A program made the translations under genes and the position numbers. From positions 1 to 52,530 of the forward strand of contig JAFLUM010000012.1 in assembly GCA_022508805.1 (NCBI GenBank): a DNA stretch of 52,530 nucleotides, written 5' to 3'. This document shows positions 1-52,530 of this stretch, piece by piece. Each line of letters starts with the position of its first letter. Position 1 is the first letter of the stretch. The stretch is from Oscillospiraceae bacterium. Its GTDB lineage: Bacteria > Bacillota > Clostridia > Oscillospirales > Acutalibacteraceae. Below the pieces are notes generated by a model, which was not told where the DNA came from, did not search any database, and saw only the letters and a program-made list of their open reading frames with translations.

Positions 1-2
1 CA

Positions 3-86
3 CTTTTTTTGTTTCCGTCAAAAGTAGCGGAAATATCACAATTTAAGGAAGTCTACGGACTAATTAAAGCACTCAAAGTTTTCTGA
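3..86 (+). CDS. C-terminal end of an upstream gene (partial, tentative)
   Basis: The reading frame is open from the window edge to a TGA at 84-86 and encodes about 27 residues ending in a helix-like KEVYGLIKALKVF. The stop lies inside the 5' arm of the terminator at 66-115, a usual place for a gene end. The rest of the gene is outside the window, so no function can be given. It could be a chance open frame. Confidence 0.3.
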   Translation, partial: LFLFPSKVAEISQFKEVYGLIKALKVF

Positions 87-115
87 TTTTTTCAGAAATC
101 TTGGGTGCTTTTTTT
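66..115 (+). terminator. Rho-independent terminator
   Basis: Imperfect hairpin in which AAAGCACTCAAAG and TTTCTGA on the left pair with TCAGAAA and CTTGGGTGCTTT on the right, followed by seven T residues. It closes whatever gene enters from the left edge and separates it from the operon beginning at 212. Confidence 0.7.
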
Positions 116-136
116 ATTTCCCAATAAATTCTCTGC

Positions 137-165
137 TTGTTTACTCTTGCAGGGATTTATATAAA
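137..165 (+). promoter_or_regulatory. Candidate sigma-A promoter for the accessory operon
   Basis: TTGTTT at 137-142 and TATAAA at 160-165 are separated by 17 bases and lie 46 bases upstream of the ATG at 212. It follows the terminator at 66-115 directly, so it could drive the accessory genes up to the terminator at 10338. Confidence 0.4.
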
Positions 166-211
166 TTAAAAATTTTTATGCCTTAAATGGCAGAAAGGAA
201 AAGTGATTTAT

Positions 212-1396
212 ATGTCACAAAACAATGTATCAACCAATTTAATCCTCACTGAAATGCGTAAGGACAATTTCTCGCATTTCACAACCGACTGCCGAGATTT
301 CGTAGACACCATTGAAATATACGAAAATCTTGATAAGTACGCAAGAGGAAAAGTTTCTGATATAGAGATTTTCCCGCTTGTTGGTGTAGGTGATACGCTG
401 AACGCAAACTTCCCTGCTCACTATGATGATGTCGTAAATGACACAAAGGAAAATCTTCAGCTCGGCATTTCATTTACCGACGAAGATTGCTTTACTTACA
501 AGCTTCCGTTGAGAGAAACTGCAAAGAAATCACTGCTCGACAGAGCAAAGATTTCGGGTGCATCTCTCGAAAGACTTTCAAGGTCGCAGTTGAGTTCAGT
601 TCTCAATATGTGTTACAAGCTTTACTCAAACAGCAGTACCCTTATTTATGTTAACAACGATAAGGTTGCGGCTGTTCTGTCTGGCGATAGCAAGGATTTC
701 AGCATTTTGCCTTTACGCAAATTGCTTGAATCACTTCACGAAAAGTTTGACGAGCTTTCGTTCAGATTTCAGTTTGTAGACGGTTATCTCGACCACTACT
801 ATTGCCTTTGCAAGTACGAAATCGTGGACGGTGACTTGCTTGACTCCTACAAGAAGGCGTTAGATGCACACAAAATCCCTTATGATGCTCGCAGAATGAA
901 AGCGGCGGTTCAATTTTCTTCATCGAATGTTGGAATTTCCACCGCAAAGGTTAGTTCGTTTATCAAGACGGATAATCATTTTCTGCCCCTTGGAACGGCT
1001 TGCTCTACTCCGCATAGAGGCGGCAAGACCATTGACGATTTTAAGGAATCACTCAAGGGAATGTTCGGCTCGTATCAAGAGGCTCTTGTAGACTTAACGA
1101 GGCTTATGGATATTCAACTTAATCACCCTGTTGATGTTATGACAAAGATTTGTCAGAAGTTGAAATATCCTAAAGCACAGTCTATTGAGGCTATTCAGTT
1201 GTTCGAGTCCTACGCAGGGAACGGCACAACGGCTTATGATGTGTATGTCGCTCTCGGTGAGGTTCTCTTTAACTGCTCTGCGGCAAATTTTGAGAAAGCA
1301 AAGACGCTTATCTATGCAGAGGATTTGCCGAAAGTTCTCGGCTTTTCCGACAAGGAGTGGCGTAAGCTCGATACACCTTTGCAGTTTTCTTGGTAA
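212..1396 (+). CDS. DUF932-like phage/plasmid-type protein
   Basis: Protein of 394 residues, first gene of the accessory operon. ATG 212 is preferred because AGAAAGGA at 192-199 is about 12 bases away; an in-frame GTG at 203 would sit too close to it. The overall type, and a C-terminal stretch reading TAYDVYVALGEVLF, recall DUF932 proteins of phages, plasmids and conjugative elements, whose biochemical role is unknown. No transmembrane segment or catalytic motif is visible. The neighbours are DNA-processing genes, so a role in the replication or maintenance of the element is inferred. Family assignment is from memory of the pattern and is moderate. Confidence 0.55.
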   Translation: MSQNNVSTNLILTEMRKDNFSHFTTDCRDFVDTIEIYENLDKYARGKVSDIEIFPLVGVGDTLNANFPAHYDDVVNDTKENLQLGISFTDEDCFTYKLPLRETAKKSLLDRAKISGASLERLSRSQLSSVLNMCYKLYSNSSTLIYVNNDKVAAVLSGDSKDFSILPLRKLLESLHEKFDELSFRFQFVDGYLDHYYCLCKYEIVDGDLLDSYKKALDAHKIPYDARRMKAAVQFSSSNVGISTAKVSSFIKTDNHFLPLGTACSTPHRGGKTIDDFKESLKGMFGSYQEALVDLTRLMDIQLNHPVDVMTKICQKLKYPKAQSIEAIQLFESYAGNGTTAYDVYVALGEVLFNCSAANFEKAKTLIYAEDLPKVLGFSDKEWRKLDTPLQFSW

Positions 1397-1408
1397 GGGG
1401 GAATTGAA

Positions 1409-1558
1409 TTGAAAAACGGTACAACAAAGAAAAAACAACCAAATTATCCGTGTCGTGGTTGTGTTTACTTTAAGGCTTGCGGTGAAAATACACGCACAAT
1501 GCCCTGCGACGGTAGACAGACCAAAACGGAAGCAAAAACAATGAAAAGAGGTAAATGA
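1409..1558 (+). CDS. Small Cys-containing protein, 49 aa
   Basis: Starts with TTG at 1409 behind the strong ribosome site AAGGGGGAA (1395-1403), 12 bases after the previous stop, and ends two bases before the next ATG. The product is very basic, with four Cys residues in a CRGCVYFKAC...PC arrangement that could bind one metal ion. I recognise no family. The tight spacing between two operon genes and the good ribosome site argue that it is real. Confidence 0.6.
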   Translation: MKNGTTKKKQPNYPCRGCVYFKACGENTRTMPCDGRQTKTEAKTMKRGK

Positions 1559-1559
1559 A

Positions 1560-2255
1560 ATGCACAAATTTGAAAATCCTGTTGAATATCTCGAATATGT
1601 CCTTAAACACTGGGACGAATTCTGTAGGTATCATAGCAGATTTGCCGAGGCACTTGAAGGTGTTTTGGCAGAAAACAAGCGTTTGAAAGAGCAACTTCGC
1701 AAAAAGTCTGATGGACAGGTCGTAAGAACGCATATTTATCAAGGTCAAAAGGTCGGCTCTGATGAATGGGTAACAGGAAGCCTCATTGAAGTCGATAAAG
1801 ACCACGATGGGAAGCCTTTTATGGCTATTCTTGAAAAAACCAATAGCGGAAGATATGAGTTCCCGTACCTTGATGCAGTTTTAGGAACTATTGACGGTTG
1901 TGCTGTTCCAGTTAAACCCGAAACTGTTTCTGAAATCGTAGAAATACCTTCAAAAAGTGCTTGCGTTGAGAAACCTGCTACGCTTGAAGCCTTTAATAAG
2001 GTTTTTCCAAACAGCGTTGCGTATGTAAATGCAAGATTAAAGGACGGCGTTCGCTGTAATGCTTGTGGTTCTATCGTCTTAATAGAAGATGAAAAAACTG
2101 AAGAGGGCAAAGAAGGTGCAAAACATCAGTGTATGTTCTGCGACATTGACCTTTTGGATGAAGAAGTTCACGAAGGTGATAAGTGTTCGATTGAAGAACT
2201 TTACGCACTTTACGGCAGAGTGGCAGAAACGCTCTTGCTCGACGATTCTAAATAA
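1560..2255 (+). CDS. Zinc-ribbon protein of unknown function
   Basis: Protein of 231 residues. Residues about 20-45 are Lys/Glu-rich and probably helical or coiled-coil. Near residues 160-195 there are two Cys pairs, CNAC and CMFC, separated by about 25 residues, which looks like a zinc ribbon. The ATG follows the preceding stop by two bases and uses an AGAGG ribosome site inside the upstream gene, so translation may be coupled. No family is recognised; a nucleic-acid-binding role in the element is inferred from the zinc ribbon and neighbours. Confidence 0.65.
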   Translation: MHKFENPVEYLEYVLKHWDEFCRYHSRFAEALEGVLAENKRLKEQLRKKSDGQVVRTHIYQGQKVGSDEWVTGSLIEVDKDHDGKPFMAILEKTNSGRYEFPYLDAVLGTIDGCAVPVKPETVSEIVEIPSKSACVEKPATLEAFNKVFPNSVAYVNARLKDGVRCNACGSIVLIEDEKTEEGKEGAKHQCMFCDIDLLDEEVHEGDKCSIEELYALYGRVAETLLLDDSK

Positions 2256-2271
2256 AAAGGAGATATAAAAA

Positions 2272-3795
2272 ATGAAAGAAATTAAAAACGGATTACCGTG
2301 TAATCTTTTGCCTGTTTTTTTTACAAAAGATGAAATTGCTGAAAAGCTTGGCGTTAAGGGTAACGATAAGCTTAGTTACAGTGTAGGCGAAGGGGGATAT
2401 ATAAGTGAGGACGGTGCAGTACTTCTTATTGACAGTCGTTCTCCTTACATCGGTATGCTTATTGAAGCAAGAAAGTGTACTGATGAAGAAAAAGAAAAAT
2501 GGGTGAGATATACCTGTGAACTTTTTGATATTGACCTTGGCGATTACATTGACGATGCTCAAAATAATGCTTGGGTTGAATACTTTGCGAAGTTACAAAA
2601 ACCAACGGGCAAATCGGAAACTGAGCCTAAACAAGCTGTTATGCAATCATCAATTACACAGACACCTGTAGATGCAGATGATACGGTAACGAATTTTGTT
2701 CAACCTGCTCCTGCTGCGGTGAGTACGGTTTCCAAAGTAAAACTTAACACTACGAGGAAACCAAATATACTTGGCGATACAGCGGGTCTTTCAAATGACG
2801 AATGGCTTGAGTGGAGAAAACACGGTTCACAGGGCGATATTCCCTATACGCTCGGCGGTTCAGATATTGCTACCGTGTTCGGCGTTTCACCGTGGAAGAC
2901 ACCACTTGAATTGTGGCTCGAAAAGCACGGCGATATTCCGAGAAAAGAGCCAAACAATCCTAAACAGTTGGCTATGGGACACTTGCAAGAACCCGTTGTT
3001 GCTCACTTGTTCGGTGAAGAAACAGGTCTTTCTTACTATGAGGATACTAACCTTTATCAGCACCCCGATTATCCGTGGGCATTGGCAAATATCGACAGGC
3101 GTTACACTACAGAGGACGGCGAGGACGCTATTCTTGAATGTAAAACAACTTCTTTCCATATACGAGACCATTGGGCTGACGGAATTCCGTATTATTACGA
3201 GTTACAGGTTCGTTTCTATATGGCGGTATTGAATATCAATCACGCAGCTATAGCTTGTTCGTGGGGCTTTAACCCCGAAAACGACTTCAAGTATTACTTC
3301 ATTGAAAGAGACCTTGAAGTTGAGGAAATGATATTCTCAGTCTGCCAAGACTTCATAGATTCTCTCTATGCAGGAGAACAGCCTACAATGGAAGGTGTTA
3401 AGACCGATAAGGCTCTTGAGGCTTTAAAAAGGATTTATGAGAAGGGCAATGCAAATCTTCCGCCCGTTGAATTTGGTAATAAGCAGGGTAAGGTACTCGA
3501 AAGAATATCTGAACTTGATGTCAAAATTCAGCGTTTGAAAGAGGAGCTTAAAGCGGTCGAGGGTCAGCGTGACGAGTACACTGTCAAAATCATCGAAGCG
3601 ATGAAAGACAATGAGCAAGGCACATATACTGCTCCCGATGGCACGGTTTATACTGCTCGTTATCCTACAAAGGTCACTAACCGCATTGATACGGCTCGTA
3701 TGAAGAAGGACGCTCCCGACCTTTATAAGAAGTGGCTTAAATCCTCAACAAGCCGTACTTTCTCAGTTAAGGTCACTGAACCAAAAAACAATTAA
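2272..3795 (+). CDS. YqaJ-family phage-type recombinase/exonuclease
   Basis: Protein of 507 residues. The YqaJ nuclease core lies at about 180-370: GGSDIATVFGVSPWKTP, then E240 in GHLQEP, D275 in LANIDRR, and the E289-C-K291 pair of ILECKTTS. These give the PD-(D/E)XK active site of the lambda-exonuclease type. Q312 in the YYELQVRFYMA helix is also typical. Residues 400-450 look coiled-coil. About 170 N-terminal residues are extra to the usual domain and unassigned. Such enzymes resect DNA ends to give 3' single strands for an annealing protein, and a likely partner is encoded at 8218-9189 in the same operon. Confidence 0.85.
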   Translation: MKEIKNGLPCNLLPVFFTKDEIAEKLGVKGNDKLSYSVGEGGYISEDGAVLLIDSRSPYIGMLIEARKCTDEEKEKWVRYTCELFDIDLGDYIDDAQNNAWVEYFAKLQKPTGKSETEPKQAVMQSSITQTPVDADDTVTNFVQPAPAAVSTVSKVKLNTTRKPNILGDTAGLSNDEWLEWRKHGSQGDIPYTLGGSDIATVFGVSPWKTPLELWLEKHGDIPRKEPNNPKQLAMGHLQEPVVAHLFGEETGLSYYEDTNLYQHPDYPWALANIDRRYTTEDGEDAILECKTTSFHIRDHWADGIPYYYELQVRFYMAVLNINHAAIACSWGFNPENDFKYYFIERDLEVEEMIFSVCQDFIDSLYAGEQPTMEGVKTDKALEALKRIYEKGNANLPPVEFGNKQGKVLERISELDVKIQRLKEELKAVEGQRDEYTVKIIEAMKDNEQGTYTAPDGTVYTARYPTKVTNRIDTARMKKDAPDLYKKWLKSSTSRTFSVKVTEPKNN

Positions 3796-3812
3796 GATAG
3801 GAGAGGTTAAAA

Positions 3813-4274
3813 ATGACAGACAAACAGACAAAAGACACGATTGAGGTCAATGAAAATGATTTTACAAGGCTCAAAGTTAACATTTACGGCAGGGAGTGGA
3901 CGCTGATACCCAAATTAGGCTTTTATGTAGCCCACGACTTTATGGGTGAAGACCATTCCAATTTAGCCGTTCAACTGTACTGCGAAGGCGAATACGGTCC
4001 TGAGCCGTTTGCTACTCTAACTGTAAATCTCGGTGAATATATCAGTGCGAAATTCTGTGCCTATGTAAACACAAACAACTGCCGATTTGCCGAACAACTA
4101 TTAGAGTTGGGCATTGCAAAGGACACGGGTTTAACAAAGCAGAGCGGCTTTTGCACATATCCTCTATGGCAGTTCAATGAGGACTTCCTTAAAGCTGCTG
4201 ACGAGGATGTATACAAGAAATATTCAGACGAATATGACAAGTATATGGCTGACGAAGACCCGTTGCTCGTTTAA
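3813..4274 (+). CDS. DUF4313-family protein
   Basis: Protein of 153 residues with the segments LAVQLYCEGEYGPEPFATLTV, CAYVNTNNC and SGFCTYPLWQF, which match my memory of DUF4313 proteins carried by Clostridia conjugative elements. No catalytic activity is known for the family. It has an AGGAGAGG ribosome site and lies 17 bases after the YqaJ gene. The C-terminal 25 residues are acidic. Confidence 0.65.
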   Translation: MTDKQTKDTIEVNENDFTRLKVNIYGREWTLIPKLGFYVAHDFMGEDHSNLAVQLYCEGEYGPEPFATLTVNLGEYISAKFCAYVNTNNCRFAEQLLELGIAKDTGLTKQSGFCTYPLWQFNEDFLKAADEDVYKKYSDEYDKYMADEDPLLV

Positions 4275-4296
4275 CTGAAAAGGAGATATTATCATA

Positions 4297-4380
4297 ATGG
4301 ATTATTTGTGTAACCCTTTAACTATAGTTATTATTGGAATACTCTGTTTGATTGCTACTTTGTGCGTTGGTCACAATTAA
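4297..4380 (+). CDS. Small membrane protein, 27 aa
   Basis: Very short gene with a strong AAAGGAGAT ribosome site about 10 bases before the ATG. The product is almost entirely one hydrophobic helix (residues 8-24, TIVIIGILCLIATLCVG). It lies between two accessory genes in the same direction. Function unknown; too short for similarity to be informative, but site strength and composition support it. Confidence 0.55.
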   Translation: MDYLCNPLTIVIIGILCLIATLCVGHN

Positions 4381-4406
4381 GGTATAAAAGATTATATTAA
4401 ACATTT

Positions 4407-4437
4407 AAAGCTCCTACTGTTTTACGGTGGGAGCTTT
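4407..4437 (+). promoter_or_regulatory. Intergenic hairpin before the RecD2-like gene
   Basis: AAAGCTCCTACTG pairs with CGGTGGGAGCTTT around a TTTTA loop, with two G-T pairs. It ends only about eight bases before the AAGGAAGGTG ribosome site of the next gene and has no following T-run, so it is more likely an RNA-processing, attenuation or translation element than a complete terminator. Confidence 0.5.
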
Positions 4438-4459
4438 GTATTAAGGAAGGTGATTTTAA

Positions 4460-6637
4460 ATGCTTCTTGCCAAATTCGATTATCAGCTTTTCCCTAAAAG
4501 GGGTCAAAAAAGCGATAGCGGATATATGGTTTGCGTCTACAAACCTGTAAAAAAACTACTGAACAGAGCAGGTGAGGTAGTAGATAGGTTTACTGCCGTG
4601 GGATATAATCTCCCGACTGCACCGACAATAGCCTACGAGCTTGAAGGTGAATGGCGAAAAGACCCAAAACGAGGTATTCAGTTCTATGTTAATACCTTTA
4701 AAGAGTCGGTTGAGCCTACCCGTGAAGGTATCGTAAGCTACCTTTCAAGCGGACAGCTTAAAGGTATCGGTCCGAAAATGGCTGAAAAAATCTATGAGAC
4801 GTTCGGTAACGAAACGCTTATTATCCTCGACAAAAATCCCCAAAAACTTCTTGAAATAAAGGGTATCAATGAAAAAAAACTTGAGCGTATCAAGGACTCT
4901 TACATTGAAAACCGAGGAGCGAGAGATGTTGTTACTATCCTTGCTCCGCACGGTATTACGGCTAAACGATGCCTTTCATTATATAAGCAGTACGGCGAAG
5001 AAACAGTCGAAATAATACGACATCACCCGTATCGCTTGTGTGAGATAGCAGGCATCGGTTTCCAAATCTGCGACAAAATTGCTCAATCAATGGGTGTCAA
5101 TCCAAATTCGGTAGAGCGTGTGGAAGCGGGTATGTTGTATACCCTTATGGAAAACGAAATGGCAGGTAATACCTGTATGGAGAAAAACGAGTTTTTAGAC
5201 AAGGCTAAAGAGGTCTTGCGAACTACTCTCCAAAAAGGTCAACTTGCTTGGGTGGCAGGTCAAATGGTTAAGGATGGGAAACTGGAATCAGTAGGTTTCC
5301 ACTGTTATCGCCCTAAATTCTATAAAGCGGAAGTTCAGCTCGGTACAATCATCGGCTCGATGAAAAACCGACATTCCGATAACTGCAAAAATCTCGATGA
5401 AGAAATCGAGAAACAACAGAAGAAAATGGGCGTTACCTTTGCTACTGAGCAAGCCAATGCAGTTAAAATGGCGTTGACTAATGTAATGTCTGTTATTACA
5501 GGCGGTCCCGGTACAGGAAAAACTCTGATTACAAGAGCTATCCTTGACATCTACCATAGGCAGTTCCCTAAAAATGAGATTAAGTGCTGTGCTCCTACAG
5601 GTCGTGCGGCGAGAAGAATGACTGAAAGCACAGGTTATTATGCTACGACAATTCATTCGCTTTTAAAGATAAGGGCAAATGATGATGAAACGGAAGAAGA
5701 TGAAGAATTCGGTGAGAAACTTGAGTGTAGCCTTATTGTGGTGGACGAGGTATCTATGATTGATACTTTCATCGCTTTGGCTCTGCTTGATGCTATCCCG
5801 CCGACCTGCAAAATCGTTTTTGTCGGTGATGCAGACCAACTTCCGTCTGTTGGAGCAGGTGCAGTGCTTGCTGAAATCATTTCGTCAGGCAGAATTCCCG
5901 TAGTGAAACTTGATACCGTTTTCAGACAGGCTGATACATCGAGAGTTGCTATCAATGCACAAAAGATGCGTCACGGTGATACACACCTTGAATACGGTGA
6001 CGATTTTCACCTTATCAAGTCTGCTGACCTTGAGGCATCTGCCACTATCCTTGTTGAAACTTATCTGCAAGAGGTTGACAAATACGGTTTAGATAATGTG
6101 GCTCTCTTGAGTCCGTTCAGAAAAAAGACCGTTACAGGTGTAGACCAACTCAATCTTGCGTTAAGGGAAAGAGTAAACCCTGCTGACCCTGCTAAAGCCG
6201 AAACTTCACATAACAAGAAGTTATACAGAGTAGGCGATAAGATTATGCAGACCAAAAACAATGACTATGCCTCAAACGGTGATTTAGGGTATATCACGGA
6301 TATAAAAACTTTGAACGGTGAAACGAGCGTTTTCATTGATTTCGGTGACAACCGAAAGGTGGAATATGACTCGTCAGAACTGGATAATATCGACCTCGGA
6401 TATGCGACAACTATCCATAAATCGCAAGGGTCGGAGTACAAGTCCGTTATCATAAGCCTTCAAAATGCACATTTCATAATGCTTAACAGACCGTTGATTT
6501 ACACCGCTATCACCCGAAGCAAAGATAACTGCATTATCGTTGGCGATACAAAGGCATTGGCAATATCAATCAAAAAGACTGAGGTTGATAGGAGATGCAC
6601 GAATCTTGCTCTCTTTATTAACAATCAAGTCGCTTAA
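4460..6637 (+). CDS. RecD2-like SF1B DNA helicase
   Basis: Protein of 725 residues. The N-terminal half has helix-hairpin-helix repeats (LKGIGPKMAEKI near 99, LLEIKGINEKKL near 129, LCEIAGIGFQICDKI near 195), as in RecD2. The motor follows: Walker A GGPGTGKT at about 348-355, Walker B VVDEVSMID near 427, GDADQLPSVGAG (motif III), and C-terminal YATTIHKSQGSEY and YTAITRSK (motifs V and VI). RecD2 enzymes unwind DNA 5' to 3' in replication or repair without RecBC. Length agrees with the family. Here it lies in an accessory operon, so it probably serves the element's own replication or recombination. Confidence 0.9.
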   Translation: MLLAKFDYQLFPKRGQKSDSGYMVCVYKPVKKLLNRAGEVVDRFTAVGYNLPTAPTIAYELEGEWRKDPKRGIQFYVNTFKESVEPTREGIVSYLSSGQLKGIGPKMAEKIYETFGNETLIILDKNPQKLLEIKGINEKKLERIKDSYIENRGARDVVTILAPHGITAKRCLSLYKQYGEETVEIIRHHPYRLCEIAGIGFQICDKIAQSMGVNPNSVERVEAGMLYTLMENEMAGNTCMEKNEFLDKAKEVLRTTLQKGQLAWVAGQMVKDGKLESVGFHCYRPKFYKAEVQLGTIIGSMKNRHSDNCKNLDEEIEKQQKKMGVTFATEQANAVKMALTNVMSVITGGPGTGKTLITRAILDIYHRQFPKNEIKCCAPTGRAARRMTESTGYYATTIHSLLKIRANDDETEEDEEFGEKLECSLIVVDEVSMIDTFIALALLDAIPPTCKIVFVGDADQLPSVGAGAVLAEIISSGRIPVVKLDTVFRQADTSRVAINAQKMRHGDTHLEYGDDFHLIKSADLEASATILVETYLQEVDKYGLDNVALLSPFRKKTVTGVDQLNLALRERVNPADPAKAETSHNKKLYRVGDKIMQTKNNDYASNGDLGYITDIKTLNGETSVFIDFGDNRKVEYDSSELDNIDLGYATTIHKSQGSEYKSVIISLQNAHFIMLNRPLIYTAITRSKDNCIIVGDTKALAISIKKTEVDRRCTNLALFINNQVA

Positions 6638-6665
6638 TTTTACTTATAACGAAAGGATAATATTT

Positions 6666-7139
6666 ATGTCAAATCAAACTAACAACAATACTCAAAATAC
6701 GCAAAACCTTACCTACACACAGAAAAAACAGCTCTTACAGCAGTCAATTATGGGTGCGGTACAAAGCGGCAACTACAAGCCTGCTTTTATAAGACAGTAC
6801 GGCGAATGTGCCTACAGACTTGATGTTTTTGACAATATCAATGTTCTCACGGTCACTGCTCCTGTCACGACAGACAGTGATACCATTAGGAGTCATTGGG
6901 GCTTTGTTACAAGGCTTTTGGACGGTCTTAAAACAGAGCGTATTCCGAATAATCTCACCGCAGAACAGGCTACTGCCAAAGAGTTCTATGAAAATGTGGT
7001 TGAAAGCAACAAAAAGGTTCTTGCAGGTTTTGAACCGTCAAAGTATGCTGCTGACACCTATCGCAAAACTGTTCTTCAGATTTTGCAGACTTCTTATGAT
7101 GCGTTCATTCTTTTTCGCAATACCCTTATTAAGTGTTAA
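6666..7139 (+). CDS. Hypothetical protein, 157 aa
   Basis: ATG 6666 is used because AAAGGAT precedes it at the right distance; the frame is open further upstream only by overlap with the helicase gene. The N-terminus is Asn/Gln/Thr-rich (residues 1-25); the rest is predicted soluble and mostly helical. There are no Cys clusters or known motifs. It is cotranscribed with the helicase gene, with a 28-base gap. No function can be assigned. Confidence 0.6.
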   Translation: MSNQTNNNTQNTQNLTYTQKKQLLQQSIMGAVQSGNYKPAFIRQYGECAYRLDVFDNINVLTVTAPVTTDSDTIRSHWGFVTRLLDGLKTERIPNNLTAEQATAKEFYENVVESNKKVLAGFEPSKYAADTYRKTVLQILQTSYDAFILFRNTLIKC

Positions 7140-7151
7140 GGCGGTGATGAT

Positions 7152-7367
7152 ATGAAGTATATCCATATTGTTGTCACCGACACTGAAAACGGAAAACATC
7201 GCGCTCACGCAGAGAAAATTCCAACAGGGACAAATCTTAAAAATTGCAACGATATGTTCCCTAATGCGAAAGTTATTCATCTTTGCGAGAGTTCTTCACA
7301 CTCCAAAACGGTTGCGGACTATTGGAATGAATCGTATAAGAAAAACGGCACTTATCTTTATAACTAA
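7152..7367 (+). CDS. Hypothetical protein, 71 aa
   Basis: Small soluble protein beginning MKYIHIVVTDTENG, with an AAGGCGGTGATGAT ribosome site just after the previous stop. There is a strand-like N-terminus, a charged middle and Cys in HLCESSSHSK. I recognise no family. It is placed regularly in the accessory operon with short gaps on both sides. Confidence 0.6.
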   Translation: MKYIHIVVTDTENGKHRAHAEKIPTGTNLKNCNDMFPNAKVIHLCESSSHSKTVADYWNESYKKNGTYLYN

Positions 7368-7385
7368 AAAAGGACGGTATGTATT

Positions 7386-7643
7386 ATGTCAAAACAAAAA
7401 TTTTTCTACTATGTAGGCATTGCAAATAATCACGGGATGACGCTCGTAACAAGCGTTAACAACAAAGACAGAACTTGCATTTGGGACAATGAAAAGAAAC
7501 CGCTTGCAATGGCTAAATCTGTGGCAGAAAGCCTTGCAGAAGGTCTTTTGTGGAATTTCAATACTGCTGTTGTCATTCAGTCCCAAATTGAGCTTGAAGG
7601 GCATTTCACTGCGGTTGAAAAAATTCCCAAAAGGAAAGAGTAA
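7386..7643 (+). CDS. Hypothetical protein, 85 aa
   Basis: Begins MSKQKFFYYVGIANNHGM and carries strand-rich motifs; soluble, no known domain. It ends at TAA 7641-7643, after which the same reading frame stays open for another 180 codons (see 7644-8183). So it may be either a complete small protein or the N-terminal part of a gene broken by that stop. The gene has its own start and ribosome site region, and its length looks reasonable for an independent product. Confidence 0.6.
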   Translation: MSKQKFFYYVGIANNHGMTLVTSVNNKDRTCIWDNEKKPLAMAKSVAESLAEGLLWNFNTAVVIQSQIELEGHFTAVEKIPKRKE

Positions 7644-8183
7644 TACACGCAGGCAGACCTCAAACTGCTTTGTGCTTATGAGCGAGTTCTGGATAACTAT
7701 ACGGAATATTGCATTGAGTACATTGAAGAATACGAGCTTTACCGTTTTAAGACCTTTTACGAAGATGGTATACAGATGATGCTCATAGATGCTCTCAATC
7801 TGCTCGGCAAGTCTTATTCTGAATGGGATAAGAGCAAAACTGCGATGAAGAGTGAACGGGAGCTTGCCGAGTTGTTTCGTGAGAAACTTTTAGATAGCAA
7901 TCTGCCGTCTGAGGCAAAAGATTATACAAAGGATGATTGTCGGCTTATTTTTGCTTATGAGATGTTAGATAAACTTTCTTATAAAGAAAGAATTACAGTT
8001 CGTTGGTACGACGATTACTCTATAATGTTGGCTGAAGACTTTTGCCCTGTGCTTGCACAGAAAAGGCTCAAGGATGCCCTCGATGCTATCGGTATGACCT
8101 ATGAGGAATGGCAAAACAGTGACCTCAGAAAGTTTACTTTTGACGACATCTACAAGGCAATGAGAAATAATTCAAAAAAATAA
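7644..8183 (+). pseudogene. Internally duplicated protein, apparent 5' end missing or beyond an in-frame stop
   Basis: The frame runs from the TAA at 7641-7643 to the stop at 8181-8183. The first usable ATG is 7776, which would give 135 residues with a poor ribosome site. The frame before that ATG clearly encodes protein: it holds the first of two similar 65-70-residue units. Unit 1 begins YTQADLKLLCAYERVLDNY (7644) and ends DALNLLGKSYSEWDKS; unit 2 begins YTKDDCRLIFAYEMLDK (7923) and ends DALDAIGMTYEEWQNS. Shared positions include YT..D..L..AYE and DAL...G..Y.EW..S. So the ATG at 7776 would cut the first unit in half. Either the gene was joined to 7386-7640 and broken by a nonsense change, or it uses an unusual start. 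Function unknown. Confidence 0.55.
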
Positions 8184-8217
8184 TAAAAATTCATTTTAAA
8201 GAAAGAAGGACTTTATT

Positions 8218-9189
8218 ATGTCAGAAAAAAATATCAATTCAAAACAGTTAGCAGAAACCACAAAAAATAATCTTCGCATCTATGAGCAGGGACGAAATGT
8301 TCCTGCTGATGCAAAAAAACCAATTACAGGCGGCGACTTAAATGGATTTACTGATATTAACCCTATGTGGCGTATCAAAAAACTCACTGAGTTATTCGGT
8401 GTTGTCGGTGAGGGTTGGTACTATGAAAAGATTAAGGAAGAAAATCTCCCACTTGTTGACGGTAGAGTTATTTACACCGTTGACATTAACCTGTTCTATA
8501 AAATGGATAACGGAGAATGGTCTAAAGCCATTTTGGGTACAGGCGGTGCAACACTTGTAACTTACCGTTATAAGCAACTGCACATTGATGATGATGCGAA
8601 GAAAAAGGCGTTGACTGACGCTATTTCAGTCTGCTGTAAGGCACTCGGCATCGGTGCTGATGTTTATTGGTCGCAAGATATAAGTAAATATGGTGAGCTT
8701 GGAGATTTTGCTCCTGTTGAGCTTCCTGCACCGAACGCTCAACCCCAAAGTCAGTCTGGAGCGAAACAAAGTCAGTCTGCAATGGTTCAGCAGATGAACG
8801 CTATTACAGACGACAATACTGCTCCCATAACTGTCGCTCAAAACGCTGTTGCTGATGCAATTCAGAAAGCCCAACAACCAAATGAGGGTAATATGCAGAA
8901 TACAGGCTTTGTGACAATCGACCCTGCTACTACTCCTATTCCGACGGTTCAAGAAGCTGAAAACTACACTCTTGAAGGCAGTGGACAGTACAAGGGCTAC
9001 AAACTCGGTGCTATTTTTACACTCGCCGCTAATGGCGACAAGACAGCAGCGGGTTGGCTGAATTGGTTATCAACTGCGGCAACAAAGAGTGAAAACATAG
9101 CGTGGGCGAAGTTCTATGCTGAATTCCTGCGTAACCATTATTTACAGCAGGCTAACAACGCAGCTCAAAATCAGTCTAACGAAGGTTAA
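8218..9189 (+). CDS. Rad52/Sak-like single-strand annealing protein (probable)
   Basis: Protein of 323 residues. Residues 40-160 resemble the Rad52/Sak-type annealing fold: DINPMWRIKKLTELFGVVGEGWYY, then a strand region ending GGATLVTYRYKQ, then the helix DAKKKALTDAISVCCKALGIGADVYW. A Gln/Ser/Ala-rich linker (about 175-235) leads to a separate C-terminal domain with GQYKGYKLGAIF. Such proteins pair complementary single strands; the YqaJ nuclease at 2272-3795 would supply them, giving a Red-like pair. Assignment rests on pattern and context, so confidence is moderate. The ribosome site AGAAAGAAGGA is good. Confidence 0.6.
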   Translation: MSEKNINSKQLAETTKNNLRIYEQGRNVPADAKKPITGGDLNGFTDINPMWRIKKLTELFGVVGEGWYYEKIKEENLPLVDGRVIYTVDINLFYKMDNGEWSKAILGTGGATLVTYRYKQLHIDDDAKKKALTDAISVCCKALGIGADVYWSQDISKYGELGDFAPVELPAPNAQPQSQSGAKQSQSAMVQQMNAITDDNTAPITVAQNAVADAIQKAQQPNEGNMQNTGFVTIDPATTPIPTVQEAENYTLEGSGQYKGYKLGAIFTLAANGDKTAAGWLNWLSTAATKSENIAWAKFYAEFLRNHYLQQANNAAQNQSNEG

Positions 9190-9192
9190 TCC

Positions 9193-9248
9193 CAGTCTGT
9201 CAGACTGAGCTTAAAAAGAAAAGGCGGTGGGATTTACTCCTGCCGCCT
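9193..9248 (+). promoter_or_regulatory. Palindrome and hairpin before the primase-like gene
   Basis: Two structures fill this gap. A perfect 7-1-7 palindrome (CAGTCTG T CAGACTG) lies at 9193-9207, three bases after the previous stop. Then AGGCGGTGGGA (9222-9232) pairs with TCCTGCCGCCT (9238-9248) around TTTAC, with two G-T pairs and no T-run. The hairpin ends three bases before the AAAGGAAG ribosome site of the next gene, like the hairpin at 4407-4437. Confidence 0.5.
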
Positions 9249-9265
9249 GTAAAGGAAGTGATATT

Positions 9266-10336
9266 GTGTCAAATGTATCTATTTATGATGCTATCGACAA
9301 ACTTTGTCTTCCGCAACCACCGTCCAATAAACGGAATTATAATATACCCTGCCCGAACTGTGATTACGGTTCGAGCAGCAGAAAAAAAGGCAAACATCTT
9401 AACATCAATTTAGAGAAAAATGCTTGGAGATGTCCGAGATGTGAGAATGGCGGTTACACTTACGAACTTGTAATGTTCTTTCGTAACTGTTCTCACGAAG
9501 AAGCAAAAGAATTCCTTAAAACAGGTTATTCTTCAACTTCGGGCAACTACAACAAAAAGAAAAAACCTACTCAACAGTATGTTAAAATGGCGGATAAAGT
9601 CGCTGATATTAGCGTTAGAAATACCGCTTATACAGCACTACTTGACAATCTTACTCTCACCCAAAAGCACCGTGAAAATCTGCTCGGTCGAGGATTGACA
9701 GATGCAGATATTAAACGGTTAGGCTATAAGTCCATTACAAAAGACATAAACCTTACTAATGTATGCCGAAATTTAACTGCTAACCAAATTAAATTGGAAG
9801 GCGTGGCAGGGTTTTATCAAAGCAAAGCGGGAGTGTGGACGCTGGATAGCGGCAACGGTATTCTTATTCCTTTTCGTGACGAAAACGGTCTTATTCAAGG
9901 ACTGCACATTCGTAACGATAATGATACAGTGAGGAAATTTCGTTGGGTTTCTTCTTCTGATAGGTTAAACGGGTGTAGCTCACAATCATACACACATTTG
10001 GTAGGCAGTTTAGATACTGATACCGTAATACTTACAGAAGGAGCAATGAAGGCGGATATTATAAATGCTCTGTCGGGAAAAACCGTTCTTGCTATAGCAG
10101 GTGTGAGTTGTCTGCAAAGTTTGGAAAGCACATTGAAGATACTTCATAAGAAGGGGGTACGGCATATTCGTACTGCCTTTGATATGGATATGTTCACAAA
10201 TCTTAATGTAAACAAAGCGTATAAGAAAATGACACAGGTAGTCACTAAACTCGGATTTTCGTACTCAACTCTCGTTTGGGACGGAAACTATAAAGGGTTA
10301 GATGATTTTCTCAAAGTAATGTGTTCAAAAAAGTAA
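9266..10336 (+). CDS. Primase-like protein: zinc finger plus DUF3854/Toprim
   Basis: Translation most likely starts at GTG 9266, seven bases after AAAGGAAG, giving 356 residues. Near residues 27-70, CPNC and CPRC with surrounding GKHLNINLEKNAWRC form a CHC2-like zinc finger of the DnaG type. The C-terminal part has VILTEGAMKADIINAL, AIAGVSCLQSL, AFDMDMFTNLNV and GLDDFLK, which fit the DUF3854 Toprim domain; E of TEGAMK and the DMD acids would bind metal. Many mobile elements use such proteins for primer synthesis. It is the last gene of the operon and is followed by a terminator. Confidence 0.75.
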   Translation: MSNVSIYDAIDKLCLPQPPSNKRNYNIPCPNCDYGSSSRKKGKHLNINLEKNAWRCPRCENGGYTYELVMFFRNCSHEEAKEFLKTGYSSTSGNYNKKKKPTQQYVKMADKVADISVRNTAYTALLDNLTLTQKHRENLLGRGLTDADIKRLGYKSITKDINLTNVCRNLTANQIKLEGVAGFYQSKAGVWTLDSGNGILIPFRDENGLIQGLHIRNDNDTVRKFRWVSSSDRLNGCSSQSYTHLVGSLDTDTVILTEGAMKADIINALSGKTVLAIAGVSCLQSLESTLKILHKKGVRHIRTAFDMDMFTNLNVNKAYKKMTQVVTKLGFSYSTLVWDGNYKGLDDFLKVMCSKK

Positions 10337-10337
10337 A

Positions 10338-10377
10338 AAATACCCCTGCACCTTAATCGGTGTGGGGGGATTTTTTT
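10338..10377 (+). terminator. Terminator of the accessory operon
   Basis: CCCCTGCACC (10343-10352) pairs with GGTGTGGGGG (10359-10368) around TTAATC, with flanking A and T runs (seven T). It follows the primase-like stop directly. Confidence 0.85.
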
Positions 10378-10427
10378 CTATAGCATTTATATATGAATTT
10401 TTTGCGTTTTTCTATTGCTTATACATA

Positions 10428-10451
10428 TTATATATAGTATACTATATATAA
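10428..10451. repeat. Perfect 24-bp AT-rich palindrome
   Basis: The 24 bases are their own exact reverse complement, centred between 10439 and 10440 (core TATAGTATACTATA). It lies just downstream of the accessory operon's terminator and touches the 10-bp repeat array at 10451. Possible roles are a protein-binding site for replication, transfer or integration. Confidence 0.85.
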
Positions 10452-10500
10452 ACTTGCTTGAACCTGTGCTAACTTCTCTTAACTTATCTTAACTTTACTT
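10451..10500 (+). repeat. Five tandem 10-bp repeats (iteron-like)
   Basis: Five consecutive units of exactly 10 bp: AACTTGCTTG, AACCTGTGCT, AACTTCTCTT, AACTTATCTT, AACTTTACTT. The AACTT start is kept in four of five. A period of 10 bp, near one helical turn, puts all copies on one DNA face, as for cooperative binding of a replication initiator, excisionase, integrase or partition protein. No gene lies here. Further on, ATTGCAGTA is repeated at 10543 and 10554, and CATTTG at 10591 and 10601. Confidence 0.8.
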
Positions 10501-10602
10501 AAAAGCATACATATACCGAAAAAATGCCCAAAAAAGCACCCTATTGCAGTAAAATTGCAGTACTTTTTTTTGAAACCCACGCAGTATAGCCATTTGCGAG
10601 CA

Positions 10603-10625
10603 TTTGAGTCTGGTCACCGGCACCA
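10603..10625 (+). other. tRNA 3'-end fragment, candidate attachment site (attR-like)
   Basis: The 23 bases read as the end of a tRNA: T-loop TTTGAGT (10603-10609), T-stem 3' strand CTGGT, acceptor 3' strand CACCGGC, discriminator A and CCA. No matching 5' part precedes it. A terminator begins two bases later, as is usual after a tRNA gene. This is what remains when an element integrates in a tRNA 3' end: the intact gene stays at the far end (left of the window) and the core is copied here. It would mark the right border of the accessory region. Confidence 0.6.
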
Positions 10626-10626
10626 A

Positions 10627-10659
10627 CAAAAAAGACATCCGTAAGGATGTCTTTTTTTG
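10627..10659 (+). terminator. Terminator after the tRNA-end fragment
   Basis: AGACATCC (10633-10640) and GGATGTCT (10645-10652) form a stem with a GTAA loop, flanked by A-run and T-run. Probably the original terminator of the tRNA gene whose 3' end was used for integration. Confidence 0.85.
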
Positions 10660-10660
10660 T

Positions 10661-10697
10661 AATGATGATGCCTTCGGCAATGACGTTGCTTCGCTAA
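10661..10697. repeat. Short intergenic hairpin segment
   Basis: Contains GCCTTCGGC (10670-10678) and related GCTTCGC and GATGATG steps. Such small TTCG-containing hairpins often occur as intergenic repeats, but no second copy was found in this window. The rest of 10380-10730 has no gene beyond the sites listed. Confidence 0.3.
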
Positions 10698-10730
10698 TAT
10701 TTTTTGTCAAACAAAGAATGTTGTTGTATG

Positions 10731-10759
10731 TTGCGTTTCAGTGGAAAATATGGTAAAAT
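10731..10759 (+). promoter_or_regulatory. Promoter of the M28 peptidase gene
   Basis: TTGCGT (10731-10736), 17-base spacer, TAAAAT (10754-10759), 30 bases before ATG 10790. It provides a fresh start just after the element border. Confidence 0.55.
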
Positions 10760-10789
10760 ATATTTGTATATTTTGAAAGGGGATATATT

Positions 10790-12007
10790 ATGGATTTATC
10801 TAAAGTAATTAACAAAAAAGATGATGCTGCACAATATATGATTGATGAGATCACTCATATTTGTAAAGAATTTGAAACGAGGGCTCCCGGTTCAAAGGGT
10901 GAGGAACAGGCTTGTGAATATGCAGCGCAAACTTTGAGGGATTTGGGATGCGACAGAGTGTTCGTTGAGAGCTTTAAAGAAAATCCAAATGCCTTCTTCG
11001 GCTGGATATACTTAACGATTTCTTGCTGCCTGTTGGCGTTTGCATCGTACTTTTTTATTCCTGTTCTTTCAATAATTTTTATCGCAATAGGACTTGGAAT
11101 TTGCTTTTTACAGTTCGGTCTGTATAAAAAGACTGTCGACAAGCTGTTTAAAGAAAAAATCGGTCATAATGCAACGGGATTTAAGAAGCCGACAGGTGAG
11201 GTTAAGCGTAGAATTATATTTAACGGTCACCCGGATGCTTGCTGGGAATGGCCGTTTAAATACAAGTTTACATATCTTGGATTTGACATACATATGGCAG
11301 TTTGTTTTGTCGGCGCATTTTATATTCTCGCTGTTTCAATACTGAAATTGGCAGGTGTGATTACCGGCAGTCTTGCTTTAACGCTGGGTTTAGTAGCTAT
11401 TGTTTTTATTCCTTTCTGGTTTGGACTTTACTTTATGTGGAATGAAAAAAGAATAGTCGACGGTGCAAATGATAATCTCACAGGTTGTTATATTGGTATT
11501 GCAATTCTGAAAATGCTTAAAGATGAAGGCATTGAATTGGAAAATACAGAGATCGGTGTAGTTCTTTCAGGTTCAGAGGAAGCAGGTCTTCGCGGTTCAA
11601 AAGCTTGGAGCGAAGCACATAAAGATGAAATGAACGATGTACCTACATTTATATTTTCGTATGATACAATAACTCAGTCAGAAGAGCTTATGGTAAACTA
11701 CCGTGACCTTAACGGTACGGTAAAGGTGGATAAAGATGTATCGGATCTTTTCTATGAGGCTTGTGAAGAACTCAATATTCCATGCAAAAAAGGCATTGTT
11801 CCGCCCCTCGGCGGTGCGACTGACTCTGCTGCCTTCGCCCAGGCAGGTCTAAGAGCTACGGGCATTACTGCACTTAGTCACGCACTTCCCGATTTTTACC
11901 ATACAAGGCTTGATACACCGGAGGCACTTAATAAAGATTGCCTTGCAACATGCTTTGCAGCTTCCGTTAAAGCTCTTGAAATGTTTGATAACGGAGCAAA
12001 ACAGTAA
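10790..12007 (+). CDS. Membrane-embedded M28-family zinc peptidase
   Basis: Protein of 405 residues. M28 zinc ligands can be followed in order: H147 in GHPDA, D228 in GANDN, E263/E264 in GSEEAGLRG, an Asp in SYDT, and a late His in YHTRLD. Unlike secreted M28 aminopeptidases it has no signal peptide; instead hydrophobic segments interrupt the fold, at about 70-112 (two helices) and 165-215 (two helices). The active-site parts would be on one membrane face. A paralogue with the same layout is at 45294-46640. The substrate is unknown. A good AAAGGGG ribosome site and its own promoter suggest a single-gene transcript, closed by the terminator at 12018. Confidence 0.8.
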   Translation: MDLSKVINKKDDAAQYMIDEITHICKEFETRAPGSKGEEQACEYAAQTLRDLGCDRVFVESFKENPNAFFGWIYLTISCCLLAFASYFFIPVLSIIFIAIGLGICFLQFGLYKKTVDKLFKEKIGHNATGFKKPTGEVKRRIIFNGHPDACWEWPFKYKFTYLGFDIHMAVCFVGAFYILAVSILKLAGVITGSLALTLGLVAIVFIPFWFGLYFMWNEKRIVDGANDNLTGCYIGIAILKMLKDEGIELENTEIGVVLSGSEEAGLRGSKAWSEAHKDEMNDVPTFIFSYDTITQSEELMVNYRDLNGTVKVDKDVSDLFYEACEELNIPCKKGIVPPLGGATDSAAFAQAGLRATGITALSHALPDFYHTRLDTPEALNKDCLATCFAASVKALEMFDNGAKQ

Positions 12008-12017
12008 ACCGAAAGTG

Positions 12018-12043
12018 ACCGCGGATTTTCCGCGGTTTATTTT
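12018..12043 (+). terminator. Terminator of the M28 gene
   Basis: ACCGCGGA and TCCGCGGT form an 8-bp stem around TTT, followed by a T-rich stretch, ten bases after the stop. Confidence 0.8.
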
Positions 12044-12052
12044 CTGCATTTA

Positions 12053-12080
12053 TTGACAAATATTTTTCAAGTAGTATAAT
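12053..12080 (+). promoter_or_regulatory. Strong sigma-A promoter
   Basis: Consensus TTGACA (12053-12058), 16-base spacer and consensus TATAAT (12075-12080), 33 bases before the DUF2752 start. Confidence 0.75.
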
Positions 12081-12112
12081 AATATTATATAAGCTTAAAA
12101 GGTCTGTTGGGA

Positions 12113-12466
12113 ATGAAAACATTCAATCTCCGATTCAGAATATCGCTGATATTAGTTGTCGCCCTCGGTGTCATTCTTATGTGGTATTTTGAAACAGGCT
12201 GTCTTATTCAAAGATTTCTCGGATTCCCTTGCCCCACCTGCGGAATGACGCGTGCAGCGTTTGCTTTTATTAACGGCGATTTTTACGCGTCCTTTGAATA
12301 TCACCCAATGCTTTTTTCGATTCCGCTTTTGACCGTTATGCTTATGCTCTATGAAAAACTTTTTCGCGGAAAATTCCGTATACCGTCACTCTGCCTTTTA
12401 GCGTTGATTTTATGCGGATTTATCGTGAACTATATTATAAAGCTTATAAGCTTAGGAGGAATTTGA
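12113..12466 (+). CDS. DUF2752-family membrane protein
   Basis: ATG 12113 is chosen over an in-frame TTG at 12107 because AAAAGG at 12097-12102 is ten bases away. The 117-residue protein has three hydrophobic segments and the family signature FPCPTCGMTRA near residue 40, with the two Cys facing the membrane surface. The function of DUF2752 is unknown. It shares a transcript with the zinc-ribbon TM2 gene, whose ATG follows the stop by two bases; together they may form a small membrane module. Confidence 0.8.
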   Translation: MKTFNLRFRISLILVVALGVILMWYFETGCLIQRFLGFPCPTCGMTRAAFAFINGDFYASFEYHPMLFSIPLLTVMLMLYEKLFRGKFRIPSLCLLALILCGFIVNYIIKLISLGGI

Positions 12467-12468
12467 TT

Positions 12469-12885
12469 ATGTATTGTAAAAATTGCGGTCAGCCGTTAGC
12501 CCCTAATGCGGCTGTATGTCTTAATTGCGGCGTTGCAGTAGGTACCGGCACTTCATATTGTCAAAACTGCGGTGCTCAGACTGTCCCGGGTGCTGTTATA
12601 TGCACAAATTGCGGTGTTTCTGTTGCAACGACGGCCGCACCCGTTGCTAACGGTCAGCAGAAATCAAAACTCGCTGCAGGACTTCTCGGCATTTTCCTCG
12701 GTTCTTTGGGAGTGCATAATTTCTATCTCGGATTTACGGGAAAAGCCGTTGCACAGCTGCTTATTACACTTCTTACATGCGGTATCGGTGCAATCGTAAC
12801 TGAAATTTGGGGCCTTGTAGAGGGCATTCTTATTCTTACAGGCTCCATCAATACGGATGCTAAAGGCGTTCCGCTTTCAGACTGA
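12469..12885 (+). CDS. Double zinc-ribbon TM2-domain membrane protein
   Basis: ATG 12469 has an AGGAGGA ribosome site at 12454-12460. The 138-residue product begins with two zinc ribbons (CKNCG...CLNCG and CQNCG...CTNCG, residues 3-45), then a flexible Ala-rich linker, then a TM2 domain with two helices, GIFLGSLGVHNFYLGF and the helix pair ending GLVEGILILTG. TM2 proteins are common in Firmicutes; their role is not established. A terminator follows. Confidence 0.85.
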   Translation: MYCKNCGQPLAPNAAVCLNCGVAVGTGTSYCQNCGAQTVPGAVICTNCGVSVATTAAPVANGQQKSKLAAGLLGIFLGSLGVHNFYLGFTGKAVAQLLITLLTCGIGAIVTEIWGLVEGILILTGSINTDAKGVPLSD

Positions 12886-12895
12886 TGTTTTTTGG

Positions 12896-12927
12896 ACTCT
12901 CTCGCTGTGCTGGTGGGAGAGTTTTTT
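12896..12927 (+). terminator. Terminator of the DUF2752-TM2 operon
   Basis: ACTCTC (12896-12901) pairs with GAGAGT (12917-12922), extended by partly paired bases, then a six-T run. Confidence 0.7.
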
Positions 12928-12948
12928 GTATTTTTCATAAAAATAGCA

Positions 12949-12977
12949 TTGAATTTCTTATTTTTTTGTGCTATTAT
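12949..12977 (+). promoter_or_regulatory. Promoter of the GPH symporter gene
   Basis: TTGAAT (12949-12954), 17-base spacer, TATTAT (12972-12977), 34 bases before ATG 13011. Confidence 0.65.
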
Positions 12978-13010
12978 TATTAAGAAATCTATATATGAAA
13001 GAGGAAGAGT

Positions 13011-14600
13011 ATGAAAATCAACGATCTTTTACATAAGGTCTATGGCACTAATCCGGAAGACAAAGAAAGTCTTCAGCCTAAAGAAGCTATTGCTTACGGT
13101 ATTGCCGGATTCGGCCAGAACTTTATATGCACAATTATTGGTTCTTATCTTACGATTTTCCTTACGGACGCGCTCCTTTTCGGTGCAGACGGCGTTACGA
13201 TTGGATCCCTTGCCGGCTCAATGGCTGTTGCTTATTTGATGCTGGGAACCCGTATTTTTGACGCATTCAATGACCCGATTATGGGCTCAATCGTTGACAG
13301 AACAAGAACTAAATGGGGTAAATGCCGCCCTTATCTTAAATGGATGGCTATTCCTATTGCAATTATGACAATTGCCTGTTTCCTTCCTGTTTTTAAGGCA
13401 AAGGCAACATCAACATTTATCATCATTGCAATTATTTATGTAATTTGGTCTATGGTCTATACGGTTGCAGACGTTCCGTATTGGGGACTTTCAACCTGTA
13501 TGACTAACGATACTGTCGTTCGCGGCAATATGCTTACAATTACACGTTTACTTTGCACATTGGGCGCCGGCATCGTTACGGTTTTTGTTCCGATTATCAC
13601 AGGAGCAGTTACAGGTAAGTTTAAATATACAGACGCTGATATTGCACAAATTATGACAGATAAGGCTTCTGAAATTCAAAGCCTCGTAAGCAATCAAGGA
13701 CTTTCCACTGAAGAAGCGGCACAAACCTTTGTAGGTACGGTTATTCAGGGTCAGGAAGTTGCGAATGCAGATACTCTTAAAATGACATATTTCATTTGCG
13801 CTCTCGTTCTTGTTCTTGTAGCCGTTCCCATGTTCTTCTACGGATTTAAGCATACCAAAGAACGCTTCACCGCCAACGATAATCCTCCGAGCCTTGGACA
13901 TAACTTAAAGCTTCTCTTTAAGAATAAGGAATTACTCCTTATCGTACTTTCAGGTGTTCTCGGCGGTGCCAGAATGGTTTATACATATACAGGCGGTTTG
14001 TATTTTGCAAAATATGTTCTTCAAAACGAAGGTATGTACAGCCTTATAACCTTGCTGGTTGTTCCCGGCGGCTTGGTCGCTTCTATTCTTGTTCCGTGGA
14101 TGTCAAAGAAGTTCACAAAGAAATGGGCTTATATTGCAGTTCACCTTTTCGGCGGAATTGTAATGGCAATTATGTACTTTGTTGGTTATGATGCACCGTG
14201 GAAGCTTATTGTTGCGGCTATTGCACTTGTTCTCTTAGGTATTCCGCAGGGTGTTAACAACATTATCACTTATGCTATGATCGGTGATACTGTTGACTAC
14301 CTTGAGTGGAAAACAGGTGAAAGAGGCGAGGGAATCTGCTTTGCAATGCAGACTCTTATCAATAAAATCGGTATGGCAGTCGGAGCTTTCATAGGCGTTA
14401 TTTCCTTCTCGGCAGCAGGAATCAACTCTGAAACAGGTTATATTTCAGCCCAGGGTGCAAATACTCTTTGGAATATGCTTGTTCTTTCAGGCGTAATAAG
14501 TATGTTTGCGTGCGCAGTACCGATGTTCTTCTATAAAATCACAGAAAAACGTCAGGCAGAAATGGTAGCTGAAATCGAAGCACGTAAGGTTCACAAATAA
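13011..14600 (+). CDS. GPH-family sugar:cation symporter (MFS)
   Basis: Protein of 529 residues with about 12 membrane helices. The family signature is clear: YGIAGFGQNFICTIIGSYLT near 25, and the loop GTRIFDAFNDPIMGSIVDRT followed by KWGKCRPYLKW (about 80-115). The glycoside-pentoside-hexuronide (GPH) group imports glycosides, disaccharides or hexuronides with Na+ or H+. Residues about 205-250 form an unusually long loop between helices. The gene stands alone between its own promoter and terminator, so the substrate cannot be read from neighbours, although several glycosidases lie nearby in the window. Confidence 0.88.
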   Translation: MKINDLLHKVYGTNPEDKESLQPKEAIAYGIAGFGQNFICTIIGSYLTIFLTDALLFGADGVTIGSLAGSMAVAYLMLGTRIFDAFNDPIMGSIVDRTRTKWGKCRPYLKWMAIPIAIMTIACFLPVFKAKATSTFIIIAIIYVIWSMVYTVADVPYWGLSTCMTNDTVVRGNMLTITRLLCTLGAGIVTVFVPIITGAVTGKFKYTDADIAQIMTDKASEIQSLVSNQGLSTEEAAQTFVGTVIQGQEVANADTLKMTYFICALVLVLVAVPMFFYGFKHTKERFTANDNPPSLGHNLKLLFKNKELLLIVLSGVLGGARMVYTYTGGLYFAKYVLQNEGMYSLITLLVVPGGLVASILVPWMSKKFTKKWAYIAVHLFGGIVMAIMYFVGYDAPWKLIVAAIALVLLGIPQGVNNIITYAMIGDTVDYLEWKTGERGEGICFAMQTLINKIGMAVGAFIGVISFSAAGINSETGYISAQGANTLWNMLVLSGVISMFACAVPMFFYKITEKRQAEMVAEIEARKVHK

Positions 14601-14610
14601 TTTAAATTCA

Positions 14611-14637
14611 GGGCGGCTTTTGCCGCCCGTTTTTTTT
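14611..14637 (+). terminator. Terminator of the symporter gene
   Basis: GGGCGGC and GCCGCCC form a 7-bp GC stem around TTTT, with an eight-T tail. The tail ends only three bases before the sfsA ATG at 14641. Confidence 0.9.
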
Positions 14638-14640
14638 GCT

Positions 14641-15315
14641 ATGAAGTATTCAAATATAATTAAAGGAAAATTTAAGAGTAGACCTAACAGATTTATTGCA
14701 GTCGTGGAAATTGACGGTGCAGATGAAATATGCCATGTGAAAAATACAGGCAGATGTAAAGAACTGTTAACAGAAAATGCCGTTGTATATTTAAGCATAT
14801 CAGATAACCCTAACCGCAAGACAAAATATGATTTAATTGCAGTGGAAAAAGGCGATCTGCTCATAAATATGGACAGTCAGATCGTAAATCATGTTTGTAT
14901 TGAATACTTGCCGAAGATGTTTAAAGACATTGTGACGATTAAGCCGGAGTATAAGTATGGCAATTCACGGTTTGACATTTTCGTTGAAACAAAAAGTGAG
15001 AAAATCTTGATTGAATGTAAGGGCGTAACTCTTGAAGAAGACGGCACAGCGCTTTTCCCCGACGCTCCGACTGAAAGAGGTGTTAAGCATCTAAACGAAC
15101 TCCAAAAGGCAGTTACAGAGGGCTACAGGGCCTTTGCAGTGTTCGTTATACAGATGAACGGAGTTAAATGCTTTATGCCAAATAAAAAAACGCATCCGCA
15201 GTTTGCAGATGCACTGAAAAAAGTCGCAGAAAATGGCGTGAATATTTTGGCGTACGACTGTAATGTGACACCAAACAGTATTTCAATAGACAAAACTATA
15301 CCGATTTGCCTTTAA
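14641..15315 (+). CDS. sfsA: SfsA-family nuclease/regulatory protein
   Basis: Protein of 224 residues that matches SfsA along its length: FKSRPNRFIAVVEIDG, CHVKNTGRCKELL, SRFDIFVE, ILIECKGVTLEEDGTALFPDAPTERG and HLNELQKAV. The C-terminal part is a PD-(D/E)XK-type nuclease (ECKGVTL). E. coli SfsA was first described as a sugar-fermentation stimulator and later as a nucleic-acid-binding or nuclease protein. The ATG is almost touching the upstream terminator's T-run, so no ribosome site is present; translation may be leaderless or poor, or depend on read-through. Confidence 0.88.
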   Translation: MKYSNIIKGKFKSRPNRFIAVVEIDGADEICHVKNTGRCKELLTENAVVYLSISDNPNRKTKYDLIAVEKGDLLINMDSQIVNHVCIEYLPKMFKDIVTIKPEYKYGNSRFDIFVETKSEKILIECKGVTLEEDGTALFPDAPTERGVKHLNELQKAVTEGYRAFAVFVIQMNGVKCFMPNKKTHPQFADALKKVAENGVNILAYDCNVTPNSISIDKTIPICL

Positions 15316-15320
15316 AAGAC

Positions 15321-15361
15321 AAAAAGAGCACCGATTCACAAACCGAATCGGTGCTCTTTTT
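15321..15361. terminator. Bidirectional terminator between sfsA and oadB
   Basis: A perfect 17-bp inverted repeat (15321-15337 and 15345-15361) with a 7-base loop, A-run on one side and T-run on the other. It can end both convergent transcripts: sfsA from the left and oadAGB from the right. Confidence 0.92.
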
Positions 15362-15371
15362 GTTTAATAAA

Positions 15372-16556
15372 TTAACCAAACTGTGAAAGAAGGAAGCCTG
15401 CCGCAACTGCTGAACCGATAACGCCGGCAACGTTCGGACCCATCGCGTGCATAAGCAGGAAGTTTGACGGATTGTATTTTCTTCCCTCTACCTGCGATAC
15501 ACGTGCAGCCATGGGAACTGCAGAAACACCTGCCGAACCGATAAGCGGATTGACCTTGCCCTTGGTGATAAGGCACATAAGCTTTGCAAAAACAACTCCG
15601 CCAGCAGTCGAGAAAGCGAATGCCAAAAGACCGATTCCAACGATAAGAATTGTCTTTATATCAAGGAAGGTCTTGCCTTCGGCAGTCGCACCGACCGTAA
15701 CACCGAGCATAATAGTAACTATATTGCAAAGTGAATTTTGTGCGGTATCAGAAAGTCGGTCGGTAACGCCGCTTTCCTTAAACAGGTTGCCAAGCATAAG
15801 CATACCGATAAGAGGTGCAACTGACGGCAACGTGAGAACGCAAATAACGGTAACAACTATCGGGAAAATTATCTTTTCCGTTTTGCTTACCGTGCGAAGC
15901 TGATCCATCTTGATCTGCCGCTCTTTTTTGGTAGTCAAAAGCTTCATAATAGGCGGCTGAATAAGCGGTATCAGCGCCATATACGAGTATGCGGCAACTG
16001 CTATCGGACCTAAAAGATGCGGAGCAAGCTGACCTGTCAAATAAATAGCCGTAGGACCGTCAGCACCGCCGATAATGGCTATCGATGCGGCTTCTTCGGG
16101 TGTGAACTGACCAGTGATGATCGCTATCATAAATGCAACGTAAATACCAAGCTGTGCGGCAGCACCCAGCAAAAGGCTGGAAGGATTGGCAAGGAGCGGA
16201 CCGAAATCGGTCATGGCGCCGACTCCCATAAAGATAAGGCAGGGGAATATACTGGATTTAACACCCGTATATATCAGTCGGAATACACCCGTGTCATACC
16301 AATGAGCTGCAGTATCCTTTATTAACGTGCCGTCATCCGGCGTGGCAATCAAAAGCGGATCCGCCATTATTTCGGGATACACGTTGACGAGCATCATTCC
16401 GAATGCAATAGGCAAAAGGAGGAGAGGCTCAAATTTTTTAACAATGGCAAGATACAAAAGACCGAATGATAAGAGTATCATCGCCCAGTTTTGCCATTCA
16501 AGATTTACAAAGTTGGACTCTTTAAAGAGTTCAACAAGAGCGTTTATTATGGACAT
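15372..16556 (-). CDS. oadB: Na+-transporting carboxylic-acid decarboxylase, beta subunit
   Basis: Protein of 394 residues with about nine membrane helices. Recognised by [17 protein letters not shown] (conserved Asp region in the Na+ path), the repeated [11 protein letters not shown] and [18 protein letters not shown] motifs, and the family length of OadB/GcdB/MmdB. It couples decarboxylation of the biotin-bound carboxyl group to Na+ export. The start at 16556 is taken because GGAGG (16563-16567) lies in front of it; the frame is open six codons further. Last gene of a four-gene operon with oadA, oadG-like and the biotin carrier. The subfamily (oxaloacetate, methylmalonyl or glutaconyl) is set by the alpha subunit. 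Confidence 0.92.
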
Positions 16557-16570
16557 GTACGGTCCTCCAA

Positions 16571-16954
16571 TCAACCGATCACGGCAAGTACTTCATCGGT
16601 TGCAACAGTGCTTCCCTTTGACACGATAACCTGTGAAACCGTACCTGCGCATGGAGCAACGATCTCATTTTCCATCTTCATAGCCTCAAGGATAAAGAGC
16701 ACATCGCCCTCTTTTACCGCCTGACCCTGAGAAATGTTTACGGAAAGAATGGTTCCGGGCATGGGGGCGGCAACTTTAGTTCCCTCTCCGACTGTTGCGG
16801 GAGCGGCAGGAGCAGCAACTACAGGTGTAGCAGGAGCAACTGCAACAGGTGCAGGAGCAACAACGGTGGGAGTGACGGAGGTTACAATAGCCTCGCTGAG
16901 TTCATTGACCTCAACCTCATAATCGAATCCGTTTAAAGTAACAATGTATTTCAT
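16571..16954 (-). CDS. Biotin carrier protein of the decarboxylase
   Basis: Protein of 127 residues. The C-terminal 70 residues form a biotinyl/lipoyl domain with the biotin-lysine motif [17 protein letters not shown]. Residues 30-60 are an Ala/Pro/Val linker that would let the arm reach between subunits. In many OadA proteins this domain is fused to the C-terminus; here it is a separate gene, 14 bases downstream of the OadG-like gene, as in Clostridia and methylmalonyl-type enzymes. It carries CO2 from the alpha to the beta subunit. AAGGGG precedes the start. Confidence 0.93.
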
Positions 16955-16968
16955 TTTTTATGACCCCT

Positions 16969-17430
16969 TTATGAATTTTCAATAAGTTTAATTGATTTGA
17001 ACTGTAATCTTTCAAGCGGAATACCGCTGTTGTGGCTGACAAGTGCCATAATAACGGCTGCCGTCTTATTGTCTGTCTTATAAGTCTCAAGTTCAGGCTC
17101 TACAAGCTTGATCGACTTGAATTGAAGTCTTGTGAGCGGAATACCGCTGTCGTGACTGACTATCGCCATAATGGTTGCTGCCATCTTTTCATCGACTTTG
17201 TAAAGCTCAAGAGTTGTAGGCTCTGCTGCCTGCGGAACTTCGGCAGGAGCTTCTTTTGAGCTTTCCTGTACCGTCGGAACCTTTTCAGACTTTTTGTTAT
17301 TTTTATCTGTAAAAATGCGTATGACCCTTGAGAGAATTACAATAATGCAGGCGAGAAGCGCAAGAATAATCAGAACTACAATAAATCCCGTTATGGAAGT
17401 ATTGAGTGCATCGGCTATAGTAAATTCCAC
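16969..17430 (-). CDS. OadG-like gamma subunit with duplicated C-terminal tail
   Basis: The GTG at 17430 is preferred, giving 153 residues, because AGGGG is eight bases away. One N-terminal membrane helix (about 13-38), then a charged Pro/Ala/Glu linker, as in OadG subunits, which tether alpha to beta. The C-terminus is unusual: two near-identical units of about 40 residues. The first runs from LELYKVDEKMAATIMAIVSH to LQFKSIKLV; the second from LETYKTDNKTAAVIMALVSH to LQFKSIKLI. Position between oadA and the biotin carrier supports the role; sequence similarity to classical OadG is otherwise weak. Confidence 0.8.
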   Translation of the reverse strand: MEFTIADALNTSITGFIVVLIILALLACIIVILSRVIRIFTDKNNKKSEKVPTVQESSKEAPAEVPQAAEPTTLELYKVDEKMAATIMAIVSHDSGIPLTRLQFKSIKLVEPELETYKTDNKTAAVIMALVSHNSGIPLERLQFKSIKLIENS

Positions 17431-17444
17431 TGCATTTTCACCCC

Positions 17445-18827
17445 TCAATCAACCTTTTTAATTGAAAATTTGAATGTGTTCTTTTCTTTTTCATCCCTCT
17501 TATCAAAGAACTTTTCAGCCTGAGCAGGGAAAGCGATGTAAGAAAGAACATCCTCGTCGGATTTTGCTCTGTCACCGAGCTCGGATTTGGTCTCTTCGAA
17601 CATGGGCTCAAGAGTATCAGCAAAACGGCACGTAATCGGTTCATTGTCGCCTAAAACCTTCTTCTGAAGATCTTTGTCGATCTCACCGGGAGCCTTTCCG
17701 TATTCACCCTTTATATATGCCTTAATTTCTTTTGAAATGTTCTTGTATCTTTCACCTACAAGCACATTGGTAACTGCTTGGTTGCCTACCATCTGGCTCA
17801 AAGGTGTAACGAGCGGTGGATAACCCATATCTTTACGCACTCTCGGGATCTCAACAAGAGCCTCGTCCATTTTGTCAAGAGCGTGCATATCTTCAAGGTT
17901 AGCCATCATATTTGAGAGCATTCCGCCGGGAACTTTATATGTCAAAGCGTCCGTATCTGTAACAAGTGCCTTCGGCTTTAAAAGACCTGAAGCAAGATAT
18001 TTGTCACGAAGCGGTTTAAAATGATCGTTAACGGCTTTCAAAGTATTTCTGTCAAGTCCTGTTTCATATCCAAGACCCGTAAGAGCGTCGTAAAGAGTTT
18101 CCGTTGCAGGCTGTGATGTACCGCCTGAGAAACAGGAGGTGGCAGTATCAATAATATCACATCCTGCTTCAACTGCTTTAAGAATTGTCATATATGCCAT
18201 ACCTGTTGTGCAATGAGTATGAAGAATAACGGGCATTTCAGGCATAGCATCTTTGATCGCACTAACAAGGTCTTTTGCCTCAACAGGAGTCATAACGCCT
18301 GCCATATCTTTTATGCAGATCGTCGTACAGCCCATTTCTTTCATTTCCTTAACAAGCTGAACGTAATTCTTCAGAGTGTGAACAGGGCTTGTTGTGTAGG
18401 AGATAGCGCCTGATGCAATAGCACCGTTTTTAATTGTTTCATCAACTGCAACCTGTATATTTCTTGTATCGTTAAGGGCATCAAAAATTCTTATAACATC
18501 AATGCCGTTTTCAACGCTCTTTTTAACAAACATTCTGACAACATCGTCAGGGTAATGCTTGTAACCGAGAAGATTCTGCCCGCGAAGAAGCATTTGAAGC
18601 TTTGTGTCGGGACATTTTGCCTTGATTTTTCTAAGTCTTTCCCACGGATCCTCGTCGAGATAGCGCAGGCACGAGTCAAAGGTCGCACCGCCCCAGCATT
18701 CAAGAGAATAGTAACCGGCTTTATTGAGTTTTTCAAGAATCGACTCGAAATCAGAGAACGGCATTCTTGTGGCAATAAGCGACTGGTTAGCGTCTCTCAA
18801 TACGGTTTCCGTAAACTGTACTTTCAT
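17445..18827 (-). CDS. oadA: Oxaloacetate decarboxylase alpha subunit (carboxyltransferase)
   Basis: Protein of 460 residues, an HMGL-like TIM barrel followed by the PYC_OADA domain. Motifs: TETVLRDANQSLIATRM (metal-binding Asp), LRGQNLLGY, RIFDALND, CIKDMAGVMTP (Lys that would be the carbamylated or transfer residue), HTHCTTGMA (metal-binding His pair) and DTATSCFSGGTSQP. It transfers the carboxyl group from oxaloacetate to biotin; it could also act as a pyruvate carboxylase B-type subunit. The C-terminal biotin domain found in many homologues is absent and encoded at 16571-16954. First gene of the operon, with GGAGG about ten bases before the ATG. Confidence 0.93.
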   Translation of the reverse strand: MKVQFTETVLRDANQSLIATRMPFSDFESILEKLNKAGYYSLECWGGATFDSCLRYLDEDPWERLRKIKAKCPDTKLQMLLRGQNLLGYKHYPDDVVRMFVKKSVENGIDVIRIFDALNDTRNIQVAVDETIKNGAIASGAISYTTSPVHTLKNYVQLVKEMKEMGCTTICIKDMAGVMTPVEAKDLVSAIKDAMPEMPVILHTHCTTGMAYMTILKAVEAGCDIIDTATSCFSGGTSQPATETLYDALTGLGYETGLDRNTLKAVNDHFKPLRDKYLASGLLKPKALVTDTDALTYKVPGGMLSNMMANLEDMHALDKMDEALVEIPRVRKDMGYPPLVTPLSQMVGNQAVTNVLVGERYKNISKEIKAYIKGEYGKAPGEIDKDLQKKVLGDNEPITCRFADTLEPMFEETKSELGDRAKSDEDVLSYIAFPAQAEKFFDKRDEKEKNTFKFSIKKVD

Positions 18828-18880
18828 TATTCATAGCCTCCAAACGCAAATTAAAATACATATTATTCCAATTTTAAATA

Positions 18881-18909
18881 ATTATATATTATGTTTTTAT
18901 TATTATCAA
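18881..18909 (-). promoter_or_regulatory. Promoter of the oad operon
   Basis: On the minus strand TTGATA (18904-18909), 17-base spacer and consensus TATAAT (18881-18886). The leader would be about 45 bases and AT-rich, ending in GGAGG before oadA. Confidence 0.7.
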
Positions 18910-18948
18910 TAGGAAAGCTTTAATAATAAATATTTTTGGAGGAATAAC

Positions 18949-18978
18949 AAAAAAAGACACCGAAAAGTGTCTTTTTTT
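18949..18978 (-). terminator. Terminator of the extracellular glycosidase gene
   Basis: GACAC and GTGTC with flanking A7 and T7 runs give an effectively longer stem on either strand. It lies about 30 bases beyond the stop of the minus-strand gene at 19010. Confidence 0.75.
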
Positions 18979-19009
18979 GTTAAAAAATTAACGGCTGCTG
19001 TGTTTTAAT

Positions 19010-21499
19010 TTAAAAGTTGTTTACTGTTATCGAGCCGATATTCGGAGCATACGTCACATTGCCGTTAAAATTATATGATCCGTCATTGGAAAGTCTTATT
19101 TCATTGTCGCCTTCGCTAAGGTAAATTACAGCGGTTTTCGTTTTATAATTTTCCCAACTATAGGTGCTTCTGAAAAATACGTTCGGTATTTTTTCACCGT
19201 TTACTTCAATGGTTATATAGCGCTCAATTAAATCCACATTATAGTCGTGGTATCCGCCTTCTTCGTTATTGGCATATTCAAAGGTGAAGTTGTAATAGCC
19301 GGCTTTAGGAGTCTTAATGTTAAAGGTGCAACCGCTGTCCGTTTCGGAGCTTATCCAACCTATACGCATACCGCTGGAGGTGTTAGCGTCCGGCTCTACC
19401 GTTGCACCGCCGTATACCGTAACATCATCGGGGGTTATCGTATATGTATTGTTAAGCGCAGTATTTCTTTTGACGCCGGTGAGTATCGCATCGTTTGTAA
19501 ATATAAGCTTATTGTATCCGCGGTGCAGATATATGGGAAGATTGCTACCTATAAGATCGTCCACGCCGTCATCTATGCCGTTTACCTTTATGTCGGTCGA
19601 GCCGTTGCCGGAAAGTGAGAGATTATAGTATCCGTCGCTGTTTACAATGACCGAGTAGGCGTTATCATCGGTTGTATTACGCGAGGTCAGCCTATCAAAA
19701 TATATTCCCTCTCGCTCCTTATCGGTAACCATAGTGACTTTAAGAAGATCCAGTGACAGTACAGCGTCGTTCTGCACTTCAAGGACAACCTTATGATTAT
19801 CGTCAGTCAGCTCAATGGGGATCGAGATACATTCCATATAATCTTCTTTAATGGAAGACGGGAATTTATAGGTCTCGCTTTTTTCTCCGTCGATAGTTAT
19901 TTTGACCTCGGCGTTCGGTCTTGCACCGTCCACAGGACCGTTTCCGTATACAAATTCAAAATTATATGTTCCGTTCTTTTCAGCATCTACACGGAATTGA
20001 ATTGAACTGTTTTTGTCTAAGCCTTTAACCAAACCCGTACCGGAGTACGCATAAGCAGTTTCGTTGGTGGCAACAGCGTTACCGGAAAGCTTAGCATCCT
20101 CAGCCTCATATCTTGTACCGATATTCTTGTTAGTATTATTCTCTGAACCGTCGTAAGGTATTATTTCAACAAAGAATGCCTGTGAAGGGCTTTCGCACGG
20201 CAGGGTAAACGAAATTGAAGAACCGCTCACCTTTTTTGTCACTGTCATACAATCATCGGGGGAGTATACTGCTCCGCCAAGTCCCATATAATCAACAGAT
20301 TTTACCTTAATTGTGACCTTGTCGCCGTTTTTAAAGTAAGAATCGTCTATATTTTGAATTTTGACCTTACTGCTTCGGTCAGTACCGCCGGCAAGAATAT
20401 AAAACTTGTTTTCCGTTTCATCAAAAGAGGCGCAGGCGGAAAAACCTAAATTAGAGAGTGGCTCTTTACCCTTTATATAATTTTCTACGTTGCTGTGCAT
20501 AAGGTCGCGATCAAAAACGAAAAGCTCCTTGCCTTTCATTTCGGCATAAAATTTATATACCCAATAGTTCGAATTGGGCGTCACATCGTCAGCTACCGTA
20601 TCTGAGAGATTGTTCGCAAGCCTCCAGTATGCTACACAGCCGTATGCATCCTGCTTTTCGAGTCTCGATATCCATTTTACGGACTCACCGGGGATACCGT
20701 TTGTTCTCATAAGACCGTATTCCGATATACATACAGGAAGACGTTCTATCCCTAATTCGTCGCAAATCCCATAATATTCATCAAAATGATCGTCCATAAA
20801 ATAAAGCGAATATCTTTCGGCAAGCTCATGCCAAACTACCGTATCAGGCAGGCAGTCGTGCTCCTTGCAGTAAGATAAAAACTCCCTTATAAAGTCGCCG
20901 TTAAAGCCTGCGTGACCGGGACCGGCAATTTTGGCATCGGGATTTATTGAACGAACCATGGCGTATGTAGATGCCCACGCATCATAGAAGGTGTATCTGT
21001 TTTCCTCCTCCCAGAAATTGCCGAACCATACTCCGTTGTCCATCTCGTTATAAATACAGTATACAAGATGGTCGGCGTAGTCGCTGCTTTCTGCAACGGT
21101 AACAGTTTTACGCACCTTTTCGTTGTATTCCTCAAGGCTGTCAAGCTGATAATACCAAGTATCGTACATATCCTGTGTATACACCATAAGCATTTCGCCG
21201 CCGGCGCTCAAAAAAGTATCGCTTACGTTGGTTACGTCGCCTATGGGGTGCTGCAGACCGCCTGCAGTTTTTGTGGCAAGTCCGTTTATGCCTATACTTT
21301 CTGCAATTTCTCTTGTCGGAATATCTTCCTCTGCAAAGCCGTAAAGGAAGCCCGAGGCTCTTCCCGTCATATCCGACTGTAAGCTGAAATCAATAGTAAC
21401 TTTTGGCGTAGCAATGCTCAAAACCGCAACACCTGCAGCAATTATCAAGCATAAAAGCACGCAAATTATTCCAAGCAGAATTTTAATACCTTTTTTCAT
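19010..21499 (-). CDS. Extracellular clan GH-A-like glycosidase with CBM35/CBM6-like modules
   Basis: The start at 21499 follows AAGGGAGAT; 829 residues. Residues 7-30 are one hydrophobic segment (signal anchor or signal peptide). Residues about 40-340 look like a TIM barrel of clan GH-A: CIYNEMDNGVW places N151-E152 as acid/base, and VCISEYGLMR places E260 as nucleophile. From about 465 a carbohydrate-binding module begins RYEAEDAKLSGNA, and a second similar beta-sandwich ends the protein (about 690-829, AGYYNFTFEYAN). The sequence recalls GH39-type enzymes, but I cannot fix the family. It would bind and cut a glycan at the cell surface. The promoter carries a palindrome, so regulation by a repressor is likely. 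Confidence 0.7.
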   Translation of the reverse strand: MKKGIKILLGIICVLLCLIIAAGVAVLSIATPKVTIDFSLQSDMTGRASGFLYGFAEEDIPTREIAESIGINGLATKTAGGLQHPIGDVTNVSDTFLSAGGEMLMVYTQDMYDTWYYQLDSLEEYNEKVRKTVTVAESSDYADHLVYCIYNEMDNGVWFGNFWEEENRYTFYDAWASTYAMVRSINPDAKIAGPGHAGFNGDFIREFLSYCKEHDCLPDTVVWHELAERYSLYFMDDHFDEYYGICDELGIERLPVCISEYGLMRTNGIPGESVKWISRLEKQDAYGCVAYWRLANNLSDTVADDVTPNSNYWVYKFYAEMKGKELFVFDRDLMHSNVENYIKGKEPLSNLGFSACASFDETENKFYILAGGTDRSSKVKIQNIDDSYFKNGDKVTIKVKSVDYMGLGGAVYSPDDCMTVTKKVSGSSISFTLPCESPSQAFFVEIIPYDGSENNTNKNIGTRYEAEDAKLSGNAVATNETAYAYSGTGLVKGLDKNSSIQFRVDAEKNGTYNFEFVYGNGPVDGARPNAEVKITIDGEKSETYKFPSSIKEDYMECISIPIELTDDNHKVVLEVQNDAVLSLDLLKVTMVTDKEREGIYFDRLTSRNTTDDNAYSVIVNSDGYYNLSLSGNGSTDIKVNGIDDGVDDLIGSNLPIYLHRGYNKLIFTNDAILTGVKRNTALNNTYTITPDDVTVYGGATVEPDANTSSGMRIGWISSETDSGCTFNIKTPKAGYYNFTFEYANNEEGGYHDYNVDLIERYITIEVNGEKIPNVFFRSTYSWENYKTKTAVIYLSEGDNEIRLSNDGSYNFNGNVTYAPNIGSITVNNF

Positions 21500-21516
21500 A
21501 CCGAAATCTCCCTTGA

Positions 21517-21535
21517 AAAATATTGACAATATTTT
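21517..21535. promoter_or_regulatory. 19-bp palindromic operator over the glycosidase promoter
   Basis: AAAATATTG A CAATATTTT is a perfect 9-1-9 palindrome covering the end of the -10 box and the start of transcription of the minus-strand gene. This is the typical position for a repressor operator. The repressor gene is not identified. Confidence 0.6.
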
Positions 21536-21559
21536 AGCATAAAAGGAAGCCTAAAACAA
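21531..21559 (-). promoter_or_regulatory. Promoter of the extracellular glycosidase gene
   Basis: On the minus strand TTGTTT (21554-21559), 17-base spacer, TAAAAT (21531-21536); about 32 bases before the ATG. Confidence 0.65.
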
Positions 21560-21561
21560 TA

Positions 21562-21927
21562 TCATTTTAATTTTTTGAGCTTTATAAGCGATGAAATTCC
21601 CATATATATTAAAAAAGCTGCGAATATTTTTGAAAGGTATTCCGTTTTGATAAATGTCAGTATAAAACCCGCCGGTATCGCACCCGAAATTCCGCCTAAA
21701 ATCACGGGAAAAATCTCACGGTAATTTATTTGTTTTTTTAAAGTGTATATCAAAACAGAAAGGGTAGCGCAGGGGATAAAGAAAAGCAGATTTATACCCT
21801 GTGCCCTAAGCTGCGGAATACTTGCAAAAACCGCAAGATATATGATCAGTACTCCGCCTCCGCCAAAACCCATCGAGCCGATAAGCCCTGAGAAAAAACC
21901 TGCGACTGCCGAAATAAAATAATTCAT
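21562..21927 (-). CDS. TauE/SafE-family transporter, second half
   Basis: ATG at 21927 overlaps the stop of the preceding gene (ATGA), giving 121 residues with four membrane helices. The motif GLIGSMGFGGGGVLIIYLAV near the N-terminus matches the TSUP (sulfite exporter TauE/SafE) signature, which appears once in each half of a full-length protein. The neighbour at 21924-22274 has the same motif. The two half-proteins probably join as one transporter of sulfite, sulfonates or other anions. A stronger upstream start at 21954 would only add ten non-hydrophobic residues. Confidence 0.75.
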   Translation of the reverse strand: MNYFISAVAGFFSGLIGSMGFGGGGVLIIYLAVFASIPQLRAQGINLLFFIPCATLSVLIYTLKKQINYREIFPVILGGISGAIPAGFILTFIKTEYLSKIFAAFLIYMGISSLIKLKKLK

Positions 21928-22274
21928 TTTAAGAACATCCTCGCTCCCGCCCATATCATAAACAGCGCAAAAATGACCGTTAAGATCTTGTTTGAGGCTT
22001 TTTTAATTAAAAATGTTCCTGCAACGCTTCCCAAAAGCCCCGGTATAATATAGACCCCTGCATCCAAAAAACTTACGTTCTCATTCAAAAGATAAATACA
22101 AGCGCTTATGACGGTGATCGGCAGGATAGTTGCGACCGCGTTTATTTGGGATTGTTTTTGATCCATCCCGAGCTTTCGGTAAAGGGGAACTGTCAGCATT
22201 CCTCCACCCGCGCCGAGAATCACATTGACCGCACCTATTGCAATTCCAGCCGCAAATTTCTTGATATTCTTCAA
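21924..22274 (-). CDS. TauE/SafE-family transporter, first half
   Basis: Protein of 116 residues, four membrane helices, with the TSUP signature GAVNVILGAGGGMLTVPLYRKL. A full-length TSUP protein has about 250 residues and eight helices, with this half repeated. Here the halves are separate genes overlapping by four bases (ATGA). The N-terminus has a short basic start MKNIKKFAAG. Translational coupling would give equal amounts of both halves. Confidence 0.78.
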   Translation of the reverse strand: MKNIKKFAAGIAIGAVNVILGAGGGMLTVPLYRKLGMDQKQSQINAVATILPITVISACIYLLNENVSFLDAGVYIIPGLLGSVAGTFLIKKASNKILTVIFALFMIWAGARMFLK

Positions 22275-22326
22275 AATATCACCCTAAATCATACTTTTCT
22301 ATTTACTATGTTGCCCCTTTTTACAT

Positions 22327-22357
22327 AAAAAAACAGGAGCAAACCAAAATGCTCCTG
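22327..22357 (-). terminator. Terminator of the methyltransferase gene
   Basis: CAGGAGC (22334-22340) and GCTCCTG (22351-22357) form a stem; on the minus strand it is followed by a seven-T run. Confidence 0.8.
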
Positions 22358-22385
22358 ACATGTGTATATTATTCTTTAAACTGCT

Positions 22386-22991
22386 TTATTTTTCAGAGAC
22401 AAAAATGTCAGCGAATTCAGTACTGTATTGCTTGATAATTGAAAAACCGCTCTCTTTCAATAGTCTCTCGATCGTATCCGCGTTATCAGGGTAAGTTCGC
22501 AACTTTCTTGTCCCGTAATCAATTTCGCTATTTTGATTTTTTTCAATAGATAACACGAATCTGCCTTTTTCCGCAAGCATTGAATATGTTTTATCTATTG
22601 CTTGATTCTTATCCTTAATATGCAGAAATGTTAAGGAAGAGTATATTACATCAAAGACAAGACTCGTTTCCCACGTAAGGTAGTCATCGCAAATCAAATG
22701 GATACTGCTGTCAGCGGGCAAATTTTTCTTTGCCGCTTCGATGGTCTTTTGAGATATATCTATACCATAAAAGCAACGACATTTTTCACAAGTTTTGATT
22801 GCTAATCGTCCTGTACCTACGCCGATCTCTAAAACTGTTTCATTGCCGGAAAGCTGCATGTCCTCAATAAACTGTGGACCGTCCCATTTATCCATATAAA
22901 GTTTCAGAGATTCACTGTCGTGTATAGGATCGTTTCCTTCCGCAATCAATTTATCGTAGTGGGTTTTGACGTCGGTATATATATCAGGCAT
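22386..22991 (-). CDS. Class I SAM-dependent methyltransferase
   Basis: Protein of 201 residues with the Rossmann motif I VLEIGVGTGRLAIKT, an acidic motif II region (CFYGIDIS), and motif IV-like LVFDVIYSSLTFLHI. The substrate cannot be told; small-molecule methyltransferases of this type are frequent. It has no clear partner: the gene is alone between tRNA-Val and its own terminator. The start at 22991 is weakly supported by GGAGAA just upstream on the minus strand. Confidence 0.82.
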   Translation of the reverse strand: MPDIYTDVKTHYDKLIAEGNDPIHDSESLKLYMDKWDGPQFIEDMQLSGNETVLEIGVGTGRLAIKTCEKCRCFYGIDISQKTIEAAKKNLPADSSIHLICDDYLTWETSLVFDVIYSSLTFLHIKDKNQAIDKTYSMLAEKGRFVLSIEKNQNSEIDYGTRKLRTYPDNADTIERLLKESGFSIIKQYSTEFADIFVSEK

Positions 22992-23047
22992 ATTTCATTC
23001 TCCAAATGCAAATTTGTCATAATGTGCCGACAGGGCAAACATCATTC

Positions 23048-23077
23048 AAAAAAGGCATCCTATCGGATGCCTTTTTT
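23048..23077 (-). terminator. Terminator of tRNA-Val
   Basis: GGCATCC and GGATGCC with a TATC loop, six A on one side and six T on the other. Two bases beyond the CCA end of the tRNA on the minus strand. Confidence 0.9.
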
Positions 23078-23079
23078 GC

Positions 23080-23155
23080 TGGTGGACATTAACGGACTCG
23101 AACCGCTGACCCTTCGCACGTCAAGCGAATGCTCTACCAACTGAGCTAAATGTCC
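23080..23155 (-). tRNA. tRNA-Val (anticodon GAC)
   Basis: 76 nt on the minus strand: acceptor GGACATT, D-arm TAGCTCAGTTGGTAGAGCA, anticodon stem TTCGC/GCGAA around loop TTGACGT (anticodon GAC), T-arm with GGTTCGAGTCC, 3' strand AATGTCC, discriminator A and encoded CCA. A terminator follows. Confidence 0.95.
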
Positions 23156-23192
23156 TTGTGCTCAGTTATTTTAGCATAATGCGTACTGTATG

Positions 23193-23456
23193 TCAAGATA
23201 AAAATATGTCACTGAGCAAAATCATTATTACGCCCGATATTCCGCCGACTGAGGACAGTCCCATCGTCCAGCCGTTCACAGGTATATGTACCGCCAAATA
23301 ACCGCCTATAAAATTGACCGCAAACAGCGCGCACAGGCCTTGGAGTGCAGTTAAAATCATCGCGGTGAAAAATCTTTTCGATTTTATATATGTAATAAGA
23401 ACAATAATTAAATATAAGAAAAAAATTATTCCGAGAAAAACCTTTGCCGACTGCAT
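23193..23456 (-). CDS. BofA-like sporulation membrane protein (probable)
   Basis: Protein of 87 residues with three hydrophobic segments. The C-terminal region, VNFIGGYLAVHIPVNGWTMG and GGISGVIMILLS, resembles the BofA family, whose members restrain the sigma-K processing protease in the forespore membrane. Spore genes spoIIR (25301) and yunB (39932) elsewhere in the window fit. The identification rests on the short C-terminal pattern; other small membrane proteins remain possible. Confidence 0.6.
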   Translation of the reverse strand: MQSAKVFLGIIFFLYLIIVLITYIKSKRFFTAMILTALQGLCALFAVNFIGGYLAVHIPVNGWTMGLSSVGGISGVIMILLSDIFLS

Positions 23457-23567
23457 TTTACTCCTCCCAAATTTTTACAGATATATTTTTATGGACATAT
23501 CTATTTCTATTATTTTTCAGTTTAATTTATTCCTTCAAAGAATATAATATATCGGAGGTGAGCTGAT

Positions 23568-23735
23568 TTGAATGAGACAACAAGAACATACGAGCAATTT
23601 TGTACACATCTCGGCAGAAATGTTATAATGGAGGAAAAAATAACATCTGACGGCATCATAAAAATAACCTGTACAAACGGAATATGTCCCGACAGCACAG
23701 GCGGATGCAAAAACAAATTGCGACAAAAAAACTGA
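23568..23735 (+). CDS. Small Cys-rich protein, 55 aa
   Basis: Starts at TTG 23568 behind an excellent ribosome site GGAGGTGAG (23554-23562). The product has four Cys (FCTHL, ITCTNGICP, GGCKN), basic ends and no hydrophobic helix. The CxxxxxC...C spacing could bind a metal ion. I know no family. The strong ribosome site and clear stop support it. Confidence 0.6.
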   Translation: MNETTRTYEQFCTHLGRNVIMEEKITSDGIIKITCTNGICPDSTGGCKNKLRQKN

Positions 23736-23742
23736 ATAGTTA

Positions 23743-23771
23743 TTGACCGATTGAGAAAAAAATAGTAAAAT
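23743..23771 (+). promoter_or_regulatory. Promoter of the gene at 23809
   Basis: TTGACC (23743-23748), 17-base spacer, TAAAAT (23766-23771), 38 bases before the ATG. Confidence 0.65.
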
Positions 23772-23808
23772 AATAAACATAGATTTAATAATTTCGGCGG
23801 TGATTTTG

Positions 23809-24477
23809 ATGCAAAAAATTGTCGGTTCGGTATTCGACGTCATCGCATTCTCAAACGGTATCATTTATACAAAACAAAAGGTCCTTGAAAACGGCTCTGT
23901 CAAAGTCAATTTTTACGGATATGATATAAAAAGAATGCAGAATACTCCCGTTACAAAAAGTGTTTACCTTTTAAATAAATTCGGTTCGGAATATAAAAAA
24001 ATAGCGGAACGGCTCGGCGATTATGTGTCCTGTGCGGCTGATCTTATACAGCAGCGTCAGGCGGTCGTTGTGTATCCGAGCGGGGAGACGGGACTTTTTT
24101 CTCCCGACGGTGATATGATTTGGTCAAGTGACCTGCTTTATCATGATGCGGCAATAAACGGAGTCGCCTGCGACGGCAGGCAGCTCTGGAGCGTTGTGCC
24201 TGAGCGCAACTGTGTGGTATGCTATTCGCTTTCCCACAAAAAATTCAGTATGCGCATCGGCTCCGAGGACTCAGATTCGTTCCAAAGACCTGTTTCGGTC
24301 TCAAAATATAATGACGAGCTTTTTGTTTGCAACGCCGATTCGCGAAAAGTCAGGACGATAAACCTTAAAGATTATTCCGTAAATGATTTTCGCATTTTTG
24401 ACGAGCCTGTATATAAATATTTAAGATCCTGCGGCAAGGAAATAGCAGTTCTCGAATCGGGCGTGTACATCCTGTGA
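23809..24477 (+). CDS. Hypothetical protein, possible beta-propeller
   Basis: ATG 23809 is preferred over a GTG at 23800 because GGCGGTG is seven bases away; 222 residues. The protein is rich in strands with repeated patterns such as AVVVYPSGETGLFSPDGDMIWSS and LWSVVPERNCVVCYSL, spaced like blades of an NHL- or WD-type propeller, followed by PVSVSKYNDELFVCNADSRKV. It has no signal peptide or membrane helix, so it is probably cytoplasmic. No family is recognised; the DUF1292 gene follows with its own promoter. Confidence 0.65.
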   Translation: MQKIVGSVFDVIAFSNGIIYTKQKVLENGSVKVNFYGYDIKRMQNTPVTKSVYLLNKFGSEYKKIAERLGDYVSCAADLIQQRQAVVVYPSGETGLFSPDGDMIWSSDLLYHDAAINGVACDGRQLWSVVPERNCVVCYSLSHKKFSMRIGSEDSDSFQRPVSVSKYNDELFVCNADSRKVRTINLKDYSVNDFRIFDEPVYKYLRSCGKEIAVLESGVYIL

Positions 24478-24495
24478 TTTATCTATATTTTCCTG

Positions 24496-24524
24496 TTGAC
24501 GAATACCTTTTAATAGGATAAAAT
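24496..24524 (+). promoter_or_regulatory. Promoter of the DUF1292 gene
   Basis: TTGACG (24496-24501), 17-base spacer, TAAAAT (24519-24524), 30 bases before the ATG; an AAAAAGGAG ribosome site follows. Confidence 0.7.
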
Positions 24525-24553
24525 GAATTTAACAAGAAAAAGGAGCAGCAAAT

Positions 24554-24850
24554 ATGAGTGAGGAATACAATCCCGATATCGTAACGGTAGTTGACGAAAA
24601 CGGTGAAGAACATACCTTTGAGGAACTTGACAGAATTGAGACCGACAGCGGCAGATATGTTGCGCTTATACCTGTGTATGATGAAGCGGAGGATATCCTT
24701 GACGACGACGGCGAGCTTATCATTTTGAAGGTGTCTGAGGAGGACGGCGAAACATATCTTGAGCCTATCGAGGACGATAACGAATTCAACGAGATCGGCA
24801 AGATCTTTGAAGAAAGACTGTCGGATATGTTCTCTTTTGAGGAAGAATAA
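24554..24850 (+). CDS. DUF1292-family acidic protein
   Basis: Protein of 98 residues, very acidic, with IVTVVDENGEEHTFEELDRIE, YVALIPVYDE and EDGETYLEPIEDDNEF, the known DUF1292 pattern (YrzB-like in Bacillus). Function unknown. The start is at 24554 behind AAAAAGGAGCAG. The gene ends 25 bases before the 6S RNA. Confidence 0.85.
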   Translation: MSEEYNPDIVTVVDENGEEHTFEELDRIETDSGRYVALIPVYDEAEDILDDDGELIILKVSEEDGETYLEPIEDDNEFNEIGKIFEERLSDMFSFEEE

Positions 24851-24874
24851 TCAGTAATTCAAGAACATAAAAAA

Positions 24875-25064
24875 TCACCCTGCGGAGCACGATAACTACG
24901 GCTGATATTAACCCAACAATCAATAAAAGGGAGTCATATCTCGCGAAGCTCGGAGCAGACCTCCCGTCAATTTGACGGACGAAGGGAGCAAAGGTCTTTG
25001 CGGACGACACCCACCTGCAATACGCAGGTTATTATTCGCCGTTCCCGACTCTGCGGGGCTTGTT
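24875..25064 (+). ncRNA. ssrS: 6S RNA
   Basis: About 190 nt. The ends close as a stem: CCCTGCGGAG (24878-24887) with CTCTGCGGGG (25049-25058), ten pairs including two G-T. The 3' half carries the conserved block GACGACACCCACCTGCAATA, followed by CGCAGGTTATTATTCGCC. This matches the E. coli 6S stretch of the same form, in which GACGACAC leads to CACCTT, a short hairpin and AGGGTTA. Two long arms with a central open region fit the rod structure that mimics open promoter DNA and binds RNA polymerase. A 40-bp copy of the 3' end lies at 25142-25181. Confidence 0.8.
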
Positions 25065-25141
25065 TTATTCGATTACTTTAACGACAAAACATTTTTTTAA
25101 TAATAAAAAATAACAAGGTTCTAACGCGTAGCGTTAGGTTC

Positions 25142-25181
25142 TTATTATTCGCCGTTCCCGACTCTGCGGGGCTTGTTTTAT
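25142..25181 (+). repeat. 40-bp perfect duplicate of the 6S RNA 3' end
   Basis: Identical over 40 bases to 25029-25068. It is preceded by an unrelated hairpin, CTAACGC GTA GCGTTAG, in the place of the 6S terminal hairpin, and by AACAAGG (25112-25118), which can pair with its CTTGTT. It may be a degenerate second 6S locus or a partial duplication. The region 25070-25290 otherwise contains no gene. Confidence 0.85.
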
Positions 25182-25300
25182 CAAAAATATTATTATATCA
25201 AACAGCTAATATTTTAAGCGTGCTTTAATCCGCGCTTTTTTGTTTATTTATCAAAAATGCCGTCAAAACTCCTTGTGTATCAACATAAGGAGTGATTTTT

Positions 25301-25912
25301 TTGAAAAAAAAGATAATAAGAATTGAAGTCTCTGTTTTAGCCGCTCTGTTACTGCTCTGCATAGTTAATATTTCGTCTTTTTCGCAACAATGTGATGAGA
25401 TAAGGGACAAAATGCTCAGAATGCACGTTATAGCTAATTCCGACAGTGATGCAGATCAGGAATTAAAGTTAAAAGTCAGAGATGCAGTATTGGCAGACGG
25501 CAAGGATATTTTTGACGGTTCGGTGACAGCTGAGCAAGCGGAGGAAAAAATACTTCCCGAGACCGAAAGACTTCGTGATACTGCCTTGCAAGTCATAAAA
25601 AACGAGGGATATGACTATGACGTACAGGTGACCGTATGTAACGAGTATTTCACAACAAGAACATACGACAATTCAATAACGCTCCCCGCCGGATACTATA
25701 CTTCCGTCAAGGTGGTAATAGGCGAGGGTGCAGGGCACAACTGGTGGTGCGTGATGTTCCCGCCCATGTGTCTGCCTGCCGCCGAAGCTGAGTGCGAAAT
25801 ATCCGACGTTCTTGACGATGAACAAACCGATATAGTCGAAAACGGCAGTAAATATCATTTTAAATTTAAAATTGTTGAGATATATGAGGAACTGATACGA
25901 AAATTTAAATAG
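25301..25912 (+). CDS. spoIIR: Stage II sporulation protein R
   Basis: TTG 25301 is preferred: AAGGAGTGA at 25287-25294 is six bases away. The 203-residue protein has an N-terminal hydrophobic signal (about 8-25) and the SpoIIR hallmarks LRMHVIANSDSDADQELKLKVRDAVL and GHNWWCVMFPPMC. SpoIIR is secreted from the forespore and triggers SpoIIGA to process pro-sigma-E in the mother cell. The family is found only in endospore formers. Confidence 0.92.
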   Translation: MKKKIIRIEVSVLAALLLLCIVNISSFSQQCDEIRDKMLRMHVIANSDSDADQELKLKVRDAVLADGKDIFDGSVTAEQAEEKILPETERLRDTALQVIKNEGYDYDVQVTVCNEYFTTRTYDNSITLPAGYYTSVKVVIGEGAGHNWWCVMFPPMCLPAAEAECEISDVLDDEQTDIVENGSKYHFKFKIVEIYEELIRKFK

Positions 25913-25915
25913 GTC

Positions 25916-25945
25916 TTTACAAGTGGCATTCTATTTTGGTAAAAT
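25916..25945 (+). promoter_or_regulatory. Promoter of the hexosaminidase operon
   Basis: TTTACA (25916-25921), 18-base spacer, TAAAAT (25940-25945). It would start RNA just before the structured leader at 25970. Confidence 0.5.
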
Positions 25946-25969
25946 ATGTATATATGTGATTTTGGAGGA

Positions 25970-26096
25970 GTTAGTGTGAAAAAATCACGCTAACATATTT
26001 TGAGGTGGACAAAATTACCGTCACGCCTTGTTCGGCTACACAAGGATTAAATGTGATGTTGAGAAGCTTTTGTAGCCGGAAAGGCTATGGTAATAT
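25970..26096 (+). promoter_or_regulatory. Structured leader, copy 1 (candidate new cis-regulatory RNA)
   Basis: The leader ends one base before the GH20 ATG. Helices seen: P0 GTTAGTGTGA/TCACGCTAAC (25970-25994); P1 ATTACC (26014-26019) with GGTAAT (26089-26094); P2 GTCAC (26020-26024) with GTGAT (26053-26057); P3 CCTTG (26026-26030) with CAAGG (26041-26045); P4 TAGCC/GGCTA (26073-26087). The P3 loop TTCGGCTAC (26031-26039) is complementary to GTAGCCGGA (26072-26080), allowing a pseudoknot or a switch with P4. The SD-like GGAAAGG (26078-26084) sits in the P4 loop. A mini-ORF GTG-AAA-AAA-TCA-CGC-TAA (25976) has GGAGGAG before it. The second copy is at 34816-34974. Confidence 0.65.
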
Positions 26097-27674
26097 ATGA
26101 GCGCACCGAAATACAGCATCATACCAAAACCGCAAAAATATGAAGCTATAGACGGAACGTTTACCGTGACACCGAATACGGCGGTGCTTTGCGTACCTGA
26201 ATTTAAAAATGCAGGTATGTACCTTTCCGAGTTCTTAAGGACGAAAAAGGATGCATCCGACGGTGCAATAAAATTCAATAAAGACGATTCACTCAAAAGT
26301 GAGGGCTACCGCCTTAAAATAAGCAGTGACGGTATAACAATAACCGCATCTGATGCACGCGGAGCATTCTACGGTGCCGTTACTTTAAAAATCATTATTA
26401 TGCAAGGTAAACAGGCAGACGGTAAAGCCGTGCTGAACGGTGCGGATATATATGATTATCCCGAGTATGAGTTCAGAAGCGGTATGCTTGATGAAAGTCG
26501 CCATTTCTTTGGCGCGGATGCCGTGAAAAGACTGCTTGACAGCATGGCGATGGTTAAGCTCAATAAATTTCATTGGCACTTAAGCGATGATCAGGGCTTT
26601 CGTATTGAGAGCGAAAAGTTCCCTCGTCTCAACGAGATAGGCAGTAAGCGAAAGGATGAATATCTTGTCCCGTCAGGGGCGCTTGCCGCTGTGTCGGAGC
26701 TGAAAATAACGGGTGGCGAATACTGTCACTATTATAAAAAAAGCGAAATTCGTGAGATCGTCGAGTACGCCCAAAAGCTTTGCATCGACATAATCCCCGA
26801 AATCGATATGCCCGGTCACACGGTCGCACTGCTTGCGTCATATAAAGAGCTGTCCTGTATGAAGGGTGAATATGAGGTCAATTATAAAAACGGAATAATG
26901 GAGGACATTTTGTGCGCGGGTCAACCTGAAACGTATGAATTTCTTGAAAAACTGCTGCAAGAGATTTGTGAGTTGTTCCCGTACAAATATTTCCATATAG
27001 GCGGCGATGAGGCGTTATTCGGACATAAGATTTGGGAAAAGGACTGCCCCGTCTGTCAAGCAGAGATCAAGAAAAATTCCCTTAAAAACGGCGCTGAGCT
27101 TCAAGAGCTGTTTATAAGCAGAATAAATAAAATACTTAACGGATTTGGCAAGACTTGTATCGAGTGGAACGATGGCGTCGGAGAAAAAACCGACGAAAAT
27201 ATCATCTGCCAGTATTGGACACTACGCGGACCGATGTGGCTAAAAAAAGAGATGGGAAAAAGAAAGTTTATAATTTCTCCCGTTACGCATTTTTATTTTG
27301 ATTACAGCTATGCCCACACACCGCTAAAAAAGACGTATAGCTATGTACCGCCGAAATTCGGTGATAACGATAGTGTTTTAGGCTTTGAGTTCGAAATGTG
27401 GACGGAATGGATAACCGAAGAAAGCGCAGTGCAGTTTTCGGTTTATCCGAGGATCTTTGCCGTAGCCGAGCTTGCGTGGACAAGGGGCTCAATTCGCAAT
27501 TATAAAGATTTCTATAAACGCCTTGATTTCTTTAAGGCATATATGCGTTCAAAAAATATCAACTATTCACGGTTAGAAAAAAGAAAGCTTGCCATAAGAA
27601 ACCGTTCCGGTTACAACTTGGGCAAATTCGGACCGGAATATAAATATAACGAAAAAATCAAAGAAACGGAATAA
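26097..27674 (+). CDS. Beta-N-acetylhexosaminidase, GH20
   Basis: Protein of 525 residues without signal peptide, so cytoplasmic. An N-terminal GH20b-like domain (1-125, GGVTITASDARGAFYGAVTL pattern) precedes the GH20 barrel: DESRHFFGADAVKRLLDSMA, KFHWHLSDDQGFRIE, IIPEIDMPGHTVALLA, and the catalytic D304-E305 pair in HIGGDEALF. It removes terminal GlcNAc or GalNAc from glycans or chitooligosaccharides. The ATG is within the structured leader repeat. The next gene begins 11 bases later, so the phosphate transporter is likely cotranscribed. Confidence 0.92.
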   Translation: MSAPKYSIIPKPQKYEAIDGTFTVTPNTAVLCVPEFKNAGMYLSEFLRTKKDASDGAIKFNKDDSLKSEGYRLKISSDGITITASDARGAFYGAVTLKIIIMQGKQADGKAVLNGADIYDYPEYEFRSGMLDESRHFFGADAVKRLLDSMAMVKLNKFHWHLSDDQGFRIESEKFPRLNEIGSKRKDEYLVPSGALAAVSELKITGGEYCHYYKKSEIREIVEYAQKLCIDIIPEIDMPGHTVALLASYKELSCMKGEYEVNYKNGIMEDILCAGQPETYEFLEKLLQEICELFPYKYFHIGGDEALFGHKIWEKDCPVCQAEIKKNSLKNGAELQELFISRINKILNGFGKTCIEWNDGVGEKTDENIICQYWTLRGPMWLKKEMGKRKFIISPVTHFYFDYSYAHTPLKKTYSYVPPKFGDNDSVLGFEFEMWTEWITEESAVQFSVYPRIFAVAELAWTRGSIRNYKDFYKRLDFFKAYMRSKNINYSRLEKRKLAIRNRSGYNLGKFGPEYKYNEKIKETE

Positions 27675-27685
27675 GGATTGTTATT

Positions 27686-29347
27686 ATGGCTATAAGAAGT
27701 ATACTGTCTTTACTTGCCGGTGTCGGAATGCTTTTATTCGGCATAAAAACTATGGGCGACGGTTTGGAATATGCCGCAGGCTCAAAAATGAAAAAAATTC
27801 TCGGTACTCTTACAAAGAACCGATTTACAGCTGTACTTATGGGAGCGCTCGTAACTGCACTCATTCAAAGCTCCGCAGCGACAACGGTCATGGTCGTGGG
27901 TTTTGTAAACGCAGGACTTATGACCCTTGCTCAGGCGGCGGGAGTTATCATGGGCGCCAATATCGGAACGACGGCTACAAGTGTACTTATTGCGCTGAAT
28001 TTGGGAAGTATTGCCCCTGTTGCACTGTTCATCGGCGTATTTTTGTATCTTTTTGTAAAAAAGGATATCGTAAAGCACATAGGTCAAACCATCGCCGGTT
28101 CCGGAATGCTGTTTTTCGGACTTAATACAATGTCCTCGGCTACAGAGTTTTTGCAGAGCTCTGATGCGTTCATAGGTTTCATAACCAAATACTCCAATCC
28201 GTTTATAGGAATACTGATAGGAATTGTTATAACAGTCGCCATTCAAAGCTCCGCAGGAAGTATCGGTATATTGCAGGCGTTGGCACTTCAGGGGCTTATT
28301 CCTCTGAATTTTGCCATATATATAATTTACGGTCAAAATATCGGCACCGTTGTTACAGCATTGATTTCTTCAGCGGCATCAAAAACAAATTCAAAGCGTG
28401 CTGCAGTCATACATCTTTTATTCAATGTAGTGGGAACAATAATTTTCCTACTTATTACGGCGTTTACACCGTATGTCAGTCTGCTGGAAAGCTTTACCGA
28501 CAATCCGGCTGCACAGATTTCGGCGGCACATATCATATTCAATGTTGTCAGCACCATTATTATATTCCCGTTCATAAACAAGCTTATTAAACTGTCCTGT
28601 ATTCTTGTTCCCGAAAAGGAAGAGGAGGCTGAAGATAAATCTCAATTCAAATTTTACGATACAAGACTTCTCAGCACACCGCCTGTTGCGGTCGCTCAGA
28701 TCGGTCGCGAGGTCGTCAGAATGGCAGAGCTTGCAAGAAAAAATTTAAACCGTGCTGCAGATGCTCTGATAAATGCGGATACTTCAAAATGTGGGAAAAT
28801 CATTGAAACAGAGGATACGATCAATTTCTTGAATCATAACATTACCTCTAATCTTGTTAAGATCAATGCGCTGGATCTCGACTATTCCGACGCTAAATAT
28901 ATCGGACGCCTTTTCCATGTAGTAAACGATATTGAGCGTATAGGTGACCATGCGCTGAACTTGAGTGAGGCAGCACAGGTACGCGTAGGTGAAAGAATGG
29001 AAATAAGCGATGAGGCTTTAGCTGAGCTTGAAAATATGCGCAGATGCACGATGACGCTTTTGGACGGCGCAATCAGTGCGTTTGAAAAGCAGGAATTGAC
29101 TGCAGAAGAAGCAAGTCGTTTGGGCAAACTTGAAAATACGGTTGACGATCTGAAAAGAGAATACGAAACAAAGCATATTGAAAGGCTCAACAAAAACAGA
29201 TGTGAAACCCGTGCAGGACTTATGTTTGTCAATACTCTGATCGATTTTGAAAGAGTAGGCGACCACGCTATGAACATTGCGTGGAAAGTGCGAAAAAGAC
29301 CGCAAGAGGAGATAGAGGCAGAACCCGCCGTAATAGGAAATATTTAA
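27686..29347 (+). CDS. Na/Pi-cotransporter family protein with PhoU domain
   Basis: Protein of 553 residues. About eight membrane helices with the duplicated Na/Pi motif, ALIQSSAATTVMVVGFVNAG (about 50) and VAIQSSAGSIGILQALALQG (about 180). From about 335 a soluble PhoU-like helical domain ends the protein, including DIERIGDHALNLSEAA and DFERVGDHAMNIAWK, the two PhoU repeats. Bacterial members export or import phosphate with Na+; the PhoU part senses phosphate state. AAGGA ribosome site; a terminator follows at 29363. Confidence 0.88.
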   Translation: MAIRSILSLLAGVGMLLFGIKTMGDGLEYAAGSKMKKILGTLTKNRFTAVLMGALVTALIQSSAATTVMVVGFVNAGLMTLAQAAGVIMGANIGTTATSVLIALNLGSIAPVALFIGVFLYLFVKKDIVKHIGQTIAGSGMLFFGLNTMSSATEFLQSSDAFIGFITKYSNPFIGILIGIVITVAIQSSAGSIGILQALALQGLIPLNFAIYIIYGQNIGTVVTALISSAASKTNSKRAAVIHLLFNVVGTIIFLLITAFTPYVSLLESFTDNPAAQISAAHIIFNVVSTIIIFPFINKLIKLSCILVPEKEEEAEDKSQFKFYDTRLLSTPPVAVAQIGREVVRMAELARKNLNRAADALINADTSKCGKIIETEDTINFLNHNITSNLVKINALDLDYSDAKYIGRLFHVVNDIERIGDHALNLSEAAQVRVGERMEISDEALAELENMRRCTMTLLDGAISAFEKQELTAEEASRLGKLENTVDDLKREYETKHIERLNKNRCETRAGLMFVNTLIDFERVGDHAMNIAWKVRKRPQEEIEAEPAVIGNI

Positions 29348-29362
29348 ATTAAGTATAAATAA

Positions 29363-29397
29363 TGGGGCAATTCATTGCGAATCGCCCCAATTTTTTT
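29363..29397 (+). terminator. Terminator of the GH20-Na/Pi operon
   Basis: TGGGGC (29363-29368) and GCCCCA (29384-29389) with partial pairing of AATTC/GAAT inside, then seven T. It also faces the end of the convergent ackA gene. Confidence 0.75.
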
Positions 29398-29414
29398 GTA
29401 AAAGTATATTTCCC

Positions 29415-30623
29415 TTACAGTGCGTTAACTATATCACGAGTATCTCTTGCGATAAGAAGCTCCTCGTCGGTGGGAAGCACAAATACCTTGACCTTTGATT
29501 TTTCGGTAGATATTTCTCCTTCTTTGCCTTTGACAAGCGTTGCGTTGTAAGCCTCGTCAATATCTATTCCGAGATATGTGAGCTCTTTACAAATTTTGGC
29601 TCTCATATCCTCAGCGTTTTCACCTATACCGCCGGTAAATACGATAGCGTCAAGTCCGTCCATAGCAGCCGTAAACGCGCCGATGTATTTTTTGATCTCA
29701 TACATCTGAATTCCACGTGCAAGCTGACATCTCTCGTTACCTTTTGCGGCCGCATCTTTAACGTCACGGTCATCGGAGGATACACCTGAAACACCGAGAA
29801 CACCGGATTTCTTATTGAGGAGAGTATCCATTTCTTTGACAGTGAGTCCTTCTTTTTCCATAATATACAGTACGACTGACGGGTCAATGGCGCCGCAGCG
29901 TGTACCCATTATCTCGCCGTCAAGAGGGGTGAGACCCATTGTGGTGTCAATAACCTTACCGTATTTAACAGCCGTGATAGACGAGCCGTTTCCAAGATGG
30001 CAGGTGACAATTTTAAGATCTTCAATATTTTTACCCATAACCTCAGCGCATCTTGCACTTACAAAACGGTGAGAGGTGCCGTGGAAACCGTAGCGGCGGA
30101 TTTGATATTTTTCGTAATATTCATACGGTACAGGAAAAATGTATGCCTCGGGCGGCATAGTGCTGTGGAAAGCGTTGTCAAATACCGCGACCTGAGGAAC
30201 ATTTTTACCGAAAAGTTTAATACTTGCATTTATTCCCTCAATATTTGCCGGATTGTGAAGAGGAGCTAAGTCGCTAAGGCTTTCAATAGTCTTTATGACT
30301 TCGTCGTTAATAAGTGTGCTCTCGCAAAGAACAGCACCGCCCTGGACAACTCTGTGACCGACAGCGGTAATTTCTGAAATATCGTCTATTACCTTGTATT
30401 CACCCTCTGTAAGAGCCTTTTTGACTTCCTCAAATGCCTCGGTATGATTTCGCATTGTGGCTTGATACTCAACCTTTTTTCCGTCAGGAGTTTTAAAACT
30501 GACACATGATTCAGCCATACCGATTCTTTCACAAACACCTTTTGCGATAACGCTTTCGTCCGCCATATCAATAAGCTGATATTTAAGAGAAGAGCTGCCC
30601 GCGTTAATTACGAGTATTTTCAT
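29415..30623 (-). CDS. ackA: Acetate kinase
   Basis: The start at 30623 with GGAGG (30630-30634) gives 402 residues, the family length. Motifs: KILVINAGSSSLKYQLID, HRVVQGG, VAVFDNAFHSTMP, RRYGFHGTSHRFV, VTCHLGNGSSI, TTMGLTPLDGEIMGTRCG and VFTGGIGENAEDMR. It makes ATP from acetyl phosphate and ADP in acetate fermentation. No phosphotransacetylase gene is adjacent. It is transcribed divergently from tmcAL, an acetate-using tRNA-modifying enzyme. Confidence 0.96.
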   Translation of the reverse strand: MKILVINAGSSSLKYQLIDMADESVIAKGVCERIGMAESCVSFKTPDGKKVEYQATMRNHTEAFEEVKKALTEGEYKVIDDISEITAVGHRVVQGGAVLCESTLINDEVIKTIESLSDLAPLHNPANIEGINASIKLFGKNVPQVAVFDNAFHSTMPPEAYIFPVPYEYYEKYQIRRYGFHGTSHRFVSARCAEVMGKNIEDLKIVTCHLGNGSSITAVKYGKVIDTTMGLTPLDGEIMGTRCGAIDPSVVLYIMEKEGLTVKEMDTLLNKKSGVLGVSGVSSDDRDVKDAAAKGNERCQLARGIQMYEIKKYIGAFTAAMDGLDAIVFTGGIGENAEDMRAKICKELTYLGIDIDEAYNATLVKGKEGEISTEKSKVKVFVLPTDEELLIARDTRDIVNAL

Positions 30624-30675
30624 TTTTATCCTCCATATAAATAAAATTTTCTTGAAGTGGTTTGAAACCTGTATT

Positions 30676-30704
30676 ATTATATACTTGTATTTACACGATT
30701 TCAA
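30676..30704 (-). promoter_or_regulatory. Promoter of ackA
   Basis: On the minus strand TTGAAA (30699-30704), 17-base spacer, consensus TATAAT (30676-30681), about 53 bases before the ackA ATG. Confidence 0.7.
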
Positions 30705-30745
30705 GAGTATTTCCGCATTTTAAGGCGATTTGAAAGGAAATAGAT

Positions 30746-31924
30746 ATGTCTGTAATTGGAATTGTCTGCGAATTTAACCCCTTTCACAACGGGCACAAAT
30801 ATCTTATTGACAGCGTAAAAAAAGACGGCGACATTATCGTAGCCGTAATGAGCGGCAATTTTGTCCAAAGGGGAGAACCGGCTCTTTTTCCAAAGGAATA
30901 CAGAATAAAATCGGCACTTGAGTGCGGAGCGGATATAGTGCTTGAGTTGCCTTTTATTTATGCAACCGCTTCGGCAGAGATTTTTGCAGAAGTCGCTGTG
31001 ACAATTCTTGATGCCTTTGGCTGTGAAAAAATAGCCTTCGGTGCGGAAAACGCTGATATTGAGGCTGTTAAAACAACAGCAAATATCCTATCAAACGACG
31101 TTTTCAGCGCAAGCGTTGCAAAAAAACTTAAAACGGGAATAAGCTATCCTGCGGCACGTCAGGCAGCATTTTTAGAATACGGTGTAAATTTTGATATTTC
31201 CGCTCCAAATAATATTCTCGGTGTTGAATATGTTAAGGCAATAAATAAAATGAAATCCGAAATAATACCTGTTGCTGTAAAACGGCTCGGAGCAGGATAC
31301 AATGATATGGAAGCGACTGACGGCTTTGCATCCGCTTCTTATCTTCGAAAATTGATTTTCGAAAACTGTGATTTTTCTGAATTTGTCCCGTCAACGGTCG
31401 GGAAAATATACGCAGATGCATTGAAGAACGGCAGTTATGTGTCTTTTGAAAAATATAACACTGCAATGCTTTCGGTTCTCAGGCAAAATGTCTATTCCGA
31501 TTTATCACATATCGCAAATATGGCAGAGGGTCTTGAAAACCGAATAAAATCGGCTGTCAAAAAAAATATTACCGTGCAGGCAATTTACGATACAGCAAAA
31601 ACAAAGCGTTTTACCCATTCAAGAATAAGAAGAACGGTTTTGGCTGCGTGTTTCGGTATTACGGCAGAGGACCTGAAAATATCCGTGCCTTATTGCAGAC
31701 TTACAGGATTTCGTACGGAGAAAAATGACGAATTGGGGCTGCTCGCCTCAAAATGCAAAATTCCGTTTGCTGTAAGAAGCTCCGATATTAAAAATATCGG
31801 CTCATTTGATGTCGACAGAGTATTTGAGTTTGAAAACAAGTCTACCGATTTTTATAACCTGATATTGCATAATTCGCAAATTTCTGCCTCGGAAATGACA
31901 TTTTCACCCATAAAAATGAAATGA
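30746..31924 (+). CDS. tmcAL: tRNA(Met) cytidine acetate ligase
   Basis: Protein of 392 residues. N-terminus GIVCEFNPFHNGHKYLIDSV has the nucleotidyltransferase HxGH motif; later SGNFVQRGEPALFPKEYR, CGADIVLELPFIYATASAE and FGAENAD are characteristic of TmcAL. It activates acetate with ATP and acetylates cytidine 34 of elongator tRNA-Met. The known family length is about 390. The gene lies next to ackA in divergent orientation, so the two share the acetate pool. Ribosome site GAAAGGAAA. Confidence 0.93.
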   Translation: MSVIGIVCEFNPFHNGHKYLIDSVKKDGDIIVAVMSGNFVQRGEPALFPKEYRIKSALECGADIVLELPFIYATASAEIFAEVAVTILDAFGCEKIAFGAENADIEAVKTTANILSNDVFSASVAKKLKTGISYPAARQAAFLEYGVNFDISAPNNILGVEYVKAINKMKSEIIPVAVKRLGAGYNDMEATDGFASASYLRKLIFENCDFSEFVPSTVGKIYADALKNGSYVSFEKYNTAMLSVLRQNVYSDLSHIANMAEGLENRIKSAVKKNITVQAIYDTAKTKRFTHSRIRRTVLAACFGITAEDLKISVPYCRLTGFRTEKNDELGLLASKCKIPFAVRSSDIKNIGSFDVDRVFEFENKSTDFYNLILHNSQISASEMTFSPIKMK

Positions 31925-32015
31925 TATGAAGGAAATCTTGCAAAAAACACTTGATTTTTACCGATTAAAATTATAGAATTAATTGTATCTAATCTATTAG
32001 TACGGAGATGTTTTT

Positions 32016-32891
32016 TTGAAACAGTTTGCTTTTGCAAAAATCGATATAAGCACAAAAAAGCTTTCAAAGGGTCACAAAAAGCTGGCGCAGTATATTAACG
32101 AGAATTATGACAAGGCTGCGTTTATGACCGCATCAAAGCTGGGTGAGAGCGTAGGTATCAGCGAATCTACTGTCGTGCGTTTTGCATCGGAAATGGGCTA
32201 TAAAGGCTATCCGGAGCTTCAAAAAGAGCTTCAGCAAATGATAAAATCAAAGCTTACGGCGGTTCAGCGTATGGAGGTTTCAAGCAACCTTATCGGCGAG
32301 CAGGGAGCTATTAAAAAAGTGCTGACAGACGATATTGAGCTTATCCGAGAAACGCTTGAAACTGTCTCGAACGACGAATTTTCAAAGGCTGTTGAGACGA
32401 TAAATTCAGCGAAAAGAATATATATTCTCGGTGTACGCAGCTCTGCATCCCTTGCAAGCTTTTTGTATTTCTATTTCAATCTGGTTTTTGAAAACGTGGT
32501 GCTGATAAACAGTTCCAGTGCAAGCGAAATGTTTGAGCAGATGTTCAGAATAGGCGAGGACGATGTTTGCGTGGCAATCAGCTTTCCCAGATATTCCAAG
32601 CAAACAATAAACGCCTTGAGGTTTATAAGCGACCGTGGAACAAAAATTATAGCATTGACCGATTCCGACCATTCTCCCATTGCTGAATATGCCGATGCTC
32701 TGCTCGTTGCAAAAAGTGATATGGCTTCAGTAGTCGACTCACTTGTAGCGCCCTTGAGCATTATAAATGCGCTTATAGTCTCAGTGACCTTCAGCCGTCG
32801 CGACGAGGTTTATGATAATTTCAATAAACTCGAAAGCGTGTGGGATGAGTATCAGGTCTATGATAATGCGGACGGCGGTACAAATGAGTAA
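32016..32891 (+). CDS. RpiR/MurR-family transcriptional regulator
   Basis: Starts at TTG 32016 behind GGAG; 291 residues. N-terminal RpiR helix-turn-helix (about 15-80: KLGESVGISESTVVRFASEMGYKGYPEL) and C-terminal SIS sugar-phosphate-binding domain (about 130-260: AKRIYILGVRSSASLASFLYFY and ALTDSDHSPIAEYADALLV). Such regulators respond to sugar phosphates or N-acetylmuramate-6-P. The target is unknown; the flavoprotein gene overlaps its end by eight bases and is cotranscribed. GH20 nearby suggests amino-sugar sensing, but this is inference. Confidence 0.9.
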   Translation: MKQFAFAKIDISTKKLSKGHKKLAQYINENYDKAAFMTASKLGESVGISESTVVRFASEMGYKGYPELQKELQQMIKSKLTAVQRMEVSSNLIGEQGAIKKVLTDDIELIRETLETVSNDEFSKAVETINSAKRIYILGVRSSASLASFLYFYFNLVFENVVLINSSSASEMFEQMFRIGEDDVCVAISFPRYSKQTINALRFISDRGTKIIALTDSDHSPIAEYADALLVAKSDMASVVDSLVAPLSIINALIVSVTFSRRDEVYDNFNKLESVWDEYQVYDNADGGTNE

Positions 32892-34125
32892 CCGTGTTAT
32901 AGTTATCGGTGCAGGTCCGGCGGGTTTGATGGCTGCAGGAACTGCAGCGGGTAATTCCGGCGATGTTCTGCTTTTGGAGCGTAACGATAAAATCGGAAGA
33001 AAGCTTATGATTACAGGCAAAGGGCGCTGTAATGTAACAAACGACGCGGGCGGCGTGACGGAGCTTATATCGAATATCCCACAAAACGGCAGATTTTTAT
33101 ACAGTGCCTTTTCCGCATTTGACTCTGCCGATACCATAAGATTTTTTGAAGACCTCAGCGTACCGCTAAAGACCGAAAGAGGAAACCGTGTTTTTCCCGT
33201 AAGCGATAAAGCGGTTGACATTGTTGATGCACTGAACAGATATATTACCGATGCAGGCGTAAAGCGCAAGACCGAGCGTGTTACAGACATCATAACTGAA
33301 AACGGTTTTGTTAGAGGAGTTATGACTGAATCGGGTAAAATATATGAGTCTGACCGAGTGATTGTTGCCACAGGCGGTCTGTCTTATCCCAAAACAGGCT
33401 CAACCGGCGACGGTTACCGCTTTGCTGTGAGTGCCGGACACACCGTGACCGAGCTGCGCCCCTCACTTTCGGCACTAATATGCCGCGAAAGGCTTTGCGG
33501 CGAATGTATGGGACTGTCACTCAAAAACGTTGCAATCAGCGTAAAAAATACTGAAAGCAAAAAGCAAGTATATAACGATTTCGGTGAAATGCTTTTTACT
33601 CATTTCGGCGTGTCAGGACCGATTATTCTGTCGGCAAGTGCCCATATGCGAGATATGAAGCCGGAAAAATACGAAATTTATATGGATCTAAAGCCTGCTC
33701 TTTCAGAAGAAAAGCTCGACTTAAGAATCTTACGCGATTTTTCCGAAAACAGCAACAAATCAATTTCGAATGTGCTGACATTACTGCTTCCCAAATCGAT
33801 TATTCCTGCGATATTACGTACGGCACACATTGACCCCGCGATAAAGGCAAATCAGATAACAAAGGAAATGCGTAAAAATCTTATTAGCGTAGTCAAGTCG
33901 TTAAAGCTCACCGTACTTGATTTTAACGATATTTCCGAGGCAATTGTCACCTCGGGCGGCGTTAAAGTAAGCGAAATTAACCCTAAGACTATGGAAAGCA
34001 AGCTTTGTCGCGGACTTTATTTTGCAGGCGAGGTTATTGACTGTGACGGCTATACAGGCGGCTTTAACCTGCAAATAGCTTTTTCAACAGGACGTCTTGC
34101 AGGACTTAATGCAAGTGCGGATTGA
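32884..34125 (+). CDS. HI0933/YhiN-type FAD-dependent flavoprotein
   Basis: ATG 32884 lies inside the last codons of the RpiR gene, giving 413 residues. N-terminal FAD motif VIVIGAGPAGLMAAGTAA, then GRKLMITGKGRCNVTN, GGLSYPKTGSTGDGYRFA, and the C-terminal GLYFAGEVIDCDGYTGGFNLQIAFSTG. These fit the HI0933-like (BaiN/YhiN) group of putative NAD(P)/FAD oxidoreductases. The substrate is unknown in most members. Its location between a regulator and cmk is common in Clostridia. Confidence 0.9.
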   Translation: MSNRVIVIGAGPAGLMAAGTAAGNSGDVLLLERNDKIGRKLMITGKGRCNVTNDAGGVTELISNIPQNGRFLYSAFSAFDSADTIRFFEDLSVPLKTERGNRVFPVSDKAVDIVDALNRYITDAGVKRKTERVTDIITENGFVRGVMTESGKIYESDRVIVATGGLSYPKTGSTGDGYRFAVSAGHTVTELRPSLSALICRERLCGECMGLSLKNVAISVKNTESKKQVYNDFGEMLFTHFGVSGPIILSASAHMRDMKPEKYEIYMDLKPALSEEKLDLRILRDFSENSNKSISNVLTLLLPKSIIPAILRTAHIDPAIKANQITKEMRKNLISVVKSLKLTVLDFNDISEAIVTSGGVKVSEINPKTMESKLCRGLYFAGEVIDCDGYTGGFNLQIAFSTGRLAGLNASAD

Positions 34126-34157
34126 TATATTAACAATCGAAACAGGAGAGATGTTTT

Positions 34158-34823
34158 ATGATAAATGTAGCTATTGACGGTCCTGCAGGAGCAGGAAAAA
34201 GTACTGTTGCGCGTGCGGCGGCAAAGAAACTCGGATATATTTATGTTGATACTGGCGCCCTTTACAGAGCAGTCGGGGTAAACGCACTGCGGAATAAAAT
34301 TGAGACGACCGATGCAGAAAAGGTGGGAGCGTCTTTGGCAGACATTACCGTCGAACTTAAATTTGTCCAAGGAGTTCAGCACGTGTTTTTAAACGGTGAC
34401 GACGTTTCTGAGGAAATACGCCTGCCCGAAGCCTCAATGGCGGCGTCAAATGTTTCTGCAATACCTGCGGTTCGAGCATTTCTTTTTGATTTACAGCGTG
34501 ATATTGCCGCTAAAAACGACTGTATAATGGATGGACGTGATATCGGTACAGTAGTGTTGCCTGATGCTCAGGTCAAAATATTCCTCACAGCAGATGATGA
34601 AGAACGCGCTATGAGAAGATATAAGGAGCTTAAAGAAAAGGGTAGCGAAGTAACCTTCAAAGAGGTTCTCGACGATCTGCGCATTAGAGACTATAACGAT
34701 TCACACCGCGAAATAGCTCCGCTTAAACCTGCTGAGGATTCCGTGATGATAAACACTACAGGCATGACGCTTGAGGAGTCAATAAACGCCGTAATAAAAG
34801 CCGTTAAGGAGAAAATAGCGTGA
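34158..34823 (+). CDS. cmk: Cytidylate kinase
   Basis: Protein of 221 residues with P-loop AIDGPAGAGKSTVARAAAKK, YVDTGALYRAVG, DGRDIGTVVLPDAQVKIFLTA and RDYNDSHREIAPLKPAEDS, all typical of Cmk. It phosphorylates CMP and dCMP. First gene of cmk-plsC-ispH/rpsA, an order widespread in Clostridia. Its TGA is part of the conserved GTGAAAAAATCA start of the structured leader before plsC. Confidence 0.95.
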   Translation: MINVAIDGPAGAGKSTVARAAAKKLGYIYVDTGALYRAVGVNALRNKIETTDAEKVGASLADITVELKFVQGVQHVFLNGDDVSEEIRLPEASMAASNVSAIPAVRAFLFDLQRDIAAKNDCIMDGRDIGTVVLPDAQVKIFLTADDEERAMRRYKELKEKGSEVTFKEVLDDLRIRDYNDSHREIAPLKPAEDSVMINTTGMTLEESINAVIKAVKEKIA

Positions 34824-34974
34824 AAAAATCATGCTAATAAATTGTATGTCCCTCAAAATTTGCACAAAACAAATTTTGAGACGGACTTAATTACCGTCAC
34901 GCCTTGTCCGGCTACGCAAGGATTAAATGTGATGTTTCATAGTGATTTGTAGCCGGAAAGGCTATGGTAATTAT
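34816..34974 (+). promoter_or_regulatory. Structured leader, copy 2 (inside the cmk-plsC operon)
   Basis: Same helices as copy 1: P0 TAGCGTGA/TCATGCTA (34816-34836); P1 ATTACC (34890-34895) with GGTAAT (34966-34971); P2 GTCAC with GTGAT (34896-34900, 34929-34933); P3 CCTTG with CAAGG (34902-34921); P4 TAGCC/GGCTA (34950-34964). The P3 loop TCCGGCTAC (34907-34915) is exactly complementary to GTAGCCGGA (34949-34957). Compared with copy 1 there is an extra long stem at 34848-34886 (CTCAAAATTTG pairs with CAAATTTTGAG, closed by GTCC/GGAC). The mini-ORF GTG-AAA-AAA-TCA-TGC-TAA overlaps the cmk stop. The leader ends one base before the plsC ATG. Confidence 0.65.
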
Positions 34975-35616
34975 ATGAGATCCGAAGACTTTTTTGATTT
35001 TACTCAATTTAACAATTATAAGATGATGAACGTCATCAGACCGTTAGGAAACTTATTTTGTAAAACCTACTATAAGGTGGAGTATGCGGGACTTGAAAAT
35101 CTTGACCGCAAGGGCGGATTTATCATCGCTCCTAATCACGTAACCGAGTTCGACCCGCTGTTTATCGCAATGGCATCTAAAAGACTTTATCACTATATTG
35201 CAAAATACGAGCTTTTTACAAATCCCGTTCTCAATAAAGCCATAACCCATCTGAACGCCTTCCCGATCGTGCGCGGACGCGGCGATATGACCGCTATCAA
35301 TTACGCTATTGAGCTTATTCGTCGCGGCGAGGTGCTGTGCATTTTCCCCGAAGGCACACGGTCACCGGACGGATCGCCGAAAACTGCAAAATCAGGTGTC
35401 GGACTTATGGCACGCAAAACCGGCGCTGATGTCATTCCTGCAGCTATATATATGGAAAACAAAGACAAAAAGGGCTCTCGCGTTGTCGTTAAATTCGGCG
35501 AGGCAATAAAAAATGAAGAAATGGGCTTTACCGACACAGGCAAGAGCAAAGAAAACAAAGCGGCGGCAAATAAAATTATGGACGAGATAACACGTCTTTG
35601 GGAGAGCTGCAAGTGA
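34975..35616 (+). CDS. plsC: 1-acyl-sn-glycerol-3-phosphate acyltransferase
   Basis: Start at ATG 34975, the ATG of the leader repeat; 213 residues. Acyltransferase motifs: NHVTEFDPLFIA (HX4D), PIVRGRGD and FPEGTRSPDG, then KSGVGLMARKTGADVIPAA. It acylates lysophosphatidate in phospholipid synthesis at the membrane. The ribosome site is the GGAAAGG inside the leader, 12 bases or more from the ATG and partly folded. Its stop overlaps the next start (GTGA). Confidence 0.88.
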   Translation: MRSEDFFDFTQFNNYKMMNVIRPLGNLFCKTYYKVEYAGLENLDRKGGFIIAPNHVTEFDPLFIAMASKRLYHYIAKYELFTNPVLNKAITHLNAFPIVRGRGDMTAINYAIELIRRGEVLCIFPEGTRSPDGSPKTAKSGVGLMARKTGADVIPAAIYMENKDKKGSRVVVKFGEAIKNEEMGFTDTGKSKENKAAANKIMDEITRLWESCK

Positions 35617-37667
35617 AAATAACCGTTGCCAAATCGGCAGGTTTCTGTTTTGGAGTAAACCGTGCCGTCAATATGCTTTACGAACTTGTTAACGACAATG
35701 TGAAGGTATGTACACTGGGGCCGATTATACACAATCCGCAAGTCATTGCAGACCTTGAAAATAAAGGTGTTAGAATTCTCGATAAAATTGAAAATGCTGA
35801 CAGAAGCAAAAAAATCGTTATTCGCACTCACGGTGTGGAGTGTGACGTAATGAACTACTGCGCTGAAAACGACCTTGATTATATTGACGCAACCTGTCCT
35901 TTTGTGAAAAAAATACATAAGATCGTAAGCGAAAATTCATCTGCAAGCATACCCGTGCTTATTGCCGGCGACAAGACGCATCCCGAGGTAATTGGCATTA
36001 AAAGCTATTGCGTAGGCGATTCATATGTCTTTAATTCCGAAAATGAGCTTGACGAAATTTTAAATTTGCACATGTTTCTTGGCGAAAATCCGTTTATTGT
36101 TGTGTCCCAGACGACTTTTAGCACGAAAGAATGGGAAAAATGTGTAAAAAAAATAAATTTACTCTATACAAATGCGTTAATATTTGATACAATATGTAAT
36201 GCGACCGAAGAAAGACAGGCTGAAGCCTTGTTATTATCTCAAAAAAGTGATATGATGATAATAATAGGCGGCAGACAAAGCTCAAACACGGCAAAGCTCA
36301 AAGCTGTTTGTGAGAGCAATTGCCTGACTTATTTGATCGAATCTGCAAATGAACTTTTGGACATAGACTTTTGCGGGTTCCGTTCAATAGGCGTTACTGC
36401 GGGCGCATCAACGCCCCACGGTATAATTAAGGAGGTACTAAAAACCATGTCCGAAATTTTAGAAAATGTTAATCCGACAGACGAAAGCGTCAATGCGGGA
36501 ACAACTGAAAAGGAGGAAACCGCAGGCTTTGAGCAGATGCTTGAGGAGTCGTTAAATAATATGAGCTCCGATCAGAATGTTATAGGCACTGTCGTTGGCT
36601 TCACTCCTACGGAAATTCAGGTCGAGGTTATCGGCAGAAAGCACACAGGATACGTTCCTTTTGACGAGTACAGCGACGATCCGTCCGCAGATCCCAAAGC
36701 CGAGCTTAAAATCGGTGACCGGTTAAATCTTCGCATTATGAAGACAAATGACGTTGAAGGCACTATTAAGCTTTCAAAGCGCATTTATGATCGCGGAGCT
36801 ATTTGGGAAAAGATCGAGGCTGACGACACTATTCGTGAAGGTGTTGTCACCGGAATTGTCGGCGAGAATAAAGGCGTATTCGTTCAGGATGGCGCAATCA
36901 GAGTGTTTGTTCCTGCATCCTTAGCAAAGGCAAGAAAAAGTGACTCTCTTGACGATCTTATTAAGACAAGGGTTGAATATAAGGTCATTGAGGTAAATAA
37001 ACAGAGAAGAAGAGTTGTAGGTTCTATCCGTGAAGCGGCTAATTCCAGACGCAAAGAAGTTGAAGCAGCTTTTTGGGCAAATGCTGCTGAGGGCAATGTT
37101 TATACGGGTACTGTAAGAAGCCTTACTAACTACGGTGCTTTTGTTGATATCGGCGGCGTTGACGGTATGGTACATATTTCAGAGCTTTCTTGGCAGAGAA
37201 TCAAGCACCCGTCTGAAATCGTTAAAGTCGGCGATACTGTTGAGGTCTATATCAAAGAGCTTGACAGAGAAAACAGCAGAATCTCTCTTGGCTACAAAAA
37301 GGTCGAAGACAACCCCTGGGAGATCCTCAGACGTGATTATCCCGTTGACAGTGTTGTTGACTGCAAAGTTGTAAGCATCACTTCCTTCGGCGCTTTTGCG
37401 CAGGTCATTCCGGGTGTAGACGGACTTATCCATATTTCACAGATTTCTTACAAGCATATCGGCACACCTGCTGAGGTGCTCAAGATCGGTGATACGGTAA
37501 CAGCAAAAATTATGGAAATTGACTTTGACAAAAAGAGAGTAAGTCTTTCCATAAAGGCTCTTATTGATCCTCCTGTTGAAGACGTTATCAGTCTTGAAAC
37601 TGATAAGCCTGCTGAGACAGCTCCTGTCGTTGAAGAGGCAGAAGAGGCATCTGCAGAAGAGAAATAA
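35613..37667 (+). CDS. ispH-rpsA: IspH-ribosomal protein S1 fusion
   Basis: GTG 35613 overlaps the plsC stop by four bases; 684 residues. IspH, about 1-280: GFCFGVNRAV (C12), GPIIHNPQV, HGVE, DATCPFVKKIH and GASTPHGIIKEVL. It has the three Fe-S-binding Cys and makes IPP/DMAPP in the MEP pathway. From about 300, four S1 RNA-binding repeats (GTVVGFTPTEIQVEV; GVVTGIVGENKGVFV; GTVRSLTNYGAFVDIGGVDG; CKVVSITSFGAFAQVIPGVDG) and an acidic tail. The fusion is known in Clostridia. Inside, AAGGAGG and ATG 36447 are in frame, so S1 alone (406 residues) may also be made. A terminator follows. Confidence 0.93.
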   Translation: MKITVAKSAGFCFGVNRAVNMLYELVNDNVKVCTLGPIIHNPQVIADLENKGVRILDKIENADRSKKIVIRTHGVECDVMNYCAENDLDYIDATCPFVKKIHKIVSENSSASIPVLIAGDKTHPEVIGIKSYCVGDSYVFNSENELDEILNLHMFLGENPFIVVSQTTFSTKEWEKCVKKINLLYTNALIFDTICNATEERQAEALLLSQKSDMMIIIGGRQSSNTAKLKAVCESNCLTYLIESANELLDIDFCGFRSIGVTAGASTPHGIIKEVLKTMSEILENVNPTDESVNAGTTEKEETAGFEQMLEESLNNMSSDQNVIGTVVGFTPTEIQVEVIGRKHTGYVPFDEYSDDPSADPKAELKIGDRLNLRIMKTNDVEGTIKLSKRIYDRGAIWEKIEADDTIREGVVTGIVGENKGVFVQDGAIRVFVPASLAKARKSDSLDDLIKTRVEYKVIEVNKQRRRVVGSIREAANSRRKEVEAAFWANAAEGNVYTGTVRSLTNYGAFVDIGGVDGMVHISELSWQRIKHPSEIVKVGDTVEVYIKELDRENSRISLGYKKVEDNPWEILRRDYPVDSVVDCKVVSITSFGAFAQVIPGVDGLIHISQISYKHIGTPAEVLKIGDTVTAKIMEIDFDKKRVSLSIKALIDPPVEDVISLETDKPAETAPVVEEAEEASAEEK
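36429..36449 (+). promoter_or_regulatory. Internal ribosome site and start for free S1
   Basis: AAGGAGG (36429-36435) is followed at 11 bases by ATG 36447, in the same frame as the ispH-rpsA gene and exactly at the domain border (IspH ends at IIKEVLKT). The N-terminal MSEILENV is typical of separate S1 proteins. Confidence 0.65.
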
Positions 37668-37701
37668 TCAAATCGGCATTAAGGCCGTAACAGTCAATAT
37701 T

Positions 37702-37737
37702 ACAGGTCAGATGCATTCACCGTCTGACCTGTTTTTT
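37702..37737 (+). terminator. Terminator of the cmk-plsC-ispH/rpsA operon
   Basis: A perfect 10-bp stem, ACAGGTCAGA with TCTGACCTGT (37702-37711, 37723-37732), then six T, 35 bases after the stop. Confidence 0.92.
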
Positions 37738-37754
37738 ATGTGAGGTTATACTTT

Positions 37755-39485
37755 ATGAAAAAGGGTTTTATAGCATTAACAGGCGCCGTAGCGGCAGCGG
37801 GCGCGGCGATAGGCGGGGGAGCTGCTTATCTTAAAAAGAAGGATATTTGTCCTCGCTGTGAAATTAAAAAGAAAATCGCGGCAACGCATATAAATTACGT
37901 CAAGGACGAAATGTATGATGACGGAATTTGCCCGACTCCGCCCATGGGCTGGTCGAGTTGGAATACTTTCAGAAATAAAATCGATGAAAATGTTATTCTC
38001 GGGATTGCCGATGCAATGAAAAAAAGCGGCCTTGCCGATGCAGGATATACTTATGTAAACCTTGATGATTGCTGGCAGTCGTCTATGAGGGACGATAACG
38101 GCAAGCTGCAGGGTGATTTAACGAACTTTCCTCACGGAATCAAATGGCTTGTTGACAAGGTAAACGGAATGGGATTAAAGCTCGGCATATACTCCTCTAA
38201 CGGAACACTTACTTGCGAAGACTTGCCGGCTTCACTGTATAACGAGAGAATAGATGCCGAGACATTTGCAGAGTGGGGAGTTGAGTATTTCAAATACGAT
38301 TTTTGCCATAATATTCCGCTTCCTAAAATTGCTCCGTATATAGACAGCATACGCATCGGCGGTGGACAACTTCCAAGTGAGCTTGTATTCAAGGCTGAAA
38401 ATTCCGAGCTCTCAGGCGAGGCTAAAATCGTCCGTGAGAACGGTGGGAACAGCTATGTAAATGGACTTGACAGCGGTATAGGTTCCGTAAAATTTAAAAA
38501 TATAACCGTTCCCGAGGACGGCGAATACGTTTTGACAATAGTTATGCGCAAAAACGACAGTAAGGAAAAATTCTGCGTGGTAACCGTCAATGAAACAGAA
38601 AAATATGAGCTGCTAATACCTGAAATGAAAGCTTTTTCACGCGAAGGCAGACATCAGGCAAAAATAATGTTTAAAAAAGGCGAAAATACACTTTCGATAA
38701 CCAATCCTGTCGGTTCCGTGTTCGACAGCGCAGCGATGCAGTACGAAAAAATGGGACGCGAGCTCAAACGTGCTACAAAGCTTTATGCCGAAAAGAACAA
38801 CTGTGACGAGAAAAAAATAGTGTTCTCCATTTGTGAATGGGGCAAGAATATGCCGTGGAAATGGGGCGGCAAAGCGGGTAATATCTGGCGTACCACTCCT
38901 GATATTATGCCGTTCTGGGCGTCTGTTTTGGGCATTTATGAGGTCAATGTCAGACTTAATAAGTATGCCCGTCCGGGAGCATTTAATGACCCGGATATGC
39001 TTGAGGTGGGTAACGGCAAGCTGACGTATGAGGAAAATAAATCTCACTTTACGTTGTGGGCAATGATGGCGGCTCCACTTATTTTAGGTAATGATGTTAG
39101 AAATTTCATTAAAGACGACGGAGCAGTTGATACCGACAACAAGATTCTCGACATACTCACAAATAAAGACGTAATTGACATTGACCAAGACAAACGCGGC
39201 ATCCAGTGCATAAGACTAAAAACCAACGCCGTAACCGATGTGCTTGTGAAGCCCCTTGAGAATAACGAGGTTGCTGTGTGCTTTTTCAATAAAGGTCCCG
39301 TCAAATGTAATGTTTCTTGCAGAGTAAGCGAGCTTCACAATCTCGTGGACGTTACTTTGCCAAAATCCGAGGAATATATTTGCCGTGAGCTATGGGACAA
39401 AACTGTCAGTACCGTTTCCGACGAGATTTCTGCGTCCGTTGAACCTCACGGAGTAAAGATTTTCAGGATTTCTGCAAAGCAGTGA
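37755..39485 (+). CDS. Alpha-galactosidase-like GH27 with inserted beta-sandwich module
   Basis: ATG 37755 follows GAGGT at nine bases; 576 residues. A short hydrophobic N-terminus (about 7-25) suggests export or anchoring. GH27 motifs: PPMGWSSWNTF, YVNLDDCWQ, LGIYSSNGTLTC, YFKYDFCH (nucleophile D182), SICEWGKNMPWKWGG, NDPDMLEVG, and the WAMMAAPLILGNDVR helix. Between the nucleophile strand and the SICEWG strand lies an insert of about 135 residues (roughly 195-330) with the pattern of a carbohydrate-binding module, starting VFKAENSELSGEAKI. Sugar is likely alpha-linked galactose or a related residue. Confidence 0.85.
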   Translation: MKKGFIALTGAVAAAGAAIGGGAAYLKKKDICPRCEIKKKIAATHINYVKDEMYDDGICPTPPMGWSSWNTFRNKIDENVILGIADAMKKSGLADAGYTYVNLDDCWQSSMRDDNGKLQGDLTNFPHGIKWLVDKVNGMGLKLGIYSSNGTLTCEDLPASLYNERIDAETFAEWGVEYFKYDFCHNIPLPKIAPYIDSIRIGGGQLPSELVFKAENSELSGEAKIVRENGGNSYVNGLDSGIGSVKFKNITVPEDGEYVLTIVMRKNDSKEKFCVVTVNETEKYELLIPEMKAFSREGRHQAKIMFKKGENTLSITNPVGSVFDSAAMQYEKMGRELKRATKLYAEKNNCDEKKIVFSICEWGKNMPWKWGGKAGNIWRTTPDIMPFWASVLGIYEVNVRLNKYARPGAFNDPDMLEVGNGKLTYEENKSHFTLWAMMAAPLILGNDVRNFIKDDGAVDTDNKILDILTNKDVIDIDQDKRGIQCIRLKTNAVTDVLVKPLENNEVAVCFFNKGPVKCNVSCRVSELHNLVDVTLPKSEEYICRELWDKTVSTVSDEISASVEPHGVKIFRISAKQ

Positions 39486-39858
39486 TGGCATTAAATTTGT
39501 CGCAAAGAAAAAATCCGAATATGGATAAAAAATACCATCCGACTGAAAAAATCACGGATATCTGACCGAGAAAGTTTATCGGTAATTCTGAATAATCCCA
39601 TACGCCGAACATGAAAATCTTGTTGACGATTATCCCGACGGTCAGCTCAAGGGTCGTTATGACTATTGCTCCTGCTATCGCTTTTATAAAAACAGAAATG
39701 CCTGTGAGTGCTTCGTTGATTATATAAATCGAGAGCAGTGCAGATCCGCCCGTGATTATCATTGACCAGTGTGTGTATCCGCGGGAAATTACCTCAATAG
39801 CGCCGTAAATCACTCCGCCGAAAAGAAAAATTAATAAACAGCGTGCTTTCTTGTTCAT
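39463..39858 (-). CDS. CmpB-like putative ABC transporter (type IV) membrane protein
   Basis: ATG at 39858 follows AGGGTGATAATA on the minus strand; 131 residues with four membrane helices. The pattern GGVIYGAIEVISRGYTHW and FGVWDYSELPINFLGQISVIFS fits the family labelled putative ABC-transporter type IV (CmpB). No substrate is known. The last 23 bases overlap the end of the GH27 gene convergently. Confidence 0.75.
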   Translation of the reverse strand: MNKKARCLLIFLFGGVIYGAIEVISRGYTHWSMIITGGSALLSIYIINEALTGISVFIKAIAGAIVITTLELTVGIIVNKIFMFGVWDYSELPINFLGQISVIFSVGWYFLSIFGFFLCDKFNAITALQKS

Positions 39859-39931
39859 TATTATCACCCTAAAACATTATTCCCAAAATCACCAAATTAT
39901 CCTTTGGCATAATATGTATAGGGCGATAAAA

Positions 39932-42617
<2,686 letters not shown>

Positions 42618-42623
42618 ATAATA

Positions 42624-42656
42624 AAAGGCGAGAGTAAAGCTCCCGCCTTTATTTTT
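42624..42656. terminator. Terminator between ligA and the pseudouridine synthase
   Basis: GGCG-A-GAG pairs with CTC-C-CGCC around TAAAG, with flanking A-run and T-run. It can serve both convergent genes. Confidence 0.8.
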
Positions 42657-43623
42657 ATAGATTTCCTTTGTAAAACTCGTCCTTAAACCACACGTCAGGC
42701 ACCGAGAATTCACGGTGATTGAGATATTCAAGTATGCCCGCATCTGTCGTAAAGTCAAATATCAGCTTGTATGAATAAAGAAATTGCTTTTTGTATCCGT
42801 ACTTTTTGTTTTGCGCATTTGTGCCGTATTTGCCGTCACCCAGTAGCGGATGCCCGATTGATGCAAAATGTGCTCTGATTTGATGTGTCCTGCCTGTCAA
42901 CAGTTCAACCTCAACAAGGCTTAGCTCGCCGTTACTGTCAATTACATTGTATTTTGTTCTTATTTCTTTCGCATCTTGTCGGTATTTTGTTGAAACAGTT
43001 ACTTTGTTTTTATCTTCATTCTTTACTAAATATCCCTCGAGTGTACCGCTTTTCTTTTTCAGTTCGCCGTGAACTACACAAAGATAAAATTTGTGTAGCT
43101 CGCGGTCTTTCATTTTTTTGTTCAGTATGCGCAGGCTTTCTGCATTTTTAGCGGCTATTACCAATCCGCCCGTGTTTCGGTCTATTCTGTTGACCAGCGA
43201 CGGCACAAACGAACTTTCATCGTCGGGAATATATTCTCCCTTTTCATAAAGATACCGTTTTATTCTGCCTATAAGTGTATCAACGTATTCACGGTCGTCG
43301 GGGTGGGAGAGTACTCCTGCCTTTTTATCACAGAGAATGATATTATCATCTTCATAAATTATGTTAAGCTTTGAAGGAGCTTTCAAAAAGTCATATTTCT
43401 CCGGCTGCTTTTCAAAAAACTCGTCGTTAATATACATACTGACCACATCTCCTGCATTAAGATGTGTTGAAATTTCAGCACGTTTTCCGTTAACCTTTAT
43501 GCGCTTTACGCGAATGTATTTGTACATCAGAGTTTTCGGCAACAGCGGAACGGCTTTACTTATGAATTTGTCAAGCCGCTGTCCTGCATCGTTATTGTTT
43601 ACAGTAAAGTCTTTCACGGTCAC
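42655..43623 (-). CDS. RluA-family pseudouridine synthase
   Basis: Protein of 322 residues. N-terminal S4-type RNA-binding region (NNDAGQRLDKFISKAVPLLP, KYIRVKRIKVNGKRA) followed by the catalytic domain with LVNRIDRNTGGLVIAAKN (catalytic Asp), KFYLCVVHGELKK, LLTGRTHQIRAHFASIGHPLLGDGKYG. It converts uridines in rRNA or tRNA; RluC or RluD type cannot be separated here. The gene is transcribed divergently from the gene at 43718. Confidence 0.92.
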   Translation of the reverse strand: MTVKDFTVNNNDAGQRLDKFISKAVPLLPKTLMYKYIRVKRIKVNGKRAEISTHLNAGDVVSMYINDEFFEKQPEKYDFLKAPSKLNIIYEDDNIILCDKKAGVLSHPDDREYVDTLIGRIKRYLYEKGEYIPDDESSFVPSLVNRIDRNTGGLVIAAKNAESLRILNKKMKDRELHKFYLCVVHGELKKKSGTLEGYLVKNEDKNKVTVSTKYRQDAKEIRTKYNVIDSNGELSLVEVELLTGRTHQIRAHFASIGHPLLGDGKYGTNAQNKKYGYKKQFLYSYKLIFDFTTDAGILEYLNHREFSVPDVWFKDEFYKGNL

Positions 43624-43642
43624 ACCTCGTTTACTGTAGTTA

Positions 43643-43671
43643 AATATATCATATATAGAACTTTATTTCAA
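43643..43671 (-). promoter_or_regulatory. Promoter of the pseudouridine synthase gene
   Basis: On the minus strand TTGAAA (43666-43671), 17-base spacer and TATATT (43643-43648), ending 20 bases before the start codon. Confidence 0.65.
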
Positions 43672-43672
43672 C

Positions 43673-43701
43673 TTGAAAGTTTTAATGATTTGTTATAGAA
43701 T
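43673..43701 (+). promoter_or_regulatory. Promoter of the gene at 43718
   Basis: TTGAAA (43673-43678), 17-base spacer, TAGAAT (43696-43701). Its -35 box is one base from that of the opposite promoter; together TTTCAACTTGAAA is palindromic. Confidence 0.65.
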
Positions 43702-43717
43702 ATCAAAGGTGATAGCT

Positions 43718-44242
43718 ATGAACATAAATAAGCTTAAATATAAAATCGTCGGTGAAAGTCATAAAATTTACTGTGATATGCCTGTGGTAAAGCTTCGTGA
43801 AAAGCTTAATATCGCCTTGTCCAAACCGTACAGCGAGGACGATATGACAGGAATTTTGGGCAAGTATCTCAAAAGAGAAGACTTATACAGAGTAAAATAC
43901 ATTTTTTCACGTAACAGACAACTCCAGCCGAGGACTTTTGACAGATATTATCTGTTAGCAGAGGTGAATAGTGACAAAAACGGCTCATATATTGAATATG
44001 TTATGGTGTACGACAAGCTTTTTGAGCCGCTTATCAGAACGGTTTACATACTCGCAGCCGTTGCCGCTATAGTATATCTGTATTATATGTACCGTAAGCA
44101 GGTGATGAATGTGTTTTCTGCCGGTGTTTTGGCGGCAATCATCGTTGCAAGTGCACTTGTTATGTTTAAAAAATCAAACGAGAATGCCGAAGAATGTAAA
44201 AAAGCGGAAAAAATTTTATACCGTGTAATTTCTGATTTCTAA
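43718..44242 (+). CDS. Hypothetical protein with two C-terminal membrane helices
   Basis: ATG 43718 with AGGTGATAGCT in front; 174 residues. Residues 1-105 are soluble and charged; helices at about 110-130 (LIRTVYILAAVAAIVYLYYMY) and 137-155 (VFSAGVLAAIIVASALVMF) are followed by a short basic tail. No known family. Own promoter at 43673. Confidence 0.65.
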   Translation: MNINKLKYKIVGESHKIYCDMPVVKLREKLNIALSKPYSEDDMTGILGKYLKREDLYRVKYIFSRNRQLQPRTFDRYYLLAEVNSDKNGSYIEYVMVYDKLFEPLIRTVYILAAVAAIVYLYYMYRKQVMNVFSAGVLAAIIVASALVMFKKSNENAEECKKAEKILYRVISDF

Positions 44243-44262
44243 TTGTTGACAAATGAATTTTC

Positions 44263-44291
44263 TTGTATCATACAGTGATTTGTGTTAAAAT
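44263..44291 (+). promoter_or_regulatory. Promoter of the cohesin-domain gene
   Basis: TTGTAT (44263-44268), 17-base spacer, TAAAAT (44286-44291), 17 bases before the ATG, so the leader is very short. Confidence 0.55.
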
Positions 44292-44308
44292 ATGAACGGT
44301 GATAAATT

Positions 44309-45082
44309 ATGAAAAAACTATTTTCAGTCTTTTTATCTGTGCTAATGATCTTCAGTGTTTATTCGGTTGCGTGTACAGCGGCTGATTCTGTGGAATTAAA
44401 GCTTACAAGCGAAAAAGTATATGCGGGAGATGAATTCAGTTTAAATCTCTTTATAAGCGATAATTCGCAAATGAGCGGCGCTGTTATCGACCTTTCATAT
44501 GACAGTGATAAATTGGAGTACGTTTCCGCGGAACCCGGAGCGATCCTTGATCAAAACGCCAACATAAGCATAAGAAATATTGACGGCAAAAATCCGTATG
44601 TTCGCTTTACGTATCTTGCGCCGTCTTCCTCGGTTACCTCTGCGGGTGTTATACTTACGGTAAAATTTAAAGCTCTGAGCAATGCTACAGGTAAAACAGA
44701 AATAAAGATATCGGTTCCGAATGCAGGGGATTTCATTACTTCTGATTTAGAAAAAATATCATACACTGCCGTGAATTCAACCGTTGAAATAATCGGCACA
44801 GGCAGCACCGCGAAAGATCCTTTTGAAGATACAAATTCAGAAGGACCTATTGAATCACAAACCGTTGAAGAAACAGAATCCAATACAGAGACTCAAACAC
44901 AAACGGAAGAATCAGAAATTACCACCGAATTGCCGACACAAAATGATGACGGTTTACAGACGGGCACAGCAACAAATTGGGTAGCAGTCGCCGTGTTTGC
45001 GGTAGTCGCATTTATTGCGGTAGCCGCGATTGTTGCCGCAGTAGTCATATTCATTGTGCTGAAATCCAACAAAAAGAAATAA
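44309..45082 (+). CDS. Surface protein with cohesin domain
   Basis: Protein of 257 residues. Signal peptide about 1-24 (KLFSVFLSVLMIFSVYSVACTAA). Residues 27-155 form a cohesin-type beta sandwich: SEKVYAGDEFSLNLFISD, GAVIDLSYDSDKLEYVSAEPG, ILTVKFKALSNATGKTEIKI. Then a Thr/Glu/Ser-rich linker (about 160-215) and a C-terminal membrane helix with a basic tail (ending FIVLKSNKKK). So a single cohesin is held at the cell surface by a membrane helix. Cohesins bind dockerins of cellulosome enzymes; no dockerin gene is visible in the window. Confidence 0.78.
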   Translation: MKKLFSVFLSVLMIFSVYSVACTAADSVELKLTSEKVYAGDEFSLNLFISDNSQMSGAVIDLSYDSDKLEYVSAEPGAILDQNANISIRNIDGKNPYVRFTYLAPSSSVTSAGVILTVKFKALSNATGKTEIKISVPNAGDFITSDLEKISYTAVNSTVEIIGTGSTAKDPFEDTNSEGPIESQTVEETESNTETQTQTEESEITTELPTQNDDGLQTGTATNWVAVAVFAVVAFIAVAAIVAAVVIFIVLKSNKKK

Positions 45083-45139
45083 AATCAATTAAATAGTATT
45101 ATTTATAAGAAATTCGCATACACTTTAGCGGTGATGCGA

Positions 45140-45262
45140 ATGGACAAAGATAAAAAATACATAACAGAGGAAGAAAAAAGGAGAATACTTCTCCTACTTA
45201 TTGAAAAAGGAATTTTAACCGACAATCAAATCAAGACACTAAAAAACAGGGGCAGTATTTAA
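45140..45262 (+). CDS. Small charged protein, 40 aa
   Basis: ATG 45140 with AGCGGTGATG just before; mostly Lys/Glu/Leu helix: KKYITEEEKRRILLLLIEKG, then ILTDNQIKTLKNRGSI, which recalls short C-terminal SHOCT-type helical hairpins. Its last bases lie within the terminator stem at 45246. No function can be assigned. Confidence 0.5.
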   Translation: MDKDKKYITEEEKRRILLLLIEKGILTDNQIKTLKNRGSI

Positions 45263-45276
45263 CTGCTCCTGTTTTT
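45246..45276 (+). terminator. Terminator after the cohesin gene region
   Basis: CAGGGGCAGT (45247-45256) pairs with ACTGCTCCTG (45262-45271) around ATTTA, followed by five T. Confidence 0.85.
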
Positions 45277-45293
45277 GTGTGCATATCTTTATA

Positions 45294-46640
45294 TTATTTC
45301 TGTACCTTTTTTTGAGGTCCGTTATAACCGTTAGCCTCTTGGAATTTGGCGATCTTATCAATAACGCCGAGTAAAACGTCAAAGCCGGTACCTACCGTTT
45401 CCACCTCAAAGCGGTCAGGCATATCATAGAAGGTGTGATAATAATAGGTGAGTACGGGATTCTGTGCTGCAAATGTAACAGATTTTATTCCCGCTCTTGT
45501 CATAGGAGTACTGTCACAGCCACCGACGGGGTTGTGAATGCACCCACCGGTTTTGCTTTCAATACCCAACTCGTTAAAGGTGTCCTTAAACATCTGTTCC
45601 AAGTCCGTATCGAAGCGGGTCATTTGCCAGTCGTCTTGAATTATGACCTCAAAATAATCCTTATCGGCAATGGAGTCGATATTTATATTCCAAGCGTTTT
45701 TGAGCATATCGTCGTTTTTGTGTTCCTCAGCAAAGGCCATTGAGCCGCGAAGTCCCGCTTCTTCAGAACCGCAGTTAAAGTCGATGATACGGCAGTTTTT
45801 GGGCATTTTATCGGGATTTTCTTTAAAATATTTAGTCACGGCGTAACTCAATGCACAGCCTGTTGCGTTATCCATAGCGCCTCTTGAGGCAGTTCTGTCA
45901 CTGGGATCGTTCCACATAATAATGAAACAGCTTCCTATAGCGGTAATGGCAGGAATGAAGTGGAGAGCAACAACGAACCAGTAATATGAGTTTGACCGAA
46001 GTGTCAACATTGCCCACCCCGCTCCAAAATAATAGCCTGCATTGATAATTGCCATAGCAATGGAAACACCGATGATGAAAAATACACAAACAGCACCGAA
46101 GCCGACTTTGCCATATGTTGTGAGAATTCCGAGAATAGGCTTATCACGGTATTTATAAGCGTTAGCGGAATGTCGCCAAGTCCAGCAAGTGTCCGTATGA
46201 CCCGAAAGTATGATAGTGTAATCGTACTTGCCGTCCTCGGGAAGAAGCTCACCGTATGTATTTTGCGAGATTTCCTGTTTGAAGAGCATATCAAACCATT
46301 TTCTGTAAAGGAAACAGCTGGAAAAAAGCCATATAACACAGGCAATGCCGACAAAAGCCATACCAAACCATACTGATGAGATACCGAGCGCTAAATACAC
46401 CAGTGCGCTCAAAATGAGACCTACCCAACCTGCATAGGGGAGACCGCCGATAGCCGATCTCGGTGAAACCGAAAACTCCTCTGTTACAGGCTCAATACCG
46501 ATCTCACGCAACTTGTCGCCCATATATTTTGCAAATTTCTTTTCCCCGTCAGAACCCGGTAAACGGGAACCGATTTTTTCCGCCGCATGTCTTACGATGT
46601 CAAAAGCGACGTCAGCGTATTTTCTGCTTTCTTCTTTCAT
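45294..46640 (-). CDS. Second membrane-embedded M28-family peptidase
   Basis: ATG at 46640 behind GGAGG; 448 residues. M28 ligands: GHTDTCWTWR (first His/Asp), GAMDNATGCA (Asp), NCGSEEAGLRGSMAFAEEH (Glu pair), NIDS, and a late His in YYYHTFYD. Hydrophobic segments lie between them (about 70-115 and 185-255). The same layout and many shared motifs (GSEEAGLRG, CWEW/CWTW after the first His) make it a paralogue of 10790-12007. Substrate unknown. Single gene, transcribed away from the HAAS operon. Confidence 0.8.
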   Translation of the reverse strand: MKEESRKYADVAFDIVRHAAEKIGSRLPGSDGEKKFAKYMGDKLREIGIEPVTEEFSVSPRSAIGGLPYAGWVGLILSALVYLALGISSVWFGMAFVGIACVIWLFSSCFLYRKWFDMLFKQEISQNTYGELLPEDGKYDYTIILSGHTDTCWTWRHSANAYKYRDKPILGILTTYGKVGFGAVCVFFIIGVSIAMAIINAGYYFGAGWAMLTLRSNSYYWFVVALHFIPAITAIGSCFIIMWNDPSDRTASRGAMDNATGCALSYAVTKYFKENPDKMPKNCRIIDFNCGSEEAGLRGSMAFAEEHKNDDMLKNAWNINIDSIADKDYFEVIIQDDWQMTRFDTDLEQMFKDTFNELGIESKTGGCIHNPVGGCDSTPMTRAGIKSVTFAAQNPVLTYYYHTFYDMPDRFEVETVGTGFDVLLGVIDKIAKFQEANGYNGPQKKVQK

Positions 46641-46770
46641 AACCAACCTCCAAAATATATAATACATATATAATGATATTGCATTTCTATGTTAAAATCA
46701 AGTAAAAAATAAATATTTTCATTTTTCACTTTACTTAATATTCATTTTTTTATTTTAGTGTTGATTATTT

Positions 46771-46810
46771 AAAAAGCGCTGTGTATTACTTAAAAACCAC
46801 AGCGCCTTTT
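46771..46810 (-). terminator. Terminator of the PadR-HAAS operon
   Basis: GCGCTGTG (46776-46783) and CACAGCGC (46798-46805) with a 14-base loop; T-run on the minus strand. The next 130 bases up to 46640 contain no gene. Confidence 0.8.
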
Positions 46811-46813
46811 ATG

Positions 46814-48487
46814 TTATTCATCAGTATTTGTAACGGGTTCCTCAATTGTAAAAGAATAAATTGGGTCGAACTCAAAATAATCATAAACGTTTATGTGACG
46901 TCTGGTGAAATCATGGGGATCCGGTATAGAAGATCCGTTCATTGACATATCTGCTTCCTCGGAAAAGTGATTGTACATAGTATACAGCGGAATCGTTTTG
47001 ATATAATATTCATATTCAAACGGTGCTATTTGTTGATGAGAATACGTTTTTAATACTGCTGCATTTGCAAAATATGCCCGTCTGTTTGTGCTTTTGTCGG
47101 CAAAGGAGTATTCTGCGCCGCTGTAACCAGAATTATATAATCTCATACGCGGCATATACGTTTTGAACGGCTCAGAAAATAATGTCTTCCCGTCTTTATT
47201 GGACAATGCTGTAAAAAATATACTGTTTCTCTCATTGCCGTATGTGTCGTCAAAATTCCAAAGAAAGGTTTGTTCGGAAAATTTAGCGTAAAAACCTTTT
47301 TTATAATTTGTTTTTATATCATCCGACAGTTCGATTCGGTATAAAATTCTGATAATTCCCGTAAGATCATAGCTTTCGGTTTTCTCATTGTATTCAGTCG
47401 AAAAATAGAATATATATGCTTTTATATTTGCACCAATATATTTCGATTGAGAATCTTCATGTTTCTCAAAATAAGTAGCCGTGCGGTATCTTAAAACCTC
47501 GCTGTCGGGCAAATCGTCAAGATACTCTTTAGGAAAACCCAACTCCAGCATATGCTCACGCGCTGCCTGAACTGTTTCGACTGATTCAGCGGTATCGACA
47601 GGATTGTATATATGTGTTTCAGGTTTTCTTGTGGCGGAAATAATCATAATAAATATCGGTAAAATCAAAAAGAATACCACAAGAACACCGTAGCTGCGCT
47701 TATCTTTCTTTTTCAAGGTATAGCTTAAATCAAATTCAGGCTCTTTTCGTCCGAGTATCCGCTTTACACGCCGCAGACCGAGCAGCGGAATAAAAAAAGG
47801 GAGAATTAAAAATAAAAATAAACCTGAATCTATATCAGCTGCCGCTATCGGTAGCATATAGAAGAAAAGCATAATGTTTAAATAGCAGAAAAGCAGATGC
47901 GGTCTTTTGTCGTTCTCGGTTTTTACACTGTTGCAGGCACTACTCAGACCGAAAAATAAAAATCTGTAAAAAACAGCATTTAAAGCTAATGGCAACCAAA
48001 TTAAAAATTCAATGACACTTTCGCTTGGATAAAAATACGTTTGAATAAACAAAGACATATTTTCGTACAAAAGCAATAAAGGGAAAAAATAAAACGCCGT
48101 TTTAAGACTTCGATTGATCTCTCTTATTTTGAACAGACTGTACAGTATAAGCATCTCGCCCAAAAAGAGCTGTATTCGACCGGCGCCTGCAAAGAAGTCC
48201 AAATGAAAACAGGTAAACAGTATGCCGAAAATCAAAAAATTTATTGAGGAACGCATATAGTCGGGAGGGGAGATGGAATAAAGAGCCGCAAACTGCTCTT
48301 TCAGTTCATCTTTATTGCCCATACGCTCAATAGCATTTTCCTGCGCCGTCACATCGTCCATTCCGACAGCGATATTTTGCCCGTACGTCTCCGTCAAATG
48401 GGATAAAAGTTCTTCTTTGATTTCAGTCTTTTTTCGTTCGGATTTAACACCCTTGCAAACGCTTTTTATATAATCGTCAAACATCAC
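46814..48487 (-). CDS. HAAS-domain membrane protein (paralogue 2)
   Basis: Protein of 557 residues. The first 80 residues, DDYIKSVCKGVKSERKKTEIKEELLSHLTE and GMDDVTAQENAIERMGNKDEL, match the HAAS/DUF1700-like helical region that accompanies PadR regulators. Then about eight membrane helices (80-240), one more near 270, and an extracytoplasmic C-terminal region of about 270 residues, including RAYFANAAVLKTYSHQQIAP. The neighbour 48525-50231 has the same plan, including KNRRAYFAQTV. The role of the C-terminal domain is unknown. Third gene of the PadR operon. Confidence 0.7.
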   Translation of the reverse strand: MMFDDYIKSVCKGVKSERKKTEIKEELLSHLTETYGQNIAVGMDDVTAQENAIERMGNKDELKEQFAALYSISPPDYMRSSINFLIFGILFTCFHLDFFAGAGRIQLFLGEMLILYSLFKIREINRSLKTAFYFFPLLLLYENMSLFIQTYFYPSESVIEFLIWLPLALNAVFYRFLFFGLSSACNSVKTENDKRPHLLFCYLNIMLFFYMLPIAAADIDSGLFLFLILPFFIPLLGLRRVKRILGRKEPEFDLSYTLKKKDKRSYGVLVVFFLILPIFIMIISATRKPETHIYNPVDTAESVETVQAAREHMLELGFPKEYLDDLPDSEVLRYRTATYFEKHEDSQSKYIGANIKAYIFYFSTEYNEKTESYDLTGIIRILYRIELSDDIKTNYKKGFYAKFSEQTFLWNFDDTYGNERNSIFFTALSNKDGKTLFSEPFKTYMPRMRLYNSGYSGAEYSFADKSTNRRAYFANAAVLKTYSHQQIAPFEYEYYIKTIPLYTMYNHFSEEADMSMNGSSIPDPHDFTRRHINVYDYFEFDPIYSFTIEEPVTNTDE

Positions 48488-48524
48488 ACTTAGCCCTCCT
48501 TCAACTCTGATTTTTCCATTTTAT

Positions 48525-50231
48525 TTATGAGGGAGAATTTTCACTGTCGTCACCGATTTTTGCGTATATGTAGCCATGATTATATGAACGGGGATATACG
48601 TTTTCGTATTCAAAAAAATAATCCTCTACCTGTGTGTTCCAAAGTGTATGAAGTCCGTAGTATTGTTGACTGTAATATTTACAGTTAATCAGAATGATAT
48701 CATTTTCAGATGATATTACCATACCGTACGTTGGCTTTACTGTATATTCGGACGGAATTACTGTTTGTGCAAAATATGCACGCCGATTTTTGGAATCATT
48801 CAGAAAATTAAAATCACAACCTATCGGAGTATTACTGTCACCGAGTGAAGAACTGTTTTGATAAAACGGGATTATCTCCTTAGTTTCATCATCTACATCA
48901 CAAAGAATACGGTAATATGCCCCGTCATACTCGTTAAGTTCATACGCATCTTCGGGATCAGCGCTTCTATAGGACGGCGAAAAATATAATCCGCTACGCA
49001 GAAATTTTTGGTTATCCTGATATTCAAGATACATTATATACCTTATCCTCTGCGGACGGTCATCATCTTCAGGAAGATAAAAGGCATACGTTGTGTAGCT
49101 GATATTATCTAATGCTGAATAATAAATATCTTCATCATTTGCATCAATATACATTTGATATGCGCCGCGGTACTTGCTGATCTCTTCGTCCGTCAGCTCT
49201 TCAAGCCGCTCCATAGGAAAGCCTAAAGCCAGCATATTTTCTTTTATATCTGCCAACTCCTCATTGGAGGTATATATAGGTGTAACAGCCTTTGGCTGCC
49301 GTCTTGCCGAGGCATATCCGACAGCGAAAAACGATAGTAAAAAGATCAACATCAACGAAGCTAAGAATAAACGGTTTACCTTATTTTGCTTTTGAGGCAA
49401 TATATCCAAATCCTCTAAAAGATATCTAAAACGGTGAATTGCTAACAATGAATATACTGCACAAAGTATGAAAATAGGATAAATAAAGATAGATAACAGC
49501 ATTATAAGAGCTGACTCTAAATTAAGTGTCTTGAGCACTGTCATTCCTATTTGTACAAAAATCAGTGAAGCAGCATAAAGAAATATTTCAAACCGTTTTG
49601 ATTTTTTTAATGCTTCTTGCTGACTATTCAAAGTACCAAAGCCTAAAAACAGAAAGATATAGCATATTGATGCTAAAGTACAATTGATTATCAAAATAGC
49701 ATATACAACGGACACGCCTGCAGTAAAGTAAAGCTGATATGCCCATATTGTACCTGTTGCAAAAAGATTGATTATCGCTGTATAGAACACGACTGCAAAA
49801 AATCGGTTTACTTTTTTCAAATGAGATATGGAAGTAATTATTCTTATTATAGAAGATAGAAAAAAGATCCAAGTCCAAGAAAGACCGGAGGCAAATACGA
49901 TAATAGCAAAAAAGGAATAAATAATTCCGCAAATTAGCTCTGATGTTATTGATTTGGCAAAACTCTCGGGCGAGAATGGGTAAAGCTTTTTAAAAGTCTT
50001 TGATACAGCTTCCGTATCGCCCATATTTTCAACCGCATTCTTTTCGGCATCTTCGCGGCTCATACCGGTGGCAATATTTCTGTCGTATGCATCGAGTAGA
50101 TGAGAAAAAAGTTCAATTTTAACCCCATCTCTCGTCTTTTTTGACTTTATTCCCTTGCAAACAGAGTTGACGTATGCGAAAAATAGGGGGGAATCGTTTT
50201 TGTTCGGTAAATTCATGTCTGTCTTTTTCAT
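48525..50231 (-). CDS. HAAS-domain membrane protein (paralogue 1)
   Basis: Protein of 568 residues with the same architecture as the next gene: N-terminal HAAS-like helices (YVNSVCKGIKSKKTRDGVKI, ATGMSREDAEKNAVENMGDT), membrane helices at about 90-310, and an extracytoplasmic C-terminal half with an acidic, Tyr-rich composition. Both share SVCKG(I/V)KS, GM..(D/E).(A/T)..NA(V/I)E.MG and the RRAYFA element. The gene starts eight bases after PadR. It may be regulated by, or feed back on, PadR; function unknown. Confidence 0.7.
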   Translation of the reverse strand: MKKTDMNLPNKNDSPLFFAYVNSVCKGIKSKKTRDGVKIELFSHLLDAYDRNIATGMSREDAEKNAVENMGDTEAVSKTFKKLYPFSPESFAKSITSELICGIIYSFFAIIVFASGLSWTWIFFLSSIIRIITSISHLKKVNRFFAVVFYTAIINLFATGTIWAYQLYFTAGVSVVYAILIINCTLASICYIFLFLGFGTLNSQQEALKKSKRFEIFLYAASLIFVQIGMTVLKTLNLESALIMLLSIFIYPIFILCAVYSLLAIHRFRYLLEDLDILPQKQNKVNRLFLASLMLIFLLSFFAVGYASARRQPKAVTPIYTSNEELADIKENMLALGFPMERLEELTDEEISKYRGAYQMYIDANDEDIYYSALDNISYTTYAFYLPEDDDRPQRIRYIMYLEYQDNQKFLRSGLYFSPSYRSADPEDAYELNEYDGAYYRILCDVDDETKEIIPFYQNSSSLGDSNTPIGCDFNFLNDSKNRRAYFAQTVIPSEYTVKPTYGMVISSENDIILINCKYYSQQYYGLHTLWNTQVEDYFFEYENVYPRSYNHGYIYAKIGDDSENSPS

Positions 50232-50239
50232 ACTGTATG

Positions 50240-50584
50240 TTATGTTGCAGAAATAGCTCTGCCCACTACTTTGTCAACGGCACGGCTGTAGCTTTCCCAT
50301 TCGGCTTTTTGAGCCGCAAGCTCTTTTCTGCCCTTATCGGTGATTTTGTAATACTTTCTCTTGCGTGAATTTTCCTCACTCTCACACCAGCGAGAGGTCA
50401 AAAAGCCTTCTTTTTCAAGAGAATGTAGAATAGGGTAGAGGGTTCCCTCGTTCATTTGAAAGACGTTTTCAGACATAAGCTCAACGGTTTTTATGATTTG
50501 ATACCCGTAAAGTTCTCCGTTTGAAAGCACGCTTAAAACAAGCAGTCCCGTACTGCCCTTGGCAAGCTCCTTGCTGATTTTCAT
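50240..50584 (-). CDS. PadR-family transcriptional regulator
   Basis: Protein of 114 residues with the winged-helix pattern of PadR: LVLSVLSNGELYGYQIIKTVE, FQMNEGTLYPILHSLEKEGFL, and SRKRKYYKITDKGRKEL. ATG at 50584 follows an AAGGAGCTTGAC site. PadR proteins repress their own operon through inverted repeats near the promoter; the repeats at 50610-50684 are good candidates. HAAS-type partners usually follow, as here. Confidence 0.93.
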   Translation of the reverse strand: MKISKELAKGSTGLLVLSVLSNGELYGYQIIKTVELMSENVFQMNEGTLYPILHSLEKEGFLTSRWCESEENSRKRKYYKITDKGRKELAAQKAEWESYSRAVDKVVGRAISAT

Positions 50585-50609
50585 AATGTCAAGCTCCTTT
50601 CGCTTTGTA

Positions 50610-50684
50610 CATAGATAGTCGAGGTATATTGCTTAAAAATTGAGGTAATTCCAGAACACTCAGAAATTACCTCGAGTATCTATG
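50610..50684 (-). promoter_or_regulatory. Inverted-repeat leader, candidate PadR operator
   Basis: CATAGATAGTCGAGG (50610-50624) and CCTCGAGTATCTATG (50670-50684) are inverted copies with one mismatch. Inside them, GAGGTAATT (50642-50650) and AATTACCTC (50665-50673) also pair. Because CCTC is used in both, the two structures exclude each other. The right arm covers the probable transcription start. Confidence 0.6.
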
Positions 50685-50687
50685 CTT

Positions 50688-50716
50688 AATATAGCATAAT
50701 AAAATTAAGTTGTCAA
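50688..50716 (-). promoter_or_regulatory. Promoter of the PadR-HAAS operon
   Basis: On the minus strand consensus TTGACA (50711-50716), 17-base spacer, TATATT (50688-50693). RNA would begin near 50681, inside the inverted repeat, with a leader of about 95 bases. Confidence 0.75.
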
Positions 50717-50733
50717 CAGGGGAGAAGGAAAAA

Positions 50734-51600
50734 TTATACTTCAATCAGCTCATATTCGCGTGAGCCAAGGCCGAGAGCGGCAGAGGCCTCGATAGTGTGC
50801 ACGCCGTTGCGGCTCTCAATACGTTCAAGCAAATGCGCCTGTCCGGGATCGTCCGTGGCAGCATATACAAGGTCAAGGCAGGCTTGATCTATGGCTATCG
50901 GGTCGTCGGACACAAGAATTCCGATATCCTTCATACACGGGTCTTCCGCTACGGCACAGCAATCGCAGTCAACAGACATATTTTTCATAACGTTTATATA
51001 AACCGCGTTTCCGTTAAAGTATTCTACGACTGATGACGCCGCATCAGCCATTGACTCAAGGAAAGCATCGTGATCCGCTGACCATATCTTTTCGGGTTCG
51101 CCTGCGCCGTGAATGTATGCCTTTCCGTAAGAGGAGGCGATACCGATTGAAAGCTGTTTAAGCGCTCCGCCGTATCCGCCCATAGGATGACCCTTAAAAT
51201 GAGACAGCACAAGCAAAGAATCGTATTTTGCAAGATTTTTACCGACGTAATTTTTCTTAATAACTTTACCGTTGGGAATAGGGATCTCTAAATCGGGACC
51301 TTCAGCATCCAACAGGTCAAAATCAAAATAACTGTCCCAGCCGTGAAGTTTAATGGTTTTTAAATGTTTTTCGGTGGTATCACGCCCACCGTCATAAGCG
51401 GTGTTACATTCCGTAACAGTACCGCCAACAGCGTCAATTACAGGCTTCCAAAAATCGGGTCTTAGAAAATTTTGATTTCCCACTTCGCCGGAATGTACCT
51501 TGACGGCAACCTTTCCCGTAAGCTCTTTTCCAAGCAGACGGTAAAGCTCTAAAACCTTTTCTGGTGAGATAACTCTTGAAAAATATACTTTAGATTTCAT
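50734..51600 (-). CDS. DUF362-family protein
   Basis: Protein of 288 residues. The DUF362 pattern is present: VAVKVHSGEVGNQNFLRPDF, LLVLSHFKGHPMGGYGGALK, and the Cys-rich VDCDCCAVAEDPCMKDIGIL. Many DUF362 proteins have a C-terminal ferredoxin domain with eight Cys; this one has only the cluster near residues 215-227, so it could bind at most one cluster. Its function is unknown. GGAGG is placed before the ATG. The gene at 51622 is upstream in the same direction. Confidence 0.8.
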   Translation of the reverse strand: MKSKVYFSRVISPEKVLELYRLLGKELTGKVAVKVHSGEVGNQNFLRPDFWKPVIDAVGGTVTECNTAYDGGRDTTEKHLKTIKLHGWDSYFDFDLLDAEGPDLEIPIPNGKVIKKNYVGKNLAKYDSLLVLSHFKGHPMGGYGGALKQLSIGIASSYGKAYIHGAGEPEKIWSADHDAFLESMADAASSVVEYFNGNAVYINVMKNMSVDCDCCAVAEDPCMKDIGILVSDDPIAIDQACLDLVYAATDDPGQAHLLERIESRNGVHTIEASAALGLGSREYELIEV

Positions 51601-51621
51601 AACAATCCTCCGTTTATATAT

Positions 51622-52134
51622 CTATAATTCAATATCAAATTTATACTCTTTATCTATTAAAATATATTTTAATCCGTACTCAATGCACTGATCCAGCATC
51701 AGTGCATTATCTCTCTTTAACATCTCTATAGTGCAATCTACGTCCTCTCCGCGGTATTCAATAGCACTTGCAAATTTTTTGATATCGTCAAAATGATTTT
51801 TAATATAATTTTCACTCATAACCAAGCAATAGAATTTAATTTTGTCTAAATATCCCTTTTCAAAATCTTTCTCCCATTCAAAAGGAATATAACATCCCTC
51901 CACAATGAGGTTTTGGCCGTTTTCAATGGCAGTCTTTATCATTTCACGCACGATCGGCCATAAATAATCCGTCAATAATTCATCATCATAAGGTGTCAAA
52001 GTCGTATTGCCGCTGCGAATAAGCCCCATTTTTAAGTGATCTATGGAAAGATACGGATAGTTATACTTTTCAAGGAGCTTTTGCGCAAGAACCGTCTTGC
52101 CTGTATGGGATGCGCCTGTTATTAAAACAATCAT
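51622..52134 (-). CDS. P-loop kinase-like ATPase
   Basis: ATG at 52134 behind GGAGG; 170 residues. Walker A ITGASHTGKTVLAQKLL at the N-terminus, then YLSIDHLKMGLIRSG and LIVEGCYIPFEWEKDF, with a lid-like Arg region near 130. This resembles small nucleotide, shikimate or zeta-toxin-like kinases; the substrate is not clear. It ends 21 bases before the DUF362 start and may be cotranscribed with it. Confidence 0.75.
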   Translation of the reverse strand: MIVLITGASHTGKTVLAQKLLEKYNYPYLSIDHLKMGLIRSGNTTLTPYDDELLTDYLWPIVREMIKTAIENGQNLIVEGCYIPFEWEKDFEKGYLDKIKFYCLVMSENYIKNHFDDIKKFASAIEYRGEDVDCTIEMLKRDNALMLDQCIEYGLKYILIDKEYKFDIEL

Positions 52135-52220
52135 TTTGCCTCCGATTGACTGTTCTGCGAATTTCAATTTATAGTCTTATATTATTCTATCACCAAAACG
52201 CAATTTTTTCAACATAATAA

Positions 52221-52262
52221 GAAAAACCTCTCTCGCCTTAGTAGACAAAAGAGGTTTCTTTC
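52221..52262. terminator. Hairpin between the kinase gene and the tRNA region
   Basis: AAACCTCT (52224-52231) pairs with AGAGGTTT (52250-52257); A-run before and T-rich tail after. It lies two bases before the tRNA-end copy at 52264. Confidence 0.65.
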
Positions 52263-52263
52263 G

Positions 52264-52285
52264 TGGTCCGAGTGACAGGACTTGA
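52264..52285 (-). repeat. 22-bp copy of the tRNA-Pro 3' end
   Basis: Identical to 52479-52500. It covers the tRNA-Pro 3' end from the T-loop through the acceptor strand to the encoded CCA, without the rest of the tRNA. The extent is like the fragment at 10603-10625. It may be an integration-site footprint or a remnant of a second tRNA gene. Confidence 0.7.
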
Positions 52286-52440
52286 CCGTCTGCTACGGCT
52301 AACGCCTTGCATACTATCCGCTTCGGCGACCCAATGCTTCGCATTCGGTACCCGCCTCGCGCTTTCGGCTAAAAATGTGCCACCGGCACATTTTCTTAAC
52401 GCCGAAACCTTCACAGGTTCAAGTCCTGTTAATGCAGTAT
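52286..52440. other. Gene-free segment with an inverted T-arm-like sequence
   Basis: No gene is seen. On the plus strand 52413-52429 reads as a perfect T-arm, ACAGG TTCAAGT CCTGT, which is the inverted form of the tRNA-Pro T-arm copied at 52264-52285. Between them are small TTCG-containing hairpins and AATGTGCC/GGCACATT (52370-52393). It looks like a small intergenic repeat placed between tRNA fragments. Confidence 0.45.
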
Positions 52441-52477
52441 AAAAAATACACCTGCCGCTAAAGCGACAGATGTATTT
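52441..52477 (-). terminator. Terminator of tRNA-Pro
   Basis: AAAATACA and TGTATTTT close a hairpin containing CTG and CAG and the loop region around TAAAG; on the minus strand it ends in a T-run, just after the CCA end of tRNA-Pro. Confidence 0.8.
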
Positions 52478-52478
52478 T

Positions 52479-52530
52479 TGGTCCGAGTGACAGGACTTGA
52501 ACCTGCGGCCTCTTGACCCCCAGTCAAGCG
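52479..52530 (-). tRNA. tRNA-Pro (anticodon GGG), 5' part beyond the window
   Basis: Minus strand. Anticodon stem CTTGA/TCAAG around CTGGGGG gives anticodon GGG. Variable loop and T-arm GCAGG TTCAAGT CCTGT follow, then acceptor strand CACTCGG, A and encoded CCA at 52481-52479. About 25 nt of the 5' end are outside the window. Confidence 0.9.

Follow-up and report, generated by a model that had tools for sequence, protein, structure and literature searches.

A structured RNA element that is probably a small mobile leader with a two-state ribosome-binding site at gene starts in clostridia-like bacteria

The window analysed here is a 52,530-nt stretch of an Oscillospiraceae genome (G000; 1.96 Mb, 99% complete). 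Two related leaders with long identical stretches in common were identified in it, at 25970–26099 and 34816–34977, each terminating in the next gene's start codon, namely that of a GH20 gene (PF00728) for copy 1 and of a plsC-like acyltransferase gene (PF01553) for copy 2, just as the sequence-only reading had described them. The MFE z-scores against dinucleotide shuffles are -6.1 (25970–26099) and -8.5 (34836–34977). Copy 1 is preceded by a spoIIR-like gene (25292–25912), and a 6S RNA (RF00013, 58.7 bits) is encoded 5′ of that gene at 24874–25063 (+).

The complete element is ~155 nt long and lies in sense orientation within the spacer between an SD and a start codon. It consists at the RNA level of a 5′ hairpin H1 (GTGA-A(n)-TCAC core), usually another hairpin (H2), and a ~95-nt core that brings its own SD-like GAAAGG, mostly 11–14 nt ahead of the native start codon. 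Two mutually exclusive folds of the core have one switch strand in common. State A comprises a CCTTG/CAAGG hairpin with a short stem below, whose loop pairs downstream with GTAGCCGG as a pseudoknot; state B is a long hairpin made up of an outer helix, GCCTT/AAGGC pairing at the SD and CCGGCTAC/GTAGCCGG pairing. Both window copies have H1, the CCTTG/CAAGG hairpin and the loop pairing with GTAGCCGG; the 5′ arm and loop of H2 are absent from copy 1, and the other five G000 copies have H2. The features of the two copies are as follows.

25964–25969 (+): native SD GGAGGA left 5′ of copy 1; the empty GH20 locus L018 has the identical TTTTGGAGGAGTTA, there followed by AAAATATG
25970–25994 (+): copy 1 hairpin H1 (GTTAGTGTGAAAAAATCACGCTAAC), from sequence; GTGA-A(n)-TCAC is kept in other copies
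26014–26021 (+): copy 1 outer helix 5′ strand, partner 26087–26094; helix covariation
26025–26030 (+): copy 1 switch strand GCCTTG, partners AAGGC at the SD (state B) or CAAGG at 26041–26045 (state A); covariation, triple change in L141
26032–26039 (+): copy 1 loop TCGGCTAC, partner 26072–26079; covariation
26041–26045 (+): copy 1 CAAGG, 3′ arm of the state-A hairpin; covariation
26072–26079 (+): copy 1 GTAGCCGG, 3′ strand of the loop pairing; covariation
26079–26084 (+): copy 1 element-borne SD-like GAAAGG, 12 nt ahead of the ATG at 26097
26087–26094 (+): 3′ strand of the copy 1 outer helix, close to the element's right end; covariation, tandem junction in L159
26097–27674 (+): GH20 gene behind copy 1, with native start codon; PF00728, homologues without element
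34806–34811 (+): native SD AAGGAG left 5′ of copy 2; GGAGAAA is present here in all seven empty plsC loci (L240–L246), AAGGAG in five of them
34816–34836 (+): copy 2 hairpin H1, overlapping the stop codon (34821–34823) of the upstream cytidylate kinase ORF
34848–34886 (+): copy 2 hairpin H2 (GTCCCTCAAAATTTG ... CAAATTTTGAGACGGAC); sequence and fold
34889–34897 (+): copy 2 outer helix 5′ strand AATTACCGT; covariation
34901–34906 (+): copy 2 switch strand GCCTTG; covariation
34908–34915 (+): copy 2 loop CCGGCTAC, partner 34949–34956; covariation
34917–34921 (+): copy 2 CAAGG, 3′ arm of the state-A hairpin; covariation
34949–34956 (+): copy 2 GTAGCCGG, 3′ strand of the loop pairing; covariation
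34956–34961 (+): copy 2 element-borne SD-like GAAAGG, 13 nt ahead of the ATG at 34975
34964–34972 (+): 3′ strand of the copy 2 outer helix (ATGGTAATT), close to the element's right end; covariation
34975–35616 (+): plsC-like acyltransferase gene behind copy 2; PF01553

The element proper probably starts near 25973 (AG) in copy 1. Because H1 of copy 2 overlaps the cytidylate kinase stop codon, ribosomes completing that gene end inside the element. BLAST found six strong copies in G000, two of them the window leaders, in front of GH20, plsC, hisS, nusB, a Cons_hypoth95 gene that we take to be rsmD, and a P-type ATPase gene. The mean identity of the six cores is 84%.

Five of these loci (GH20, plsC, nusB, rsmD and hisS) were compared by eye with their counterparts in relatives. 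Element-free relatives have an ordinary SD-start spacer at these loci, so the copies are read as clean insertions within that spacer, which these comparisons establish at the sequence level, with junctions uncertain by a few bases. All 20 GH20 homologues are element-free in the 170 nt upstream, and the junction reads TTTTGGAGGAGTTAAAATATG in L018 versus TTTTGGAGGAGTTA + element + ATATG in G000. The relatives examined are likewise empty for nusB (6 of 6; GGAGGATATTATG in L248 versus GAGGATA + element + TATG in G000), plsC (7 of 7; AAGGAGAAAATATAATG in L240 versus AAGGAGAAAATA + element + TATATG) and rsmD (7 of 7), these three sets being hand-chosen and mostly close relatives. For hisS, where all loci returned by the search were included, 28 of 29 relatives are empty in the 75 nt upstream. 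The filled one, in G031, shares just 57% identity with the G000 hisS copy and has its closest resemblance to a copy from another genus, so the same spacer was probably struck twice, with separate origins. Since SD, spacer and start codon are all present in relatives without the element, the start codon is native. The earlier suggestion of a mobile repeat that carries its own SD and ATG is accordingly borne out for mobility and the SD but not for the ATG. In addition, a contig end of G052 (L159; G052:C118:1-240) carries a head-to-tail repeat of the element with a spacing of 156 nt, which defines the unit AGTGTG...GGTGAT; by the same reading, copy 2 is 155 nt long (34817–34971). Core-only copies are read as older insertions.

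Searches were performed with two covariance models, R1, built from the six G000 copies, and R2, a model of the core alone. R1 matched 15 of the 39 genus genomes and 12 of 150 in a family sample, and R2 matched 18 of the 39, 8 of 394 in an order sample and 22 of 391 in a class sample, the own genome being counted each time; the other 21 carriers in the class sample belong to ten other families. Within the genus the distribution is patchy, with 12 of 27 high-quality genomes carrying the element (R2). In an even sample of the phylum, searched with stricter filters, none of 397 other genomes gave a match, which left the own genome as the sole carrier among 398. Viral contigs contained no match to two exact element patterns, and no BLAST match was found in plasmid and phage records with copy 2 as the query. 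Three contigs of G018 (C124, C82 and C97; L114, L146 and L185) end within or beside a copy, so the copy numbers in draft genomes are likely to be underestimates.

An ORF (50 codons or longer, or 20 or longer when running off the stretch) starts 5–20 nt behind GAAAGG in 96 of 102 copies, as compared to 13% of random positions. This set comprises 86 of the 95 distinct R1 places in the genus and family together with 16 from the R2 searches of genus and order; the nine places left out are G018:C50, G034:C26 (which was fetched later), G142:C35, G093:C8 and five that are antisense shadows of palindromic copies. The distance from GAAAGG to the start is 14 nt in 59 copies, 13 nt in 17 and 11 nt in 13. 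The six exceptions are L185 (contig end), L159 (tandem array), L164 (weak match), L283 (beside an N run), L290, which has ATA at the place where its relative L288 has ATG, and L198 (G059:C26:51399-51600), a complete copy that lacks a gene start behind it and, by eye, follows a terminator-like hairpin. A copy outside this count (G023:C1; L267) also lies ahead of an ATG. In the class set, made up of 40 of the 48 places found beyond G000, an ORF starts at the expected place or a few bases off for 39 copies. The placement at gene starts is therefore established, and the scatter over random genomic positions that the sequence-only reading had named as a refuting outcome is not seen. Assuming that SD-start spacers make up ~1% of such a genome and perhaps 5–6% of its non-coding DNA, the finding of six out of six G000 copies in such spacers, in sense orientation, calls for targeting or very strong selection.

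Pfam matches were obtained for 29 of 30 downstream proteins scanned (chosen from the 96) and for 9 of 9 in the class set (chosen from the 39). The functions of the downstream genes are unrelated and cover, among others, tRNA synthetases, DNA repair, glycolysis, cell division and transport; among the products are NusB, TsaD, an SRP-type GTPase, TIM, UvrB, RecR, MnmE and aldolase.

An SD-like motif is found just before H1 in 33 of 36 copies versus 23% of random positions (H1 was recognised in 36 of 96) and in 13 of 17 class-set copies versus 20% (17 of 40). These counts use a strict H1 pattern; the other copies are without H1 or have a diverged H1. A first hairpin finder, by which 19 of 25 copies had such a motif, was dropped in favour of this pattern because some of its picks were H2. 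As to a possible masking of the native SD by H1, the flanks pair with H1 beyond chance at positions 2 and 3 (28 of 36 copies each, versus 15.4 and 12.1 when shuffled). In predicted folds, however, pairing of the native SD is no higher with own than with swapped H1 (0.58 versus 0.62) in 33 copies from the genus and family and is only weakly higher with own H1, 0.84 versus 0.73, in 12 class-set copies. A CCTCC behind H1 in L309, L311 and L323, an apparent anti-SD within the element, is predicted to pair with the left-over native SD (GGAG or GGAGG).

Covariation of the core helices was analysed in alignment A4, for which 52 of the 86 copies were taken and five dropped (47 sequences), and in a class-set alignment of 38 of the 40 copies, after removal of one near-duplicate and one 55-nt match. 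In A4, the 22 pairs of state B are formed in 93.3% of cells, and 10 of them have double-sided changes. There are 63 double-changed cells for state B versus 19.2 in shuffled alignments, a signal that is lost on sliding the partner strand, and 41 versus 9.4 for state A. The corresponding counts in the class set are 76 versus 24.9 for state B and 25 versus 7.7 for state A, with a bias towards the outer helix and four loop pairs, which are modelled in the R2 used to find these copies. In the hairpin arm of state A, the class set has two double-changed cells and a pair-type count not above that of shuffles (169 of 500 reach the same), so that the class support for state A comes mostly from the loop pairing, which state B has as well. 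In L141 a triple change is seen, with the switch strand GTCTTG alongside CAAGA and AAAGAC. The core-only copies at ilvE-like loci of three species (PF01063; L281, L286 and L291) show joint changes in the loop pairs, from TAC/GTA to TGT/GCA, which argues for continued selection on the fold once the element is in place.

The covarying helices are thus established from the aligned copies, and the competing pairings around an SD-like sequence noted in the sequence-only reading correspond to states A and B, both of which covary in both alignments. Of the five helices P0–P4 proposed there, both window copies have P0 (H1) and P3, and in both the P3 loop pairs with GTAGCCGG. Hairpin P4 (TAGCC-GGAAA-GGCTA) was rejected: neither the 47 nor the 38 sequences show a double-sided change, and in the class set one of the five pairs is never formed. 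Its GGC is accounted for by pairing with the upstream GCC.

In the mechanism that we propose, the downstream gene would be read from GAAAGG, which presumably matches the 3′ end of 16S rRNA (CCUUUC), instead of from the native SD. The early hairpin and pseudoknot of state A would leave most of GAAAGG free, whereas rearrangement to the long hairpin of state B, in which the switch strand and the outer helix pair with the 3′ part, would mask it; state A would thus be the on state and state B the off state. For each of the six G000 copies, the MFE fold of the complete core is state B (-28 to -40 kcal/mol, in a calculation without pseudoknots), so state A may perhaps be a mere folding intermediate. 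The 5′ part alone is predicted to fold into the state-A hairpin in win2, L011, L012 and L014 and into other hairpins in win1 and L013 (-14 to -17 kcal/mol). In L295, from another family of the order, the predicted fold does not reach state B. The prevailing distance of 14 nt from GAAAGG to the start exceeds the usual SD spacing, which counts against this mechanism. Ribosomes drawn to the left-over native SD could initiate at the GTG in H1. A leader peptide from this GTG, which is present in 31 of 36 copies, was considered and rejected; its reading frame is 1 to 56 codons long, can take any of the three frames with respect to the gene and gives no conserved uORF.

It is unlikely that the element is instead a leader controlled in trans by a protein or small RNA, with copies that make up a scattered regulon under a factor binding H1 or the pseudoknot and that spread because such control is useful. 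The GTGA-A(n)-TCAC core of H1 does recur across families while its flanking pairs vary, as for a recognised site, and the core-only ilvE-like copies still covary at the same gene in related species; however, the gene set is incoherent and fewer than half of the high-quality genomes of the genus (12 of 27) carry the element.

The spread of the copies appears to proceed by transposition, and some mobilising machinery may be inferred. The nearest neighbour of 30 of 94 copies lies in the same genome, as compared to a shuffled mean of 4.2, and some copies sit at orthologous genes in related species, so the element both spreads and is inherited vertically. As expected of MITE-type elements, empty and filled sites are found among relatives (five of the six G000 loci), but neither terminal inverted repeats nor a constant target duplication at the compared loci could be recognised by eye, the ends AGYG.. 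and ..GGTAAT not being inverted repeats of one another. No cargo-carrying copies were noticed by eye. A Y1 transposase (PF01797), the mark of IS200/IS605-derived elements (REP, PATE), was not matched in 9 of the 18 genus carriers, including G000 and G019; the other nine have a match, in G004 and G031 only a weak match below the cut-off. Reverse transcriptase (PF00078, RVT_1) has no match in 12 of the 18 carriers, again including G000 and G019, and is found in six; nor did Rfam give a catalytic RNA match, the other mark looked for of group II introns and retroelements. Given these absences, a Y1 transposase or a reverse transcriptase acting as mover in trans is not supported.

Several known repeats offer points of comparison. 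The bcr1–bcr18 repeats of the Bacillus cereus group, 100–400 bp in size, resemble the element in their mobile features and several copies per genome, and bcr1 is listed with a conserved secondary structure (PMC6542083, PMC2267715). Unlike the element, they are described as having mobility tied to a TTTAT motif, with the first BCR element restricted to that group; the available excerpts of these descriptions make no mention of placement between SD and start or of an own SD, both of which are features of the element. REP/RAYT units (IS200/IS605-associated) likewise are imperfect palindromes with GTAG in the core and small and non-autonomous, but, according to the excerpted account, REPs are 20–40 bp long (PMC3733652) as compared to ~155 nt for the element, and the element-bearing G000 and G019 have no Y1 transposase match. 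The GTAG of the element is also mostly replaced by GTGG, GCGG or GTGA in the class set, unlike the core GTAG of REPs. Mobile or repeat candidates in bacterial ncRNA searches share with the element several copies of a motif per genome; as far as the excerpt describes them, they often lie near transposase genes and are predicted to be selfish (PMC11109978), whereas the element is tied to the start codons of unrelated genes.

The clean insertions, the tandem unit, the within-genome similarity and the palindrome-rich sequence could all come from a purely selfish DNA repeat whose palindromes serve some recombinase on single-stranded DNA, with the RNA structure as a passenger and survival wherever no gene is broken. 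We consider this distinctly unlikely, since survival alone fails to explain the near-absence of found copies elsewhere in non-coding DNA, and the near-fixed distance of GAAAGG from the start and the covariation of the switch strand with two partners argue for a translational role.

Comparison with Rfam 15 yielded just two tRNAs and the 6S RNA above the gathering cut-off in the window. The best match of the core at E up to 10 scored 19.3 bits against a cut-off of 90, and 17 loci gave two matches, both under their own cut-off (E 0.28 and 0.48). That no known riboswitch class was recognised in the leaders in the sequence-only reading is consistent with this result. In a literature search, no paper among the matches listed was recognisable as describing the element, most subscription-journal papers lying outside its reach.

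In translational riboswitches with H-type pseudoknots, such as preQ1 and SAM-II, competing folds mask or free the SD before the start codon. The element has similar competing folds around an SD, with two exclusive folds, an H-type pseudoknot, SD masking and covariation around the expression platform that is weaker for the class-set state-A hairpin. It differs from these riboswitches in having no coherent regulon and no Rfam match and in being inserted in existing SD-start spacers. A metabolite or second-messenger riboswitch acting on translation is very unlikely, given the unrelated downstream genes, which do not support a metabolite riboswitch with a coherent regulon, the insertion-like spread and the stretch between the hairpin and GTAGCCGG, which by eye is poorly conserved and has no evident ligand-binding core. 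An intron-like element excised at the RNA level would give back the order of SD, spacer and start at the compared loci, but is scarcely credible with no Rfam intron match and with core-only copies (L281, L182 and L284) that retain GAAAGG and its spacing, the core itself appearing to act as the binding site.

Taken together, the element combines the behaviour of a mobile repeat with the architecture of a translational switch and is placed in no known family; the structured-leader and mobile-repeat readings of the two window copies were both right. It is probably a small, non-autonomous mobile leader of clostridia-like bacteria that is linked to start codons and has a two-state ribosome-binding site. 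More tentatively, and with the balance of probability somewhat against it, the copies may represent a class-wide mobile family that targets the SD-start spacer and swaps the host RBS for its own bistable, regulated one, in effect a transposable translational switch that rewires arbitrary housekeeping genes.

The element adds an RNA family that is absent from Rfam 15, and it may retune the translation of nearly any gene that it precedes. If the proposed reading is true, translation of housekeeping genes such as hisS, nusB, tsaD, ftsY, tpiA and uvrB in some clostridia would hang on a mobile folded RNA, and a regulatory RNA would be spreading to unrelated genes via insertion. How so small a target as the SD-start spacer gets located would then become a clear question, and the copies would be ready natural RBS replacements for testing the effect of mRNA folding on translation.
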